This document shows positions 1 to 64,000 of a DNA stretch of 64,000 nucleotides, one piece after another. Location: NCBI GenBank assembly GCA_016744065.1, contig JADGFA010000012.1, positions 20,367 to 84,366 on the forward strand, read 5' to 3'. Position 1 is the stretch's first letter, and each line of letters opens with the position of its first letter. The position numbers and the translations under genes are program-made. The notes below the pieces were generated by a model. It saw only the letters and a program-made list of their open reading frames with translations. It was not told the origin of the DNA and did no database searches. The DNA is from Gammaproteobacteria bacterium. Its GTDB lineage: Bacteria; Pseudomonadota; Gammaproteobacteria; SZUA-229.

Positions 1-1532
1 CTGTCATTCACCACAAAACTGGCACCGGACACATGCTGTTCATTACTTTCCGGCATAAGGTAGGCATCAAACGATAAAGGCACTTTCAGCTTACTGCTTT
101 GCTGGTTAGACTTATATAAATTTATTTGCCCGCGAGCTGGTTGCAACTCTATATGCTCAAGCTGTTTAAATTGCTTAACCTGCCATGCATTAGCCAAAAT
201 AAGGCAGGATGCCTGATGAATGACTTCGTTTTCAGCATTATTCAAATACCATTGCTGATTTTTATAATCAATTGATTCTACTTTTGTATTATATGTAATA
301 CGCAGAGCATTGCCCATCTCATCAATCATTTTCTGTAAAATTTTTTTAGGAAAAACACAGGCAGCCTGTGGAAAATAATGCGCCTGTTTATCTATTTCAA
401 CGCCACTGACCTGATTGGTCATTTTTGCATCAAGCGCCTGAACGAATGAAGCATCCTGAGGGTAATTTTCAATCTGTTTTTTAATACGCTCACTACAGGG
501 CAACTGAATCCCGCCCGTCTGTTTCCAGCAGTTTTGCTTTTCATCCAGTAACTGCAAGCAGCGCAAAGCATAAAAATAGGCCGATGTATAAAATTCCGCT
601 TCAGCAGAATCCTGTAAGCTTAAACGGGGCATTAAAATACCCTGAGGGTTTCCCGATGCCTGCGCCCCACTATGGCTACCGGCTTCTATTACTTCAACCT
701 GATAACCACGCTTAACCAGTGCCCATGCACTGCTTATACCCGCAAGCCCAGCACCGATTATCGTCACCTTTTTGTTATCAGGGCCTGCTGGTGTATTTTC
801 ATACCAGGGCTGTATCGACTTATGAGTCATATTATCTTTTATATTATAACGACCAATAAGCATATGACGTTTATTACCCGTCCCCGCAACCTTACTCACA
901 TCAAAGCCGACATCAATTAAACCGCGGCGAACAAATCCGGCGGCAGTATACGTACTAAATGTCGTATTCTCACTGCTTAATCGTTTAATATGCGAGAAAA
1001 CAGTTTCACTCCACATATCTGCATTACACCCTGGCGCAAAACCATCAAGAAACCAGGCATCAACTTTTGCCTGCATCTGGGGCAGCATCACATTCACATC
1101 ACCAATCATTAATACCAGCTTCACTCTTCCCTGAAACAAATCAAATGAATGAAAACCATAACTGGCGGCACTGTATTGTTGTTGAAGTTGTCTGGCAATA
1201 TCACTTAATTCTGGCCACAAATTTTGTGCCTGAATAAGGTCATCAATAGTAAACGGCGAGTTTTCCACCGAAAAAAAATGCAATACCTGCGATGGTTCAC
1301 TTAGTTTAAGCCAGTGTCTGACCGTCACTAAAAAGTTAAGCCCCGAACCAAAGCCGGTTTCAGCAATCACAAAATGTGCTTTTTCCCTTTGTATAAAACG
1401 TTGTGGCAACTGATTGTGGTAAATAAATACATGTTCCGTTTCTTCAATTCCATTATCAATAGAAAAATAGACATCATCAAAATCGGGATTATAAGGCTGA
1501 CCATCACGCCACCTGAGGTTTGCATACTTCAT
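1..1532 (-). CDS. mnmC: Bifunctional tRNA mnm5s2U34 biosynthesis protein MnmC (3' part missing)
   Basis: MnmC performs the last two steps of mnm5(s2)U34 formation in tRNA: FAD-dependent removal of the carboxymethyl group, then SAM-dependent methylation. I translated the minus strand from the ATG at 1532. The N-terminus has the family pattern YNPDFDDVYFS followed by EETEHVFI. The methyltransferase half contains GFGSGLNFL and DAWFLDGFAPGCN. The oxidoreductase half opens with a Rossmann motif, VTIIGAGLAGISSAWAL, near residue 255. About 510 codons are visible; the E. coli protein has 668, so the C-terminus lies outside the window. No strong Shine-Dalgarno is seen. It diverges from hpnC across 63 bp. 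Confidence 0.93.
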   Translation of the reverse strand, partial: MKYANLRWRDGQPYNPDFDDVYFSIDNGIEETEHVFIYHNQLPQRFIQREKAHFVIAETGFGSGLNFLVTVRHWLKLSEPSQVLHFFSVENSPFTIDDLIQAQNLWPELSDIARQLQQQYSAASYGFHSFDLFQGRVKLVLMIGDVNVMLPQMQAKVDAWFLDGFAPGCNADMWSETVFSHIKRLSSENTTFSTYTAAGFVRRGLIDVGFDVSKVAGTGNKRHMLIGRYNIKDNMTHKSIQPWYENTPAGPDNKKVTIIGAGLAGISSAWALVKRGYQVEVIEAGSHSGAQASGNPQGILMPRLSLQDSAEAEFYTSAYFYALRCLQLLDEKQNCWKQTGGIQLPCSERIKKQIENYPQDASFVQALDAKMTNQVSGVEIDKQAHYFPQAACVFPKKILQKMIDEMGNALRITYNTKVESIDYKNQQWYLNNAENEVIHQASCLILANAWQVKQFKQLEHIELQPARGQINLYKSNQQSSKLKVPLSFDAYLMPESNEQHVSGASFVVND

Positions 1533-1595
1533 TGGTAAATTATACTATCTAGTTTCATTTCCAGTCAGATTAGTTTTAATACTTCACTTAGATAT

Positions 1596-2444
1596 ATGAA
1601 TACCAGACAAGCCTACCAACACTGCCTTAAGATCGCTAGAAGCCATTATGAAAACTTCCCTGTCGCATCCTGGATTTTACCCCGTAAAATGCGCCTGCCA
1701 ACAGCCGCCATTTATGCATTTGCCCGACGTGCAGATGATTTCGCAGATGAAGGTAATTTAACAGATGAACAGCGATTAGATAAATTGCAGCACCTCACTG
1801 AGCAGGTGAATAAGGTATTTGATGGTGTTTCAGATGACGACCCTGTTTTCATTGCACTTGCTGACTGTATTGAACGATTTTCTTTACCTAAAGAACTGTT
1901 TATCGACTTACTCCATGCATTTAAACAGGACGTAACAAAAAAACGCTATGCTGACTTTGGTGAATTAATGCAATACTGCCGTCATTCGGCTAACCCTGTA
2001 GGGCGCTTAATGCTGCACCTGTATGGCCAGACTGACCGTAAAAGCCTGGCCCAGTCAGATGCCATTTGCAGTTCATTACAGCTTATTAATTTCTATCAGG
2101 ATATGGCACAGGACTTTAAGGAAATGGGCCGCATTTATATCCCACAGGATGAAATTCGAGCCTCTTTTGCTAATGATAGCTATTTCAATAGTTGCCGCAC
2201 TGATGGCCCAATGATTCTACTAATGCGCAAACAGTACGAAAGAGCCCATAAACTTCTACAAAGTGGTGCGCCCCTGGGTAAGTCATTAAAAGGTCGATTT
2301 GGCTTTGAAATACGCCTGATTATTGCAGCTGGATCACGTTTACTCATAAAACTGGACAAGCAGACGGATGATGTATTTAGTCGCCCAAGACTGGATTTCA
2401 ATGACTGGTTATGGATTTTTTTGAAAGCGCTTAGAGCAAAATAA
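1596..2444 (+). CDS. hpnC: Hydroxysqualene synthase HpnC (trans-isoprenyl diphosphate synthase family)
   Basis: HpnC converts presqualene diphosphate to hydroxysqualene, the middle step of the three-enzyme bacterial squalene route HpnD-HpnC-HpnE. The 282-residue protein has the HpnC hallmark HYENFPVAS near residue 17. It has the first Asp-rich site as ADDFADE at 46-52 and the second as NFYQDMAQDFKEMGRIYIP. These sites bind diphosphate through Mg2+. Length fits the family. Its two partner enzymes are encoded about 8.6 kb downstream at 11072-13275, so the pathway is split. A phytoene synthase reading is possible from the fold, but the HpnC signature and the presence of hpnD and hpnE argue against it. 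Confidence 0.9.
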   Translation: MNTRQAYQHCLKIARSHYENFPVASWILPRKMRLPTAAIYAFARRADDFADEGNLTDEQRLDKLQHLTEQVNKVFDGVSDDDPVFIALADCIERFSLPKELFIDLLHAFKQDVTKKRYADFGELMQYCRHSANPVGRLMLHLYGQTDRKSLAQSDAICSSLQLINFYQDMAQDFKEMGRIYIPQDEIRASFANDSYFNSCRTDGPMILLMRKQYERAHKLLQSGAPLGKSLKGRFGFEIRLIIAAGSRLLIKLDKQTDDVFSRPRLDFNDWLWIFLKALRAK

Positions 2445-2566
2445 ATACCTTCCTGTAAAGCCTGTAAACGTTAACAGAGCCTATCTTAAAGATGAAAATA
2501 CATGTTATAGTCACGCTCTTATATAATTACAAATCGCTAAACAGATAAACCAGAGGTCTTTTCAAG

Positions 2567-3145
2567 ATGCCACAAAAAATATTATTTTTTATTTTTACAC
2601 TTACACTGCTTAGTGGTTGTGACCAGTTACAGTCTACACCTGATACCGTTATCCTGGACATTGATGCCATAGCCAATGCAACCGGACAGGCAGCTACTAT
2701 TAAAAAGCAGATAGAAACAGCCAATAATGAACTGACTATTCAGTTACAGAACATATCTGCAACGTTAAATGAAAAGCTGGCCAGTGAAAAGAAAAAACTA
2801 GGTAAAAAACTCAGCTCTGATGATAAAAAAAACATGCAGGAATTAACACTCCAGGCTAACCAGAAAATGCAACAGGCCAGAACACTGGCTAATCAAAAAT
2901 CACAACAATATAAAGCATCCCTTGTTCTTGAATTACGTGAAAGCATACAGCCCATTGCAGAAAAAATAGCTCGAAGTCGTGGTGCAGATATTGTTACAAT
3001 TTCTAATAACAGCTTAATATGGTTTAATCCTGACATTGATATTACTGACGAAATTATTGCAGAAATACGTGCTAAGTCATCGATAAGTACGGATAAAGAT
3101 GCAACAATAGAAACGGAAATTAAAGACGAAGCTAAAGAAGAATAA
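2567..3145 (+). CDS. OmpH/Skp-like periplasmic lipoprotein
   Basis: This 192-residue protein starts with a lipoprotein signal ending in LLSGC (Cys18), so it is probably anchored to a membrane facing the periplasm. Residues from about 30 to 150 are rich in Lys, Gln, Glu and Ala with few breakers, as expected for the long coiled-coil hairpin of the Skp/OmpH family of outer-membrane-protein chaperones. The distal part, with IAEKIARSRGADIVTIS, matches the OmpH core end where the chain returns to the trimer body. The acidic C-terminal tail is unusual. Typical Skp is soluble and lies beside bamA and lpxD; here neither is present, so this is a divergent paralogue with an unproven client. Confidence 0.7.
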   Translation: MPQKILFFIFTLTLLSGCDQLQSTPDTVILDIDAIANATGQAATIKKQIETANNELTIQLQNISATLNEKLASEKKKLGKKLSSDDKKNMQELTLQANQKMQQARTLANQKSQQYKASLVLELRESIQPIAEKIARSRGADIVTISNNSLIWFNPDIDITDEIIAEIRAKSSISTDKDATIETEIKDEAKEE

Positions 3146-3191
3146 ACGATTGGGAATAGTTTAAATTCAGTATTTTTTTAATATTCACAAC

Positions 3192-3963
3192 CCTGTCATT
3201 CTGAGCGTGAGTGATGAAACCTGAACTCAGCTTATAGCTGTTGTTTTATAACACCAGATCCTTCACTCACGTTCAGGATGACAGGAAACTTTGAACACAC
3301 TCAAACCTGTCATTCTGAGCATTGGCGAAGAATCCTGAACCCGACTTATACCTGTTATTTTATAACACCAGATCCTTCACTCGCGTTCAGGATGACAGGA
3401 GACTTTAAACACACCCAAACCTGTCATTCTGAGCATTGACGAAGAATCGTGAACTCGGCTATACCTGTTATTTTATAACACCAGATCCTTCACTCGCATT
3501 CAGGATGACAGGGAACTTTGAACACACCCACACCTGCCGTTCTGAGCATTGACGAAGAATCGTGAACTCGGCTATACCTGTTATTTTATAACACCAGATC
3601 CTTCACTCACGTTCAGGATGACAGGAGACTTTAAACACACCCAAACCTGTCATTCTGAGCATTGGCGAAGAATCCTGAACCCGACTTATACCTGTTATTT
3701 TATAACACCAGATCCTTCACTCACGTTCAGGATGACAGGAGACTTTAAACACACCCAAACCTGTCATTCTGAGCGTTGACGAAGAATCGTGAACTCGCTT
3801 ATACCTGTTATTTGATAACACCAGATCCTTCACTCACGTTCAGAATGACAGGAAACTTTAAACACACTCAAACCTGTCATTCTGAGCGTGAGCGAAGAAT
3901 CCTGAACCCGGCTATACCTGTTATTTTATAACACCAACTCCTTCATTGGCGTTCAGGATAACA
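3192..3963. repeat. Seven tandem copies of a 113-114 bp hairpin-forming repeat
   Basis: Units begin with CCTGTCATTCTGAGC or a close variant at 3192, 3306, 3420, 3533, 3646, 3760 and 3873. Each carries a left arm (CTGTCATTCTGAGC then GAAGAATC) and a right arm (GATCCTTCACTC then GTTCAGGATGACAGG) that are reverse complements with a few mismatches, so each unit can fold into a roughly 29-bp hairpin. Unit 2 and unit 5 differ by one base, and units 3, 4 and 6 resemble each other, which suggests multi-unit duplication. The seventh copy is degenerate on its right side. Relatives lie at 37348-37443 and 45225-45301. No coding role is seen. Confidence 0.95.
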
Positions 3964-3999
3964 AAGAGCTTTTATACTCAGACAGAGATTCAGAATGAC

Positions 4000-4024
4000 A
4001 AGGGCAGCCCTGTGGACTGCCCTT
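4000..4024 (-). terminator. Hairpin terminator after the VIT/VWA gene
   Basis: AAGGGCAG at 4000-4007 and CTGCCCTT at 4017-4024 form a perfect 8-bp GC-rich stem with a 9-base loop, five bases past the stop codon of the minus-strand gene. There is no long T-tract on the minus strand, so efficiency is uncertain. The T-rich flank on the plus side could also stop transcription leaving the repeat array. Confidence 0.5.
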
Positions 4025-4028
4025 AATA

Positions 4029-6071
4029 TTATTGACACCTACGCAACATCAACACTGGAAACAATAACAACAGCATCCAGATATTAATAGCTCCACCACC
4101 GCTACCAAAGCTCGGGCGAGATGACTGGAACATGGGTCTGTTTTTATCAACCCGATGCGAAACTGTGGGCTGCTGTGCCCGCTGTTGCTGGGCTGCATAT
4201 TCTATTTTCAGTCGCTGCTGGTTAGTTCGCTTAATACCATAGGCATCATACATTTCATCACGCATAACAACCATAGAGGTATAATCACTCACCAGCCCAT
4301 ATTCCATAGCAATATCCGTTACCGCCTGTTTAATATCTGCCGTTTCACCAAAGCTATTAATTTCTTCCATCATGCTCTCAATAGAAGCATAAGCCCAGAG
4401 TCTTTCAATTTCAGGGTTACGTTTATCTACCGGCAGAAATGAAATTTGCGTCTGATATTCTTTTTTAATACCTGATATTTTACCTGTTAATTTTACATCA
4501 GCAATACCATCACCAAAGTAATGACCAAAAACAATTAGCTGCTGTCCCCGGTACAGACTGCCTGTCGAAACAGGTGTTAAATCTGATGTTTTTAAATTTG
4601 ATTTTTTATGACCCTTTATAGATAACTTCACACCATGCAAATTTTCATGGCTCATTTTATTGCCTGCCTGAAGCACTTTTCCTACAATGTCATCACTATT
4701 TGAAACACTCAGTGCAAAGCCATTTGAAACTTTAGTCATTGCTTCCAGCAAAGGCCTGTTAGCACTGTTACCCATAACAAATGTAAACAGACGAACATCT
4801 TTTTTCTTTAGTAACTCTATAAATTTTCGCTGATGTGTTTCACCAACATTGGCAACCCCATCTGTCACCAGAATAATCGCACTGCTGCGATCTGCATCAA
4901 GGTGTTTCAGAGCACTCACAAGGCCAGTATACAAATTAGTACCATTAGCAGGACTTACCTGTGCCACCTTATCACTGTAATGCTTAACATTTTCAGGTGT
5001 CGCATTTACATAGCCAGATGTGAGTTCTCTTACACTGTTGTTAAACAAAATAATTCGAAACCGATCATTACTGCGCATTTTTTCTAGCGCTTTCTGCACC
5101 GCATCGGCAAGTGTTGCATACTTACCCTGCATTGACCCAGAAATATCCAGCACAAAAACCCAGTCACTGCCTTCAGATATCGGTTTTAAATCATCACCCG
5201 GTGTTAGAGTGAGCATAAAGCTACCTCGTTTTCCGTTCTCAGGTTTATATGTCACCATATCAACACTACCGGGCAAGCCCTCTTTGTGCCTCCAGTAAAT
5301 CAGTAAATCTTTTTCAAGATTAAAGACTGGATTATTACCTGTTGTTTTCTGACCTTCCTGTAATGCAACATTACTATTTGCCAGTTGCACAACCCAGTCT
5401 CCATTTGCATTTTTCTGTGGTGTCACTGACGGTTGCCCCGGAAAACGCAGAGCTTCAACGGGATAATCTGATCTGAGCGTTAACTTAAAAGAGAAAGCCT
5501 CCATCACGTCTGTATTCGCTGTCCAGAAGGCCAGTTTTTGTTCATCTACACCACCCTCTTCCAGCGGATAAACATAACGCCCAATTCCCGTATCCACATG
5601 TGCTGGCTGTAAATATACAAAACGAATACGCGTATTCTGCCCTGCACGAACGGGACTGACATGAATATCAAACGTTTTATAAGCATCTTTTTCTGTAATG
5701 CCTGCCTCACGACCTGCTGCCTTTTCCTGCTCATAAACCTGACGTGCCTGTTGTTTTTCCAGCACTTCACCTGTAACGGGTTTACCATCTATCCAGATAG
5801 TAAACTCAGCTACTGCCGCCTTTTCTGGAACAGGAAATGTATAAATGGCTTCAAGGTCCTGAGCATTCGGATTATAAAAAATCTGTTCAACTTCTGTAAT
5901 GGCATAACCATCTTCAATAATAACGTTTACATCATGCTGTTTAATCTGTAGTGCTGGCAGGCTACCATCGGCTGGCGTTAACAGACCCGCAGCAAAGCTC
6001 AAGTTGCTAAACAGCAAATTAAATAACAGGGCTAGTACCCCTGTATTCAAGTTAAATTTTAAGTATTTCAT
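4029..6071 (-). CDS. VIT and von Willebrand A domain protein with a GlyGly-CTERM-like tail
   Basis: The 680-residue protein has a signal peptide (about 1-27, cleaving after FAA). A VIT domain (about 30-165) follows, with FYNPNAQDLEAIYTFPVPE. A VWA domain starts near 303, and its MIDAS metal site DISGSM is at 309-314. A linker rich in Gln leads to a C-terminus of Ser-Gly-Gly-Gly (657-660), a hydrophobic helix (661-676) and Arg-Arg (677-678). That tripartite tail resembles GlyGly-CTERM signals processed by rhombosortases; the call is by pattern only. Related marine proteins carry LPXTG-type tails instead. A clear AAGGAG ribosome site precedes the ATG. It diverges from an XRE-type regulator at 6215, a plausible regulator. 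Function is probably surface adhesion or envelope protein binding. Confidence 0.85.
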   Translation of the reverse strand: MKYLKFNLNTGVLALLFNLLFSNLSFAAGLLTPADGSLPALQIKQHDVNVIIEDGYAITEVEQIFYNPNAQDLEAIYTFPVPEKAAVAEFTIWIDGKPVTGEVLEKQQARQVYEQEKAAGREAGITEKDAYKTFDIHVSPVRAGQNTRIRFVYLQPAHVDTGIGRYVYPLEEGGVDEQKLAFWTANTDVMEAFSFKLTLRSDYPVEALRFPGQPSVTPQKNANGDWVVQLANSNVALQEGQKTTGNNPVFNLEKDLLIYWRHKEGLPGSVDMVTYKPENGKRGSFMLTLTPGDDLKPISEGSDWVFVLDISGSMQGKYATLADAVQKALEKMRSNDRFRIILFNNSVRELTSGYVNATPENVKHYSDKVAQVSPANGTNLYTGLVSALKHLDADRSSAIILVTDGVANVGETHQRKFIELLKKKDVRLFTFVMGNSANRPLLEAMTKVSNGFALSVSNSDDIVGKVLQAGNKMSHENLHGVKLSIKGHKKSNLKTSDLTPVSTGSLYRGQQLIVFGHYFGDGIADVKLTGKISGIKKEYQTQISFLPVDKRNPEIERLWAYASIESMMEEINSFGETADIKQAVTDIAMEYGLVSDYTSMVVMRDEMYDAYGIKRTNQQRLKIEYAAQQQRAQQPTVSHRVDKNRPMFQSSRPSFGSGGGAINIWMLLLLFPVLMLRRCQ

Positions 6072-6150
6072 CCTGTCTTCTCCTTTGTTATTGATATAAA
6101 CAGTGTTGAACAGGACGCACTAAAAATAAACTTTTATGTAAATTGTTGTT

Positions 6151-6201
6151 TATTGTTACTCTAATAGTCTATATATTATATACTTTAATTCATAAACAAT
6201 A
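6151..6201. promoter_or_regulatory. Candidate operator: inverted TATTGTT/AACAATA around an AT-rich -10 region
   Basis: TATTGTT at 6151-6157 and AACAATA at 6195-6201 are reverse complements flanking a TATATT-rich stretch just before the XRE-type gene at 6215 and upstream of the divergent VIT/VWA gene. The position suits autoregulation or control of both genes by the HTH protein. The sequence is AT-rich, so chance is a real alternative. Confidence 0.25.
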
Positions 6202-6214
6202 GACAAGGTCTGAT

Positions 6215-6949
6215 ATGACTCAAACCAGCGCCTTAATTGATACGCTAAAAAAATCACTAAAAACCCACCAGCTTACTTATGCTCTGGTTGCAGAAAAACT
6301 CAATATGAGTGAAGCCAATATCAAGCGCATGTTTGCCAGCAAACGCTTTAGCCTGGATCGACTGGAAGAAATCTGTCAGTTAATGCAAATGGAATTAACT
6401 GATTTATTTCAATTGTATGAAGAATCGCGACAACACATTAGCCAACTTACCCGAGAGCAGGAAAAAGAACTGGTCGCCAATGAAAAGTTGCTTTTAATTG
6501 CCGTAAGCGTGCGTAATCGATTAAGTTTTACCGATATGATTACAAATTATGAAATTTCTGAAAATGAATGTGTTCAATATTTAGCTAAACTAGACAAGTT
6601 AAAAATCATAGATTTGCTGCCAGGTAATCGCATTAAATTACGTATAGATGATGGTTTTAACTGGTTAAAAAACGGCCCAATAGAGCAATTTTTTGAAAAA
6701 CAGATACAGGCTCAGTTTTTAAAATCGCCCTTTAACCGTGATTGTGAAAAGCGAAAATTTTTATTTGGTCTGCTCAGTGAGTCTTCTATACAAATATTAA
6801 TAAATAAAATTAACAGCCTGTCCAATGAGTTTTCCGAACTGCATCGCCAGGATGCAACACTGCCTTTAAATAAACGCCATAACATTGGATTTATGCTGGC
6901 TCTTCGTCCCTGGGAACTGGAGAAGTTTCAACCTTTTTTAAAAAAATAA
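6215..6949 (+). CDS. XRE-family helix-turn-helix transcriptional regulator
   Basis: The first 65 residues form a Cro/CI-type HTH: LTYALVAEKLNMSEANIKRMF fits helices 2 and 3, followed by SLDRLEEICQLMQMELTDLF. The remaining 180 residues are not a domain I recognise; they contain a winged-helix-like stretch (VRNRLSFTDMITNYEISE, then KLDKLKIIDLLPGNRIKL) that may sense or dimerise. Total length is 244. It is transcribed away from the VIT/VWA gene across a 143-bp shared promoter region holding an inverted repeat, so it may regulate that neighbour. No ligand can be inferred. Confidence 0.8.
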   Translation: MTQTSALIDTLKKSLKTHQLTYALVAEKLNMSEANIKRMFASKRFSLDRLEEICQLMQMELTDLFQLYEESRQHISQLTREQEKELVANEKLLLIAVSVRNRLSFTDMITNYEISENECVQYLAKLDKLKIIDLLPGNRIKLRIDDGFNWLKNGPIEQFFEKQIQAQFLKSPFNRDCEKRKFLFGLLSESSIQILINKINSLSNEFSELHRQDATLPLNKRHNIGFMLALRPWELEKFQPFLKK

Positions 6950-7381
6950 CGAACCATAAGATGGTCTCTTTCATTTAATAGTTTCAGGTCCTGGCTATTC
7001 CTGGTCAAACACACGCCAGATCAATACCCGGATAATCATGTACCCGTATATTTCTAAATCCCGAAATATCACCCACAAAGCATCAGATAAACACTGGTCG
7101 AGTCCACCATCTTAGACTTCATTTGCAGCTTGAGTATTTGCATCAGTCAGACTTATCCCCTGTTGCAAAGCAGACTTTGCCTGATTATCACAATCACTTA
7201 TCAAGCATGATTTCAGCATTAAACAATGGCAGGCACCAAAATAGTATATAAATAATAAACTATAAGATCACAATAAATAGATAAAATAAAAATAAGTATA
7301 CTCATTTATCCTTGAAGCCCATTATCTCAACACGCCTGGCCCAAAAGGCACCAACCAAAAGACACCAAAAAGGACAACAAT
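6950..7381. other. Intergenic region upstream of aas
   Basis: 432 bases without a convincing gene. The last 60 bases hold short A- and C-rich direct repeats (AAAGGCACCAA, AAAGACACCAA) and a ribosome site (AAAAGGA) for aas. TAAGATGGT near 6958 and ACCATCTTA near 7106 are reverse complements 150 bases apart. A 35-codon minus-strand ORF is listed separately. Confidence 0.5.
7112..7219 (-). CDS. Possible 35-residue peptide, unknown
   Basis: An ATG at 7219 opens 35 codons ending in TAA at 7112. The peptide begins MLKSCLISDCDNQAK and ends TDANTQAANEV; its Ala, Gln, Asn and Asp content is more protein-like than expected from AT-rich noncoding DNA. No good Shine-Dalgarno precedes it and no family is recognised. 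It may be a fragment of a lost gene. Confidence 0.2.
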   Translation of the reverse strand: MLKSCLISDCDNQAKSALQQGISLTDANTQAANEV

Positions 7382-9541
7382 ATGTTGAGTTCAACCTTCA
7401 AAGCCCTGTTACGTTTTCTACTTCGCATTATCTATCGCATTGAAATTAACGGTACAAACTACCTTGAACAGATAGATAAACGTACGCTGGTCGTTTCTAA
7501 CCACACTTCATTCCTGGATGCAGTTTTACTGTATGCGTTTCTTCCCAGTCAAACTACTTTTGCAATCAATACTTATGTTGCCAATAGCTGGCTCGGTCGA
7601 CTGGCTGCAAAATTCTGTAATCTGTTTCCAATGAATCCGGCAAACCCCCTCTCTATTCGCTCTCTTATCAAGCGGGTGCAACAGGGTGGTTGTGTGGTTA
7701 TTTTTCCTGAGGGCCGTATCACTGTAACAGGCTCATTAATGAAAATTTATCCTGGCCCCGGACTGGTTGCAGATAAATCAAAGGCAAGCATTTTACCAGT
7801 ATGTATAGATGGCGCTCAGTACACACCATTTTCAAGACTGGGTGGAACAAATAAAATCAGATGGTTTCCAAAAATAACACTGAATTTTCAAGCACCTCGT
7901 TCACTTTATATTGCCCCTGAACTACGTGGCCGTAAACGTCGAATACAGGCAGGTCGTTTATTATCTGACTTAATGTCTGAAATGATGTTTGCAACATCAA
8001 AACAAAACCAGACACTGGTGGATAAATTACTGGAAGCTCGAAAAATTCACGGTGGCAAGCATCTTATTGCTGAAGATATAAACCGTATACCTTTAACATA
8101 TAACACCCTCATTACCAAATCACTCATACTGGGTAAGCAACTTGCAAAATTAACGGAAAAGGATGAAACCATCGGTGTATTGCTACCCAGCACTCTTGCC
8201 TCTGTTGCCACATTCTGGGGCTTACAAATGACAGGGCGTACACCTGCTATGTTAAATTTTACAGTCGGTGCGCAAGGTATGATTTCAGCCTGTGAAACAG
8301 CTGTTTTAAAACGAGTAATAACATCACGTAAATTTATTGAACAGGCAAAGCTAACTGATATAGCAAATACCCTGGCAAACAAAGTTGAACTTATTTATCT
8401 TGAAGATGTTGCAGAAAAAATTAGCCTGCTCTCAAAACTCTGCGGTTTTTTTATCAGTCGATTTGATTCACTGATTCAACTTCAGTCTAAAAAACAAACC
8501 CATGATCGAGCTGTTATTCTTTTTACATCCGGCTCTGAAGGCACACCAAAAGGTGTGGTACTTTCACATCAAAACCTGTTATCAAATATTCAACAGCTTT
8601 TATCTCGAATAGATTTCAACAGTAATGATGTTGCACTCAATGCACTGCCCCTGTTTCATTCTTTTGGTATGACCGCTGGTATGATTATGCCACTGACCTC
8701 AGGTGTTAAGGTTTTCTTTTACCCATCACCATTACATTACCGTATTGTTCCTGAGCTGGCCTATGACATCAATGCGACTATTTTATTTGGCACAAATACA
8801 TTTCTAAAGGGTTATGCTCGATTTGCTGATGCTTATGATTTTTATAGCCTGCGTTATGTCTTTGCCGGCGCAGAAAAATTACAGACCGAAGTACGTAATA
8901 TCTGGCAGGATAAATTTGGTGTGCGCATTTTTGAAGGCTATGGCGCAACAGAAACCAGCCCGGTTTTAGCGGGTAATAATCCAATGGATAATCGCCCGGG
9001 CACTGTTGGGCGTTTAATGCCGGGCATTGAATATAAATTATTAAATGTTCCTGGTCTGGAAAAAGGCCAGCGCCTTCAGGTCCGTGGGCCTAATATTATG
9101 CAGGGTTATTTACTGCATGATAAACCCGGTGTACTTATACCGCCAGAAACAGAGCTGGGTGAAGGCTGGTATGACACAGGTGATATTGTGACAATAGATA
9201 CAGAAGGTTTTATACAGATTTGTGGTCGAGCTAAACGCTTTGCCAAAATTGCCGGAGAAATGGTTTCTCTTACGTCTATTGAGGTGCTGGCAGGTAAAGT
9301 ATGGCCTAATGCGCTGCATGCAGCAATTTCGATACCTGATGACCGTAAAGGAGAACAAATCATATTACTCACCGACGCAAAAAATGCACAACGAAGTGAA
9401 TTACTAACCCAGGCCAAAAATACTGGAGTTGCAGAGATTAGTGTACCTAAGCAAGTAAAACTGATAACTAAAATACCTGTACTGGGCACTGGAAAAATTG
9501 ATTATGTATCAATAGAAAAACTAATAAATGATGCACCATGA
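7382..9541 (+). CDS. aas: 2-acyl-glycerophosphoethanolamine acyltransferase / acyl-ACP synthetase Aas
   Basis: Aas re-acylates lysophosphatidylethanolamine at the inner face of the cytoplasmic membrane, using an acyl-ACP made by its own synthetase half. The 719-residue length equals that of E. coli Aas. The N-terminal acyltransferase has the HxxxxD site as NHTSFLD (His41, Asp46) and the acceptor motif FPEGRITVTGSLMKIY. The synthetase half has the AMP-binding P-loop LFTSGSEGTPKGVVLSH, EGYGATETSP and GWYDTGDIV. An A-rich AAAAGGA ribosome site precedes the ATG. The partner flippase lplT follows after 138 bp, the two genes making a lysophospholipid salvage pair. Confidence 0.95.
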   Translation: MLSSTFKALLRFLLRIIYRIEINGTNYLEQIDKRTLVVSNHTSFLDAVLLYAFLPSQTTFAINTYVANSWLGRLAAKFCNLFPMNPANPLSIRSLIKRVQQGGCVVIFPEGRITVTGSLMKIYPGPGLVADKSKASILPVCIDGAQYTPFSRLGGTNKIRWFPKITLNFQAPRSLYIAPELRGRKRRIQAGRLLSDLMSEMMFATSKQNQTLVDKLLEARKIHGGKHLIAEDINRIPLTYNTLITKSLILGKQLAKLTEKDETIGVLLPSTLASVATFWGLQMTGRTPAMLNFTVGAQGMISACETAVLKRVITSRKFIEQAKLTDIANTLANKVELIYLEDVAEKISLLSKLCGFFISRFDSLIQLQSKKQTHDRAVILFTSGSEGTPKGVVLSHQNLLSNIQQLLSRIDFNSNDVALNALPLFHSFGMTAGMIMPLTSGVKVFFYPSPLHYRIVPELAYDINATILFGTNTFLKGYARFADAYDFYSLRYVFAGAEKLQTEVRNIWQDKFGVRIFEGYGATETSPVLAGNNPMDNRPGTVGRLMPGIEYKLLNVPGLEKGQRLQVRGPNIMQGYLLHDKPGVLIPPETELGEGWYDTGDIVTIDTEGFIQICGRAKRFAKIAGEMVSLTSIEVLAGKVWPNALHAAISIPDDRKGEQIILLTDAKNAQRSELLTQAKNTGVAEISVPKQVKLITKIPVLGTGKIDYVSIEKLINDAP

Positions 9542-9679
9542 TAATAAAATCTAAAGAATACTAAAAATTAGCAAACAGCTCCTGAACACAAAAACAACTT
9601 AGGCTTTGTAACCCGTAAACCAGGCCTAAAACAGAACACAGGTTAATACAGAGCCTCTGTCGTTATTAAGAGATGAACC

Positions 9680-10849
9680 ATGAAAAAAGATATTTATAAA
9701 GTACTCAGCACCCAGTTTCTCACCGCATTTGCAGATAATGCGGTGCTGTTTACGGCTATTACAATGATCATGCAACAAATTGAAATGGGCGACTGGTATA
9801 TACCCGCATTACAGGCTTCTTTTCTGGTCGCTTATGTTATCTTCGCCCCCTGGGTAGGCCGTTTTGCTGATACCCGGCCTAAACGCAGTGTTATGTTATT
9901 TGCTAACTTGATTAAAGCAGCAGGTGCCGGCCTGCTCCTGTTACAGATTGAGCCTATGTTTGCTTACGCCATTATCGGCCTGGGTGCCGCAATGTACAGC
10001 CCGGCAAAATACGGTATATTACCTGAGCTGGTTAATAAAGAGGCATTGGTCAAATCAAATGGCTGGATTGAAGGATCGACTATTCTAGCAATTCTAAGTG
10101 GCACACTTATTGGTGCGGCCCTTGCCGAGTACTCAATTTCAATGGCACTCATTCTGGTTATATCACTGTATTTTTGCTCGGCAATTATTGCTCAGACAAT
10201 TCATCACAACCTTATCGTAAGCGTTCCCCAGAAACATTCGCTCAAAACATTTTACTCACAGGTTCATCGCCTGCTAGAAACCCCCAGGGCCCGCTTTGCA
10301 ACATTGGGGGTAAGTTTGTTCTGGGCTGCAGCAACTGTTTTACGCGTATTACTTATCGCCTGGGCACCTGTCGCCCTGTTTATCTACAGCACAACAGATA
10401 TAGCCTTATTAACGATGTTTGTAGCCATTGGAATAGCGTTAGGTTCGATACTGGTGCCCAGGCTTATTCCTATGGCCTATCTCAGGCGTGCAAGGCTAGC
10501 CGCCTATGCAATGGGACTGGTTATTATTTTGCTCTCTTTAGTGGAAAATATCTGGGCGGCAAGAGCTGGGCTATTCCTCGCCGGTGTTTGTGGTGGGCTT
10601 TTTGTGGTACCCATTAATGCGGCTCTACAGGAAATTGGCCATCGATCAATTGGTGCCGGAGGCGCAGTTGCAGTACAGAATTTTTTCGAAAATTTTGCCA
10701 TGCTCATTGCTTCAGGCGTTTATGCCATTGTTGCAGGTAGCGGCATAAGCCCGGTTATTACCATGGTTTCACTGGGGGGGATTGTGATTATGCTGACTTT
10801 ACTGGTATCTATTCGATTGCCTGAGGATACTGGTGAATTAAAAAATTAA
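9680..10849 (+). CDS. lplT: Lysophospholipid transporter LplT (MFS)
   Basis: LplT flips lysophosphatidylethanolamine across the inner membrane to Aas. The 389-residue protein has about 12 hydrophobic segments. It shows the LplT-type start, VLSTQFLTAFADNAVLFTA, and the MFS loop GRFADTRPKRSVM after TM2. The GAAMYSPAKYGILPELV segment is characteristic of LplT. Size is close to E. coli LplT (397). Its place directly after aas on the same strand supports the assignment. In enterobacteria the gene order is usually lplT-aas; here it is reversed. Confidence 0.92.
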   Translation: MKKDIYKVLSTQFLTAFADNAVLFTAITMIMQQIEMGDWYIPALQASFLVAYVIFAPWVGRFADTRPKRSVMLFANLIKAAGAGLLLLQIEPMFAYAIIGLGAAMYSPAKYGILPELVNKEALVKSNGWIEGSTILAILSGTLIGAALAEYSISMALILVISLYFCSAIIAQTIHHNLIVSVPQKHSLKTFYSQVHRLLETPRARFATLGVSLFWAAATVLRVLLIAWAPVALFIYSTTDIALLTMFVAIGIALGSILVPRLIPMAYLRRARLAAYAMGLVIILLSLVENIWAARAGLFLAGVCGGLFVVPINAALQEIGHRSIGAGGAVAVQNFFENFAMLIASGVYAIVAGSGISPVITMVSLGGIVIMLTLLVSIRLPEDTGELKN

Positions 10850-11071
10850 GCCCTCTCCAGTGGGTGGGTAGGTAATTTAGAAAAATATTATTAACTAATG
10901 ACAGCCGCTATAAACCTGAAATGTATCATCATACATCCCATATAATAGCGCTAATACCTGTACAGGAAGAAAGCTCAGGCCATTACAGATAGATTTTTAT
11001 GTAATAATCGCCTTTGCCTTCTGCGTTGCTTTACGTCAAAATCCCCATTATAAAAAACAACCAGCCAGAAT

Positions 11072-11938
11072 ATGAATCCAGACCAATACTGCCAGGATAA
11101 AGCTGCCACCAGTGGTTCCAGCTTCTACTCCAGTTTTCGCTTTTTACCTGAACTTAAACGCCGTGCTATTACTGCTCTTTATGCTTTTTGCCGTGAAGTG
11201 GATGATGTGGTGGATGAGACTAAAGAGGAAGAGGTGGCGCGACAAACACTTAACTGGTGGCGGGAAGAAGTCGCCAGGCTTTATACGGGCCATGCAACAC
11301 ACCCGGTAGCACTGGCTTTACAGGACTTATTAAATGACTTCAACCTGGCGCAAGAGTATCTACTGGAAATTATTGATGGTATGGAGATGGATCTGGACAT
11401 TCATCATTATGCGACCTTTAAAGACCTTTCTCTATACTGCTATAGAGCAGCCAGTGTTGTCGGCTTACTTTCGGCTGAAATTTTTGGTTTCAACAATCGT
11501 GACACCTTAAAGTACGCTCATGACTTAGGCATGGCTTTTCAACTCACGAATATTTTACGTGATGTACGTGAAGATGCTGAACGAGGCCGGGTTTATTTAC
11601 CCCAGAACGAACTTGCGCAGTTTGGTGTTACACGACAGAATTTAATTCAACCCGTGACCAGTGACGGGGTAAAAAAACTATTACAGTTTCAGGCTGATCG
11701 AGCACGTGAATTTTATTTAAAAGCGTTTAATGAACTACCTGAGGAAGATCGTTTTTCTCAACGTACCGGTTTAATCATGGCTGAAATTTACTTATCGTTA
11801 CTGGAAGAAATTGAAAATGATGGGTACCGTGTGCTTGAACATCGCATTAAACTCACACCTGCACGTAAACTCTGGTTAGCCTGGCGAGCCTCACGGCGTG
11901 AAAAAAAACGCTATAAAAATTTTCAGCGTAACCTTTAA
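11072..11938 (+). CDS. hpnD: Presqualene diphosphate synthase HpnD
   Basis: HpnD condenses two farnesyl diphosphates to presqualene diphosphate, the first committed step of squalene synthesis in HpnCDE bacteria. The 288-residue protein opens with the family start YCQDKAATSGSSFYSSFRFL. It has the first Asp-rich site as DDVVDE at 44-49 and the second within TNILRDVREDAERGRVYLP. Its TAA stop overlaps the ATG of hpnE by one base (TAATG), so the two are translationally coupled. An upstream TATAAT-like hexamer near 10939 could be its -10 element. Confidence 0.93.
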   Translation: MNPDQYCQDKAATSGSSFYSSFRFLPELKRRAITALYAFCREVDDVVDETKEEEVARQTLNWWREEVARLYTGHATHPVALALQDLLNDFNLAQEYLLEIIDGMEMDLDIHHYATFKDLSLYCYRAASVVGLLSAEIFGFNNRDTLKYAHDLGMAFQLTNILRDVREDAERGRVYLPQNELAQFGVTRQNLIQPVTSDGVKKLLQFQADRAREFYLKAFNELPEEDRFSQRTGLIMAEIYLSLLEEIENDGYRVLEHRIKLTPARKLWLAWRASRREKKRYKNFQRNL

Positions 11939-13275
11939 TGTCACTAAAACAACATATCGCCATCGTTGGTGGCGGCTGGGCAGGCCTTGCCGCTGCAATA
12001 GAGCTTTGTAAACATGGGCATACAATAACCCTGTTTGAATCATCACCACAATTAGGTGGTCGTGCTCGCAGTATTGAGTGGAATGACATAACACTGGATA
12101 ACGGCCAACACCTGATGCTGGGTGCTTACCAGCAAATGCTGGAATGTTTAAACACAATACAGGCCGATGTTAAATCCCTGTTTAAACAGCTACCTCATCG
12201 AATGTTAATACTCGATGCTCAAACTGGCTCAAGCGCTTTTGATTTACAGTTGCCAACTTACCCTGCTCCATTACATCTATTATTTGGCGTATTAAATACA
12301 CCCAGTCTTTCAGTAAAAGAAAAATTATTACTACTATTGCGTTTTAATAAACTATTAAATACAACAATTACAACGGATATGAATGTCACTGAATGGCTAA
12401 GCCAGGCAAAGTTACCTGCTCGTTATATCAAAAACTTACTTGAACCCGTATGCCTGGCGGCGTTAACCACTCACCCTAATGAAGCCTCTGCCAGAGCATT
12501 TCAAAACGTATTACAACAAACCTTTAATGCACCCGCAGAGTTTACGGATTTACTTATTCCAACAACCGATTTAAACCAGGTATTTCCTGCCCTGGCTAAA
12601 GAGTATATATTGCAACAGGGTGGGGAAATCAAAACTCGCCATAAGGTTCAGCAGTTACAGATTGAGGGTTCATGCATTAAATCTATTACGGTTAATGATG
12701 AGGTATTATGTTTTGATCAGGTTATTCTGGCAGCCTCTCCCGCAGCCTCAGCTAAATTACTTGAAAAGCTACAGCCCTGTAGAAATATCAGCTTACAGAT
12801 AAACAGATTAAAATATGAGCCCGTTGCCACTTTGTACCTGCACTTTAAACAGGCTGTTTCATTACCCTGCCCCATGACAGGTATAATTAACGGAATAAGC
12901 AACTGGGTATTTGAGCGTTCGTTAAGTGGCAATGATCATCTGCTTGCTGTGGTTATCAGTGCACAGGGCCCTCACCTTGAAATGCCTGAAGAGAATCTGG
13001 TTAAAACCGTTTACGCAGAATTAAAGCATATTATTAATCCGCTACCTGAGCTATTAAAGAGTAAGCTCATTATTGAAAAACGAGCGACTTTTCAATGCCA
13101 CCCAGGTGTTGATAATAACCGCCCCGGCATCGATACAGGCTTAAGCAACCTCAAATTATGCGGTGATTACGTCTATATTGAGGAAAATAATCAGCCTGGA
13201 TTGCCATCAACACTCGAAGGAGCACTATGCTCTGGTGTAAAATGCGCTAAATCTATTGTTTCTAAGCACAATTAA
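11938..13275 (+). CDS. hpnE: Hydroxysqualene dehydroxylase HpnE
   Basis: HpnE is an FAD-dependent enzyme of the amine oxidase/phytoene desaturase superfamily that reduces hydroxysqualene to squalene. The 445-residue protein begins with a dinucleotide-binding motif, AIVGGGWAGLAAAIELCKHG, then LFESSPQLGGRARS. The C-terminal FAD segment LKLCGDYVYIEENNQPGLP and GALCSGVKCAKSI follow the family pattern. The one-base overlap with hpnD and the presence of hpnC support squalene synthesis rather than carotenoid desaturation. No squalene-hopene cyclase is in this window, so whether the product becomes hopanoid cannot be judged here. Confidence 0.92.
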   Translation: MSLKQHIAIVGGGWAGLAAAIELCKHGHTITLFESSPQLGGRARSIEWNDITLDNGQHLMLGAYQQMLECLNTIQADVKSLFKQLPHRMLILDAQTGSSAFDLQLPTYPAPLHLLFGVLNTPSLSVKEKLLLLLRFNKLLNTTITTDMNVTEWLSQAKLPARYIKNLLEPVCLAALTTHPNEASARAFQNVLQQTFNAPAEFTDLLIPTTDLNQVFPALAKEYILQQGGEIKTRHKVQQLQIEGSCIKSITVNDEVLCFDQVILAASPAASAKLLEKLQPCRNISLQINRLKYEPVATLYLHFKQAVSLPCPMTGIINGISNWVFERSLSGNDHLLAVVISAQGPHLEMPEENLVKTVYAELKHIINPLPELLKSKLIIEKRATFQCHPGVDNNRPGIDTGLSNLKLCGDYVYIEENNQPGLPSTLEGALCSGVKCAKSIVSKHN

Positions 13276-13301
13276 CTTACCAATAACTATTGAGAACACT
13301 T

Positions 13302-14042
13302 ATGCAATATCAGGCACAACAGGATTTTTTAAAAGACAAGGTCGTTCTAATCACCGGTGCCGGTGATGGCCTGGGCCAGGCAGCAGCCAAAGCCTATGCT
13401 GCGTATGGTGCCACTGTCATTTTACTGGGTCGTACTACAAAAAAACTTGAAAAAACCTATGATGATATTGTTGCTGCGGGTTACCCTGAACCCGCCATAT
13501 ACCCTTTAAATCTGGAAGGTGCCACACCTAAAGATTATGAAGAACTGGCACAAACACTAAAAGAGCAATTCGGTGCCCTGCACGGCTTACTGCATAACGC
13601 CGCCATTCTTGGTGTAACCACCCCTATTCAACAACATGATATAGAGGTCTGGTACAAGGTAATGCAGGTAAACCTGAATGCACCCTTCGTGATGACCCGC
13701 GCGCTTTTACCTCTACTACGTAACACACCAGATTCTAAAATCATTTTCACTACTGATGATAAATCACATGCCTACTGGGGCGCCTATGGTATTTCCAAAG
13801 ATGCTATCACCAGTTTTATGAAAATACTGGGTGATGAACTGGACACGGAAGAACACGCTGTACAGGTTAATGCCATTAACCCTGGTCCTGTACGAACTCA
13901 GATGCGTGTACGGGCTTTTCCTGGTGAAGACCCCAGTACACAACCGTCAGCCGATGATGTTATGCCGGCCTATTTGTATCTAATGAGTGATGACTGTAAA
14001 GAGATTGCACAAACAATCTGCGCCCAGAAAACAGATACTTAA
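13302..14042 (+). CDS. YciK-like short-chain dehydrogenase/reductase
   Basis: An SDR with Rossmann motif TGAGDGLGQAAAKAY, HNAA in the NNAG position, VMQVNLNAPF and YGISK as the catalytic Tyr-Lys pair. Similarity to E. coli YciK is evident throughout, including the MQYQAQQDFL start, INPGPVRTQMR and YLYLMSDD. I start at the ATG at 13302 because that matches the YciK N-terminus; a TTG at 13290 would add four residues. The segment before the Tyr reads IIFTTDDKSHAYWGAYGISK. It is shorter than in YciK and lacks the usual catalytic Ser at its normal distance, so activity is uncertain. It follows hpnE by 26 bp, perhaps in the same transcript. Substrate is unknown. Confidence 0.85.
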   Translation: MQYQAQQDFLKDKVVLITGAGDGLGQAAAKAYAAYGATVILLGRTTKKLEKTYDDIVAAGYPEPAIYPLNLEGATPKDYEELAQTLKEQFGALHGLLHNAAILGVTTPIQQHDIEVWYKVMQVNLNAPFVMTRALLPLLRNTPDSKIIFTTDDKSHAYWGAYGISKDAITSFMKILGDELDTEEHAVQVNAINPGPVRTQMRVRAFPGEDPSTQPSADDVMPAYLYLMSDDCKEIAQTICAQKTDT

Positions 14043-14189
14043 CTAAATTCACTCACCGCAAAGGCATTAATACAGAGGAATCCCCCAAAAAAAGTAAATT
14101 TATACAAACAAAAGTCTAATATTCTATTATTAGCTAATAAATTAATAATTTATTAAAATGAATAAACGTAACAAAGGATAGCTCCCCCT

Positions 14190-14675
14190 ATGACTAATGA
14201 CCACACGGTTTTTCGCCAGACCGAAGCACAGTTTTTATTACGTGGCGTATCGGGTATCACATTTGGGAAAAACTTTACATTAGTAGGCAGTATGATAGTC
14301 GGGCGCCAGGCGACCTGTAATATTTGCATACCCAGCAATGAAATATCCCGCAGCCATGCCCGTATTATCACACGACCAGGTTCTATTTTATTAGAAGACC
14401 TGGGCTCTGCAAATGGCACCTTTGTAAATGGTCAGCCTATAGATAAAGCCATTGTTAACATTGGTGATGAGATTCGATTTGATAAAATACGCTTCCAGCT
14501 TCAATCACTCAAGCAAATAGACGAGTTACTTACTGAACCAAACAGAGTACCCAGGGATAATATAAGCCAACCACCCCCTGAATCACCTCGTAACAAAAAA
14601 GCTATTTTCTTTAGCTTGTTAACCGTCATGGTCTTAGCTAGCTCAGCAGTATATTTTTTATACGAGTCATTTTAA
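14190..14675 (+). CDS. FHA-domain protein with C-terminal membrane anchor
   Basis: A 161-residue protein with one forkhead-associated domain (about 25-108), a phosphothreonine-binding module. The FHA signature residues are present: GRQATCNI, SRSHARI and LGSANGTFVNGQ. After a Pro/Asn-rich linker there is a single hydrophobic helix at about 139-158 followed by a short tail, so the FHA domain should face the cytoplasm from an inner-membrane anchor. A Ser/Thr kinase and a PP2C phosphatase are encoded about 9 kb away (23483-26677); this protein could read their phosphorylation but that is inference. Confidence 0.87.
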   Translation: MTNDHTVFRQTEAQFLLRGVSGITFGKNFTLVGSMIVGRQATCNICIPSNEISRSHARIITRPGSILLEDLGSANGTFVNGQPIDKAIVNIGDEIRFDKIRFQLQSLKQIDELLTEPNRVPRDNISQPPPESPRNKKAIFFSLLTVMVLASSAVYFLYESF

Positions 14676-14861
14676 AAATCAATTTGAGCAGCAGGCTTTT
14701 CATTTATATTATTAACATACTGAATCGGTTATTACACTTTACCAATTACATACTAAGAGAATTCAGGGAATTACTTATAGTAATATATACTCGAACCTGA
14801 TTTTTAAACATATAATCAGAATTAATTAGTCTGAGAAAATAATTAAAGACATCATCTTATT

Positions 14862-15908
14862 TTGAAAAACAAAAAAATCATCTGGTTACTTTCAGCCTAT
14901 CAATCAGACAGCCATGCCGCCTGGGCAAACTGGGTCACTGAAACATTTACAGATTTCAACTGGTTTAAGCTTGAATTACCTGGTCGTCATTTTCGCTGGC
15001 GAATTCGTGGTAACCCTTTGTCCTGGTTAAATAAAATACCGCAAGAAAAACCTGATTTAATCCTGGCTACATCAATGGTTGACCTGGCAACAATTAAAGG
15101 CCTGCATCCCCACCTTGCTAATGTAAACTGTCTATATTATTTCCATGAAAATCAGTTTGCCTACCCTGTAGGTAAACAGCAACACACGTCTGTTGATCCT
15201 CAAATGGTTCAACTATACGGAGCATTATCCGCTAATAAAATATTATTTAATTCTACTTTTAATCACGATTCTTTTTTTAATGGTGTCAATAAACTACTAA
15301 CACAGCTACCCGATGAAGTGCCTGAAAACGTTATTACTCAATTAAAACTAAAATCAGACATTCTACCTGTAGCTATATCTGAAATCACATCTCAAGAAAC
15401 AAAAAATCCTAAACTTATTTTATGGAATCATCGCTGGGAATATGACAAAGCACCACAGGTATTTTTGAGTGCATTAAAAAATCTAAGTGCACTCAACATA
15501 GATTTTCAACTTGCATTACTAGGCGACCGGCCTGCAAAAAAAACCTCTTCATTAATACAAATAGAAAAGGAATTTAGCGATAAAATAATTATCAATCAAA
15601 AAGTATCAAAACAGGATTATAAAAAATACCTGGCATTATCTTCAATTGTTGTAAGCACGGCAATACATGAGTTCCAGGGCCTGTCGATGCTTGAAGCCGT
15701 CAGTGCAGGCGCCGTTCCTGCTGTACCAGATGATTTATGTTACCGAGAACAATACGCCAGTGAATTTCGCTATAAAGCAGGGGATAGTCATGCACTGGCC
15801 GAAAAACTTTTTAACTATTTAAATACTCAGGCTGAAGCACCGGATGTTTCTTACTGGTACAGCACGTCTCTTAGAAAAAAATGGCTTCATGTACTGACAG
15901 AGCAATAA
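14862..15908 (+). CDS. tRNA-queuosine alpha-mannosyltransferase-like glycosyltransferase (DUF3524, GTDC1/QTMAN family)
   Basis: The 348-residue protein has a GT-B layout. The N-terminal half carries the DUF3524 pattern: LLSAYQSDSHAAWANWV, then LPGRHFRWRIRGNP, ILATSMVDLATI and YFHENQFAYPV. These line up with human GTDC1, now known as QTMAN, which mannosylates queuosine-34 of tRNA-Asp. The C-terminal half has a GT4-like nucleotide-sugar site including LWNHRWEYDKAP and HEFQGLSMLEAVSAGAVPAVPD. The start is a TTG at 14862 with only a weak ribosome site; no suitable ATG is nearby. Whether the bacterial enzyme acts on tRNA is not established by sequence alone. Confidence 0.82.
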   Translation: MKNKKIIWLLSAYQSDSHAAWANWVTETFTDFNWFKLELPGRHFRWRIRGNPLSWLNKIPQEKPDLILATSMVDLATIKGLHPHLANVNCLYYFHENQFAYPVGKQQHTSVDPQMVQLYGALSANKILFNSTFNHDSFFNGVNKLLTQLPDEVPENVITQLKLKSDILPVAISEITSQETKNPKLILWNHRWEYDKAPQVFLSALKNLSALNIDFQLALLGDRPAKKTSSLIQIEKEFSDKIIINQKVSKQDYKKYLALSSIVVSTAIHEFQGLSMLEAVSAGAVPAVPDDLCYREQYASEFRYKAGDSHALAEKLFNYLNTQAEAPDVSYWYSTSLRKKWLHVLTEQ

Positions 15909-15925
15909 CAGAGCAATAACAGAGC
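15897..15925. repeat. Short tandem repeat at the end of the glycosyltransferase gene
   Basis: ACAGAGCAATA (11 bp) is repeated about 2.6 times and includes the stop codon, giving two successive CAATAA copies. This is probably a slippage duplication; it changes no coding sequence before the first stop. Confidence 0.75.
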
Positions 15926-16000
15926 TAATTTAACGAATTTATTACACACATAAAACATTACGTTAAAAATAAAAAAATCTGGCAGTCTGTTAAAAGAGGC

Positions 16001-17818
16001 TTACAACGCTACGTCCTCATCCTGTTGCATCTTCCATAAACTGGCATACAGGCCCTTCTTTTCTAATAACTGTTGATGTGTTCCCTGCTCTTCGATTCTA
16101 CCCTGTTGTAAAACAATGATATTATTCGCATCAACAATAGTTGATAAGCGATGTGCAATAACCAGCGTAGTATGCTCTTCTGCTACTTTTTTTAATGATT
16201 TAAGAATAATCTGCTCTGAATGAGAATCTAATGATGATGTGGCTTCATCAAATATAAGGATTCTCGGGTTTTTAAGAATCACCCTGGCGATCGCAATACG
16301 TTGCTTTTCACCACCTGAAAGTTTTAAGCCTCGTTCACCTACTATGGTGTCGTAGCCCTCTGGTAATGACTCTATAAACGCATCAATATTAGCCACTTTT
16401 GCCGCGCTTCTAACTTCACCCATGGTTGAATCAGGGCGAGCATATTGTATATTATGAAAGATACTTTCATTAAACAACACCGTATCCTGCGGTACAATAC
16501 CGATATGCTTACGCAAACTTGCCTGGGTAACATCCTGTATATTTTGCCCGTCTATTTGAATAACACCCTGATTTGTATCATAGAAACGAAAAAGCAACCT
16601 GGCCAATGTTGACTTACCTGCACCGGATGCCCCAACCACAGCAACTTTATGGCCACTGGGTATTTTAAAACTTAAGTCATGTAATATTTTTCGTTCTGTA
16701 TTATATGAAAAATTAATATTTTTAAATTCAATATCAGCTGTCTTAACAACTAAATCTACTGAATTATTTGCATTCTGAATTTGTGGTACGTTATCCAGTA
16801 ACTTAAACATTAAATCCATATCAGCCAGTGAGTGCTTCATTGAACGATAAATAATGCCAAGAAAACCCAACGGAATAAACAATTGCAACATCATTGCATT
16901 TACTAATACCAGATCACCTATTGTCATTTCCTGTGCAGCCACGCCTTGTGCTGCAGATATCATCACCAGGGTTACACCAATAGCAATAATAGAGCCCTGG
17001 CCAAAATTTAATAGCGCCATAGAACTGGTACTTTTAACGGCTGACTCTTCCCATTTTTCTAAGGTGTCATTATAACGATTAACTTCATATTCTTCGTTAT
17101 TAAAGTATTTAACCGTCTCATAGTTTATCAGGCCATCTATAGCTCTTGAATTAGCCTCTGAATCATATGCATTCATTTCGTGGCGAAAGTGCATTCGCCA
17201 TTCAGTCAGGGCCATCGTATAAATAAGATAAATAACAACTGTACCAAATGTGATCAGGGCAAATTCAACGTCATACTGACTAAACAGAATAACCGCAACC
17301 AGTACAAATTCCGCAAGTGTAGGAATAATATTAAACGTAAGATAATTTAATATAGACGATAGACTACGAGCACCCCGATCAAGATCACGGGAAATTCCAC
17401 CCGTTTTACGCTCCAGATGAAAACTAAGCGATAGATCGTATAAATGTGTTACTACTTTTTTTGAAATATCCCTCATAGCCCGGTATCTCACCCTGGCAAA
17501 AATAGCATCACGTAACTCATTGAATAAAACATTCATTAAACGCAGAGCACCATAAGCAAGTAACAACATTAAAGGAAACTCAATCGGTACCTGCTGGGAA
17601 AAAGATGAAAGGCTATTCGTCGATACGTTTAATGCATCAACAATATCCTTTAACATGATCGGAATACTAACTGTTGCAACCTTAGCCAGCATCAATGATA
17701 ACAATGCGACAAGCACCCGCCCCTTATAACTCCATAAAAAAGGCAACATTCGTTTCAGATTAATGAGATCCGTTCGTTCAGAATGAGGGGCTTTGGTCGC
17801 ACGATGAATTGTATACAT
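16001..17818 (-). CDS. Atm1/HMT1-type ABC exporter (fused permease-ATPase)
   Basis: A 605-residue half-transporter with an N-terminal six-helix exporter domain (about 30-320) and a C-terminal ATPase. Walker A is GASGAGKST, the signature is LSGGEKQR, Walker B is ILIFDEATS, and the switch His is in VIAHRLS. The coupling segment YETVKYFNNEEYEVNRY and FNELRDAIFARV in the permease are characteristic of the Atm1/ABCB7/HMT1 subfamily, whose members export glutathione-linked compounds such as glutathione persulfide or metal conjugates. Length is normal. A TATAAT -10 hexamer (17858-17863, minus strand) lies 40 bp upstream. Substrate here is not known. Confidence 0.88.
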   Translation of the reverse strand: MYTIHRATKAPHSERTDLINLKRMLPFLWSYKGRVLVALLSLMLAKVATVSIPIMLKDIVDALNVSTNSLSSFSQQVPIEFPLMLLLAYGALRLMNVLFNELRDAIFARVRYRAMRDISKKVVTHLYDLSLSFHLERKTGGISRDLDRGARSLSSILNYLTFNIIPTLAEFVLVAVILFSQYDVEFALITFGTVVIYLIYTMALTEWRMHFRHEMNAYDSEANSRAIDGLINYETVKYFNNEEYEVNRYNDTLEKWEESAVKSTSSMALLNFGQGSIIAIGVTLVMISAAQGVAAQEMTIGDLVLVNAMMLQLFIPLGFLGIIYRSMKHSLADMDLMFKLLDNVPQIQNANNSVDLVVKTADIEFKNINFSYNTERKILHDLSFKIPSGHKVAVVGASGAGKSTLARLLFRFYDTNQGVIQIDGQNIQDVTQASLRKHIGIVPQDTVLFNESIFHNIQYARPDSTMGEVRSAAKVANIDAFIESLPEGYDTIVGERGLKLSGGEKQRIAIARVILKNPRILIFDEATSSLDSHSEQIILKSLKKVAEEHTTLVIAHRLSTIVDANNIIVLQQGRIEEQGTHQQLLEKKGLYASLWKMQQDEDVAL

Positions 17819-18250
17819 AAAAGAGAAGATAACTTAAAGTTATAATAATCGGACTGCATTATACGTAAATCTCAGCTTCAATAATAGATTATCTATAAAG
17901 AACTAACGTTATCACTCAGCCATTAACGATTTAGACCCACCTCCTCACTCTCCTTAAGCCAGGCTACCCGGCTGGTTTTCTAGCATATTCTTTATTAGAT
18001 AAAGAGTCATCTACCTGCACTTATTCCACAAATTCTATTTTATTAAAATCAGCCCTATAAATATCATTGACTTATTTTAAACACATACTTTCCTTAAAAA
18101 TAAGATTCTGCTCACTCCTGCATAATAATCCACTGAAATCTGACGATTAAAGCCTGATAAATAGTTCATATAAATCTGGCTTTATAGATAAAATCTTTGT
18201 AAATTGATTGCACCTTACACATACAACAAAGCGATACTAAAGGTCTACTT
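17819..18250. other. Divergent intergenic region between the ABC exporter and RND genes
   Basis: 432 bases without a supported gene. It holds the exporter -10 hexamer at 17858-17863 (minus strand). An imperfect GC-rich hairpin (17957-17973, AGCCAGG with CCCGGCT) is followed by GGTTTTC on the plus strand, with no gene before it that needs a terminator. There is also a CTTATTTT/AAAATAAG inverted pair near 18072-18105. AAAGGT before the TTG at 18251 is the ribosome site of the next gene. Confidence 0.45.
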
Positions 18251-19300
18251 TTGAATTTTCACACACCTATATTATTTACTCGACTACTGTGGCTTATCTG
18301 CACAATCATACTCACCGCCTGCAGTAACGACTCCTCACCTGGAAACACCCCACACAAAGCAGGTGAACACCTTATAGAAACGGTATTTGCCCGTCATCAG
18401 ACTATTGCGATTAAACAAACAATTACAGGCACTCTACAGGCCATACGAACAGTGCGAATTATCAATCAAGTTCCTGGCTTATTAACAGCTTTACCTGTTT
18501 ATCCAGGCGATACTGTAAAACAGGGACAAATATTAGTTCAACTGGAAGACAGCTTACTCAATGCTGAAGTACAAAAAGCACAGGCAACACGAAATCAGGC
18601 AAAAGTAGATTACCAACGCCTGAAAGACCTGACACCACGTAAGCTGGCATCAGAAAGTGAAGTCGCTCAGGCACAAACCCTCAATGACATAGCGATTGCT
18701 GATTTACATTTAAAACAGACTGAACTATCACATAGCCTAATTAAAGCACCTATAGCGGGTATAATTTCAGAACGTCTGTCAGAGCCCGGTGATGTCATTC
18801 CTTTACATAGCCACCTCCTCAGCCTGATAGATACCACTAGCCTGAAAGCTGAAATAAGTTTAAGCGAATTACTCCTGCCTTTGGTAAAAGTTGGTAATCA
18901 GGTTGATATCACCATTGATGCATTAGGCGATAAAATTTTTAATGGAAAAATAAACCGCATTTATCCCGTTATTAATAAAGATACCCGTCGAGGCACTATT
19001 GAAGTCATTCTAAATCCGGTACCTGATGGCGCTATTGCAGGGCAATTCTGTCGAGTCAGTATTCATACTATGAGCAAATCGCGTTTAATGATTTCTTATG
19101 ATACAGTTCGCCACGACAAACAGGGTGCATACGTTTTTGCATTTAACAAAAATAAAGCTCAACGTATCAATATCACGACGGGCATTCAACAGAATGAATT
19201 AATTGAAGTGCTTGATGGCCTGACTGATGGACAACAAATCATCAGCAAAGGATTTTTAGGGTTAAAAGACAATATGCAAGTAAAACTTATTTCTCAGTAG
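18251..19300 (+). CDS. RND efflux periplasmic adaptor lipoprotein
   Basis: A membrane fusion protein that would link an inner-membrane RND pump to an outer-membrane channel. The 349-residue chain starts with a lipoprotein signal ending LTAC (Cys24). The biotinyl-lipoyl half-motifs are GLLTALPVYPGDTVKQGQILVQLED and, after a short coiled-coil hairpin with QAKVDYQRL, SLIKAPIAGIISERLSEPGDVI. A beta-barrel and a membrane-proximal domain follow. The start is a TTG with AAAGGT spaced correctly upstream. Its permease follows after 88 bp. No outer-membrane factor is encoded nearby, so a shared TolC-type channel is likely. Confidence 0.9.
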   Translation: MNFHTPILFTRLLWLICTIILTACSNDSSPGNTPHKAGEHLIETVFARHQTIAIKQTITGTLQAIRTVRIINQVPGLLTALPVYPGDTVKQGQILVQLEDSLLNAEVQKAQATRNQAKVDYQRLKDLTPRKLASESEVAQAQTLNDIAIADLHLKQTELSHSLIKAPIAGIISERLSEPGDVIPLHSHLLSLIDTTSLKAEISLSELLLPLVKVGNQVDITIDALGDKIFNGKINRIYPVINKDTRRGTIEVILNPVPDGAIAGQFCRVSIHTMSKSRLMISYDTVRHDKQGAYVFAFNKNKAQRINITTGIQQNELIEVLDGLTDGQQIISKGFLGLKDNMQVKLISQ

Positions 19301-19388
19301 ATACTTCTTATGTATGCACTGAATACTATACCTGGCGAAAAAAAACATTTAAATACGATCCTATATCTAGCAGGTTTAATATAAAACT

Positions 19389-22300
19389 ATGAGTAATTTG
19401 CAACGTACAGGTGGCCTTGCTAACTGGTCAATTAAACGACCGGTTGCTGTCATTATGCTTTCGCTTACCGTACTAGTTATTGGCCTGTTTTCATTTAATC
19501 AATTAAATATCAACTTGCTACCTGATATTATTTATCCAAATGTAAACATACGCATTATCGAACCCGGCACACCTGCAAAGGTAATGGAAGATAAATTCAC
19601 CCGTCAGCTGGAAGAACAACTGGCTATTACTGAAGATGCAATACGGGTACAGTCCGATACATCTGAAGGGCGTAGCGCCATTAACCTGGTTTTTCCTTAT
19701 GGTACTGATATAGATCGGGCACTACAGGATGCCAGTACACGCCTTGATCGGGCTAAGCGCTTTTTGCCCCAAACAGAAGAGCCGCCTATTATTTATAAAC
19801 GCGATCCTTCACAGTTACCTGTAATGGAACTTGTTGTCAGTTCTTCAACACGAAGTTCAGTTGAATTACGTAGCTGGGTTGATTATGAATTTTCAAAATG
19901 GTTTTTAAATGTTGAAGGTGTCGCATCAACTGAAGTAGGTGGCGGCCTGATTCGTGAAATACAGGTTATTATTGATCAGGAAAAATTAGCCGCTGCCGGG
20001 TATAAAATAGCAGATATAAAAACGCTTTTACAACAGGAAAATCAGGATATTTCCAGCGGTATTCTCTATATGAATACGCATAAATTAAGTGCTCGCACAG
20101 AAGGACGGTTTGATTCTGTAGAATCAATTAAAAATCTGCCCCTGACTAAACAGCCTCAGGAAAACAGCATACAAAGTAATAGCAGACAAAATCTGGTATT
20201 ACATGATATTGCACAAATCATCGATACACATCAGGATGAAGAATTACGTATTCGTTTAAATAAACAGCCCGGTATTAAACTCACTATTCAAAAACAGCCT
20301 GATGCTAATACCATTGACGTGGCCCAGCGACTGCATCAACAAATAAGCTGGTTTAAATCACAGGGCTTACTACCTGAAGATATAAAAATCGAAACAGTGG
20401 ACGACCAGTCAGTTTATGTAAAACATGCATTAAACAATGCCAGTTATGCGGCTATTAGTGGTGCCTTACTGGCGATGTTAGTTGTTTATATTTTTTTAAG
20501 AGATATTCGTCGTACGTTGATTGTTGCCAGTGCAATTCCGCTGGCCATTTTTATTACTTTTCTAATTATGAGCCTGAATGATATTAGTTTAAATATCATG
20601 TCACTGGGCGGGCTAGCACTGGGGATTGGGCTACTGGTTGATAATACAATAGTCATGCTTGAAAATATTTCACGACATCAGATGCTAGGAGAAAGCCCAA
20701 ACGTAGCAGCATCTAATGCGGCAGCAGAAGTCACCAGTGCCATCACAGCATCCACCACAACAAATCTGGTTGCAGTACTGCCCTTCCTGTTTATAGGTGG
20801 TTTAATTGGCCTGTTATTTAGTGAATTAATTATTACCCTGAGCGCAGCAATCATTGCATCACTCATAGTCGCGCTAACTTTAATTCCCGCATTAGGCGCT
20901 AAAACACGTTCACCCGCAAACACCAGTAATAAAGGGCTGTTTCACTCTTTGCAACAACACTATAAAAACACACTAACAGTAGCACTGTCCCATACAGCGT
21001 TAATACTCTGTCTGTTTATTGGCGCATTAATTTTTAGCTCATATCAACTATTAAATGCAAAAAACAGTTTCTTTCCTACCATGGATGAAGGAAAAATATC
21101 CATCAGCATTAGCACTGAGCCTGGCACTCGACTAGATGAATTTGATAAAACCCTGCAACTTATTGAAACACTTATTCTTCAACAGACTGAAGTGAGTACT
21201 GTTTTTGTTAGCTCCGGCGGTTATGTATTTGGTCGTTCACAATTTCAACGCAGTAATCGGGGTTCAATTTCAGTTCAGCTTAAATCACTATCTGAGCGAA
21301 ACAATATAAGCAGTACAGACTGGATTAAAAAATTAGACCAGAAAATTAACAATTTACAACTTGCCGGATACAAGGTTCGCATGAGAGTAAAGGGTATACG
21401 TGGCATACGTACCAACCATGGTGATGATGATTTTAGTCTGCGCATACAGGGGCCAGAAATTGAAACACTTGCCCGGATCGGTGAGAGCATTATTGAAAAA
21501 ATAAGCACAATTCCTGAGTTAAAAAACCTGAGCCACAGTTATGAAGAGCAAAACAATGAACTGGTTATTAAAATTAACAGGCAACGCGCAGCAGATTTAA
21601 ATATCAGCACAGAAGAAATAGGCTTTGCACTGCAGCTTGCTCTCGATGGGCAGATTGCCACCGAATACCTTGACGATGACAGAGAATATAACATTCGCAT
21701 ACGCTTACAGAGAAAAAAGATAAAAGAGATACAGGATATTAAAAATATTATTATCTCATTACAACAGGGTGAGGCTATTCGTTTGTTTGATGTTGCCAGT
21801 ATCCGTATTTTACCTGCTCCCAGTGTTATTAAGCGCGACAACCAGTTACGCATAAATGAAATTTCAGCCTCCCTTGATTCAGGTGCAGATTATGAAAAAG
21901 TCCTTAAAGATGTGTTTAATATTATTAATAAAACACCCTTACCTGATGGATACATCATATATGACGGTGGCACACTGGACACATTAAAAGAAAGTAGCTC
22001 AGCCAGTTATATTCTATTAGCATTAGCCGTATTTCTGGTATTTGTTGTTATGACAGTTCAGTATGAATCCCTTACCAACCCGGTCATTATTATATTAGGT
22101 GTGCCTTTTACTCTTATTGGCGTTTATCTGGCAATTGAAATTGCTTTGAGTAACCAGCTAAGTATGCCGGCCAGGTTAGGGATTATTATGCTTGCAGGTA
22201 TCGTGGTTAATAATGCCATTGTGCTTGTTGAACAAATTGAAATATGCCGTCAGCAGGGTATAGACAAAATAAGCGCCGTTTTAGAAGCCTCTGCCTTACG

Positions 22301-22499
22301 CCTACGCCCTATTCTTATGACAAGCCTGACCAGTGTATTTGGTATGCTACCGCTCGCTCTTGGGTTAAATGAAGGTTCTGAAATGCTAAGGCCTCTGGCA
22401 ACTGTTGTTGTCTTTGGCCTGTCATTTTCATTGCTCGTCTCATTATTAATTATTCCCATGCTTTATTTGCTTTTTCATAAAAAGGAAACATTAGTTTGA
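19389..22499 (+). CDS. RND efflux permease
   Basis: A 1036-residue pump of the AcrB superfamily with the usual internal duplication. There is one N-terminal helix (about 15-35), a large periplasmic loop, five helices near 345-500, then the second copy. The TM4 motif reads GIGLLVDNTIVMLENISRHQ. Where AcrB has two Asp residues for proton relay this protein has Asp then Asn, so only one carboxylate is kept there. The second half has GIVVNNAIVLVEQIE. The protein could extrude small hydrophobic compounds or lipids; the class within RND is not settled by eye. Its end overlaps the next gene by 4 bp. Confidence 0.92.
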   Translation: MSNLQRTGGLANWSIKRPVAVIMLSLTVLVIGLFSFNQLNINLLPDIIYPNVNIRIIEPGTPAKVMEDKFTRQLEEQLAITEDAIRVQSDTSEGRSAINLVFPYGTDIDRALQDASTRLDRAKRFLPQTEEPPIIYKRDPSQLPVMELVVSSSTRSSVELRSWVDYEFSKWFLNVEGVASTEVGGGLIREIQVIIDQEKLAAAGYKIADIKTLLQQENQDISSGILYMNTHKLSARTEGRFDSVESIKNLPLTKQPQENSIQSNSRQNLVLHDIAQIIDTHQDEELRIRLNKQPGIKLTIQKQPDANTIDVAQRLHQQISWFKSQGLLPEDIKIETVDDQSVYVKHALNNASYAAISGALLAMLVVYIFLRDIRRTLIVASAIPLAIFITFLIMSLNDISLNIMSLGGLALGIGLLVDNTIVMLENISRHQMLGESPNVAASNAAAEVTSAITASTTTNLVAVLPFLFIGGLIGLLFSELIITLSAAIIASLIVALTLIPALGAKTRSPANTSNKGLFHSLQQHYKNTLTVALSHTALILCLFIGALIFSSYQLLNAKNSFFPTMDEGKISISISTEPGTRLDEFDKTLQLIETLILQQTEVSTVFVSSGGYVFGRSQFQRSNRGSISVQLKSLSERNNISSTDWIKKLDQKINNLQLAGYKVRMRVKGIRGIRTNHGDDDFSLRIQGPEIETLARIGESIIEKISTIPELKNLSHSYEEQNNELVIKINRQRAADLNISTEEIGFALQLALDGQIATEYLDDDREYNIRIRLQRKKIKEIQDIKNIIISLQQGEAIRLFDVASIRILPAPSVIKRDNQLRINEISASLDSGADYEKVLKDVFNIINKTPLPDGYIIYDGGTLDTLKESSSASYILLALAVFLVFVVMTVQYESLTNPVIIILGVPFTLIGVYLAIEIALSNQLSMPARLGIIMLAGIVVNNAIVLVEQIEICRQQGIDKISAVLEASALRLRPILMTSLTSVFGMLPLALGLNEGSEMLRPLATVVVFGLSFSLLVSLLIIPMLYLLFHKKETLV

Positions 22500-23233
22500 G
22501 TAAATGGTACGCTCAGGATGCCTATACAGAATTAGCCGATAATGAAGTCCACATTTGGCTCAATTATTTAAATGTGCATGAAGCGAGGATAAAACACTTA
22601 TACCCTCTCCTGTCTGATATAGAAAAAGAGCGAAGTGAACGCTTTAAATTTTATAAACATCGCAAAGCTTTTATAGCCTCTCATGGCTTTATGCACAGTG
22701 TACTCGAAAATTATATTGATACTTCTGCCAGTGAAATAGATTTTTCCCACTCTGATCATGGAAAACCGTCACTTATTGAAAAACAAAACCCCGAGAATAT
22801 TCAGTTTAATTTAAGTCATTCAAACAATATTGCCATTCTCGCTGTCTGTAAACAGCACCCATTAGGTATAGACATTGAGTTTGCAGAAAAAAAACTCGAC
22901 TGGAAGGGAATTAGTAAACGCTTTTTTACACCTGATGAACAGACAAATTTCTTTAGTTTGTCCGAAGAAGCACAAAAAGATGCTTTTTTTCAGATCTGGA
23001 CTCGAAAAGAAGCGCATATGAAAGTAACAGGCCAGGGGCTATCTCTTGCACCCACTCAGTTTGAAGTCACTGTACCGCCTGCCGCTGCTGAATTTATTGG
23101 TAATATAAAAAGTAAAGATAATAATTTTTATAAAATGCAGGATATAATATTACCTGATATGTTCAAAAACTACTTTTCCTGCCTGTCGGCCAGTTTTGAT
23201 TTTAAAAAAACAACCCAGTTTATTCATTCTTAA
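22496..23233 (+). CDS. Sfp-type 4'-phosphopantetheinyl transferase
   Basis: This enzyme transfers phosphopantetheine from CoA to carrier protein serines. The 245-residue size and motifs fit the Sfp class: GKPSL, FNLSHS, GIDIE (Mg2+ ligands) and WTRKEAHMKVTGQGL. The start is a TTG that overlaps the RND permease stop by 4 bp (TTGA), with AAGGAAA upstream, so it is translationally coupled to the pump. No polyketide or peptide synthetase is in the window. Whether its target is a fatty-acid ACP or a synthetase elsewhere cannot be told. An annotation tool that needs an ATG would shorten or miss it. Confidence 0.9.
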   Translation: MSKWYAQDAYTELADNEVHIWLNYLNVHEARIKHLYPLLSDIEKERSERFKFYKHRKAFIASHGFMHSVLENYIDTSASEIDFSHSDHGKPSLIEKQNPENIQFNLSHSNNIAILAVCKQHPLGIDIEFAEKKLDWKGISKRFFTPDEQTNFFSLSEEAQKDAFFQIWTRKEAHMKVTGQGLSLAPTQFEVTVPPAAAEFIGNIKSKDNNFYKMQDIILPDMFKNYFSCLSASFDFKKTTQFIHS

Positions 23234-23307
23234 ATCATTTAAGCTGATAACCTGAAACAATCAGGACAGTTACCCTGAAAATAAACCTGCCGCTTAGTTT
23301 AAGCTTT

Positions 23308-23470
23308 TCAAAAAAAGTAAGAAAATAATAACCAGACAATCAAGGTAACGATAGTAAACGCCCAATATCTTTCCTGCTTTTCTTTTGTTTCTTCTTTTTT
23401 TACCTGCTTATGAATTTTTTTTAATACACACTCGCTATAATGTATTTAATGTTTTTTCCAGCTTATCCAT
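23308..23470 (-). pseudogene. Frameshifted small membrane protein gene downstream of the PP2C phosphatase
   Basis: An ATG at 23470 with GAGGTG eight bases upstream opens MDKLEKTLNTL and then hits TAG. From the next frame the reading continues from SECVLKKIHKQVKKEETK to a hydrophobic end, WAFTIVTLIVWLLFSYFF, and a TGA at 23308-23310. Joined, the product would be about 54 residues: a charged helix plus a C-terminal membrane helix. The frames meet at ACATTATAGC; adding one TA dinucleotide restores a continuous frame. It lies 12 bp after the phosphatase stop. A real loss, an assembly or read error, or a recoding site are all possible. Confidence 0.55.
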
Positions 23471-23482
23471 GCCATTCACACC

Positions 23483-24265
23483 TCAAATAGAAGCTTCGGA
23501 CTTAACCAGAACAACGGATATATTATCAATACCCCCATTATCATTAGCTTTGGTAATTAATTCATCTACCGTATTTTCTAATAAATCATTTTTTTCTAAT
23601 ACATGTTGAATCTGTGCATCAGATACACAATTAGTTAACCCATCGGAGCACAATAAATAATGGGTACCTGGATTAAAACTAAAACGATTTACCTGAACAT
23701 CAGGTTTACTGGTCAAGCCTATCGCCTGACTAATCATATGATGCATGGGCATAGTTTCAAATTCATGCTGGTTAATTTTCCCTTCATTTAATAATTTTTG
23801 CAATACAGTGTGATCTTCTGTAATTTGCACCAGTTTTTTCTGACTGAAAGAGTAACACCTTGAATCACCTAAATAACCAATAACCAGTTCATTTTTATGT
23901 ATTAACATCGCAACAATTGTTGTTGCCATATTATCGACATTATCCTGTTGCTTCTGTTGTTCGATTATATAATGATTTGCCCCTGCAATAGCATGTTGCA
24001 AAGTTAATTCCAGCCAGTCAACTCCATACCCACCACCACTATGCGCCTGTAATACAGCTTTAGCCACATACTCATACATAGTGTCCACCGCAAGTTTACT
24101 GGCAATCTCACCACCCTTATGACCACCAACACCATCAGCGACCTGCAAAAGAATCACATCACTATGCCTGAATTCAGACATTAATATATTATCTTCATTT
24201 TGCTTTCGTACCTTTCCTCTGTCGGTACCTCCAGCATAAGTGATTGATATATTTTTATCCGTCAT
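23483..24265 (-). CDS. PP2C-family serine/threonine protein phosphatase
   Basis: A soluble Mn/Mg-dependent phosphatase of the PrpC/Stp type. Metal-binding motifs are visible in order: GTDRGKVRKQNEDN, VADGVGGHKGGEIAS, GDSRCYSF, LLCSDGLTNCV and DNGGIDNISVVLV. I choose the ATG at 24265 because GGA sits seven bases upstream; an in-frame ATG at 24277 would add four residues but its nearest GAGG is 13 bases away. It follows the Ser/Thr kinase gene by under 50 bp on the same strand, so it probably reverses that kinase's phosphorylation. Confidence 0.92.
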   Translation of the reverse strand: MTDKNISITYAGGTDRGKVRKQNEDNILMSEFRHSDVILLQVADGVGGHKGGEIASKLAVDTMYEYVAKAVLQAHSGGGYGVDWLELTLQHAIAGANHYIIEQQKQQDNVDNMATTIVAMLIHKNELVIGYLGDSRCYSFSQKKLVQITEDHTVLQKLLNEGKINQHEFETMPMHHMISQAIGLTSKPDVQVNRFSFNPGTHYLLCSDGLTNCVSDAQIQHVLEKNDLLENTVDELITKANDNGGIDNISVVLVKSEASI

Positions 24266-24310
24266 AATAAATTCCATTAAAAAATTAACGCCTCACATCA
24301 CCCGTTATTT

Positions 24311-26677
24311 TTATGGTTGACCTCTTTTTAACGCTTCTGCCATTTCAGCACCATTAAGATAACGCTTAGCCGCTTTCTTTTGCAGCGCTTTATTTGTTAT
24401 ACGGGTTGCACTGGCAGGCAGTTCAGGTCTTATATCTCTAATTGACTTATGTTTTTCATTAGTAATTTTATATGCCAGGTTACCAAGACTATCCGCATCA
24501 AAAGGCAAGCGACCTGTTAATAACTGATACATACTCACACCCAATGAATATATATCAGCATGGCCATCTACATGTGAGCCTGTCATTTGCTCTGGCGCCA
24601 TATACGAAGGACTTCCCATAAAACTTCCGGTACGGGTTTTTACAGAATCTGTAATACGAGCAATACCGAAGTCTGTTATTTTAATTTTTTTATCTTTCGG
24701 GTTATACATAATATTTCCAGGTTTTATATCCCTGTGAACTATGTTCTGTTTATGCGCATAATCCAGCGTATCTGCCACCACCTGTAATATGCGATAAACT
24801 TCATGCATCGGCAACAACTTGTTTTTTTGAGTAAACTCAGAAAGCGGGACACCTTCTACATAATCCATAGCAATAAAAGCAAAACCCTCTTCTTCCCCTA
24901 CATCGTAAACCGTAACTATATTATTATGCGACAAACGTCCCGCCGCCTCTGCTTCACGGAAAAATCGAGACTTTACTGTTTTTAATTCTGTTTCATTAAA
25001 CTGGGTATAATCAAGTGTTTTAATTGCCACTTTTCTATTTATTTTTGGATCTTTACCTAAATAGACCACCCCCATAGCACCGCGGCCCAACTCCTTTTCA
25101 ATTTTATAACGACCAAATTCAGGCATTTCCATATCGGGCATAACCAGTGTTTTCTGAGCCTGCGCAGGTGATAATATTTCAGTACGTGTTTGTGAAAAGC
25201 CACTAATCGATTTAAGCCGCTTATCAATATCTTTATATTTTTTTTGACGAACATTTATTTCTGAATAGATTTGCAGAGCTCTATCATATTGTCGTTTACG
25301 CTCAAAACTTAGACCTATTTCATATAAATCAGACAATACATCTTCATTACCCTGGCATTTCAGTAAACTGGTAATAGCCGTTTCATAATCACCTTTTTCA
25401 TACTGATAATGGCCTAACTGAAACCATGCATCCGTTTGCTTTTGTGAAAGTTTTTCTAAAAAATTTTGCCCCGACAAATAAGCATAAACCAGAATTTGAC
25501 CTAGCAATATAAATAACAACAAGTTAATTGTTGGCCACCAGATTCCTTGCAATATTAATAATACGGGCTGAACCGAAACGATGCCTAATATAATAAAAGC
25601 ACCTAAAAATAATCCACTTGTTTTTGATAGTAAAGGCAGCACCCATAATAAATAAATAACAATTACACTCATTAATATAGGCAATAACCACCAGCTATAT
25701 ACGGGCGTGTAATAAACTGCACCTGCATTAACGCTGCTTAATGAGTCGGCTAAAGCCTGTAACTGAAACTCATCCTGGCCAATTAAGATTATTTTATTTC
25801 TATAATACGATCTGGATTTTTTTTCCGCCATTTCCAGCGATAATATTTTTATATTAGTATGTCGATTAGTAAGCTCAGAAAAATAATTAAATACTTTTCC
25901 CGATAAACCCGTATTTATTTTAACGGCACCCGCACTAACAAAACCTGATTCATTCCAGCTTAATTTTTTATTTTTCTGATATTGACTAAATACAGCCAGG
26001 CTTAAGTCAGGTAAGGTAAACAACTGATCTGAATCATACCAGATAAGCGATTTTTCACCTGACATCTGATAATCAAAAGGATAAACTCGGTAAGGCAGCT
26101 TTGTTCCGGTTTGTCTGAAGTTTTTTGTCTGAGGCAGGAATAATGAGGGTATATACTGGTACCAGCCATTCTGATAAATTAATGATTCACTGTAAGAAAT
26201 ATTATTTTGATACTGGGGTGAATTGGTATACTGTGTTAGAAAAATATTCTGATTTTCTAACATCCATGCCAGTTTATTACGCTCCCCTTCTGTTGGTTTC
26301 CAGAGGTCAGTCTCTTCTATTAATTTACTATCTCCAGATTTTTTACTTTTAGCTTTCTTTTCATTCGTTACATCCTGGACATAATCCATTTGAGGAAAAT
26401 CATCTGTAAGCCAGACAATTTCAGCCGCTTTATACTTACGTAATTTACGCAGTAAAAACCTGAACTCTTTAATACCCTGTGGTGTCTGTAATCGAGCTTC
26501 ATCTAACTGAATAACACGTAAATTTTTTGTTTCTGCCTGTGCTGGTAACAAATAGCTGGCGAAACGAAACATCTGGGCATCAAGCCAGCGAACGGTGCTA
26601 TTTTGTGGCGATAATAATGCCAGTAAAAAGCCGATTAAAATAAAAACTGAGAAATAGAGCCTTCGATGCTGATTCAA
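24311..26677 (-). CDS. CHASE2-type membrane Ser/Thr protein kinase with TPR-like linker
   Basis: The 788-residue protein has one N-terminal membrane helix (about 7-24), an extracytoplasmic region to about 325 and three closely spaced helices (about 325-400). This topology is typical of CHASE2 sensors. A TPR-like section (about 414-485, AWFQLGHYQYEKGDYETAI) precedes a eukaryotic-type kinase domain (about 522-785). Kinase motifs: GRGAMGVVYLG (531-541), AIK (Lys553), HRDIKPGNIM (648-657), DFG (669-671) and GSPSYMAPEQ. All catalytic residues are present. It should sense a periplasmic cue and phosphorylate cytoplasmic targets, with the adjacent PP2C as antagonist. Confidence 0.88.
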   Translation of the reverse strand: MNQHRRLYFSVFILIGFLLALLSPQNSTVRWLDAQMFRFASYLLPAQAETKNLRVIQLDEARLQTPQGIKEFRFLLRKLRKYKAAEIVWLTDDFPQMDYVQDVTNEKKAKSKKSGDSKLIEETDLWKPTEGERNKLAWMLENQNIFLTQYTNSPQYQNNISYSESLIYQNGWYQYIPSLFLPQTKNFRQTGTKLPYRVYPFDYQMSGEKSLIWYDSDQLFTLPDLSLAVFSQYQKNKKLSWNESGFVSAGAVKINTGLSGKVFNYFSELTNRHTNIKILSLEMAEKKSRSYYRNKIILIGQDEFQLQALADSLSSVNAGAVYYTPVYSWWLLPILMSVIVIYLLWVLPLLSKTSGLFLGAFIILGIVSVQPVLLILQGIWWPTINLLLFILLGQILVYAYLSGQNFLEKLSQKQTDAWFQLGHYQYEKGDYETAITSLLKCQGNEDVLSDLYEIGLSFERKRQYDRALQIYSEINVRQKKYKDIDKRLKSISGFSQTRTEILSPAQAQKTLVMPDMEMPEFGRYKIEKELGRGAMGVVYLGKDPKINRKVAIKTLDYTQFNETELKTVKSRFFREAEAAGRLSHNNIVTVYDVGEEEGFAFIAMDYVEGVPLSEFTQKNKLLPMHEVYRILQVVADTLDYAHKQNIVHRDIKPGNIMYNPKDKKIKITDFGIARITDSVKTRTGSFMGSPSYMAPEQMTGSHVDGHADIYSLGVSMYQLLTGRLPFDADSLGNLAYKITNEKHKSIRDIRPELPASATRITNKALQKKAAKRYLNGAEMAEALKRGQP

Positions 26678-26799
26678 AATAATCGCTTAATTTAGTTATA
26701 AAGAGTAGGCGTTATTTATAACAGATTTAGGGGCTTTATTGCAAAGAACTGCATAATAATTATTGAATTAATATCAGAAAGCCTAATATACGTGTCCTT

Positions 26800-27531
26800 T
26801 TACTTAACAGCTGTTCCCACATCAAGCTGTTCAAACCAGTTAAGAAACTTCTGTACATCCTCACCCTTAAATATTCTGCCATGCTGTGGTGCCATATACT
26901 CTATATCAAGCTTTCTAACACGATTGATCCAGTCCTGCTTTGCCGCATTAGATGGCATCCAGCGCTGGTGAAACATCTTCATTTTCCCTGTATGCTCTTC
27001 AAAATCATCTACATACATAGAGACCCCGGGAGACTCCAGTGCTGCACCTATATCGCCACTCATTAAAATTTTGGCTTCTGCATCGTACACATTGAAGTTA
27101 CCCGATGAATGAAGGTAATGAGCCGGTATAAACTGTAATTTCGCATTATTCAGAACAACAGACAAACCCTCGTCTGGAATGGCACTATAACTGATATTAT
27201 TTAAACCAAAATGACGAATAAAACTTTCCCATATCCAGGGCGAGTGAAGACTTGCTTTTGGCAGCGCTTCATCCCACAGGCCTAATGAGGAGATGATATC
27301 CGGGTCCTGATGAGATGCAAAAATATCAACCAGATGATCTATTTCTGTATGCCTTAATACTGCCGCCAGCATTGATGAAAATATCTCTATGCCTCCGGGA
27401 TCCATTAAAAATGACCTGTCTCCATCAACCACCATATATTGATTGGTATCAATTATTTTGTCTGGTTTATCAGGGTCACGTCCAAAAACAATCCATTGAT
27501 ACTTGCCATTATAAAAAATAGTTGATTTCAT
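26800..27531 (-). CDS. Oxygen-binding di-iron protein (ODP), metallo-beta-lactamase fold
   Basis: A 243-residue protein with the flavodiiron-type metallo-beta-lactamase fold but no flavodoxin domain. Candidate iron ligands appear in order: SHQDPD (His74, Asp76, Asp78), the AHYLH region (His138 or His141), SGDIG (Asp160) and APQHGRIF (His217). This is the ODP class. The Treponema denticola member is a chemotaxis oxygen/iron sensor that works with a cytoplasmic chemoreceptor. Here the start codon overlaps the stop of a degenerate chemoreceptor-like gene by 4 bp (ATGA), which strongly supports a joint sensory role. A hydrolase function is less likely. Confidence 0.8.
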   Translation of the reverse strand: MKSTIFYNGKYQWIVFGRDPDKPDKIIDTNQYMVVDGDRSFLMDPGGIEIFSSMLAAVLRHTEIDHLVDIFASHQDPDIISSLGLWDEALPKASLHSPWIWESFIRHFGLNNISYSAIPDEGLSVVLNNAKLQFIPAHYLHSSGNFNVYDAEAKILMSGDIGAALESPGVSMYVDDFEEHTGKMKMFHQRWMPSNAAKQDWINRVRKLDIEYMAPQHGRIFKGEDVQKFLNWFEQLDVGTAVK

Positions 27532-28151
27532 TGCTTTCCTGTCATTTTCTTAAGGTCGTCAAGATAGGTTTTACATATTTTAATTTCATTCGAAATATCA
27601 TCACTGCACCCCTCAAGATCATTTGCAATAGAAAACAGATTAGCCTGATATTCATCTGCTCTTGAAGCCTCGGTTCTGGAGTTTGTCACGATTACTTTTG
27701 CCGCTCTAATACCCTGTGATATATCATCAAATAAAATAGTTAGCGATTTACAGTAATTAACCTGATCTTTCTTTAATTCATTTATTTTAAGATGCAGTTT
27801 ATCAATTAACATTGAGATATCTTTGGCTTTAGAATTGCTCTCCAGCTTTTCTATGACCCTGTTATAATTAGCCAGCGCTATATTTATTCTTTTTTCACTC
27901 ACCGCTGTAATAGAAAATTGTAACGCAACGGCATTTATTTTAGATGATATTGAGATAGTATCCCGTGCCATATCACTTATAAACTCAGTAATAGGCTTAA
28001 AGCCTGCGGTTTTATCACCGCCTCTAATTGAAATACATTTAGCATTACTCGAACTGATATACATTACTTTTGTAATTTCAAGCATTCGATAAAGCCTGCC
28101 TGCAAGTAATGCAGAAATAACAAAAGGGGGTTGTAACTTTATATTCGCCAT
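27528..28151 (-). CDS. Degenerate chemoreceptor-like cytoplasmic protein
   Basis: The 207-residue protein has no membrane helix. Residues about 31-72 resemble the hairpin tip of methyl-accepting chemotaxis proteins: SSNAKCISIRGGDKTAGFKP matches the spacing of the canonical Asn-Ala, Arg, Gly-Glu and Gly-Phe positions, and is followed by ITEFISDMARDTISIS. The rest is a long alpha-helical region with heptad-like spacing. It appears to keep only the tip and one adapted bundle. It overlaps the ODP gene by 4 bp, so it is the likely signalling partner of that oxygen sensor. Whether it binds CheA/CheW is not known. Confidence 0.65.
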   Translation of the reverse strand: MANIKLQPPFVISALLAGRLYRMLEITKVMYISSSNAKCISIRGGDKTAGFKPITEFISDMARDTISISSKINAVALQFSITAVSEKRINIALANYNRVIEKLESNSKAKDISMLIDKLHLKINELKKDQVNYCKSLTILFDDISQGIRAAKVIVTNSRTEASRADEYQANLFSIANDLEGCSDDISNEIKICKTYLDDLKKMTGKQ

Positions 28152-28355
28152 ATTATTAATATATAAAAACTCAGCATCTTACTGGTTTTAAAAAAGTTCA
28201 TCGATAAGCATTGCTGCGCATCAAGCAGGCTTAAGGGTATTTCTCAATTATTAAAGGTATAACTGAATATAGTCCATTATTTAAAAAGCGCTGTAAAATT
28301 CAACACTAAAATCCAATACTTAAAATTCAGTACAGGTAGGCACTTAATCAGGTTT

Positions 28356-29159
28356 TTAGGATAAATTAAAAAATCTTCGGGCCAGCTCACTGGTCTGCTT
28401 TGCCACTTCTTCCGGCTCTTCACCCTTATACAGAGCAAGTGCAGCACACACATGGGGTAAAACCATGGGTTCATTACGCCTTTCTTGCAACTTATCTGAT
28501 ATTTCTCCAGGCAGGTCACGGGGCAAAAGATAAGGCGCATCTGTTTCCAGCATCAGTTGTGACAATGGAATTTGTTTTACCGCCTGCTGCAATGACTGGC
28601 CACGACGCTCATCGCATAACCAGCCGGTAACACCAATGGATAAATCCAGCTCAAGATAAGCCTTTGCCTCTTCCACCGTACCGGTAAAACAATGCACAAC
28701 CCCCGCTTTTAACTGATCACGCCAGCGTGCAAGAATTGCTAAAAAATCATCATGTGCGTCTCTTTGATGAAGAAACACCGGCAACTTAAGGTCTGCAGCC
28801 AATTCAAGCTGAGCCTCAAAGCAAAACCGCTGATCTTCAGGTGTAGAAAAATTACGATTATAATCCAGACCACATTCACCCACGGCTCTGACACTGTCTA
28901 TTTGCGCCATATTATGAATTTCCAGTGCTGTTTTATTGGTCCATTCCTTTGCATGGTGTGGGTGAACACCTGCGGTTGAAAACAGAACACCTGGCCACTT
29001 TTCACATAACTCAATTGCGGCGTCACTGTGCTGTAAATTTGTACCGGTTACTCCCATTTGCGATACACCTGCTTCAGTTGCACGCTCAATAACCTGGGGT
29101 ATATCTTTCTGAAAAGACTTACCCGTTAAATTGACACCTATGTCTATTAAATTATTCAA
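28356..29159 (-). CDS. tatD: TatD-family metal-dependent deoxyribonuclease
   Basis: A TIM-barrel metallohydrolase of the TatD type, a 3'-5' exonuclease linked to DNA repair and fragment clearance. Motifs: LIDIGVNLTGKSF, GVHPHHAK, GECGLDYNRNFS, LHQRDAHDDF, VHCFTGT and LETDAPYLLPRDL. I start at the TTG at 29159, two bases after the ycaO stop. This matches the short N-terminus of E. coli TatD (DIGVNLT close to residue 1). The next upstream ATG, at 29201, would overlap ycaO by 41 bp. The two genes are therefore one transcription unit. Confidence 0.9.
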   Translation of the reverse strand: MNNLIDIGVNLTGKSFQKDIPQVIERATEAGVSQMGVTGTNLQHSDAAIELCEKWPGVLFSTAGVHPHHAKEWTNKTALEIHNMAQIDSVRAVGECGLDYNRNFSTPEDQRFCFEAQLELAADLKLPVFLHQRDAHDDFLAILARWRDQLKAGVVHCFTGTVEEAKAYLELDLSIGVTGWLCDERRGQSLQQAVKQIPLSQLMLETDAPYLLPRDLPGEISDKLQERRNEPMVLPHVCAALALYKGEEPEEVAKQTSELARRFFNLS

Positions 29160-29160
29160 A

Positions 29161-30921
29161 TTACACCCAGTTATCACATTTAGCTTTATGCAGTTTTGCA
29201 TAACCAGCCAGTAGTTTTTTATGTAGCGTAAAACCGTCCAGGCTTAATCCCGGGCTATGTAATCCATAAAATACCTGCTCACCTTCCAGTAGCTTAATGC
29301 CTGTTTTGATTACTTCTTCTCCATACATTAAATTCAGGCTCTGAATATAATCATCATAATGACGCGTATTATCCAGTTTAATTTCAAGCAAAGCCTGTAA
29401 TCCTCGATAAAAGCGAATACGCTCATCACTTAACTGATCCATTTGTAAACACCAGTCATTCCACTCCATTGCCTGCTGATAATCTTCTATAGCCAGACAT
29501 AACATGGCTTTTAACTCACCAATGCGTAAACCCGCCCAGACTGATCCTGGGTCAGGTGCTATACCGATAAACTCGGCAACTCGCTGGGCTTCGTTATAGC
29601 CGCCAGCCTCCAGCCGTTGCAAAATGTCACCTAACTGATTTTTATCACGATTTTTTAGTGAGAGAATATCTTCACGGAATAACGCGCCTTCATTATTATT
29701 ACTCCACTCCAGATCATCAACCGGGTAAATATCTGACATGCCCGGCACAATAATACGACAGGCATAAACATTGAGGTGACTGTAATCAGAAATATAAATA
29801 TCGTATCCCATCTCATGAATAAGCTGGCTGCAATACGCAAACTCATCTTCGGTGCTGGAATTATGATTCCAGTCTGAAAATTCATAATCTGGTTTGTTTT
29901 TAAAGAAATCATATGAAATCAGACCACTGGAATCAATAAAGTGGCTTTCCAGGTTATGATGATCTGCACACTCATCCAGGTCAAATGAAGGCGCCTGAAA
30001 CTCATCAAGCTGATCCAGACTCCTGCCCTGTAATAATTCGGTTACTGTTCGTTCAAAAGCAACTTCAAAACAGGGGTGCGCCCCAAAAGAGGCAAACACC
30101 GCCCCATCTTTCGGGTTAATCAGGGTAACACTTATAACAGGGTACTTCCCACCCAGTGAAGCATCTGCAACCCGTAGATGGTAACCATGGGATTCCAGCT
30201 CATCCATGGATTTTTTAATACCGGGAAAACGAGCGATTACATCCTGTGGTATTTCAGGTAAGCAAATACCCTCTGCGATAATTTTATTTTTTATATAACG
30301 CTCAAATACTTCTGACAGACTTTGCACTCGTGCTTCATTTTGTGTATTACCCGCCGACATGCCGTTACTAACATATATATTACCAATGATATTCACGGGA
30401 ATATAAACCGTTTTATTATCGCGTAAGCGCTCATAAGGCACAGCACAGATACCCCGTTCACCTGTACCCGAATTTGTGTCAAATATATTCTGTGATTTTA
30501 GTACTCGATCCGGATCATAATAATCCCACAGTTGATCATCCATTAATCCCTTCTCGGTCAACCCATGGGGCACAGCATCACCTTCCACTGCAAACCACTT
30601 TTCATTCGGGTAATGAACAAATACCCCACTGGAAAATTCTTCACCCAGATAAAAATCGGCAAAAAAATAATTACAGCTTAATCGCTCAAAATACTCACCT
30701 AATGCGCTGGCCAGACAGGCTTTAGCTGTTGCCCCCTTGCCATTAGTAAACATCAAACCACAGTCTTTATCACGTATATGCACGGAATAAACATTCGGTA
30801 CTGGATTTAACCAGGATGCTTCCTCTATATTAAAATTCAAATCTTTCAGCTTCTGTTGCATCGTTTCAATAGAAACCTCCAGAGCCTGATCCTTACCAAT
30901 AATAAAAGTTTGTTCAGTCAT
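29161..30921 (-). CDS. ycaO: YcaO-domain protein (S12 methylthiotransferase accessory factor)
   Basis: E. coli YcaO is an ATP-dependent YcaO-fold protein that supports beta-methylthiolation of ribosomal protein S12 by RimO. Identity to it is high along the whole chain: SWLNPVPNVYSVHIRDK, FTNGKGATAKACLASALGEY, NYFFADF, IIGNIYVSNGMSAGNT, NEARVQSLSEVFERY and IIVPGMSDIYP. The C-terminal 150 residues form the helical extension seen in the non-azoline YcaO group. I choose the ATG at 30921 (MTEQTFIIGKD), which matches the E. coli start and has GAGGG upstream, over the ATG at 30957. No precursor peptide or other RiPP gene is nearby, so a peptide heterocyclase role is unlikely. Confidence 0.95.
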   Translation of the reverse strand: MTEQTFIIGKDQALEVSIETMQQKLKDLNFNIEEASWLNPVPNVYSVHIRDKDCGLMFTNGKGATAKACLASALGEYFERLSCNYFFADFYLGEEFSSGVFVHYPNEKWFAVEGDAVPHGLTEKGLMDDQLWDYYDPDRVLKSQNIFDTNSGTGERGICAVPYERLRDNKTVYIPVNIIGNIYVSNGMSAGNTQNEARVQSLSEVFERYIKNKIIAEGICLPEIPQDVIARFPGIKKSMDELESHGYHLRVADASLGGKYPVISVTLINPKDGAVFASFGAHPCFEVAFERTVTELLQGRSLDQLDEFQAPSFDLDECADHHNLESHFIDSSGLISYDFFKNKPDYEFSDWNHNSSTEDEFAYCSQLIHEMGYDIYISDYSHLNVYACRIIVPGMSDIYPVDDLEWSNNNEGALFREDILSLKNRDKNQLGDILQRLEAGGYNEAQRVAEFIGIAPDPGSVWAGLRIGELKAMLCLAIEDYQQAMEWNDWCLQMDQLSDERIRFYRGLQALLEIKLDNTRHYDDYIQSLNLMYGEEVIKTGIKLLEGEQVFYGLHSPGLSLDGFTLHKKLLAGYAKLHKAKCDNWV

Positions 30922-31046
30922 ATCACACACCCTCTGGGCTCTATAGCGCTTATACATAGTCGTTTTTACTTTAAATCACCGTAATCATCCCAATAAGAAA
31001 TAATACAGATTGACGCTGAAGAGCGAATCTTATTACAATTTGCCTG

Positions 31047-31832
31047 ATGAAAACACCTACACCTGCGCTATTAACAATCAGCTATGCCCATCAGGCACAA
31101 AAGCCTTCTGCCGAAGCCTTTGCCAAAGAACATAAACTACCCTGCCAGGCACTGCATAAGACTCAGTCAGAACTTACTCTTAATTTTACAGAAATGCAGT
31201 TAGAACTTATTGACCGGCAGCAGAACATGAAGCTGTGTATTGATTTTATTGGTGGTAGCCTGGGACACCGAAAAAAATACGGTGGCGGTAAGGGACAAAC
31301 CATAGCTAAAGCCATTGGCATTAAACAGGGCAAAGCGGTACCTGACATATTAGATGCAACCGCCGGACTGGGAAAAGACAGCTATGTATTTGCCTGCCTG
31401 GGCTGCCCGGTAACATTAATAGAGCGCTCCCCCGTTATCGCCGCACTGGTTCGGGACGGTATTGAGCGTGCCAGTTTGAATATTGAATTTAATCATATTA
31501 TTGATAATGGCTTTGTTTTGCATAACTGTGATGCACAGGACTATATTCAGGCTATAGATAATGACAAAAAGCCTGATGTCATTTATCTCGACCCGATGTA
31601 TCCAGAGAAAAAAAAATCGGCATCCGTTAAAAAAAACATGCAAATTTTACAGAAATTACTTGGCCATGATTTGGATACAGAAGCACTATTAAACGCAGCC
31701 TTAGAAAAAGCCAGAAAACGCGTGGTCGTTAAACGACCAAAAGGCGCTCCCGTATTACAGGCTGAATGCCTGCCAACGCTTAACTATGAAAGCAAAGGCA
31801 CGCGTTATGACGTGTATATTATTCACCAATAG
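31047..31832 (+). CDS. rsmJ: 16S rRNA (guanine1516-N2)-methyltransferase RsmJ
   Basis: RsmJ methylates G1516 of 16S rRNA with SAM. The 261-residue protein has the family segments DFIGGSLGHRKKYGGGKGQ and AKAIGIKQG. These are followed by the SAM motif DILDATAGLGKDSYVFAC, an acidic motif II in TLIERSPVIAALVRDG and the catalytic YLDPMYPEKKKSASVKK. The end VVVKRPKGAP is also diagnostic. It diverges from ycaO across 125 bp. Confidence 0.94.
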   Translation: MKTPTPALLTISYAHQAQKPSAEAFAKEHKLPCQALHKTQSELTLNFTEMQLELIDRQQNMKLCIDFIGGSLGHRKKYGGGKGQTIAKAIGIKQGKAVPDILDATAGLGKDSYVFACLGCPVTLIERSPVIAALVRDGIERASLNIEFNHIIDNGFVLHNCDAQDYIQAIDNDKKPDVIYLDPMYPEKKKSASVKKNMQILQKLLGHDLDTEALLNAALEKARKRVVVKRPKGAPVLQAECLPTLNYESKGTRYDVYIIHQ

Positions 31833-32159
31833 AGACACACCGTAATAATGACATTAGCCTACCGCTAAAACGCCTTACTCAACAGCATGGTGAATTTGGC
31901 GACTTGTTAAGGATTACTCATCCACTATTGCCAAAACACCAATATAATATTTATCTATATTTTATAATTAACCACGACTTTGTTGCATTCATAGCGTCCT
32001 TTTAATTATTTCTACGCATTGCAGACTTAGTGGCAAATATAATAATTCCTATTCCCAAAATAGTCATAAATGAAAATAAAATACCACCTCCTATTGATAC
32101 TTGAAAATCATTTGCAACACTGTTTATGTTTATAATAGGAGTAGATAGGAAAGAAAAAA
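31833..32159. other. Intergenic region after rsmJ
   Basis: About 330 bases with no strong gene. The minus strand has an open frame from about 32205 to 32002 that encodes a hydrophobic segment ending FATKSAMRRNN, but it lacks a usable start with a ribosome site and overlaps the better-supported ORF at 32160. An AGGAGG in that frame has no start codon at normal spacing. Confidence 0.4.
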
Positions 32160-32333
32160 ATGAAGCTTGCAAATAAGCGTTATGAAGAGCTGATAACAGA
32201 ATTTGTTAATAAGGAAGATTCAAAGCCTGTCCTTTGTTTATTACTAGGAACATTGCTAATGCGTTTTTTTGATGGCAGTACCACTCACTTTGATGAGATT
32301 GAAAACTGGTTAGCCTCCCACTATAAAAATTGA
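32160..32333 (+). CDS. 57-residue hypothetical protein
   Basis: An ATG at 32160 preceded by AGGAAAG at suitable spacing opens 57 codons to TGA. The peptide begins MKLANKRYEELITEF, has a short apolar core (PVLCLLLGTLLMRFF) and ends FDEIENWLASHYKN. It looks like a compact helical soluble protein. A 50-base gap separates the stop from a good hairpin terminator at 32383-32413, which supports a real transcription unit. No family is recognised. It lies in a stretch of accessory-looking genes between rsmJ and DUF2835. Confidence 0.5.
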   Translation: MKLANKRYEELITEFVNKEDSKPVLCLLLGTLLMRFFDGSTTHFDEIENWLASHYKN

Positions 32334-32382
32334 AACAACTATTGTAATAATTATTTATTTGTCTGTCTGTATAAATGCCAAG

Positions 32383-32413
32383 TTAATCGGCGTGTCTTTT
32401 TACGTCCGATTAA
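32383..32413. terminator. Bidirectional hairpin terminator
   Basis: TTAATCGG-CGT (32383-32393) pairs with ACG-T-CCGATTAA (32402-32413), an 11-bp stem with one bulged T and an 8-base loop. It is followed on the plus strand by ACTTTTTATT. It lies between the converging small ORF and the O-methyltransferase gene. Confidence 0.65.
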
Positions 32414-32452
32414 ACTTTTTATTATGTTCTTGACTTGATGACTACACATAAA

Positions 32453-33142
32453 TTATTTCTTACGCACCAGCGTAAGCCCATCTGCTATAGGCAACATACT
32501 CAAATCCACCCTTTCATCATGCTTGATCTTTTCATTGAGCAAACGCATTACTAAAATATCTGAATCAGATATCCTTGTTTTTAAGTCTTCATCCAGTAAC
32601 TCCGGATCAACAACAGAGCCAAAAAGAAAAACGTTATCAATAGCAATGAGACCGCCAGAGCGCAGCAATTTCAACGATCTTTCATAGTATCCATCGTAAT
32701 TAATCTTATCTGCATCTATGAAAGAAAAATCAAACGTATTTTCTTGCCCATCACTTATTAGTCCATCAAGAGTATCTAATGCTGGACCAATTCGCAGATC
32801 AATCTTGTTTTCAACACCAGATTCTTTCCAGTATTTTTTACCTATATTTGTCCATTCTGAATTGATATCACAAGTAATGGTGGTGCTATTATCAGGCATT
32901 GCTAATGCAACACTTAGTGTGCTATATCCTGTATACGTACCAATTTCTAAGGTTTTCTTTGCGCCAAGCATTTTTACTAGCAATGCCATAAACTGACCTT
33001 GCTCTGGAGGAATTTGCATAATAGCACTGGGATCTTTAGCTGTTACTTCGCGCAACCTCCTTAAAACATCCTGCTCACGTAATGATACCGAAAGCATATA
33101 CTCATACAATCCTTTCGATATTTGGATATCACTTTTTTCCAC
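32453..33142 (-). CDS. Class I SAM-dependent O-methyltransferase (family 3, caffeoyl-CoA type)
   Basis: The 229-residue protein has the family 3 layout: GQFMALLVKMLGAKKTLEIG leads into the SAM loop TYTGYSTLSVALAM. After it come an acidic strand end (TCDINSEW), the metal-binding FIDADKINYDGYYE, and GGLIAIDNVFLFG. Such enzymes methylate catechol-like hydroxyls with a divalent metal. The start is a GTG with GAGGAGG four bases upstream. The substrate cannot be predicted; the neighbours are unknown proteins. It belongs to the accessory stretch 31833-34368. Confidence 0.88.
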   Translation of the reverse strand: MEKSDIQISKGLYEYMLSVSLREQDVLRRLREVTAKDPSAIMQIPPEQGQFMALLVKMLGAKKTLEIGTYTGYSTLSVALAMPDNSTTITCDINSEWTNIGKKYWKESGVENKIDLRIGPALDTLDGLISDGQENTFDFSFIDADKINYDGYYERSLKLLRSGGLIAIDNVFLFGSVVDPELLDEDLKTRISDSDILVMRLLNEKIKHDERVDLSMLPIADGLTLVRKK

Positions 33143-33170
33143 TTGTCCTCCTCAAAAATCAAAGTCCAAA

Positions 33171-33191
33171 CATGTGCTGTTTTTGCACATG
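33171..33191. terminator. Short hairpin between the unknown gene and the O-methyltransferase
   Basis: CATGTGC and GCACATG form a perfect 7-bp stem around a T-rich 7-base loop. It lies just after the stop of the 33211-33750 gene and just before the O-methyltransferase start, so it could end one transcript or regulate the next. Confidence 0.35.
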
Positions 33192-33210
33192 CGAACTTGA
33201 CCGTTTATAG

Positions 33211-33750
33211 TCAGTAGTTAACCAAGTCATCTGCGCTTGCACATACTATTGTTAAGGATACTAATTCATTAGAGTACGTTAGAGCAAAACGTAACGACCT
33301 ATTTCGATGTATTTCATTAAATTTCTCATCTGTATTTAGTGAAATTATTTTCTCGTCTTTTGGTGCTTTTGTTGAAAGGTTTTTTCCGGTTTTTAACAAA
33401 TGAAATATTTCGTCAATTGGTATGCTAAAAATAGGAACCCTTGATTCTGAAACATTTAAATAAAAATATGATTGATTCCAAGCCCACTCAATGCAGCCTA
33501 TACTTTGATTATTAAGCACATCAAACCCGCCAATAGATGGAGAAAACTCATTTGCTTGTTTATGATAAAAAGTGAATGGATCAGTAGGGAGAATAGTTAT
33601 TTCATATTCTTTAGTTTCAGTGTTTTTCCAATCCTTATCAGGGATTGGATTGATTCTTGTTTGATTAGGTAACCACTGCTCTATAGCTGATAAATTTATT
33701 TTTAGTATAAAATATGAAAGTAAAGGTAGTTCCTTCTTTTTATTGAACAC
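33211..33750 (-). CDS. Hypothetical protein, 179 residues
   Basis: Not recognised. The start is a GTG at 33750 with AGGAG seven bases upstream. The protein is rich in Asn, Lys, Ile, Phe and Ser with no signal peptide or membrane helix. It looks like a mixed alpha/beta soluble protein with several aromatic clusters (FTFYHKQ, IEWAWNQSYFYLNV) and a C-terminal TIVCASADDLVNY. Its base composition is even more AT-rich than surrounding housekeeping genes. It sits upstream of the O-methyltransferase on the same strand but is separated by a hairpin. Probably an acquired gene of unknown role. Confidence 0.65.
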   Translation of the reverse strand: MFNKKKELPLLSYFILKINLSAIEQWLPNQTRINPIPDKDWKNTETKEYEITILPTDPFTFYHKQANEFSPSIGGFDVLNNQSIGCIEWAWNQSYFYLNVSESRVPIFSIPIDEIFHLLKTGKNLSTKAPKDEKIISLNTDEKFNEIHRNRSLRFALTYSNELVSLTIVCASADDLVNY

Positions 33751-33924
33751 TCAATGGCTCCTGATTTTTTAGTATAACAGTTAAATATACAACGCCGCAA
33801 AACGCCTGATTTTAAGTAGATAGGCGGAAGTTCAGCTAACTAGAGATATACAATTCCATATAACGCCGTTACAATTTTTAGTTGCTTTAAGGGTTTTATA
33901 GTACTAAATCATGAGGGACTTGTC

Positions 33925-34199
33925 ATGTCACTAAATAGACCAATCCCATATCAAGCTTCCGTTAACTGTTTTTGGAATAATTACTGCTTATATTAAAAAA
34001 GAATACAGTCCCAAAGCATTCGTTACCCAACGACCAAAAACATGCTCTGAATAATCAAACTGAACAGAGTATAGATAACTATCTAAATGCAAAAGGCAGA
34101 GTTAAAAGAGTGGTAGTTTCGTCAGACTACCGATGCAATACAGTTTTATTTACTGAGTTCATTCAGCCTCAATGGCCAGGATCTTATGACGAATTTTAA
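33925..34199 (+). pseudogene. Probable decayed small gene
   Basis: An ATG at 33925 with GAGGG seven bases upstream encodes MSLNRPIPYQASVNCFWNN and stops soon after. A neighbouring frame is open over about 70 codons and ends VVVSSDYRCNTVLF, then IQPQWPGSYDEF, before TAA at 34197-34199. That frame has no start codon of its own. The two pieces would join with a single frameshift. No family is recognised. The rest of 33751-34368 shows no further gene; it contains a few short AACGCC-type inverted motifs near 33793-33866. Confidence 0.3.
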
Positions 34200-34368
34200 T
34201 GACGGGTATTTTGCCAGGGGGCTGGAATCAGATCATCCTTCCCTAATGGCTGGTACAAAATGAATACCATAACTATTTAAAAATTTTAAAACAGCTTATA
34301 AGCGTTCAGATATAACAAAATCTGGGGTTTCATGATAACTTATCCGGTGAAAGTTAGACGGTACAGGT

Positions 34369-34590
34369 TTATGGAATACGCTTTAAACTAAGCAGTTTAT
34401 TTTGATTATCAAAAATAATTTCAAAATGGCCATTAATACCATTATGCATTACAAATTGTTTTAAATTTACAGCCGGAAATTTTAATGAGCGGCCGTCTTC
34501 TGTTTGCACACGAACGAATTTTGCTGCACCTTTGTAATAAGCCTGATATTGCTCTGATGAAATATTCAATGAGAAGCGTATTTTTTGCAA
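34369..34590 (-). CDS. DUF2835 family protein
   Basis: A small conserved gammaproteobacterial protein of unknown role. The 73 residues match the DUF2835 pattern: IRFSLNISSEQYQAYYKGAA, VRVQTEDGRSLKFPA, LKQFVMHNGINGHFEI and FDNQNKLLSLKRI. I start at the TTG at 34590 because AGGTGG lies seven bases upstream and the length then agrees with the family (about 70). A GTG at 34644 would add 18 residues without family support. Cytoplasmic, with no metal or catalytic motif. Confidence 0.8.
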   Translation of the reverse strand: MQKIRFSLNISSEQYQAYYKGAAKFVRVQTEDGRSLKFPAVNLKQFVMHNGINGHFEIIFDNQNKLLSLKRIP

Positions 34591-34668
34591 TCTAGGCCCA
34601 CCTGATGTTTTACTGCTACCCCGAATAATAAAGCCAAGCTTCACCTTACTCAGGGTAACAGACCAACA

Positions 34669-35154
34669 TTAATCTCTAAAATTATTAAACTGTAAAGCCA
34701 TTTCAAGCTTGTCTGATGCCTTTAACATCGCCATGACCTGTTGCAAATCATCACGTTTTTTACCTGTTATACGTACCTGTTCACCCTGGATAGCAGCCTG
34801 AACCTTAACTTTCATTTCTTTAACCAGTTTAACAATTTTTTTAGCATCCTCTTTATCTATGCCCTGCTTTACGCTGATATCCTGATATGCACGCCGGCCA
34901 CGGGGTTCTGCTTTGCCTTTTTCAAGGCAACGAATATCAATATCCCGTTTACCCAACTTTGCATAAATAATCGGCGATATCTGTTTTAGCTGAAACTCGT
35001 TTTCAGCCTCAACTTTTATCACCGCGTCTTTTAATTCAATTTTTGCATCTGATCCCTTAAGGTCAAAACGGGTACTCACTTCACGAATAGCCTGATCAAT
35101 TGCATTACTCAGTTCATGAGTATCAACTTCTGATACCACATCAAATGATGGCAT
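34669..35154 (-). CDS. yajQ: YajQ family nucleotide (cyclic di-GMP) binding protein
   Basis: YajQ proteins have two ferredoxin-like domains; the Xanthomonas and Pseudomonas members bind cyclic di-GMP and modulate transcription. The 161-residue chain starts MPSFDVVSEVD and has the family segments STRFDLKGSDAKIEL, GKAEPRGRRAYQDISVKQGI and VRITGKKRDDLQQVMAMLK. The start at 35154 has AGGAGA seven bases upstream; a longer frame to 35280 has no family support. It diverges from the DUF423 gene across 51 bp. Confidence 0.95.
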   Translation of the reverse strand: MPSFDVVSEVDTHELSNAIDQAIREVSTRFDLKGSDAKIELKDAVIKVEAENEFQLKQISPIIYAKLGKRDIDIRCLEKGKAEPRGRRAYQDISVKQGIDKEDAKKIVKLVKEMKVKVQAAIQGEQVRITGKKRDDLQQVMAMLKASDKLEMALQFNNFRD

Positions 35155-35205
35155 TACACTTCTCCTGTTATACTTTGCACCTGATTTTATGGATTCCCGA
35201 GAACG

Positions 35206-35574
35206 ATGTATAGACAAATAATTATTGCGGGCACAATTAATGCCTTTATAGCCGTGGCACTGGGGGCTTTTGCCGCACATGGCCTGAAACAGACGCTGGG
35301 GGTTTATGAATTAAGCATCTGGCAAACAGCGGTTGATTACCAGATGGCCCATGCATTAGGGTTACTGCTTATTGGGCTAATAGCCAAAAGCTTTAATCTC
35401 AATTTAAATAAACCTGGCTGGATTATGTTATCTGGTATTGTACTATTTTCAGGCAGTTTATACATTCTAAGCCTGAGCGGTATCAAAGCGCTGGGAATGG
35501 TGACCCCTTTTGGTGGTATGTGCTTTCTAATAGCCTGGGCCTGGCTGGCAATTTCTATCTTTAGACAGAAATAG
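35206..35574 (+). CDS. DUF423 family inner-membrane protein (YgdD-like)
   Basis: A 122-residue membrane protein with four predicted helices. The first is followed by ALGAFAAHGLKQTL, the DUF423 hallmark. QTAVDYQMAHALGLLLIGL, GIVLFSGSLYILSLSG and VTPFGGMCFLIAWAWLA complete the family pattern. The biochemical role is unknown. Transcription probably ends at the hairpin at 35599-35638. Confidence 0.9.
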   Translation: MYRQIIIAGTINAFIAVALGAFAAHGLKQTLGVYELSIWQTAVDYQMAHALGLLLIGLIAKSFNLNLNKPGWIMLSGIVLFSGSLYILSLSGIKALGMVTPFGGMCFLIAWAWLAISIFRQK

Positions 35575-35598
35575 ACCTGGCACCACGGCATTAACCCT

Positions 35599-35638
35599 CT
35601 TACATATCAGGCAAAACTAAATAAGCCTGATATGTAAG
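35599..35638. terminator. Strong hairpin between convergent genes
   Basis: CTTACATATCAGGC (35599-35612) and GCCTGATATGTAAG (35625-35638) form a perfect 14-bp stem with a 12-base loop between the converging DUF423 and trmJ genes. No T-tract follows on either strand, so it may act with Rho or as an mRNA 3'-end stabiliser. Confidence 0.6.
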
Positions 35639-35650
35639 TGGCAAATAAAA

Positions 35651-36397
35651 TCACTTCTCCGGCGTCTGGGTGCGCCGCCCCTGCGCATAAGACAGTATAC
35701 CCCGCATAATCTGCACTTCTCTTTGTGTCGGTCTGGCCCTGCCATATAAACACCTTAGTTTACGCATAATATGTTCGGGATTACGCTTACCAAAGAAATT
35801 TAGATCGGTTAATGCATCAATAAAATGGTTATACATGCCTTCGAGCTGATCATTACTCGCCAGGGTATCTTTTTCATCTAGCGGCTCATCCTGAACTTTT
35901 AATACCTCATCTTTACGACTCGCCATTAATATTTCATAACTTAAAACCTGCACGGCCTGCCCCAGATTCAATGAACTGTAAGCCTCACCCGTAGTAATGT
36001 TCACCAGTGTCTGACACAGTTCCAGCTCATCATTAGACAGGCCGGAACGTTCTCTGCCAAAGACCAGTGCAACCTCATGCCGCTTACTTTCATTATGAAT
36101 AAGTTCGCCACATTCACGGCCATCAACCTGGGGCCACTTAACCGCGCGTAAACGTGCGGTAGTACCACAAACAAAGCGACACCCTTTCAGGGCCTCGGCC
36201 AATGTATCAACCACCACCGCATTCTTAAGTACATCTGTTGCTGATGAGGCCAGTTGAGAGGCTTCAAATGACGGAAAGTTTTTAGGCTCAACCAGATAAA
36301 GCTGGGTAATACCCATATTTTTCATGGCTCTGGCCGCCGAACCAATATTACCGGGATGATGCGTATTGACCAGAACGATTCGAATATTATCTAACAT
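35651..36397 (-). CDS. trmJ: tRNA (cytidine/uridine-32-2'-O)-methyltransferase TrmJ
   Basis: TrmJ is a SPOUT-class dimer that 2'-O-methylates position 32 in tRNA anticodon loops. The 248-residue chain begins IRIVLVNTHHPGNIGSAARA like E. coli TrmJ. The knot-forming C-terminal part of the catalytic domain has LVFGRERSGLSNDEL and YSSLNLGQAVQVLSYE, the SAM-binding trefoil. A C-terminal extension (LTDLNFFGKRNPEHIMRKLR) is also typical of the family. Confidence 0.94.
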   Translation of the reverse strand: MLDNIRIVLVNTHHPGNIGSAARAMKNMGITQLYLVEPKNFPSFEASQLASSATDVLKNAVVVDTLAEALKGCRFVCGTTARLRAVKWPQVDGRECGELIHNESKRHEVALVFGRERSGLSNDELELCQTLVNITTGEAYSSLNLGQAVQVLSYEILMASRKDEVLKVQDEPLDEKDTLASNDQLEGMYNHFIDALTDLNFFGKRNPEHIMRKLRCLYGRARPTQREVQIMRGILSYAQGRRTQTPEK

Positions 36398-36462
36398 TAA
36401 ATACTGTCACTAGAAAAAACCGACATGATACCGCCTTAATTATCACTTTGGGAGTTATTTTG

Positions 36463-36488
36463 AGCAGAAATCATCGTTAATTTCTGCT
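36463..36488. promoter_or_regulatory. Inverted repeat in the suhB promoter region
   Basis: AGCAGAAAT (36463-36471) and ATTTCTGCT (36480-36488) are a perfect 9-bp inverted pair with an 8-base spacer. The right arm runs into TGCTATCAT, which resembles an extended -10 element about 35 bases before the suhB ATG. It could be an operator or an mRNA 5' hairpin. Confidence 0.35.
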
Positions 36489-36528
36489 ATCATCGCGCCC
36501 TCCAAATTGCTGTAAAGACCGTCAAACT

Positions 36529-37326
36529 ATGCACCCCATGTTAAATATCGCCACTGGCGCGGCCCGAGATGCGGGTAATATCATCCTACGTCACATTGAC
36601 AAACTGGATCGCCTGAAAATTGAGGTTAAAGCGCAGAATGACTTTGTCACTCAGGTTGATCGTAAGGCAGAAGAAGTGATCATTGAAGCTTTACAGAAAG
36701 CTTACCCTCAACACGGTATTTTAGCTGAAGAAAGCGGCGCATATAACGAAGACAGTGAGTATAAATGGATTATCGACCCACTGGATGGTACCACTAATTT
36801 CCTGCATGGTTTTCCTCAGTATGCAGTATCCATTGGCCTGCAACTCAAGGGCCGCATGGAGGTCGCCGTTATATTTGACCCCATTAAAAATGAATTATTC
36901 ACCGCAGCACGAGGTGATGGCGCACAACTTAACGGTAAACGTATTCGTGTTACTGAACATAAGGGCATCAAGGGCTCTCTGTTAGGCACCGGCTTCCCAT
37001 TTAAACATCCACAGCACCTGGATACGTATATGGATACTTTTAAGGCGGTTCATCCACAGGCAGCAGGTATTCGTCGTGCTGGCTCTGCAGCACTGGATTT
37101 AGCTTATGTAGCAGCAGGTCGTCTGGATGGTTTCTGGGAAATTGGTTTAAATGCCTGGGATATGGCGGCAGGCGTACTGCTGGTACGTGAAGCCGGTGGT
37201 ATTGTGACCGATTTTAGTGGTGAAGGTGATTACCTGAATACAGGTAATGTCATTGCAGGCGCTAACAGGGTTTATCCTGCACTGTATGAAACAATAAAGC
37301 CGCATCTAACCAGCGATCTGAAATAG
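36529..37326 (+). CDS. suhB: Inositol-1-monophosphatase / rRNA transcription factor SuhB
   Basis: SuhB hydrolyses inositol phosphates with Mg2+ and, in E. coli, joins the NusA-RNA polymerase antitermination complex for ribosomal RNA. The 265-residue protein starts MHPMLNIATGAARDAGNII like the enteric protein. The metal site residues are in LAEESGA and IIDPLDGTTNFLHG, and the second part has GIRRAGSAALDLAYVAAGRL and NAWDMAAGVLLVREAGG. Length equals the family's usual 265-267. Confidence 0.95.
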   Translation: MHPMLNIATGAARDAGNIILRHIDKLDRLKIEVKAQNDFVTQVDRKAEEVIIEALQKAYPQHGILAEESGAYNEDSEYKWIIDPLDGTTNFLHGFPQYAVSIGLQLKGRMEVAVIFDPIKNELFTAARGDGAQLNGKRIRVTEHKGIKGSLLGTGFPFKHPQHLDTYMDTFKAVHPQAAGIRRAGSAALDLAYVAAGRLDGFWEIGLNAWDMAAGVLLVREAGGIVTDFSGEGDYLNTGNVIAGANRVYPALYETIKPHLTSDLK

Positions 37327-37347
37327 CTTTAGCTTACAAAACGATAG

Positions 37348-37443
37348 CCTGTCATCCTGGAGAATCACGAAGGATCTTGAGTTTATGACATTGTCAAAGC
37401 TCACGAAGTAATGCTTTGCACCACACTTCGCCCGGAATGACAG
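37348..37443. repeat. Dispersed copy of the hairpin repeat family
   Basis: CCTGTCATCCTGG at the left and CCCGGAATGACAG at the right are inverted relatives of the arms in the array at 3192-3963, with ACGAAGGATCTTGAG inside the left arm. This copy is more diverged. It lies between the converging suhB and ibaG genes. Confidence 0.75.
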
Positions 37444-37451
37444 CCTTTAAC

Positions 37452-37700
37452 TTATGGTTTTTGGGCTTCTTCTTGCCACTCGGCTTTGGTGTAAGTCTTA
37501 ATACCCAGAGCATGTAACTCACCCGTCTGAATTAAGTGATTCACAGTGGCATATACCATTTTTTGCTCAACTAGCATCGTTTTACCTTCAAATGCATCAC
37601 TGATAACAACTGCTTCTAAATTACAGCCTTCACCTGAAATAATCGCCTGAGCGCCTTCCACACCGTCTTCAATCAATTTTTTTACATCTTCTGCAGACAT
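37452..37700 (-). CDS. ibaG: BolA/IbaG family protein
   Basis: An 82-residue BolA-fold protein that would partner a monothiol glutaredoxin in iron-sulfur trafficking. It has the class II KH-like pattern: SAEDVKKLIEDGVEGAQAII, LEAVVISDAFEGKTMLVEQK, VYATVNHLIQTGELHALGIK and TYTKAEW. The last segment matches IbaG rather than BolA. Cys26 in GEGCNLE and the His in GELHAL are candidate cluster ligands. Confidence 0.85.
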   Translation of the reverse strand: MSAEDVKKLIEDGVEGAQAIISGEGCNLEAVVISDAFEGKTMLVEQKMVYATVNHLIQTGELHALGIKTYTKAEWQEEAQKP

Positions 37701-37812
37701 TTTAAACTCGTAATATTTACTGGATGGTGGATATTACACCCCCCACCCGAATTTTCAACCGGCCTCAAAGTATGGAATAATCCCGCCTTCTACAACTAAC
37801 TACTTTATTTAT

Positions 37813-38874
37813 ATGACCCCTGTTTGCAGCCTGTTATATTGTCGCCCCGGATTTGAAAAAGAAACTGCCAGTGAAATCATGCAACTCACTCAGGCACATA
37901 ATATTATAGGGTATATCAAAGCAAAGCCCGATAGTGGCTATGTCGGCTTTTACCCAACACCCCCTGTAGATTTAGCTGAATTTAATCGTCTCATTAAATA
38001 TGAAAAAATGATATTTGCCAGACAGTTTCTTTTTGTCAGTGAAATAATTAATAACCTTCCCGTCAAAGATAGAGTCACACCTTTACTCGCAGCTATTCAA
38101 AAAATGGAGCTTACTTTTAATAATATTTTTTTTGAAACACCCGACACCAACGAGGGGAAAAAACTCAGCAGTTTCTGTAAAAAATTCTCCACCCCTTTCA
38201 CAATTGCATTAGAACGCAAAAACTTAATAAACAAAAAAAGCGAATGGCGGCTACACCTTTTCTTTTTAAGCTCCAGCGCAGTTTATATTAGCATTAGCCA
38301 GATAGAAAACAGTTCACCCGAAATTATGGGCATTAAGCGTTTACACTTTCCAAAAACAGCACCCAGCCGCTCCACTTTAAAACTAGAAGAAGCATTTAAA
38401 ACAATGCTTAATGAAAAAGAACAGAATGATTATTTAAAAAATGGAATGACGGCTGTCGACCTGGGGGCCTGCCCAGGTGGATGGACCTGGCAACTGGTTA
38501 ACAGAAGTATGCTCGTAAGTGCCATTGATAATGGGGCCATGGATAAAGCATTAATGGAAAGTGGTCAGGTAAAAGAAATTAAAGCTGATGGTTTTAAATA
38601 CTTACCTGAAAAACCCGTCGACTGGCTAGTATGTGACATGGTAGAACGTCCTATGCACATAACACGTCTAATAAGTAAATGGCTTACCGGCGGACACTGC
38701 AAATACGCTGCTTTTAACTTAAAACTCCCCATGAAAAAACGCTATGATATGGTGATGGACTGTAAAGAATACATTTCGCAGGAATTAAACTCGTTTAATA
38801 TTTCTTATAAAATATACATCAAACATTTATACCATGACAGAGAAGAGGTCACCTGTATTATTTTACTTAAATAA
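37813..38874 (+). CDS. rlmM: 23S rRNA (cytidine2498-2'-O)-methyltransferase RlmM
   Basis: RlmM methylates the ribose of C2498 in the peptidyl-transferase centre. The 353 residues contain an N-terminal THUMP-like region with CRPGFEKETASEI, then a Rossmann methyltransferase domain with VDLGACPGGWTWQLVNR as the SAM loop. WLVCDMVERP and FNLKLPMKKRYD supply the catalytic Lys-Asp-Lys-Glu set. The end YHDREEVTCIILL matches the family. Slightly shorter than the E. coli protein (366). Confidence 0.93.
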   Translation: MTPVCSLLYCRPGFEKETASEIMQLTQAHNIIGYIKAKPDSGYVGFYPTPPVDLAEFNRLIKYEKMIFARQFLFVSEIINNLPVKDRVTPLLAAIQKMELTFNNIFFETPDTNEGKKLSSFCKKFSTPFTIALERKNLINKKSEWRLHLFFLSSSAVYISISQIENSSPEIMGIKRLHFPKTAPSRSTLKLEEAFKTMLNEKEQNDYLKNGMTAVDLGACPGGWTWQLVNRSMLVSAIDNGAMDKALMESGQVKEIKADGFKYLPEKPVDWLVCDMVERPMHITRLISKWLTGGHCKYAAFNLKLPMKKRYDMVMDCKEYISQELNSFNISYKIYIKHLYHDREEVTCIILLK

Positions 38875-38969
38875 ATAGAACAAACAAAAAACTCGACTAA
38901 ATAATTACTTTCTATTAGTCACACAAGAAACAATAACTAATAAAATAACATGAAAACCGCATAAAGATA

Positions 38970-39833
38970 CTATGACTGCCTCATTTCATCTAATTCGGCC
39001 TGAATCATTTCGGGTGTTTCCAGGCTTATTTCTCCAATTAATTTAGCCCGATATTCATTTAATAAAATTTCTGAAACTTTATGCAAATTCACCTTTCCAC
39101 CCGCTTGCAGGCAACCACGCTTTTTTGCGATGGTTTCTAAAACACCCATTTCATCAACAGGCAGGTCATTAAGCTTATAACGCTTAAGTAATAGTTCTTT
39201 ATAAGCTAAAGTAAAATACCCCACTGCAAACAATGCAACATCTTCATATTCCATTGCAGTGCTTTTTATTGCACCCGTTACAGCCAGTCTGTAACCACTG
39301 TTTATATTATGAATTTTGGGCCATAAAAAACCCGGTGTATCCATGAGCTCTATACCATTATCCAGAATGATCTTTTGTTGCCTTTTGGTAATTGCAGGCT
39401 CATCACCCACATTTGCGATAAACCTTCCTGCAAGCGTATTTATCACTGTGGATTTGCCCACATTAGGGATACCCATTATCAATACACGTATCGGCCTTAC
39501 GGATACATTTCTTTCTGGAAAAAATTGACGACACAGTTTTAATGTCTGTTTAATTTTTGCAGGCTGCTCCTGGGTTACAGCAAGGGCCTTAATATTTCGG
39601 GATGCCTGAAAATGATCTACCCATAGCTCGGTTACCTTCGCATCGGCTAAATCTGACTTATTAAGTAATTTAATACAGGGTTTATCGCCTCGTAACTCCG
39701 CAATCAATGGATTTTCTGAGCTGTAGGGAATACGCGCATCCAGTACTTCAATAATAAGGTCTATTTTGGGCATTACCTTCTTAATCTCTTTACGCGCCTT
39801 ATGCATATGCCCGGGGAACCACTGAATTGCCAT
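38970..39833 (-). CDS. ylqF: Ribosome biogenesis GTPase YlqF/RbgA
   Basis: A circularly permuted GTPase that assists late 50S assembly. Motif order shows the permutation: LLNKSDL (G4) comes before MGIPNVGKST (G1), then the G2 loop with ITKRQQ and LMDTPG (G3). The N-terminal WFPGHMHKARKEI is the YlqF hallmark. The C-terminal helical RNA-contact domain has KKRGCLQAGGKVN. The 287-residue length is normal. Confidence 0.93.
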   Translation of the reverse strand: MAIQWFPGHMHKARKEIKKVMPKIDLIIEVLDARIPYSSENPLIAELRGDKPCIKLLNKSDLADAKVTELWVDHFQASRNIKALAVTQEQPAKIKQTLKLCRQFFPERNVSVRPIRVLIMGIPNVGKSTVINTLAGRFIANVGDEPAITKRQQKIILDNGIELMDTPGFLWPKIHNINSGYRLAVTGAIKSTAMEYEDVALFAVGYFTLAYKELLLKRYKLNDLPVDEMGVLETIAKKRGCLQAGGKVNLHKVSEILLNEYRAKLIGEISLETPEMIQAELDEMRQS

Positions 39834-39935
39834 AAATTTTCCATCTATAAATAAATTAGCTGTATTTTAACCCAAAATAACGCCAAACTAAGCTAAAATT
39901 CATCTAATTATATTAACCCCTGCCACTGGAAACCT

Positions 39936-41339
39936 ATGTCAAACCAGTATGACCTACTAATTATTGGTGCCGGTGTTTCCGGTAGTGCCTTACTTTACCT
40001 CGCCACTAAATATACCGATATAGAACATATTGGGGTTATTGAGAAATACGCAGCCCCTGCACGTGTAAACTCTTTATCAAGTAATAACAGCCAAACCTTG
40101 CACTGTGGTGATATTGAAACCAACTACACACTGGATAAGGCTTTAAAAGTACAACGTGCGGCCAGCATGTTACGCAATTATGCGATAGCACAACCTGATG
40201 CCCACCATATAATTTTTAAATACTCAAAAATGGTTCTTGGCGTCGGCAACAAAGAGTGTGAACTTCTAAAAGAGCGCTTTAAAATATTTAGCCCTTACTA
40301 CCCCCACTTAAAACTCCTGGATAAAAAAGCTATTGCACGAATAGAGCCTAATGTGGCGATGAACAATGACAAGTTTCGTAAAGATGAAATTATTGCACTT
40401 GGATCAACCGATGAGTATACCGCGGTAAATTTTGAAGCCCTGTCCCGCTCTTTTGTAAGGCAGGCAGAAATTATAGCTAATGAACAGCCGAAAAAAAATA
40501 TAGGCCTGCATTACAATGAGTATGTAGATCATATCAAAACTGATAAAAATGGATTTATTGTCGAAACAAACGGCGTTTGTTATCGGGCTCGATCCCTGGT
40601 TGTTTGCGCTGGTGGGCACAGCCTCAAACTGGCTCATGATATGGGTTACGGACATCACTACTCCGTATTACCTATTGCGGGCAGCTATTACTTCACCCCC
40701 CATGTATTAAATGGAAAAGTATATACCGTACAAAATGATGCCCTGCCCTTTGCTGCTATTCATGGCGACCCGGACGTGCTGGTACCCGGTGCCACTCGGT
40801 TTGGCCCAACTGCATTAGTACTCCCCATACTTGAGCGATATAACTTAAAAACACTACCAGATTTTCTACAGGTATTTCGTTTTGATGGCCGTGTAGCTAA
40901 AGTGCTCTGGGATTTATTAAAAGTCGCAGATATACGAAACTACATGTTTAAAAATATGTTATTTGAAATTCCCATTATACGAAAAGTACTTTTTCTAAAA
41001 GATGCTAAAAAAATTATTCCGTCACTAAAATTAGGTGATTTAAAATTCGCCAGTAAAGTCGGTGGTATTCGCCCTCAATTAATCGATAAAGATCGTTGTG
41101 AATTATTAATGGGTGAAGCAAAAATTGATTCTGGCATTGGTGGAATTTTTAACATGACACCTTCACCTGGCGGGACATCATGCATTGAAAATGCTGAAAT
41201 CGATATGCGCACAATTGTTAAACACCTGGGCGCAACAATTAATGAAGAAGCATTACAAAAAGATTTATTAGGTGATGATGTTCAACACAGTACAGAAGAT
41301 TTTGCAGGTGTTGTCATTAGCGGAGAAGATGCCACTTAA
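39936..41339 (+). CDS. mqo: Malate:quinone oxidoreductase, Helicobacter/Campylobacter type
   Basis: A peripheral membrane FAD enzyme that oxidises malate and feeds electrons to quinone. The 467-residue sequence resembles the epsilonproteobacterial type rather than the longer E. coli type: LLIIGAGVSGSALLYL, NNSQTLHCGDIETNYT, LPIAGSYYFTPHVLNGKVYT, VQNDALPFAAIHGDPDVLV, RFGPTALVLP, IRNYMFKNMLFEIPII and FNMTPSPGGTSCIENA. The role in the citric-acid cycle follows from family knowledge. It may have been exchanged between sulfur- or micro-oxic lineages; that is inference. It diverges from ylqF across about 100 bp. Confidence 0.88.
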   Translation: MSNQYDLLIIGAGVSGSALLYLATKYTDIEHIGVIEKYAAPARVNSLSSNNSQTLHCGDIETNYTLDKALKVQRAASMLRNYAIAQPDAHHIIFKYSKMVLGVGNKECELLKERFKIFSPYYPHLKLLDKKAIARIEPNVAMNNDKFRKDEIIALGSTDEYTAVNFEALSRSFVRQAEIIANEQPKKNIGLHYNEYVDHIKTDKNGFIVETNGVCYRARSLVVCAGGHSLKLAHDMGYGHHYSVLPIAGSYYFTPHVLNGKVYTVQNDALPFAAIHGDPDVLVPGATRFGPTALVLPILERYNLKTLPDFLQVFRFDGRVAKVLWDLLKVADIRNYMFKNMLFEIPIIRKVLFLKDAKKIIPSLKLGDLKFASKVGGIRPQLIDKDRCELLMGEAKIDSGIGGIFNMTPSPGGTSCIENAEIDMRTIVKHLGATINEEALQKDLLGDDVQHSTEDFAGVVISGEDAT

Positions 41340-41386
41340 GTTTACTAAAACTGCTTTATCAGAGTGTATAAATATAAGAGTAAACC

Positions 41387-44116
41387 TTAATCTTTACTAT
41401 CAGAAACAAACAGCTCAAAACATTTAATAATATCTGCATCTGCTGATATAAGTTCAGGCATTAATGCAAGAGCATTATCGTAATGCGACTCTTTAGCTTC
41501 ATCTTCAATAAGGGTCGCCAGCTCTTCTAACACCAGTGCACCAATTGTACCCGCTATCCCCTTAATTGAATGAGTTATTTCTCTAATCGTTTTACAGTCG
41601 GCATTATGAACAGCCTCCTCTAAATTTAACATCCGCTTAGGTGATTCAGCTAAAAAAACCTCAACTAACTTAAAAAGTAAATCCTGCTTTCCCATAATCC
41701 GCTTTAAAGCAGCATCTTTATCCCACATAACTAAATCAGTGTTTGGTGTAATAAGTTTAGTTTCTTTCGCAGCAGGTTTAGTTGTTATATCTGAGTTATT
41801 TTTCGGATCAAACCACTTATTAATTTTACTCATGAGTAAATCGCTATCAATAGGCTTGGACATATAATCATCCATTCCCGCATTCAAGCATTTTTCACGA
41901 TCACCCACCATCGCATTAGCCGTCATGGCAATAATAGGGGAGTTTGTATAACGCTCACCAGCAGCACCACTTCTTATATTACTTGTGGTTTCATAGCCAT
42001 CCATAACCGGCATTTGACAATCCATCAAAATTAAAGCATATGGATTAACTGATGCTGATTGCTTTAATACCTCAAGCGCTTCCAGACCATTATTAACAAT
42101 ATCAAGATTAAAACCGAGTTCTTTAATAATGCCTGTAGCCACTATCTGATTAGTTAAATTATCTTCAACCAGCAATATGGTATATTCTTCATCTAGTAAA
42201 TCCTGATTATTAGTATCGTTTTGATTCGAAATATTGTTTTTATTAACTCGATCAAGTGCTTTTAAATAATGCCCTGTAACTAAAGGCTGAGCCTGCTCAA
42301 GAGCATCACCACCAGCTGCAACAATCGTTAATGCTTCAAATATATCTGAGGCGATAAATGGTTTCGGAAAATACGTATCAAAACCCAGATTTGCAAAATA
42401 CGTGGCATCACCTTTAGCGCCCATGGATGTCATCATTATTAATTTCATAGACTTAAAACGATTATCTGACTTTAATATTTCACCTAGATCAGCTCCACTC
42501 ATATTTGGCATTTGCATATCAAGAAAGGCTATATCAAAAAAATCTACGCTGGAATCAGAACAGCGATCAGCACAAAGAGATAATGCCGATTGAGCACAAT
42601 CAGCTTCAAAAACAGTTGCCCCCCAGTACTCAAGCTGATAACGTAAAACTTCACGATTAATTTTATTATCATCTACAATTAATAGATTAAGCTTTGTTAT
42701 ATCTAACTCAGGTAAAACACTAGTTGAATGAGTGCTTTTCTTTAAATCAAGTAATACACTAAAAACACTGCCCTTTCCTTCTTCACTCTTTACAGTAATA
42801 TCTCCATTCATAAGTGCACATATTTTTTTCACTATCGCTAAACCTAAACCCGTCCCCCCATACTTCCTGGTTGTTGATGCATCAACCTGACTAAAGGATT
42901 CAAATAACATTTTCTGCTTATCTTCAGGTATACCTATGCCCGTATCGGATATCGTATAATTTAATCTCCATAATTTATCATCAATAGAATCCAGTGTAAC
43001 TTTAATAACAATTTCACCCTCAGAGGTAAACTTAATTGAATTGCCCACTATATTCGTTAATATTTGACGTAAACGACCAGGGTCTCCCACAACCATCACA
43101 TCGTTTATAGCCGTCATATCAAGAACAAGTTCAAGGTTTTTTTCCTGAGCCTGTAAACCCATTGATTTAGCAAACTCACCCAGCATACTACGTAAATTAA
43201 AATCAAGCTCTTCTAGCTCTAGCTTACCTGCCTCAACTTTAGAAAAATCTAAAATATCATTAATTAAAGTTAATAGTGACATTGCACTATTTTTAGCGAC
43301 TGTTGCCCGATACTTCTGGTCATCATCTAATTTAGAACTTAGTAATAATGTCAGCATACCAAGCACACCATTCATGGGCGTACGAATTTCATGGCTCATA
43401 CTTGCAAGAAATTCACTTTTTGCTAATGCGGCATCTTCAGCATGATTTTTAGCTTCTGTTAAGGCAACCTCGTGCTTTTGTCGCATAATTAACATATTTG
43501 AGAATGCATCTGTCAGTTGACCAATCTCATCTTTACTGGATTTTGGAAATTTAACATTAAAGTCACCCGCAGCCAAACAACTCGCTGCTCTGGTAAGTTG
43601 TTTAATCGGTTTTTTTATTTTATAATTTTGCCATATTATTCCAATAACAATAATTAAACCGAAAATCAGAAGCAAATAAAATTCAAGTTCATTTAAATTA
43701 TTTTTTAACTTTATTTTTTTAATCGTCCAGTCAGTAATAATTAATAACTCACCCTGTTCAACATTCAAATTTTTAAGTTTTGAATGGATTATACTGGTAT
43801 TTTCATTTTCAATAAATTCAATTTCATCAATAGGATAAATTAACTCACCACTCTCATTTTTAAGCTGAATTGAAACCCAGTCTTCTTTATATAACTCATG
43901 CTGTAAATCAAGAAAAGAAAACAGGGTAGCCAGATCACCGGATAGCATATTACGTGAAACTTCAGACTTAATTGTACTAATGATTTGCTGCTGATAATGA
44001 TTATATTGTTCTTTACCATCAGACAGGAGTTGAGGCATCCAGAAAAAATGCACCAGAACAGCTATAATTACATAGCCTGTAAAAACAGGAAATATTAATT
44101 TAAAATTAAGCCCCAT
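41387..44116 (-). CDS. BarA-like hybrid sensor histidine kinase (HAMP-HisKA-HATPase-REC-REC-HPt)
   Basis: A 909-residue phosphorelay kinase. Membrane helices lie at about 7-26 and 146-163 with a short periplasmic part between, followed by HAMP (about 164-216). The phosphoacceptor is His242 in SHEIRTPMNG, and the HATPase has DTGIGIPEDKQ and GGTGLGLAIVKK. REC1 (LLIVDDNKINREV, FLDMQMPNMSG), REC2 (LLVEDNLTNQIV, MDCQMPVMDGYE) and a C-terminal HPt with THSIKGIAGTIGA complete the relay. All phospho-sites are intact. The gene follows a PhnD-like binding protein by 11 bp, so the periplasmic signal probably arrives as a bound ligand. No response regulator gene is adjacent. Confidence 0.92.
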   Translation of the reverse strand: MGLNFKLIFPVFTGYVIIAVLVHFFWMPQLLSDGKEQYNHYQQQIISTIKSEVSRNMLSGDLATLFSFLDLQHELYKEDWVSIQLKNESGELIYPIDEIEFIENENTSIIHSKLKNLNVEQGELLIITDWTIKKIKLKNNLNELEFYLLLIFGLIIVIGIIWQNYKIKKPIKQLTRAASCLAAGDFNVKFPKSSKDEIGQLTDAFSNMLIMRQKHEVALTEAKNHAEDAALAKSEFLASMSHEIRTPMNGVLGMLTLLLSSKLDDDQKYRATVAKNSAMSLLTLINDILDFSKVEAGKLELEELDFNLRSMLGEFAKSMGLQAQEKNLELVLDMTAINDVMVVGDPGRLRQILTNIVGNSIKFTSEGEIVIKVTLDSIDDKLWRLNYTISDTGIGIPEDKQKMLFESFSQVDASTTRKYGGTGLGLAIVKKICALMNGDITVKSEEGKGSVFSVLLDLKKSTHSTSVLPELDITKLNLLIVDDNKINREVLRYQLEYWGATVFEADCAQSALSLCADRCSDSSVDFFDIAFLDMQMPNMSGADLGEILKSDNRFKSMKLIMMTSMGAKGDATYFANLGFDTYFPKPFIASDIFEALTIVAAGGDALEQAQPLVTGHYLKALDRVNKNNISNQNDTNNQDLLDEEYTILLVEDNLTNQIVATGIIKELGFNLDIVNNGLEALEVLKQSASVNPYALILMDCQMPVMDGYETTSNIRSGAAGERYTNSPIIAMTANAMVGDREKCLNAGMDDYMSKPIDSDLLMSKINKWFDPKNNSDITTKPAAKETKLITPNTDLVMWDKDAALKRIMGKQDLLFKLVEVFLAESPKRMLNLEEAVHNADCKTIREITHSIKGIAGTIGALVLEELATLIEDEAKESHYDNALALMPELISADADIIKCFELFVSDSKD

Positions 44117-44127
44117 AGAAGTATCAA

Positions 44128-45006
44128 CTATTCAGCGCGAATTTTTTCAAGTCCCATTTTAGTTAACGGAAGATAATCATCCATAGTGGCAACACCAATT
44201 TTTTTAATTGGTATTTTAGAAAGTAACTTTTTTCCAGAATCACTGTTTTCCATATTAAGTAATGCCTTTTTAACTTTTAATGCAACATCACCTGCTACAC
44301 GAGGATGACTTGCAAAGGGGTGTGGTGCAACCTTATCAGTTCGGTATAATATTCTTAACTTATTTTTAATTGATGGTTTCTGTCGATCTAATGTTTTTTT
44401 CACGCCTCCGCCGGCAGCAACCTGCTTTAAAAACACATTCAAATAAACAGAATCATGTGTTTTGACATACTTAGGTATAATTTTTATATTACGCCTGTTT
44501 AGCAATTCAGCCTGTATCATCAAAGAAGCACCAAGCGCATTAACAGCAGGAAAGGCAATTTTTTTCCCTTTCAGTTGCTTTACACTGGTAATTGTACTGT
44601 CATTACGAACAACCAGTACACCATGGAGTTGCCTGCTATGATCTCTAACCAGCGGCTTATAACCTGCCTTTTCATGTGACCACGCCAGGTGATACGGGTT
44701 CATATAAATAAAATCAAATTTTCCAGCTAAAAACTCTTTTTCAAAAACAGGTATTGCTGGTGAGCCTTTTAAGATAAATTTATATCCCGTTTCCTGTTCA
44801 AGCCTGTTCAATACAGGCCGCCATATGGCATGCAACTTACGAGTCTCAAACTGAGGAACAACACCAACGGTATACACCCTCTCATTTGATGCGATTGATA
44901 CATTTGAGAAAACACTTAAAATAACTAAAAAAAATAGACGTAATACTTTGATTTTTAAAAACATTTTTATAATTGGCCAAGGCGTTTTTATAACAAGCCG
45001 AGACAT
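44128..45006 (-). CDS. PhnD-like periplasmic phosphate/phosphonate-type binding protein
   Basis: A 292-residue protein with a hydrophobic signal near residues 20-39 and the PhnD family fold: VYTVGVVPQFETRKLHAIWR, FIYMNPYHLAW, LHGVLVVRNDSTI and KGKKIAFPAVNALGASLM. Ligand class (phosphite, phosphonate or another anion) cannot be read by eye. There is no ABC permease or ATPase nearby; instead it is co-transcribed with a hybrid kinase 11 bp downstream. It most likely serves as the sensory ligand receptor of that kinase rather than for uptake. Confidence 0.85.
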   Translation of the reverse strand: MSRLVIKTPWPIIKMFLKIKVLRLFFLVILSVFSNVSIASNERVYTVGVVPQFETRKLHAIWRPVLNRLEQETGYKFILKGSPAIPVFEKEFLAGKFDFIYMNPYHLAWSHEKAGYKPLVRDHSRQLHGVLVVRNDSTITSVKQLKGKKIAFPAVNALGASLMIQAELLNRRNIKIIPKYVKTHDSVYLNVFLKQVAAGGGVKKTLDRQKPSIKNKLRILYRTDKVAPHPFASHPRVAGDVALKVKKALLNMENSDSGKKLLSKIPIKKIGVATMDDYLPLTKMGLEKIRAE

Positions 45007-45374
45007 TTTAATTCTCCATACATGTGTCTTAACGGGCTTAATTAACGAAGGATATCTAATTAGCCTAAAGTATAGTTTGGATAATTCAAATTGCTTGATA
45101 TATTGGAGGTAGTAGACGGTAATATCGGATATTCAAGCATACATTTAAATGCACTGGTAGTGTGGATAAAGCAACACGATACATCATCTGTTAAATAGCG
45201 GGGCAATGCCGAGACCAGCCTACAACTGTCATCCTGAGCGAATGTGAAGGATCTTGAATACCCGGGTCATTAGATTCTTCACATTCGCTCAGGATGACAG
45301 TTATTCGCAGATGCTATTTTCAGTCAAATATGCAGGGCTCGTAAATCAACTTCGGGTATCACCTGACAAATAGA
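45007..45374. other. Intergenic region with a hairpin repeat
   Basis: 368 bases between two minus-strand genes. The only clear structure is the hairpin repeat at 45225-45301. No ORF with a ribosome site was found. Confidence 0.5.
45225..45301. repeat. Dispersed hairpin repeat, near-perfect copy
   Basis: A 30-base left arm (45225-45254, starting ACTGTCATCCTGAGCG) and a 30-base right arm (45272-45301) are reverse complements except for one base, with a 17-base loop containing CCCGGG. It is related to the arms of the array at 3192-3963. With no coding content it looks like a non-autonomous palindromic element. Confidence 0.9.
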
Positions 45375-46490
45375 TCAAATACTCTCAATACTATCTTTAA
45401 TATAACCTTGCATTGGCAAATCAAATTCCTGATTTAATATATCCATCAATAAAGATTTAATCATTTTTTCAGGTTCCTCTATTGCTGCATTTTCTTTTGC
45501 CAGTTCAATTAACTGCTCTAATTGTGACAGCACATCAACTGCCAGTGCTGGCCCATATGCTGCCGGCCCTTCTATTGTTGAAACAAGCGGATCACTCATG
45601 CTCTCTGTTCGCTGATAGGTTTGCATCTCCTGAACGTATGTACTTTGCTGAAAATCTAAAGCAAGGCTTTTTAACGCCTTACTGTCAAAACCTAATTGCA
45701 TTGCTGAATTGAAAGCCGATTGCACATCTCCATTAAAAAACTGATTTGCTAATTCACCTACACGGTTTAATAACTCATTTATAGCCTGCTTTTCCTCATC
45801 ATCCAGAACCCCTTGTACACTAAACTGAAAGGTTGAAGATGAACTAGCTGAATACTCAGAAGATAAGTCCGTTCCCTGGCTATTGTTAGAGTAATGCTGA
45901 TGTGAAACTGACTGAGTAAATGCAGAGTAGCTCACTTTCACTTTATCACCATCCTGGGTAACAATTTCAATTAGGGCCTGGTCACTTTGTTTAAACTGGC
46001 CTGATATCGACCGTGTTTCAGAAATTAACTTACCTGTTTGTTGATATGATGAGGTATTAAAAGGTTCTTTAGCTAAATCATCTAAACCCTGAAAAATCAA
46101 TGATACTGTTTCATCAATTTGTGACTCAATTTTCTCCGTCATTTGAGACATACCGCTTAATCTCTCTCTGGCTTCCATAACCCCCTGAGCAATACCTTCT
46201 TTAGCCTGGCGTAGCAGACTCTGTGCTTCCAGTTCATTGCCCGCTTTTTGTTTAACAGCTATTTCAACAAAATCCAGAATACGATTAGCGACCGCAGTTG
46301 GCGTAAAATCAGTTGTATTTAACTGACTGACCGGCAAAAAACCGGATATTTTTTGATTAATCTGATGTTCCAGTAATGCCACATAATTTTCAGTATGAGC
46401 AGAATGTAGAGAAGACTCTTTATTTATTTCAGCTTGCTTTAAGGGTTGAAATCCCGAAGCAGCAGCATAATCATTCATTAAAATATTCAC
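45375..46490 (-). CDS. DUF5610 domain protein
   Basis: A 371-residue protein without a signal peptide. Residues 57-180 contain LNTTDFTPTAVANRILDFVE and AKEGIAQGVMEARERLSGM, which I recognise as the DUF5610 pattern. A Ser-rich, Gln-rich middle (DLSSEYSASSSSTFQFSVQG) separates it from a helical C-terminal part. The function is unknown; such proteins are common in gamma- and deltaproteobacteria with flagella. It is transcribed alone. The family label is from memory of its motif, so moderately sure. Confidence 0.7.
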   Translation of the reverse strand: MNILMNDYAAASGFQPLKQAEINKESSLHSAHTENYVALLEHQINQKISGFLPVSQLNTTDFTPTAVANRILDFVEIAVKQKAGNELEAQSLLRQAKEGIAQGVMEARERLSGMSQMTEKIESQIDETVSLIFQGLDDLAKEPFNTSSYQQTGKLISETRSISGQFKQSDQALIEIVTQDGDKVKVSYSAFTQSVSHQHYSNNSQGTDLSSEYSASSSSTFQFSVQGVLDDEEKQAINELLNRVGELANQFFNGDVQSAFNSAMQLGFDSKALKSLALDFQQSTYVQEMQTYQRTESMSDPLVSTIEGPAAYGPALAVDVLSQLEQLIELAKENAAIEEPEKMIKSLLMDILNQEFDLPMQGYIKDSIESI

Positions 46491-47306
46491 AATGACTTTC
46501 CTCTAAGTCACGCTTCTACCCCCTGTAATGAGGCAGTAATATCAGCTTTTGTAATTAAAGTAATACTTTCTATATACTATATCGACTAACTATTACATTT
46601 CTTAAATTTCCTCTGTACATTTATGACGAATAGAAAAAATAACTACTTTTCAAATACTAAACAATACAGTTACAGACAGCCCTGCCCTGAAACGATAAAT
46701 AAACAATGCAAACAAGTATTTAAAACCTGAATAATACTTGATTAAAAAAGAGCCTTACTTATGAGGCTATTGACTCCAAAATTGACATATTCCTTGCTAC
46801 CTATATAAACAGAAAACAACCAGACTAAAGCCTACTGGCAGTGGTAAACAGCTTTTATGGAGCATATGACCTGATTCACCTGAACGCTTTAATTACCCAG
46901 CCTGGCTATCTGGCCAGCTATAATGATTTAACTGCATCTGATCTGATGAGCATTTTCTGATACCTGCTGGTAAACTAAAACGGATAGATAAACTTCTACC
47001 TCGCTATTATTAAAACGACAAGGTTACACGCATATAGTCCTGCCCAAACCTCGGCAACAGGACTCCTACCCATTCTATATTACCCTCAACAAAGAAGGCA
47101 AAAGCACCCAAAAACCATGCAAGGTAACACCCAGACATATAGTAATCAACGATATAGAGCCACTTCTCCTGAAAGTCATCAGCATTTATCACCATATTAC
47201 TAGCTGAAAAAACATCAGATGTGGTCTATATAATAACAAATGTATTAAGAATCACTTTTCAGCTTTTATAAAACAATAATAAAATTATATTTTAGAGGTT
47301 CAATTA
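46491..47306. other. 816-bp intergenic region with coding remnants
   Basis: No intact gene is supported. Around 46850-46960 a plus-strand frame reads FYGAYDLIHLNALITQPGYL and stops. Near 47006-47211 another frame reads LLLKRQGYTHIVLPKP onward, without a start codon. These look like pieces of a lost gene. A minus-strand stem AGCCT/AGGCT followed by CTTTTTT (46749-46774) resembles a terminator. A promoter-like sequence at 46782-46809 is listed separately. No riboswitch consensus was recognised. Confidence 0.35.
46782..46809 (+). promoter_or_regulatory. Near-consensus sigma70 promoter
   Basis: TTGACA (46782-46787) and TATAAA (46804-46809) are 16 bases apart. Transcription would start near 46816 and run through a remnant region toward the chemoreceptor gene at 47307, giving a leader of about 490 bases or a separate RNA. 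Confidence 0.45.
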
Positions 47307-49340
47307 ATGGGCATACTCAATAAGCTTCCCCTGAGAAAACAGATATGGGCTGGTTTTATCAGCATCATGCTGCTCATTATACTGGTCGCATCAATCTCAT
47401 TCTTTAGATTATTGCAGGTACAAAGCCAGGCAACCAGTATTGCGGATTACTCTCAACCCGCCATGCTATCAGCCCTGACGCTTAAAGAGCATATGCAGTC
47501 TACCACCAGCCTTATGGGGCTTTATATTATTAATAAAACACCTGAATATGCCAGGAAATTTACTCTGAGTGTAGAGGACCTGCAAAAATCATTACAGGAA
47601 TACAGTGAGCTACCTGCTGTTCAACAAGACCCAAAGATGCAGGAAGACACCCAGACGCTTAAAAAACTAGTTAACCAGTTCATTACTCATCAGGAAAAAA
47701 TTGATTACCTGAATAAGAATTTTATTGAAAACTACCCTGGTATGAAAATAGCTAATGTAGAAATTAACCCAAGACACCAGGAAACATTACAGATATTTAC
47801 AGAAATGATTGATTCTGAATTTGACGAAAGCTCAACTAACGCACGTCGTAAATACCTGCAAAAAATTAATAATGCAAGACAAAACTGGATGAATATCGTC
47901 GCATTACTACGGACTTTTTTAGCTAATCCAAATTTAGCACGCACAGATCAGCTCAATTTATACATAGAACAACATGAAAATTTAATGAATGAACTGACCG
48001 CACAGTCAGATTTTTTCACCTTTGAGCAGGAAGAAGGTATACCCAGATTAAATAAAATATCCAAAGACTATTTTAAACATATAAATAATATCTTTAATAT
48101 ATTAAAGAATAATCAATGGCGTGCAGATGTAAGTTTAATAAAACATGAAATCAGCCCATTAATGAACCAAATCAGCACTCAGATAGACAATATGATTGAC
48201 TATCAAAAAATACAGGTTGAATCAGGTAATCAAGAATTAATTTCAAAAACAAAAAGTACCCTGAGCCTGATTGCTACTGTTCTGGTCATTTCGCTATTAA
48301 CTGGATTTATCACCGCACAAATAACATGCAAGCAAATAAATACCGTTGTTCTTGAAATAAATAACATACTAAAGAATATACTGAATGGCGATTTTTCTTT
48401 ACATATGAACGAAAATCGCGCTGGCGATATAGGTCGCCTGGCACAAACAGTTAATCAGTTTAGTGAAAAATTAAAATCAATCGTTACTGGAATTCAGTCC
48501 TCTGTATCAGAATTACACGGTACCTCTAATAACCTGATATCCGTTACTAAAATAACGACCGAAAATATAATGCAGCAAAATAAAGAAACTGAACTGGTTT
48601 CAACGGCTGCTGAAGAAATGTCATTAACATCCAAAGAAGTTGCTAAAAACACGTCTACTGCTTCTGAATCGGCAAAACATGCAAACAATGACGCTCAATC
48701 CGGATCAGATAAATCCAATGCGGCATTAAAAGGTATGAATCATTTAATTCAAAACCTGGATAATTCCGCCACGGTAATACAATCCCTGCAGGAAGACACC
48801 AACAATATTAGTATGGTACTCGATGTTATCCGTGATATCTCTGAACAAACCAACCTGCTGGCACTTAATGCCGCAATTGAAGCTGCTCGTGCAGGTGAAC
48901 AAGGTAGAGGTTTTGCTGTTGTTGCTGATGAGGTGCGTACCCTGGCCAGCCGGACACAGGACTCAACTGATCAAATTAAAGAGTTAATAGATCGTCTGCA
49001 AGCTGGCGCAGATAACGCCGTTAACGTGATGGCGTCATCAATAGAAGAGGCAAACAGTAACAGCTCACAGGTTGGTGAGGTAGCAAGTTCACTCGATAAA
49101 ATTAAATCCGAAATTAACAATATTAATAATATTTTAGATCAGGTGGCCTCAGCAAGTGCACAGCAAAGCATTACCTCTAATGAAATCGCCAGTAATATTG
49201 CCTCAATCAGCACCATTGCTGAAAAGACCTCTCTTAGTACTGAATCATTACATACAGCAGAAACAGAGCTAGGTAATGTAACGGTTAGGTTAGACGATAT
49301 TATTTCTGTATTTAAACCTGATGATACTGATATTAATTGA
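47307..49340 (+). CDS. Methyl-accepting chemotaxis protein
   Basis: A 677-residue transmembrane chemoreceptor. Helices at about 14-33 and 325-345 bracket a 290-residue helical periplasmic sensor without Cys or a known ligand motif. A HAMP region follows ([20 protein letters not shown]). The cytoplasmic signalling tip is canonical, with [20 protein letters not shown] then [19 protein letters not shown]. There is no C-terminal CheR-binding pentapeptide. AGAGG precedes the ATG at good spacing. The gene stands alone, with the chemotaxis kinase genes elsewhere. Confidence 0.94.
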
Positions 49341-49360
49341 TCCAGCCCGCTCTGTATAAT

Positions 49361-49386
49361 ATGCAGCATACGACCGTATGCTGCAT
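49361..49386 (+). terminator. Palindromic hairpin after the chemoreceptor gene
   Basis: ATGCAGCATAC (49361-49371) and GTATGCTGCAT (49376-49386) form a perfect 11-bp stem with a 4-base loop, 20 bases past the chemoreceptor stop. There is no T-tract, so termination strength is uncertain. Confidence 0.5.
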
Positions 49387-49454
49387 AACAAAGCCACCTA
49401 TCCATTTGAAATATAAGAAATTAATAGAAATACCTTCTAAATTAATCAGCTAAA

Positions 49455-49496
49455 TTGATCTTAATCAATACGCCATATGGCACATATTAATATATT
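49455..49496 (+). promoter_or_regulatory. FNR-type box and -10 element of a predicted class II promoter
   Basis: TTGAT-CTTA-ATCAA at 49455-49468 matches the FNR consensus exactly. A TATATT hexamer at 49491-49496 places the expected start near 49503, so the box would be centred at about -41.5, the class II activator position. The next gene begins at 49572. Confidence 0.6.
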
Positions 49497-49571
49497 AGAT
49501 ACATATATTTAACCACTAGCCAGAACGTTATTCTTCAATCTTCTGGTTGATTCTACGGAGTGTTATTAGAA

Positions 49572-49805
49572 ATGTCTGATACTGTGTTACAGAAATTTAA
49601 GCGTATTTTCCGAATCAATATGCTAATTGGCCTTATCATTACTGTTGCTGCAACCTATATGATTATTACAGGTTCATATGATGGCATCGAGTCAAGACAA
49701 TCGACTGAAGCGATACTGGGCTGGACTGCAATAGCAGGCGTGCTTTATACCGTAAGCTTCTGGTTTGCCTGCATGTTCAGGAAACAATTCTTTCATAAGG
49801 ACTAA
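49572..49805 (+). CDS. Small two-helix membrane protein
   Basis: A 77-residue protein with two hydrophobic helices (INMLIGLIITVAATYMIITG, and AGVLYTVSFWFACMF). They are separated by the loop SYDGIESRQSTEAILGW, and the tail is basic (RKQFFHKD). I start at the ATG at 49572; a GTG at 49560 would add four residues, and GGAG lies 11 bases before the ATG. No family is recognised. It lies 104 bp after a consensus FNR box with class II geometry, so it is probably induced when oxygen is low. A terminator hairpin follows at 49819-49860, giving a one-gene unit. Confidence 0.7.
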   Translation: MSDTVLQKFKRIFRINMLIGLIITVAATYMIITGSYDGIESRQSTEAILGWTAIAGVLYTVSFWFACMFRKQFFHKD

Positions 49806-49818
49806 TTTCAGCGGGATT

Positions 49819-49860
49819 GCCCCCATGCTGGATTAACCCCACATAATCCAGCGTGAGGGC
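49819..49860 (+). terminator. Hairpin terminator of the small membrane protein gene
   Basis: GCCCCCATGCTGGATTA (49819-49835) pairs with TAATCCAGCGTGAGGGC (49844-49860), a 17-bp stem with two weak positions and an 8-base loop, 14 bases after the stop. AATATTTATAT follows. Confidence 0.75.
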
Positions 49861-49920
49861 AATATTTATATACGGAAGTGCAACACTATCCGGGACAATT
49901 CAGGTAAACATCAATATTAT

Positions 49921-49949
49921 TTGACACATTAAATTTATCAATTCAAAAT
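49921..49949 (+). promoter_or_regulatory. Predicted sbcB promoter
   Basis: A perfect -35 TTGACA (49921-49926) is 17 bases from CAAAAT (49944-49949), a four-of-six match to the -10 consensus, 33 bases before the sbcB ATG. Confidence 0.4.
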
Positions 49950-49982
49950 CATATCCACCGTAATAATATAAAAATATTAATC

Positions 49983-51431
49983 ATGCATTCTCCAAGCCTC
50001 TACTGGTACGATTACGAAACCTTCGGTATAGATCCCAGAACAGATCGAATAGCCCAGTTTGCTGGTATTCGCACGGATATGAATTTCAACATCATAGATG
50101 AGCCTGTTAATATTTACTGTAAAGCAAGCGACGACATTTTACCTAACCCTGATGCCTGCCTGATAACAGGTATCACTCCTCAGAAAACATTTGAAACAGG
50201 GCTGGTTGAAGCTGAATTTATACGCAAGATTGAAAATCAGTTTGCAACACCCAACACCTGTGTCACCGGCTTTAACAGTATTCGTTTTGATGACGAGTTT
50301 ACTCGCTATAGCCTGTATCGCAATTTTTTTGACCCCTATGCCCGTGAGTGGCAAAACGGCTGTTCACGCTGGGATATTATCGATTTAGTTCGCATAACAC
50401 GGGCCCTTCGACCCGATGGTATTAAATGGCCAGTTGATGAAAATGGTATTGCCAGTAATCGCCTGGAACTCATTACAAAGGCCAATGGTATCAGCCATGA
50501 AGCCGCCCATGATGCATTATCTGATGTATATGCAACAATAGCACTGGCAAAATTAATAAAAGATAAACAACCTAAACTATTTAATTTTGTATTCGAAAAT
50601 AAAAATAAACAGAAAATTTCGAAGATACTGAATTTATATAAACCTGAGGTTGTGTTACATACATCAGGTATGTATCCATCCACTATCTGTAATACCACCG
50701 TTGTCTACCCTCTGGCACAACATCCAACAAATAAAAATGGCATTATTGTTTTTGATTTACGTTACTCCCCTGAGGATTTAAAAAACCTTAATGCCGATGA
50801 AATTATTGAACGACTATATACCCCTGGAGATCAGCTACCTGAGGGTGTTAAACGTATCCCACTTAAAACCATACATATCAATAAATGCCCAGTAGTTGCA
50901 CCTGTTAGCACACTGGACAAAATGTCTGCCGAACGAACTGAAATTAATCAGCAACAATACCTGGAACACCTGAAAGCACTACAGGAAATACCTGATCTAA
51001 ATGAAAAATTAAATAAAATATACAACCATAACCCTTTTACACCCGAAACAGACCCGGATAAAAGCTTATACAGTGGTGGTTTCTTTAGCCCAGACGACAG
51101 AAAACGCATGAATGATTTACGCCAGTTAAATGAAACTGAACTGGCAAATGCTGATTTTAATTTTAAAGACAAGCGCATACCTGAAATGCTATTCAGGTAC
51201 CGTGCTCGCAACTACCCAAACAGTTTAAATCATGCCGAAAAAATAAAATGGGATGATTATCGGAAAAATAAATTCACTGATAGTGAAACCAGGAATAATC
51301 TGAATCTGGAATCATATAATCAGTTATTAGTAGAATATTTAGAAAATAACGAAGCGGATGAAAACAAAAAAAAGATACTGCTTGAACTTCAAGCATGGGG
51401 GAAATCAATTACACAAGGACTTAACCTTTAG
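49983..51431 (+). CDS. sbcB: Exodeoxyribonuclease I SbcB
   Basis: ExoI degrades single-stranded DNA 3' to 5' and acts in recombination and mismatch repair, with SSB as partner. The 482-residue protein has the DnaQ-fold catalytic residues in YDYETFGIDPRTDRIAQFAG (Asp10, Glu12), NSIRFDDEFTRYSLYRNFFD and HDALSDVYAT. The later SH3-like and helical regions have LYSGGFFSPDDR and FRYRARNYP, which are diagnostic for SbcB. Length is close to E. coli ExoI (475). Confidence 0.95.
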   Translation: MHSPSLYWYDYETFGIDPRTDRIAQFAGIRTDMNFNIIDEPVNIYCKASDDILPNPDACLITGITPQKTFETGLVEAEFIRKIENQFATPNTCVTGFNSIRFDDEFTRYSLYRNFFDPYAREWQNGCSRWDIIDLVRITRALRPDGIKWPVDENGIASNRLELITKANGISHEAAHDALSDVYATIALAKLIKDKQPKLFNFVFENKNKQKISKILNLYKPEVVLHTSGMYPSTICNTTVVYPLAQHPTNKNGIIVFDLRYSPEDLKNLNADEIIERLYTPGDQLPEGVKRIPLKTIHINKCPVVAPVSTLDKMSAERTEINQQQYLEHLKALQEIPDLNEKLNKIYNHNPFTPETDPDKSLYSGGFFSPDDRKRMNDLRQLNETELANADFNFKDKRIPEMLFRYRARNYPNSLNHAEKIKWDDYRKNKFTDSETRNNLNLESYNQLLVEYLENNEADENKKKILLELQAWGKSITQGLNL

Positions 51432-51546
51432 CTTCCGTATTAATGATTATGACAGACTGAGAATAAAAACAGGACTGAGCTTGAGCTCCCTCAGCACCTC
51501 CCAGAATGATATTACCCTTACAGCTTTAACTGAGTAATAGACTAAA

Positions 51547-51864
51547 TCAACTATCCTGTATTTTATTCATTATCTCACTAAGCGTATAAAACTGACCATT
51601 ACGCATGAAACCGGCAATAATTTCATCTTTTAGTGTGAGCGCGATACCCCTGTCATCTTTTTCATTTATCCAGCATTCAGGTAAACCATCAAATAAATGC
51701 ATGACAGATAAGTCACCATTTTGATCCTGAGATAAATGAACCTGATGATTCTGTAAATTTTTAAATGCAGGCATAAATCCAAAGCTAATATCGCTAAAGA
51801 CAATACCATTAAACTGATGATATACACCCTGCTGTCGAACGGCCTGATGATGTGACATATACAT
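51547..51864 (-). CDS. Conserved hypothetical protein, 105 residues
   Basis: A small soluble protein with no signal or membrane helix. It contains FGFMPAFKNLQNHQVHLS, LFDGLPECW and DEIIAGFMRNGQFYTLSEIM, a pattern I have the impression of seeing in other proteobacterial hypothetical proteins, but I cannot name the family. ATGs at 51864 and 51858 are both possible starts; neither has a clear ribosome site. It lies 84 bp past the last gene of the MCE operon on the same strand, so it may or may not share that transcript. Confidence 0.6.
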   Translation of the reverse strand: MYMSHHQAVRQQGVYHQFNGIVFSDISFGFMPAFKNLQNHQVHLSQDQNGDLSVMHLFDGLPECWINEKDDRGIALTLKDEIIAGFMRNGQFYTLSEIMNKIQDS

Positions 51865-51948
51865 TTATTAAACCCAACGCTAATAAGTTACATTCCACTG
51901 TATCGGCCAGAACATATTTTTCTTTAATTTCAATTCAGATAAATCTAT

Positions 51949-52542
51949 TTATTTTTTATTCTGGAGATCCTCTACCAGTTCACTGGATATTCGCTCTAAG
52001 GCTGTTCCAAAGAGCTCAGCAGTGGCGTGCATACCCTTTGTAGACACTTTTTCATTGAAATGGTAGCGTTTAGTCCAGAAGTAATCTGAAGCATGACCAG
52101 TTCGTACAGACACCTCAAGCGCAACGTCGATACCGACACTCTGAGCATCTATAATTCGTTCAAAATGAATAATGCGAGTATCTATAATAAGATCAGGCCG
52201 ATTTTCTGATACATCACGGCTAACCTGAGCCGCCAGACCACTTGATTGCATCCCCTGGTATAAAGCTCTGTGAACAAGCTCCGCAGGTGTAGTCGCCCAG
52301 AAACTATAATGATAGCGCTGAAGCTCCAGTGGTTTATCACGCTCAATAAATAAAATAGCTCGCTCATGATATAAGCCTGTGGACTTCACCAGCTTAATTA
52401 CAATATTCTTATACAATACAGGTTGAGGGCCGAGTATTACTTCAGGTAAACGATAAAAGTGATCCTGAGGTGCAGAGCCACTACCCAAACTACAGGATTC
52501 GGAACTCATTGCCAAAAATAATAACAAAATTAATCGATACAT
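51949..52542 (-). CDS. PqiC/DUF330-type transport auxiliary lipoprotein
   Basis: Last gene of the MCE operon. The 197 residues have a hydrophobic signal and Cys17 in SSESCSLG; the residues before Cys are a poor lipobox, so lipidation is probable but not certain. The body follows the DUF330 pattern: HFYRLPEV, IVIKLVKSTGLYHERAILF, LELQRYHYSFWATTPAELVH, LIIDTRIIHFER and TSKGMHATAELFGTALERIS. PqiC-like proteins sit in the outer membrane and connect to MCE complexes. It lies 9 bp after the MCE protein gene. Confidence 0.85.
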   Translation of the reverse strand: MYRLILLLFLAMSSESCSLGSGSAPQDHFYRLPEVILGPQPVLYKNIVIKLVKSTGLYHERAILFIERDKPLELQRYHYSFWATTPAELVHRALYQGMQSSGLAAQVSRDVSENRPDLIIDTRIIHFERIIDAQSVGIDVALEVSVRTGHASDYFWTKRYHFNEKVSTKGMHATAELFGTALERISSELVEDLQNKK

Positions 52543-52551
52543 TTATATACC

Positions 52552-53406
52552 TTACTTATCTACAGGCGCTTTACCACCCAGTAATACACCCGGATTATTA
52601 CGTAACTCACGAGTAAATTCATTCATATTCTGGCTGCTCGCATCCAGATTATACATAACGGATTCTATACGCCCAGAAATCACATCGATGGATTTTTTAA
52701 GCTCTATCACGGTATAACGAATATCTTCACTATTATCATTTAAAATTAAATCGGTTCTTGTCAATATACTATCTAGCTGGTTATTTATTCTTGTAAAACC
52801 TGTGGCCAGTTCAGATAAACTCTTGCTAGCTGAATCAGCATGTTTAAATAAATTACTGATATGTTGAGTATTTTCATCATTTAGTAAATATGAAATTTTA
52901 TTTGCAGAGTAGTTTAGTTTTGATATTAAATTATTTATATTCTTTGTTGACTGGGGAATAAACTGATTGAGTTCAAGTGCAATCGAATCAACCAGTTCCA
53001 TGATATCGACAGCTTCCGCACTTTTCAGGGTATCACCAGGTGACAAATACTGTTTAGATATACCTTGTGTTATTTCAATTTGTTTATCTGAAATAATAGC
53101 TGGCATCACAATTTGAGCCGTACTATCAGTCGGAATTTTCCAGTCTAACTTAACCTGCAACGTTAATTTATAAATTATTTTCCCCGCATTAATAACAGGT
53201 TCTACACTCTTAACCAAACCTATTTCATACCCACCATAGGTAACAATGATGCCATCCTTTATACCTGTTACTTTATTAAACTCTACATAATATTCATCTG
53301 TATCTGACTGGCCTCCGGTTATTTTATACAACATAGAAAACAACAGTATAAATCCCGCAAGAACAAAGACACCTACCATAAGATAATTTATATTTTCTTT
53401 TTTCAT
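52552..53406 (-). CDS. MCE (MlaD-like) periplasmic lipid-transport protein
   Basis: A 284-residue protein with one N-terminal membrane helix (about 8-27) and a single MCE domain (about 38-115: VEFNKVTGIKDGIIVTYGGY, IGLVKSVEPV, QIVMPAIISDKQIEITQG). A 160-residue helical tail with many Ser/Asn-rich heptads follows. MCE proteins form a hexameric ring that shuttles phospholipids between membranes. The helical tail is longer than in E. coli MlaD (183 residues total), closer to forms where the tails build a periplasmic needle. It sits 8 bp after the ATPase gene. Confidence 0.9.
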   Translation of the reverse strand: MKKENINYLMVGVFVLAGFILLFSMLYKITGGQSDTDEYYVEFNKVTGIKDGIIVTYGGYEIGLVKSVEPVINAGKIIYKLTLQVKLDWKIPTDSTAQIVMPAIISDKQIEITQGISKQYLSPGDTLKSAEAVDIMELVDSIALELNQFIPQSTKNINNLISKLNYSANKISYLLNDENTQHISNLFKHADSASKSLSELATGFTRINNQLDSILTRTDLILNDNSEDIRYTVIELKKSIDVISGRIESVMYNLDASSQNMNEFTRELRNNPGVLLGGKAPVDK

Positions 53407-53414
53407 ATTCTTAA

Positions 53415-54266
53415 CTAATATTTTTTATGATTAACAATATTTGATTTTTCAGATACTAAATCCAGATTTTTCCCTGTTAGTCTCTGCAAATACTCATCGA
53501 CATCAACCATATCACGACGTGGCTGCCTATGAAGCAAATTATAAACACGATGGTTGTCACTGTTTTTTACTTCATCTACAGTGCCGCACATTAATATTTC
53601 ACCGCGATCCAGGATAGTAATTCTATCTGCAATTTTAAACGCACTCTCCAGTTCATGAGTAACCACAACAATACTCATTCCCATCGCATCCCTCAGATTT
53701 AAAATTAACTCATCAAGTTCAGCTGATACAACTGGATCAAGCCCTGCTGAAGGCTCATCAAAAAACAATAATTTGGGATCTAGAATAATGGCCCTTGCAA
53801 GGGCTGCCCGTTTAATCATACCGCCGGATAACTGAGATGGCATTAAATCTTCAAACCCAGCCATATTAACAACTTCCAGTTTCATCTGGCTCATTATACG
53901 CATGGTGTTTACATCAAGATTTGCATGCTCACTTAGAGGCAACTGAATATTTTCAGATACACTCATTGAGCCAAACAAAGCCCCTCCCTGAAACGAAACA
54001 CCGATCTGTTTTTTCATCTGATACAATTGATTCGAGCTCATCTTTGTAATATCTTCACCCAACAACTTTATACTGCCGGAAGTTGGTTTGTTAAGACCTA
54101 ACATATAACGTAACAGGGTACTCTTTCCTGAACCACTACCTCCCATAATGACCATAATTTCGCCTTTATTTACATCAAGGCTGACACCATTGAGTATTTT
54201 CTTACTGCCATAATGAGTAATTAAATCACTGACCTGAATTATTTTTGAGTAGTTATCATTTTGCAT
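53415..54266 (-). CDS. MlaF-like ABC transporter ATPase
   Basis: The ATPase subunit of the MCE transporter. In 283 residues it has Walker A GGSGSGKST (42-50), Q-loop within GVSFQGGALFGSMSV, signature LSGGMIKRAALARA, Walker B LLFFDEPSAGLDP and switch VVVTHELESAFKIADR. The GGALFGSMSV segment and LDPVVSAELDELI are typical of MlaF/MkL. A C-terminal extension past the ATPase core (about 240-283, including RRDMVDVDEYLQRLTG) is present, as in MlaF where it aids dimer contact. The gap to the permease gene is 11 bp. Confidence 0.92.
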   Translation of the reverse strand: MQNDNYSKIIQVSDLITHYGSKKILNGVSLDVNKGEIMVIMGGSGSGKSTLLRYMLGLNKPTSGSIKLLGEDITKMSSNQLYQMKKQIGVSFQGGALFGSMSVSENIQLPLSEHANLDVNTMRIMSQMKLEVVNMAGFEDLMPSQLSGGMIKRAALARAIILDPKLLFFDEPSAGLDPVVSAELDELILNLRDAMGMSIVVVTHELESAFKIADRITILDRGEILMCGTVDEVKNSDNHRVYNLLHRQPRRDMVDVDEYLQRLTGKNLDLVSEKSNIVNHKKY

Positions 54267-54277
54267 AAAAAATCACT

Positions 54278-55069
54278 CTAAATTCGAGTTAGAAAAAAAG
54301 TAAAGATCATATCAGCAATCACTATCAGACTTATCGACATAACAACTGAGCGAGTTGTGGCAAGACCAATACCTTCTGCCCCCCCTTTAACCTGAAATCC
54401 ATTAAGCACACTTACAATAACAATGAGTATGGCAAAAATAATACTTTTTAAAACCCCCTGCATTAAATCAAATGTAGTTATTACATCAAAACTTCGACTC
54501 ATATATATATCTATCGACATACCTAATTCAAACGATGTATATACAGCACCACCGAGTAACCCCATTAAGTCACCAAATATTGTTAATACAGGCATTGCCA
54601 AAAGCATTGCTAAAAGAGCAGGTGCAGCAAGATAACGCACAGGATTAATGCCTATTACCCGTAACGCATCTATTTCCTGAGATTCAACCATGGTTCCAAT
54701 TCGTGCGGCTATAGCAGAACCAGAACGCCCTGCAACAATAATCCCCGTAATTAAGGCTGCAAATTCACGTGTTACTGAAACTGCAATTCCATTAACAACC
54801 TGAGCCTGCGCACCATAAGGCTTTAACGTTTCCAAACCCTGTATTGCCAACATCATACCTACAGAAAAACACAGCACGATTACAATAGGTGCGGCCATTA
54901 CGCCTATTTGAACAGACTGTGTAAAAATCAAATTTAAGCCAACTGCCTGCTTGTTAAGCCATCCCAGGGTCAACCAGTAAACCGACTCAATAAGCAACAT
55001 AAACCCATAACCAACTTCCTCAACTACCCCTATCGCTAACTTCCCCAGTTTTTCAATTTGAAGTTTCAT
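54278..55069 (-). CDS. MlaE-like ABC permease
   Basis: A 263-residue inner-membrane permease of the MlaE family. It has an amphipathic N-terminus, then about five membrane helices. Diagnostic segments are MLAIQGLETLKPYGAQAQVV, REFAALITGIIVAGRSGSAI, AARIGTMVESQEIDALRVIG and INPVRYLAAPALLAMLLAMP. The Glu-rich loop EEIDALR is the coupling region for the ATPase. The STAS gene lies 12 bp upstream, which is notable because STAS protein MlaB binds the ATPase in E. coli. Confidence 0.93.
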   Translation of the reverse strand: MKLQIEKLGKLAIGVVEEVGYGFMLLIESVYWLTLGWLNKQAVGLNLIFTQSVQIGVMAAPIVIVLCFSVGMMLAIQGLETLKPYGAQAQVVNGIAVSVTREFAALITGIIVAGRSGSAIAARIGTMVESQEIDALRVIGINPVRYLAAPALLAMLLAMPVLTIFGDLMGLLGGAVYTSFELGMSIDIYMSRSFDVITTFDLMQGVLKSIIFAILIVIVSVLNGFQVKGGAEGIGLATTRSVVMSISLIVIADMIFTFFLTRI

Positions 55070-55081
55070 TATGTCATTTGC

Positions 55082-55408
55082 TTATAAGCTTTCAATATCT
55101 TCGAGTGAAGCATAAATGGTAAACACCATATCAAGACGAGCTAGCTGCAAGACTTGCAGCGCTGACTCACTTACACCCACTAGGGCAAAATTTAATTTTT
55201 TAGAGCGCGCCATCTGCAGGCCTTCAACCAGGCTGGCCACACCAGAGCTATCTATATACTCAACGAGTGATAAATCAATTAATAAACTTGAATTTTTATT
55301 TATATATTCTAATATTTGTTTTCTAACATTAGGCGACTCATTTAAATCAATTTCACCTGACAGGCTAATAACTGAATAATTAAAATGCTGTGAAACCGGA
55401 TACTTCAT
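55082..55408 (-). CDS. STAS-domain anti-sigma-factor antagonist-like protein (RsbV/MlaB position)
   Basis: A single STAS domain in 108 residues. The phosphoacceptor loop IDLSLVEYIDSSGVASLVEG has Ser54 and Ser55 as in RsbV and SpoIIAA, so it can probably be phosphorylated. E. coli MlaB, which sits in the same operon position and activates the MlaFE complex, is a STAS protein not regulated this way. This gene therefore could serve both as the partner-switch antagonist and as the transporter's STAS subunit. AAGGTG precedes the ATG at good spacing; the kinase gene is 9 bp upstream. Confidence 0.9.
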   Translation of the reverse strand: MKYPVSQHFNYSVISLSGEIDLNESPNVRKQILEYINKNSSLLIDLSLVEYIDSSGVASLVEGLQMARSKKLNFALVGVSESALQVLQLARLDMVFTIYASLEDIESL

Positions 55409-55417
55409 ATAAACACC

Positions 55418-55855
55418 TTATTTTTCATTCATACAACTCGCAACAGGATTATTTAATTTCTTGCGCATTTCAAGCACATTACCTGTGCCACCCGAATTAT
55501 TTTTATACACTACACTATCCATTACTTTGTGAATAATATGCACACCTAATCCACCAGGCCTTATATCCTCAAGGTCTCTTGATTTAATGGAGTTAATATC
55601 AACAGCCTCTGCGAAATCAATTATTTTTATTAAAATATCTTCTTTTTCTTTCCAGAACTCAACAATAATTTCTTCATCATTATCATTGTATGCATGCTGT
55701 ATCACATTCATACAGGCTTCATTAACGGCCATAACCAGACAATCTAAATTCCCTTCAGAACAACCCTGTTTTTTAGCCAATAACCGCACAAACTTACGTA
55801 ACGGCTTCAACATATCTGCTCGTGACAATAAATGAATACGTTCAAGTCGAATCAT
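55418..55855 (-). CDS. RsbW-type anti-sigma factor serine kinase (HATPase)
   Basis: A 145-residue GHKL-fold ATPase. The N-box AVNEACMNVIQHAY has Glu46 and Asn50; a G1-like Asp80 is in IIDFAEAVD (the usual second Gly is Ala), and the G2 box is PGGLGVHIIH (100-109). Such kinases phosphorylate a STAS antagonist and otherwise sequester a target, classically a sigma factor. Here the gene lies between the STAS gene and the phosphatase gene with gaps of 9 and 5 bp, and no sigma factor gene is in the operon. Confidence 0.9.
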   Translation of the reverse strand: MIRLERIHLLSRADMLKPLRKFVRLLAKKQGCSEGNLDCLVMAVNEACMNVIQHAYNDNDEEIIVEFWKEKEDILIKIIDFAEAVDINSIKSRDLEDIRPGGLGVHIIHKVMDSVVYKNNSGGTGNVLEMRKKLNNPVASCMNEK

Positions 55856-55860
55856 TTTAT

Positions 55861-57576
55861 TTACATACCATCTGTTTTTTCTAATAACAATAATGTTACA
55901 TCATCACGTAACGGCTTTATTGTATTTTCTAGTTTATTAACAATTAATTTAAGTCGATTACTGGGTGAAAGTGTTTTACCCATCTTTGCTATCAATTTAA
56001 ACAGGCCACCTAATTCCAACATTGTATTTTCGTTTACAAACCCCTCAGTAACACCATCAGAATATATATACAAACTTCCATTTCCCAGCTTTATAATTGC
56101 TTTTGTATAAATTGTATCCGGCATTACACCCAAAGGCGGAGCCACTGCTTCAAACTCCTGGCAAAAACCATCTTCTAAAAAATATAACGCGGGAGGGTTG
56201 CCCGCGTTTACCAGATGAATTTCATCACTTGATGGACAATACAAACCTGCAACCATAGTAACAAACATACCATGAATAGATGTTTCACATAACTCATTAT
56301 TTATTTCATACATCAACTGGGCAGGCTCATCAATTCGCTTTCCCAGACATCTGAAAAGACTACTGGTTTTAGCCATTAATAATGCAGCATTAACGCCTTT
56401 TCCTGACACATCACCCAGGTTAAAATATATATTGCCATTATCCAGTGCAAAAAAATCATAGAAATCACCCGATAAAATTTTAGCTGATATATTTATTCCA
56501 TTTATTGGAAAACCATTTCCCTTATCTTCTGGCAATAAACTTTGCTGTATTTCTCTTGCCAGGTTTAAGTCTCGATTTATTTCTTTTGCCAGTCGATCAC
56601 GTTCATCCAGGGCCTGCTCAAGCCGCAAAGTGAGCTCCTGAAAATTAACATTATCTTCATTTAACCTTATATTAGCTTCATATAATATTTGTGAAAACGC
56701 AATGTGCTCCTGCACATGGATTTCAAGTACCAAAGCAGTCAAATCAACTTCATCAGGTATAGCCTCTAGTAGTTCTTCTGCTCGATAAGGTTCCATAAAA
56801 AAATCTTCAGATAATATTTTTCTACATCGATTTATCACATAACTTTTATCATCTGCTGTATAAACAGCCGCCATCCAGTCAGCACAATGAATAAGCTTAC
56901 AAAGCTGTTGATCCAGCTCAGACAGTCCTGAATTACTTAATATTTTATCTTTATGATAATGATGCAGTGATAACGGAAGTTGCATCTCTGGAAAAATATT
57001 CCATGCTTCCATAAATAAACTTAGTTGTGTATTGTGTTTATCATTAAATACATTTTTTTCCATAGTTAAGCGGGCATTTGGTTCACGCTTACGCAACTCT
57101 GTCCAAATTTCACCTTTATCCGGTTGCTTAAGAAATAATAAAAAACAGCCTATATCCTGAATAAAACCTGCTGTAAAACATAAACTGGCATCCAGACCAA
57201 TTAATTCCCCCAACATTCTCGCACTCACGGCTCGGCGCAACGAATCCTGCCAGAATGCCTGCATATCCAGACCCGATATTCTATACTGATTTAGTGAACT
57301 ATAAATAATCTGGATCAAGGCTAATTGAGATACACGTTCAATACCCGACAGGCTAATTGCCTGATAAACACTATTAACTTTATTCGTCAGGTTAAAATGA
57401 TCAGAATTAATTATTTTTAATAAATGCTGAAAAAAATCTGGATATTTTTCAATCAATTTATCAACAGCATGCTCCAGGTCATCACGTTGATCTGCTAAAC
57501 CAAGAAACTCCCTGACAATATCAGGTAAATCAGGTATACCTGATGTATTTAAATTAACTGTTTTATAAGCAGACAT
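55861..57576 (-). CDS. HDOD domain fused to SpoIIE/RsbU-type PP2C phosphatase
   Basis: First gene of the seven-gene operon. The 571 residues hold an HDOD domain (about 15-235, with SGIERVSQLALIQI and FTAGFIQDIGCFLLFL), a coiled-coil linker (about 305-350) and a SpoIIE-type phosphatase (about 355-571). Metal motifs are LSGDFYDFF, LGDVSGKGVNAALLMA, NAGNPPALYF, YSDGVTEGF and RDDVTLLLLE. The phosphatase should dephosphorylate the STAS protein. HDOD domains are signal-transduction modules whose ligand is generally unknown. Confidence 0.9.
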   Translation of the reverse strand: MSAYKTVNLNTSGIPDLPDIVREFLGLADQRDDLEHAVDKLIEKYPDFFQHLLKIINSDHFNLTNKVNSVYQAISLSGIERVSQLALIQIIYSSLNQYRISGLDMQAFWQDSLRRAVSARMLGELIGLDASLCFTAGFIQDIGCFLLFLKQPDKGEIWTELRKREPNARLTMEKNVFNDKHNTQLSLFMEAWNIFPEMQLPLSLHHYHKDKILSNSGLSELDQQLCKLIHCADWMAAVYTADDKSYVINRCRKILSEDFFMEPYRAEELLEAIPDEVDLTALVLEIHVQEHIAFSQILYEANIRLNEDNVNFQELTLRLEQALDERDRLAKEINRDLNLAREIQQSLLPEDKGNGFPINGINISAKILSGDFYDFFALDNGNIYFNLGDVSGKGVNAALLMAKTSSLFRCLGKRIDEPAQLMYEINNELCETSIHGMFVTMVAGLYCPSSDEIHLVNAGNPPALYFLEDGFCQEFEAVAPPLGVMPDTIYTKAIIKLGNGSLYIYSDGVTEGFVNENTMLELGGLFKLIAKMGKTLSPSNRLKLIVNKLENTIKPLRDDVTLLLLEKTDGM

Positions 57577-57758
57577 AAATATCAGGTTATAATTTTTATA
57601 ATTAAATTCAATAGAGTATAGCTGTAAAGCAATAAAAAACTGTAAATTTATTACCAGTTAATACCCTGAGCCATCCCTTGTAGTTACCCCCACTTCAGGT
57701 CATAATAAAAATGAAGCCTGACATAGACAACAGCTTAATAAGAGCCGGACTTCTGTTT

Positions 57759-57783
57759 TTCTGTACAGAATATTTCTTATAAT
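57759..57783 (+). promoter_or_regulatory. Palindrome inside a predicted moxR-operon promoter
   Basis: TTCTGTACAGAA (57759-57770) is a perfect 12-bp palindrome. TATAAT follows at 57778-57783, about 69 bases before the moxR ATG; the palindrome lies in the spacer. TTCTGT also occurs at 57751 and 57785. This is the usual position for a repressor operator; the -35 hexamer is poor. Confidence 0.35.
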
Positions 57784-57851
57784 CTTCTGTATCATAAATG
57801 GAACCATATGCACAAAGTAGCACCTTATAATAATCATTCTGAGACTTTTTT

Positions 57852-58799
57852 ATGACCCAGCAATCTGTTTCAACCACTGAACAAAATCAGAAATTACTTA
57901 AACTTACTGAAAAATCAATTTCGACCATTATCCTGGGTAAAAACACACAGATTCAACTTGCTCTCAGTTGCCTCCTGGCTGGTGGACATCTACTTATTGA
58001 AGATTTACCTGGCGTTGGAAAAACAACGCTTTCTCTCACACTGGCTAAAGTTTTTGGGCTTGATTTCCAACGTATTCAGTTCACTAGTGACCTGTTACCT
58101 TCAGATGTATTAGGTGTTTCTATATTCGACACAAATAATCAGTCCTTTAAGTTTCATCAGGGACCGGTGTTCACACAGGTATTACTTGCTGATGAAATTA
58201 ACCGCTCTACACCCAAAACACAAAGCGCCCTGCTCGAAGCTATGGAGGAGAAACAAGTTACCCAGGATGGTATAACCCGTGTGCTACCCAAACCCTTTTT
58301 TGTTATTGCTACTCAGAATCCCATGGAACAGGTAGGCACTTTTCCACTGCCCGAGTCACAACTTGATCGATTTTTAATGAGAATAAATATTGGTTACCCT
58401 GATCAACAGGCTGAAATGGAATTATTAAAAGGAAATAACCGACACCAGATGATTAAGCAGCTTGAAGTCGTCATTACACCTGAACAATTAATTAAAATAC
58501 AGTTATCTGTAGAAAAAATTCACATGTCACAGGCTATACTTGACTATGTATTATCTTTGATACGCAGCAGTCGCTTATCACCCTGGTTTATCAGTGGCCT
58601 TTCTCCACGCGCGGGCCTGGCACTACAGCGTTGCTCCCGAGCATGGGCCTTTCTACAGGGGCGTGATCATGTTTTACCTGAGGACGTACAACAGGTACTA
58701 CCCTGTGTTGCAGCACACCGATTACAAATACACCCTGAACATCAGAATAAAAACATCGATGATTTAATTACCTTATTAATAAAACAGGTTCCTGTTTAA
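57852..58799 (+). CDS. MoxR-family AAA+ ATPase
   Basis: A 315-residue AAA+ ATPase of the MoxR/RavA group. Walker A is DLPGVGKTTLS, Walker B is VLLADEINRSTPKTQ, sensor 1 is in VIATQNPMEQ, and the arginine finger region is FPLPESQLDRF. The lid domain has SGLSPRAGLALQRCSRAWAF. MoxR ATPases act as chaperones for VWA or DUF58 partners. The DUF58 gene starts inside its TAA stop, so both are translationally coupled, and a TgpA protein follows. Confidence 0.93.
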   Translation: MTQQSVSTTEQNQKLLKLTEKSISTIILGKNTQIQLALSCLLAGGHLLIEDLPGVGKTTLSLTLAKVFGLDFQRIQFTSDLLPSDVLGVSIFDTNNQSFKFHQGPVFTQVLLADEINRSTPKTQSALLEAMEEKQVTQDGITRVLPKPFFVIATQNPMEQVGTFPLPESQLDRFLMRINIGYPDQQAEMELLKGNNRHQMIKQLEVVITPEQLIKIQLSVEKIHMSQAILDYVLSLIRSSRLSPWFISGLSPRAGLALQRCSRAWAFLQGRDHVLPEDVQQVLPCVAAHRLQIHPEHQNKNIDDLITLLIKQVPV

Positions 58800-59779
58800 T
58801 GTCATCCAGCCTGCCTTTAATTCCACAGTTCTTTGAACGCTTTATTAAAAACTGGTCAGACAAGCGACAAACCATTGTTAATCACCAGTTCATAATAAAC
58901 CGAAAGCAACTCTATATATTACCCACACGACATGCCATCAGCTACTTTTTTATATTATTACTGATTTTATTTGGATCTATTAATTATGAAAATAGCCTGG
59001 GGTTTATGCTGGTCTTTTTACTTGTTTCACTGGGTTTTCTGGGCATGATCTACACTCATCAGAATATAAATCAACTTAAGATTAAAATCGGTCAGGCTGA
59101 ACCTGTATTTGCTGGCCAGAGCATATATTTTCCTGTTTATATATCACAGACTTCTAATTCCATACGCCCAAATTTAAAATTACTTTCAGAAACAGGACAA
59201 ATTACAAGCACACACCTCATTAATAATAAGAACACAGAATGCCAATTACAGCTTACAACAACCCAACGGGGGTATGTTTCCCCGGGTCGAATTAAACTAT
59301 ATAGTGAATATCCACTAGGATTATTTCATGCATGGAGCTGGTTAAAACTTAAAGGACAGTGCATCGTTTACCCTGAACCAGACTCCCAGCACCATCCATT
59401 AAATTTTACGGAAAATGATACTCAAGGGACGTCTATCAGTAATAAGCAGGGTATAGATGATTTTGCTGGTATTCGACAATATCAGGCAGGTGATCTTCCA
59501 AACCACATGGCCTGGAAGGCAATAGCCAGAACAGGCCAACTACAAACCAAACTATTTAATAATGAATCCACGAAAAAAATATGGATAAACTGGAATAACA
59601 CAAATGAAACACTGGATATAGAGCATCGATTATCTATTTTATGCCGGATGATCCTGGATGCTAATGACAAAAATATAGTTTATGGTCTAAAAATGCCAGA
59701 TACTGTTATTCAGCCCTCTTCAGGATTACAGCATAAACATAACTGCTTGAAAACACTTTCATTATTTGGGTACTCATGA
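58799..59779 (+). CDS. DUF58 membrane protein
   Basis: A 326-residue protein with two adjacent membrane helices (about 49-86, ending SLGFLGMIYTHQN) and a cytoplasmic VWA-like DUF58 region. The family core is GIDDFAGIRQYQAGDLPNHM followed by AWKAIARTGQLQTKLFNNE. The MIDAS residues of a true VWA domain are not clear. It overlaps moxR by one base and tgpA by four bases (ATGA). DUF58-MoxR-transglutaminase sets are widespread and are linked to cell-envelope maintenance. Confidence 0.92.
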   Translation: MSSSLPLIPQFFERFIKNWSDKRQTIVNHQFIINRKQLYILPTRHAISYFFILLLILFGSINYENSLGFMLVFLLVSLGFLGMIYTHQNINQLKIKIGQAEPVFAGQSIYFPVYISQTSNSIRPNLKLLSETGQITSTHLINNKNTECQLQLTTTQRGYVSPGRIKLYSEYPLGLFHAWSWLKLKGQCIVYPEPDSQHHPLNFTENDTQGTSISNKQGIDDFAGIRQYQAGDLPNHMAWKAIARTGQLQTKLFNNESTKKIWINWNNTNETLDIEHRLSILCRMILDANDKNIVYGLKMPDTVIQPSSGLQHKHNCLKTLSLFGYS

Positions 59780-61776
59780 AAGAAACCTTAAGTATACACA
59801 GACTAAAAAATTTAAAGGAAGCCCCTGCTTTCTGGGTTTTACTGTCTCTTGCTCTGGTACTATCACCTCATTTAAACCGCTTTCCTGGCTGGGCCATTAT
59901 ACTTTTAAGCATTTTATTTACATGGAGAATACTGTGTATAAATAATGAGCACTTGCTACCACCCAAATGGCTACTGGTATTCATTAGTATATCTTCATTA
60001 ATTGGTGTTTTTATAACCTTTGGCACTCTAGCTGGAAAAACAGCTGGCTCTATTTCTCTTTCTATTTTACTCGCAATAAAAGTACACGAAAGTAAAACTA
60101 ATCGAGATTATATGCTGTTAATATCTCTTAGCTTTTTTATCATTGTCACTAATTTTTTATTTTCCCAGAGTATTCCAACTGTTATATACATGCTATTTTC
60201 AATTATCATTTTAATTATTAGTATGATCAGTATCAATCAAAATTTTGCACCGTTAAGCATTAGTTATAAATTAAAATTTTCAATAAAAATTCTATTTCAG
60301 TCCATTCCACTTATGCTAATTATGTTTTTACTCTTCCCTAGAATTCCGGGCCCTTTATGGCAATTACCCAATGACAGGCAATCAGCATTAACGGGCTTAA
60401 GTGACACTATGTCTCCGGGAAATATTGCTAATTTAATTCAATCCAATGCCGTTGCCTTCCGTATTAATTTTCACAATGCTGTTCCAGCGCAAAAAAATCT
60501 TTACTGGCGCGCACTAACATTATGGTATTTTGATGGCATCACATGGGAACAGGGAAAAACCAACCCTTCACCATTAACAAAACTATATACATCTTCAAAT
60601 AAATCAGCAAGTTATACTGTAACCTTGGAACCACATCAAAAAAACTGGTTATTTGCATTAGACATTCCATCAGATGTACCTGATTTCGTTATCTATACAA
60701 ATAATTACAACTTACGCGCAAAGCATAAAATCAATAATTTATACAAATATAAGGTCTCTTCTGTACTAGAGTATTTTTCTCAAAGCAACATACCTTCATG
60801 GGAAAAAAGCGCAGGCCTTAAAATACCTCTTCATACAAATCCAAAAACTATAAAATTAGGTAAAAATTTAGCTAAAGAATATCAGAGTGATGAAGAAATC
60901 GTTAATCATGTATTAGAACTTTTTAACCAGCAAAATTTTCATTACACGCTTAGCCCCCCATTAACATCTGGGTTTAATTCTGTTGATCAATTTTTATTTG
61001 ATACAAAACGTGGTTTTTGTGAACACTATGCCGGTAGCTTTACCTTGTTAATGCGTGCGGCAGGCATTCCAGCAAGAGTCATATTAGGCTTTCAGGGGGG
61101 CACGATCAATCCTGTCAATCAAATTATGACCGTACGCAACAGCGATGCACATGCCTGGTCAGAAGTATGGCTAGAACATCGAGGCTGGGTACGTATTGAC
61201 CCAACAGCAGCCATAGCGCCTCTTCGCATTGAACAGAACCTTAATGCTGCATTAGATCCAGCAGAGAACCGGCCACTTCATATGCACATCAATAGTGGCT
61301 TAATTAAGAACATATTATTTTACTGGGATGCTATTGATAACCAGTGGAATCAATGGGTTGTTGGTTATGACAATAAAGTACAGGAAAATTTTTTAAGGCT
61401 ATTGTTTAATGAAAAAATTGATTTCTCTAAAACTATATTTTTAATGGTTATTTATTTTACTATAACGATGCTTATGCTTTCATTATTTATTATTAAACCA
61501 TGGCAAAAACCAAAACTGGATACGGTAGTGAAAACTTATAATCGTTTTTGTAAAAAACTAGCGCACCAGGGGATTCGTCGCTCAGCCTATGAAGAGCCAT
61601 TAGATTATGCCAAAAGAGCAATAAACGCTTTACCTGACAACAGGCATTCCATTGAATTAATTACCCAGCTATATATAAAGTTAAGATACAAGGCGTCACA
61701 TAACGAAAAGCAACTTCACCAGTTTAAATACCTTACAAATAAATTCAAACCTGGCAAAGCAGAAAAACTTCAATGA
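59776..61776 (+). CDS. tgpA: TgpA-like transglutaminase-domain membrane protein
   Basis: A 666-residue protein of the TgpA type (DUF3488, transglutaminase, DUF4129). About six N-terminal helices (residues 18-190) lead to a periplasmic domain with the Cys-His-Asp triad: Cys415 in RGFCEHYAGSF, His459 in DAHAWSEVW and Asp475 in RIDPTAA. One helix near 550-573 and a cytoplasmic DUF4129-like tail follow (QGIRRSAYEEPLDYAKRA). P. aeruginosa TgpA is essential for growth; the enzyme substrate is unsettled. It ends 16 bp from the converging SCP2-like gene. Confidence 0.93.
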   Translation: MKETLSIHRLKNLKEAPAFWVLLSLALVLSPHLNRFPGWAIILLSILFTWRILCINNEHLLPPKWLLVFISISSLIGVFITFGTLAGKTAGSISLSILLAIKVHESKTNRDYMLLISLSFFIIVTNFLFSQSIPTVIYMLFSIIILIISMISINQNFAPLSISYKLKFSIKILFQSIPLMLIMFLLFPRIPGPLWQLPNDRQSALTGLSDTMSPGNIANLIQSNAVAFRINFHNAVPAQKNLYWRALTLWYFDGITWEQGKTNPSPLTKLYTSSNKSASYTVTLEPHQKNWLFALDIPSDVPDFVIYTNNYNLRAKHKINNLYKYKVSSVLEYFSQSNIPSWEKSAGLKIPLHTNPKTIKLGKNLAKEYQSDEEIVNHVLELFNQQNFHYTLSPPLTSGFNSVDQFLFDTKRGFCEHYAGSFTLLMRAAGIPARVILGFQGGTINPVNQIMTVRNSDAHAWSEVWLEHRGWVRIDPTAAIAPLRIEQNLNAALDPAENRPLHMHINSGLIKNILFYWDAIDNQWNQWVVGYDNKVQENFLRLLFNEKIDFSKTIFLMVIYFTITMLMLSLFIIKPWQKPKLDTVVKTYNRFCKKLAHQGIRRSAYEEPLDYAKRAINALPDNRHSIELITQLYIKLRYKASHNEKQLHQFKYLTNKFKPGKAEKLQ

Positions 61777-61792
61777 TAAGTTTAAAATAGTA

Positions 61793-62194
61793 TTAGTTAA
61801 TCGCTTTCCCCATTAGAGCAAAACATTTTACAAAAGCAGCTGATAAACGAGGGTCTTTAATCATGACTGCATAATCACCTTTATTAAACTTAAGTTTACG
61901 CGATGTATAGGCCAGTCCCAGTTTCATCAAGCCAGGCGGTTTAGCTACAAGCGCATCCCAACTCTCCGAAGTTGCTCTCAAATCCCAGTTAATTGATTCA
62001 CCATTGGGACTCCCTGCAGAAACAATTTGGCCATTGACAATAATCAATACAACACGAGGCTCATCTTCAGCCTCTATTCCAAATGCAACAACTGAGTTAA
62101 AATCAAACTGACCTAGCTCCTGCGCAATACCTTCACCACTATTCCATATTTCTTTATAATTTGTAGCCCAATCGTTTGTAAATAATTCAGGCAT
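61793..62194 (-). CDS. SCP2-like sterol-carrier fold protein
   Basis: A 133-residue protein with the layout of small bacterial SCP2-like proteins: LFTNDWATNYKEIWNSGEGI, then VVLIIVNGQIVSAG, WDLRATSESWDALVAKPPGL and a final KLKFNKGDYAVMIKDPRLSA. The fold makes a hydrophobic tunnel for lipids, but no bacterial ligand can be stated. No signal peptide, so cytoplasmic. It converges with the tgpA gene. The call is based on pattern memory, so moderate confidence. Confidence 0.65.
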   Translation of the reverse strand: MPELFTNDWATNYKEIWNSGEGIAQELGQFDFNSVVAFGIEAEDEPRVVLIIVNGQIVSAGSPNGESINWDLRATSESWDALVAKPPGLMKLGLAYTSRKLKFNKGDYAVMIKDPRLSAAFVKCFALMGKAIN

Positions 62195-62729
62195 AAGCCA
62201 TCGACTCCAGTCTATTTTTTAACATTTTTAACATATGCGGTGAAATTACCAAAAAATGCTATTTGAATCCAGTAAATTCATACTACAACTATAGCTTAAT
62301 ATCTAATTAGCATAATTAAATAACAAAAAACATGTATTTTAACTACAAATACTTAAATATCGGTAAATATAAGAAAGTAATAATAAAAGAGATTAGAGAT
62401 ATTAAGCTTCTCTACAATAATGGTACAAAGCTTGCTGTTAGTCTATAGTCCAAACAGGATACTAGTAGAGCCAAATATAGTGTCATTTTCCTTATTTTGA
62501 AGACTTGACTCCACTTACCGGAAAACTAAGGCTATAATGATGCCATGTAAATTTAGACTCATAAACTCAATCCCTTCTTGCTATATCCTTATACCGTAAC
62601 CAGAAAACACAAATGAACTATTTTTACATTCCTGTTAATTTTACAATTTTCTAGCCCAGTAACAGATAGAAATTTTCTGTATAAATCATGCTATTATATC
62701 TAAAATAAAAGTTAATCTAATATATTGTA
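62195..62729. other. Very AT-rich intergenic region
   Basis: 535 bases without a supported gene. It contains a TTGACT and a TATAAT (62503-62536) but their spacing of 22 bases is too long for a good promoter. ACAGATAGAAATTTTCTGT (62662-62680) is palindromic and lies 60 bases before the RND adaptor, a candidate operator. A 20-codon ORF near 62539 (MMPCKFRLINSIP) lacks support. Confidence 0.4.
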
Positions 62730-62741
62730 ATGGAATTATAT

Positions 62742-63860
62742 ATGATTCAACCTCCCAACATTTTTTCTTACAAATCTCTGATCACCTTATTTTCTACTCT
62801 ATTGATTATAAACCTGACCGCCTGTAGTAATGACAACAATGAAACAAAGGGAAAAACCATACGCCCTGCCAAAATAATAGTGATTGGTAATCCCCTCACC
62901 GGTGCACAAAGAACATACCCAGGTGAAGTAGAAGCAGGCGATCGCTCTGAACAGGCATTTCGTGTTGGTGGTGAACTGGTTAAATTACCAGCTAAAGCAG
63001 GTTTAAAAGTAAAACAGGGACAGCTTTTAGCTCAACTTGACCCATCTGACTTTCAACTACGTGTCGATGAACAACAGGCCAGATTTGACCTGGTAAAGGT
63101 TCAGTATGAGCGAACAGACAAACTAGTTAAACAACAATTAATTCCAAGGTCTGACTTTGATAAAGCAAAATCAAACCTGCTCACGGCAAAAGCCGATTTA
63201 AGACTGGCCAGGGCCAATCTATCCTATACTCAACTACACGCACCTTTCGATGGTGTTATATCCAGAGTAAACGTAAAAAACCATGAAAATCTGCAACAGA
63301 ACGAGATCGTTCTCATCATTCAAACAACTGATAATATTGATATCACTTTTAACCTGTCAGAAAATATTATTTCTAAACTCAAAAGAGGCAGTAAAAAAAT
63401 AGCCCATCCAAAAGTTATTTTTGATAGCTATCCCGATAAGACCTATGAAACTAATGTTAAAGAATTTGACTCAGAGTCAGACCCTCAAACTCGTAGTTAC
63501 AAAGTTACACTAACAATGCCAGCACCTGAAGAGTTCATTGCGCTTCCGGGCATGAGCGTGAGTGTACATCTGGATTTCAGCCAATTGGTAGAAACAAACA
63601 GCACAATGATAACCATTCCTGTGGAAGCTGTATTTTCTCCTGAAGATAAAAAACTTAAGACCAGGACACATATGGTCTGGCAGGTTAATCCTGACACAAT
63701 GCAGGCACACGGTACTGAGGTTAATATTGGGCAGATTAATAGCCAGGGTATTGAAATTGTTTCTGGACTACAATCTGGCGATCAGATAATTACCGCTGGT
63801 GTTAACTTTATAAAGGAAGGCCAAACAATAAAACCATGGATAAAAGAATCCGGACTTTAA
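62742..63860 (+). CDS. RND efflux periplasmic adaptor lipoprotein
   Basis: A membrane fusion protein. The start at 62742 has GGA seven bases upstream; an in-frame ATG at 62730 would add four residues. The signal peptide ends in LTAC, so it is probably a lipoprotein. The lipoyl half-motifs are GGELVKLPAKAGLKVKQGQL and SYTQLHAPFDGVISRVNVKN around a coiled-coil hairpin (QARFDLVKVQYERTDKLV). A beta-barrel domain and a C-terminal segment (VEIVSGLQSGDQIITAGVNF-like) follow. The permease starts 90 bp downstream at 63951. It is a different subgroup from the adaptor at 18251. Confidence 0.9.
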   Translation: MIQPPNIFSYKSLITLFSTLLIINLTACSNDNNETKGKTIRPAKIIVIGNPLTGAQRTYPGEVEAGDRSEQAFRVGGELVKLPAKAGLKVKQGQLLAQLDPSDFQLRVDEQQARFDLVKVQYERTDKLVKQQLIPRSDFDKAKSNLLTAKADLRLARANLSYTQLHAPFDGVISRVNVKNHENLQQNEIVLIIQTTDNIDITFNLSENIISKLKRGSKKIAHPKVIFDSYPDKTYETNVKEFDSESDPQTRSYKVTLTMPAPEEFIALPGMSVSVHLDFSQLVETNSTMITIPVEAVFSPEDKKLKTRTHMVWQVNPDTMQAHGTEVNIGQINSQGIEIVSGLQSGDQIITAGVNFIKEGQTIKPWIKESGL

Positions 63861-63950
63861 AGTTAAGCTGTTAAATTTTTTATAATATAAATATATAATA
63901 TATAATATCTAATATATTTTATATGCCTAAACCTAAAGTAATTTAATGCT

Positions 63951-64000
63951 ATGAATATTGCAGAATTTTCCATACGAAATAAATTAATTAGCTGGTTAAT
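63951..64000 (+). CDS. RND efflux permease, 5' end only
   Basis: An ATG at 63951 opens MNIAEFSIRNKLISWL, the typical N-terminal start of RND permeases (amphipathic helix before TM1), and runs off the window end. Position right after a periplasmic adaptor gene supports the call. Only 16 codons are visible. Confidence 0.7.
   Translation, partial: MNIAEFSIRNKLISWL

Follow-up and report, generated by a model that had tools for sequence, protein, structure and literature searches.

The operon at positions 51949 to 57576 of the analysed stretch of DNA (64,000 nucleotides, the window) raises the question of what a kinase, a phosphatase and a STAS protein of the partner-switch kind are doing in one operon with an ABC transporter of the Mla type. 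It consists of seven open reading frames, all on the minus strand and with intergenic gaps of 5, 9, 12, 11, 8 and 9 bp. In the direction of transcription the following features are found:

55861..57576, minus strand: HDOD + PP2C (SpoIIE-type) phosphatase, 571 aa; Pfam SpoIIE (PF07228) 122 bits, HDOD 104 bits
55418..55855, minus strand: RsbW/SpoIIAB-type serine kinase, 145 aa; Pfam HATPase_c_2 (PF13581) 88 bits
55082..55408, minus strand: RsbV-like STAS protein, 108 aa; Pfam STAS 67 bits
55241..55252, minus strand: codons of D53-S54-S55-G56 of the STAS protein, S54 being the predicted phospho-acceptor
54278..55069, minus strand: MlaE-family permease, 263 aa; Pfam MlaE 220 bits
53415..54266, minus strand: MlaF-family ATPase of the switch-associated clade, 283 aa; Pfam ABC_tran 114 bits
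53475..53498, minus strand: codons of D257-EYLQRL-T264 of MlaF with the C-terminal motif Y-[LMIV]-x-x-[LMIFV]
52552..53406, minus strand: MCE protein with a long C-terminal part, 284 aa; Pfam MlaD (MCE) 46 bits
51949..52542, minus strand: PqiC-like lipoprotein, 197 aa; Pfam ABC_trans_aux 40 bits

The coordinates reproduce exactly the gene layout described in an earlier note on this DNA, and the domains are confirmed by Pfam, all eight matches in the operon being above the curated cut-offs. The hydrophobic stretch at the N-terminus of the lipoprotein closes at a cysteine (SESC), as read from the sequence. No sigma factor is present among the seven genes. A scan for promoters yielded 25 sites where 27.6 are expected, and a scan for terminator-like sites yielded 8 where 3.6 are expected. 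Judged by its kinship with Mla, the ABC pump is likely to transport lipids from one cell membrane to the other.

Since the kinase, the phosphatase and a STAS protein with a conserved serine are encoded together with the pump, the pump is likely toggled by phosphorylation. We therefore regard it as probable that the operon codes for a transporter of the Mla/Mpc type under a phosphorylation switch, in which the STAS protein would take the role of MlaB and act on MlaF. Like MlaB, the unphosphorylated STAS protein would attach to the ATPase MlaF and thereby allow transport. The kinase would phosphorylate Ser54, which is predicted to abolish this contact or render it ineffective, and the PP2C phosphatase would reverse the phosphorylation, so that the dephosphorylated STAS protein would correspond to the active state. 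Sensing of the input would fall to the HDOD domain in the window and to a GAF or receiver domain elsewhere. In addition, the free kinase could keep the STAS protein off MlaF, and thus both sequestering and phosphorylating are possible.

The RsbV-like phosphorylatable serine loop which the earlier note had claimed for the STAS protein is indeed present. The sequence D-S-S-G is found in 66 of 66 STAS proteins, which were picked by their kinase or MlaE and not by the motif; the loci L096, which is cut by a contig end, and L112, with a STAS score below the threshold, are left out of this count. A further 80 loci, many of them on the same contigs as other loci in the set, were found via the pattern VxYIDSSG[VI]A and are therefore uninformative on the conservation of the motif. 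The protein matches TIGR00377 with 72.7 bits (cut-off 53.45), and its fold is closer to RsbV than to MlaB, with 100 residues matched on RsbV 3–102. When compared with MlaB of Escherichia coli, the profile stretch 41–91 matches residues 39–89, and as both stretches are of equal length S54 falls on Thr52 of MlaB. The corresponding spot reads FNSAS in the genome's own MlaB and varies, as judged by eye, at the N-termini of long MlaE proteins (DTAG, DFAG, DLAA, DSIG, DSAG, DSTG and others). For MlaB it has been reported that T52E weakens the binding to MlaF and that T52A abolishes the ATPase activity (PMC7367683, PMC5016091). The STAS protein is thus predicted to be a switchable counterpart of MlaB.

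The catalytic residues of the two enzymes are intact. Glu46, Asn50, Asp80, Gly101, Gly102, Gly104 and Asn126 of the kinase are conserved in 125 of 125 rows; for the phosphatase the same holds for Asp371, Asp374, Asp389 and Asp507 (115 of 115 rows) and for Asp558 and Asp559 (all 114 rows having a residue at the site), whereby the rows for both proteins include the 80 pattern-found loci. The window kinase scores below the RsbW equivalog cut-off (58 versus 145 bits). The PP2C protein is predicted to be the phosphatase of the phosphorylated STAS protein and to carry an input domain, which swaps among the loci between HDOD, GAF and REC. Thus, the proposal that HDOD senses the input stands for the window, where the domain is present, but HDOD is not the sole input domain as it is replaced by GAF or REC elsewhere.

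The arrangement is not confined to the window. In an evenly drawn sample of 369 Gammaproteobacteria genomes the kinase is found in 59 genomes, spanning 33 families, and the MlaF clade in 60; both are present in 57 genomes, only the kinase in 2, only the MlaF clade in 3 and neither in 307 (Fisher p 1e-60, uncorrected for kinship). Thresholds of 55 bits (phmmer) and 125 bits (profile) for the kinase clade and of 321 bits for the MlaF clade were chosen where the scores leave a gap; for the kinase the gap is small with phmmer (55.4 to 47.6) and wide with the profile (125 to 85). Outside the window 58 kinase places score at least 125 bits with the profile, and in 52 of them MlaE and/or MlaF lie at most 3.5 kb from the kinase; none of 10 weaker RsbW-like kinases has MlaE or MlaF within 3.5 kb. 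RsbW and STAS are found directly upstream of MlaE in all 15 places above 240 bits, the window counted, and in 20 of 20 further places, five of whose genomes are shared with the 369 sample. The earlier note had stated that a neighbourhood occurring only once would refute its reading; this is not the case, and a chance neighbourhood was rejected given the wide recurrence. Among viral contigs 22 pattern matches were obtained, none of which was confirmed.

The genes around the switch are rearranged repeatedly. The permease/MCE set swaps between an Mpc-like set and MlaE-MlaD-MlaA-MlaC, and the MlaF clade stays constant. The type-2 loci L097, L111 and L320 have the order PP2C-RsbW-STAS-MlaF-MlaE-MlaD-MlaA-MlaC, and no mlaB was seen in the type-2 loci. 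Some loci contain STAS and MlaF without the rest of the transporter set, and in L082, L084 and L085 one switch and one MlaF lie beside both permease sets, MlaC/MlaA being also present in L082 and L085. For the transporter context 13 changes are needed on a tree of 78 rows, and 3 to 5 per label are enforced by well-supported branches; this tree includes 21 added loci with manually assigned labels, and the label of L110 was altered. In type-1 and STAS-MlaF loci the gene adjoining MlaE or MlaF is the STAS gene and not the kinase gene. Exceptions exist on both sides. The switch has no adjacent Mla genes in 4 of 58 loci; out of four genomes with such a switch, G119, G043 and G343 have the clade MlaF elsewhere in an MlaF-MlaE-MlaD operon, and the fourth, G314, has no MlaF above 209 bits. 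In G215 no clade MlaF was seen, the contig ending after MlaE. Conversely, the MlaF clade occurs without the kinase in G066, G235 and G011, in the last case with MlaF at the contig end, and L220 has STAS and transporter genes with no kinase alongside. Taken together, the co-occurrence and the repeated rearrangement suggest that MlaF is the target. We also lean slightly towards a wider reading, namely that kinase, phosphatase and phospho-STAS form a widespread and transferable clutch on MlaF which could drive two lipid routes simultaneously, the bridge-type MCE-PqiC and the shuttle-type MlaD-MlaC-MlaA, and which would be the first case of a partner switch dedicated to an ABC transporter.

A possible docking site is found on the ATPase. 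The C-terminal motif is present in 118 of 121 clade MlaF proteins and in none of 14 MlaF proteins adjoining long MlaE proteins, a contrast which spans different lineages; the corresponding part of MlaF has been described in the published work to dock at the MlaF–MlaB interface. Outside the clade the nearest MlaE relatives are longer and extended at the N-terminus, in some cases with a match to STAS_2 by Pfam. Out of the long MlaE proteins (L065–L078) seven were scanned with Pfam: the STAS fusion is above the cut-off in L065 only, a match below the cut-off is found in L070, L072 and L074 and no match in L066, L068 and L078. Non-redundant sets of four proteins numbered 85, too few for a coupling analysis. 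A query made by joining two window proteins found one natural STAS-MlaF fusion, P0079, in the best 120 of 8,000 scored; P0003 was rejected as such a fusion, since it has an internal MlaF repeat and no STAS domain. P0079 carries little weight because it stems from a single contig of 1,329 bases and no second fusion was found, its STAS part as query finding only itself among 107 candidates; the fusion may be a frameshift. In the AlphaFold2 model of P0079 (pTM 0.70) the STAS part has a pLDDT of 35–72 and is not placed, and a helix is formed at the site of the MlaF C-terminal motif, where P0079 has His instead of Tyr. In the alignment used for the model the rows of STAS and MlaF were not paired, and those of STAS are 14–21% identical to P0079. 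As the window STAS protein shares 50% identity with P0079 by BLAST, these rows were probably misaligned in the modelling.

Three other explanations have to be weighed against a switch acting through STAS on MlaF. The module could act as a partner switch in the classic manner, the kinase holding a sigma factor or another regulator encoded elsewhere and the STAS protein freeing it, with the Mla genes being merely part of its regulon or hitch-hikers. This would fit the domain set, which is that of the Rsb/SpoIIA module, the RsbV-like fold of the STAS protein, the 4 of 58 switch loci without linked Mla genes and G314 without a clade MlaF. Nevertheless, we consider this explanation unlikely. The earlier note had remarked on the absence of a sigma factor gene, and this extends to all 225 loci (2.8 Mb; 181 loci of at least 8 kb), in which phmmer and blastp searches with the genome's own 12 sigma factors as queries detected no sigma-factor open reading frame. 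These searches had working controls, as the sigma queries recovered one another and the genes sought with other queries were retrieved from the same database. Moreover, none of the seven own sigma factors that were classified (out of the 12) reaches the SigB/F/G cut-off, the best score being 114 with a cut-off of 234 bits, and the switch tracks the MlaF clade across the genomes.

In the classic systems RsbW holds and inhibits its sigma partner, and the unphosphorylated STAS protein relieves the inhibition by taking the kinase. By mirroring this action the kinase itself might be the output, inhibiting MlaF or MlaFE until it is removed by the unphosphorylated STAS protein, and the co-occurrence fits such a scheme equally well. 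It is, however, quite improbable in our opinion, as in loci of type 1 and of the STAS-MlaF kind it is the STAS gene, not the kinase gene, that adjoins MlaE or MlaF, the C-terminal motif of MlaF resembles the MlaB dock, and published work describes both MlaB and the STAS domain of the MpcE fusion as parts of the transporter (PMC5016091, PMC12436622), L065 being such a fusion. It is very improbable that the STAS protein is a constitutive subunit with a purely structural or catalytic Ser54 and that the kinase and the phosphatase target something else. MlaB T52A of E. coli, which is still bound but inactive and which its authors found hard to square with a simple phospho-control (PMC7367683), would be in line with this explanation. 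On the contrary, the positions of Ser54 and Ser55 are Ser-Ser in all 66 loci, whereas the N-termini of the long MlaE proteins and the own MlaB with its FNSAS differ at that place. We thus retain phosphorylation of the STAS protein, acting on MlaF, as the preferred reading.

Partner switches are best known from RsbV-RsbW-RsbU and SpoIIAA-SpoIIAB-SpoIIE, which combine a STAS protein with D-S-[ST]-G, a HATPase_c_2 kinase and a PP2C phosphatase with swapped sensors. The window shares this set, but has a lipid transporter where a sigma factor is linked in the Rsb/SpoIIA modules. In the SypE-SypA system of Vibrio fischeri the unphosphorylated STAS protein is the active output, as is proposed here; SypE, however, unites kinase and phosphatase, and the Syp target is described as unidentified, whereas here MlaF is a linked and co-occurring candidate (PMC8256260). 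With MlaFEDB of E. coli, P. aeruginosa and A. baumannii the window shares MlaE, MlaF with its C-terminal extension, an MCE protein and a discrete STAS protein with S54 in the register of Thr52; it differs by the dedicated kinase and phosphatase and by Ser-Ser where MlaB has Thr. Instead of MlaD, MlaC and MlaA it has a long MCE protein and a PqiC-like lipoprotein, MlaC and MlaA being absent among the seven genes, whereas the type-2 relatives have MlaD-MlaA-MlaC. In agreement with this, the window proteins score below the NCBIfam equivalog cut-offs of MlaF (210/441 bits), MlaD (70.9/135) and MlaB (28.6/90), and MlaE below that of the MlaE subfamily (TIGR00056, 200.4 versus 212.2 bits). The same combination of MlaE, MlaF, long MCE protein and PqiC-like lipoprotein is found in Mpc, the Mla-Pqi chimera (EMBO J 2025, PMC12436622), where STAS is fused to the permease, whereas in the window it is separate and MlaE, with 263 aa, has the MlaE domain only; in the accessible part of that report the operon has four genes only and neither kinase nor phosphatase is mentioned. 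The designation as an MCE/Mla lipid-transport operon therefore holds as to MlaE, MlaF and MCE, but the operon is closer to Mpc than to Mla proper. The earlier note knew of no described system of this form, and our literature search, which covered few subscription journals and preprints, likewise found none. Phosphorylation of MlaB at Thr52 has been proposed as possible (eLife 2016, PMC5016091; eLife 2020, PMC7367683), and the latter report states that experimental evidence is still lacking and that the control of MlaB is an open question. As the kinase, the phosphatase and the acceptor serine are encoded in one operon, present in 33 families, this question becomes testable with purified proteins. 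Such a control step has long been proposed for Mla-like pumps, and the switch would provide the enzymes that it lacked; partner switching would, if this is true, gain a new class of target, the ABC transporter.

The seven-gene operon described in the earlier note could be reproduced: the open reading frames lie on the minus strand where they had been placed, with gaps of 5, 9, 12, 11, 8 and 9 bp, and Pfam and NCBIfam assign the products to HDOD plus SpoIIE/PP2C, HATPase_c_2, STAS, MlaE, ABC ATPase, MCE and ABC_trans_aux. The kinase scores 58 bits against the RsbW model, below the cut-off of 145, the STAS protein passes the threshold of the superfamily model for anti-sigma-factor antagonists, and the family nearest to the ABC ATPase is MlaF. 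The 105-aa open reading frame directly downstream on the same strand (51547-51864) has no family match in Pfam or NCBIfam. Among the matches listed, the STAS protein points to MAGs under the label Gammaproteobacteria, for example, SZUA-229, as the closest named relatives. The genome itself (G000, 3.88 Mb) harbors on contig C22 a second, canonical-like mlaFEDCB operon, whose MlaE and MlaD exceed the cut-offs and whose MlaB lacks the D-S-S-G motif. On contig C77 (locus L160:4167-9699) a polysaccharide export gene is flanked by a second partner-switch-like pair, a STAS protein and a HATPase-REC-PP2C protein with the SypE layout.

Searching 369 genomes of the class with the kinase yielded 69 places in 67 genomes. 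All 68 places outside the own genome were extracted together with as much as 8 kb of flanking sequence per side; the window proteins served for a first annotation, followed by profiles derived from the initial matches. The kinase profile scores fall into two groups, 58 places with at least 125 bits and 10 with at most 85 bits, and Mla genes are absent from the surroundings of all 10 in the weaker group. Among the strong places 40 of 58 adjoin the transporter of the window (type 1: MlaE-MlaF-long MCE-PqiC), seven another set (type 2), three MlaF alone and two an MlaE running to the contig end. The remaining six have no Mla gene by the thresholds used; L096 is truncated by its contig end and L110 breaks off within the start of MlaF; L092, L094, L122 and L125 are without Mla genes. 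The neighbourhood, for which a search had been proposed, recurs across many genomes and is not a single occurrence. A STAS alignment scan of named records confirmed at least 585 places, of which 80 were kept. MlaE and/or MlaF lie within 3.5 kb in 70 of these and neither in 10; the kinase is adjacent in 77, the contig breaks off in two loci, and one (L220) has no kinase beside it. Named strains with the locus include Thiohalobacter thiocyanaticus Hrh1 and Methylohalomonas lacus HMT 1, and the module also occurs beyond the class, in two genomes of the same phylum (L333, L334). Two MAG records with the locus are titled Klebsiella pneumoniae (L196, L204), labels which are probably wrong.

The window MlaF was searched against the same 369 genomes, and a score gap between 321 and 270 bits delimits a clade present in 60 of them. 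Comparing these with the 59 kinase genomes, 57 have both, two the kinase only, three MlaF only and 307 neither (Fisher p 1e-60, not corrected for kinship). The kinase-only genomes are G314 and G215, whose contig stops after MlaE; MlaF alone is found in G011 (at a contig end), G066 and G235. Both genes are missing together from a genus-mate (G137) and a family-mate (G250). Approached from the permease, RsbW and STAS lie upstream of MlaE at all 15 places above 240 bits in the first search and at 20 of 20 in further searches. Type-1 operons without an adjoining switch are L316, L326, which has the switch elsewhere in its genome, and L327 at a contig end.

Both sides of the module vary. At the 58 loci the PP2C phosphatase starts with HDOD in 30 cases and has another N-terminus in 23, five have no PP2C nearby, and at 14 loci kinase and phosphatase are a single protein. 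A domain scan of ten non-HDOD phosphatases, six taken from the 23 and four from loci of named records, gave nine with GAF and one with a receiver domain. In the type-2 loci L097 and L111 STAS is followed by MlaF-MlaE-MlaD-MlaA-MlaC, with MlaA and MlaC identified by Pfam and MlaD of L097 over the NCBIfam cut-off; mlaB was not seen in type-2 loci. In L126, L129, L136 and L137 the MlaF gene is located ∼3 kb away on the opposite strand. L082 carries the switch, a type-1 and a type-2 set in succession with only one MlaF, and in L085 and L084 two permease/MCE sets, ∼1.0 and ∼2.5 kb apart, respectively, share one switch and one MlaF; for L082 and L085, MlaA and MlaC were assigned by Pfam. Elsewhere in the genomes of these two-set loci, G036 and G099 have MlaF proteins of at most 216 bits only, and G286 has no second clade member. 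It follows that STAS and the MlaF clade are the parts common to almost all of these loci or genomes.

A family outside the class has a different arrangement: in L341, L346 and L347 an RsbW-STAS pair closes a divergent operon of MlaE, an unknown protein of ∼220 aa, MCE and a lipoprotein-like protein (with TPR in L346), followed by a gene that by eye is UbiD-like. Other members have the pair and no MCE genes within the stretch fetched.

The switch is also found apart from Mla genes, in L092, L122, L125, L175, L185, L196, L212, L214 and L235, where its neighbours are Nth, FHA, PPM and, in most, DUF1841; at least the FHA gene is present in 13 of the 40 type-1 loci. The reverse case is G066 (L316), in which the transporter lies between DUF1841 and FHA/PPM and the switch is absent. 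Three of four genomes with an Mla-less switch (G119, G043, G343) have a clade MlaF elsewhere, within an MlaF-MlaE-MlaD operon; the fourth, G314, has no MlaF above 209 bits. In G184, whose locus is cut at the switch, a clade MlaF lies on another contig, and the MlaF of G186, starting at a contig end, probably completes the gene that is truncated in L110. A tree of RsbW and STAS with 78 rows requires 13 changes among the four context labels, and well-supported branches force three to five changes per label.

We suggest that dephosphorylated STAS would bind MlaF and permit transport, that phosphorylation of Ser54, the predicted acceptor, by the kinase would stop it, and that the phosphatase, under HDOD, GAF or REC control, would restart it. 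One main rival is that the switch addresses an unlinked sigma factor. The absence of a sigma factor gene held beyond the window, as none is linked in any of 225 loci, and among the own genome's sigma factors the 7 of 12 that were classified include RpoE, FliA, RpoH, RpoS and ECF-type and none of SigB/F/G. The other main rival is that the kinase itself acts on MlaF. We infer that MlaF is the partner, since repeated re-linking of the switch to the same ATPase would otherwise be hard to explain.

Tyr261, Leu265 and Leu266 of the C-terminal extension of E. coli MlaF insert at the MlaF-MlaB interface (PMC7367683). The motif Y-[LMIV]-x-x-[LMIFV] occurs within the last 45 residues of 118 of 121 switch-clade MlaF proteins. 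Two of the three exceptions are cut by the locus end; in the third, from the switchless G066, the otherwise conserved Tyr is replaced by Phe, and in G235, also without the switch, the motif is intact. It occurs in none of 14 MlaF proteins adjoining long MlaE proteins, a comparison between groups that are also different lineages. The contrast would fit a discrete STAS partner, though lineages differ too. An extended internal repeat in one MlaF protein (P0003) likely arose in assembly.

The earlier note knew of no described system of this form, and the literature, as far as our search covered it, likewise yielded none, including for MlaE with HDOD and STAS, MlaE with SpoIIE and MlaB with RsbV. 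Each component belongs to a type already known, and we know of no precedent for their combination.
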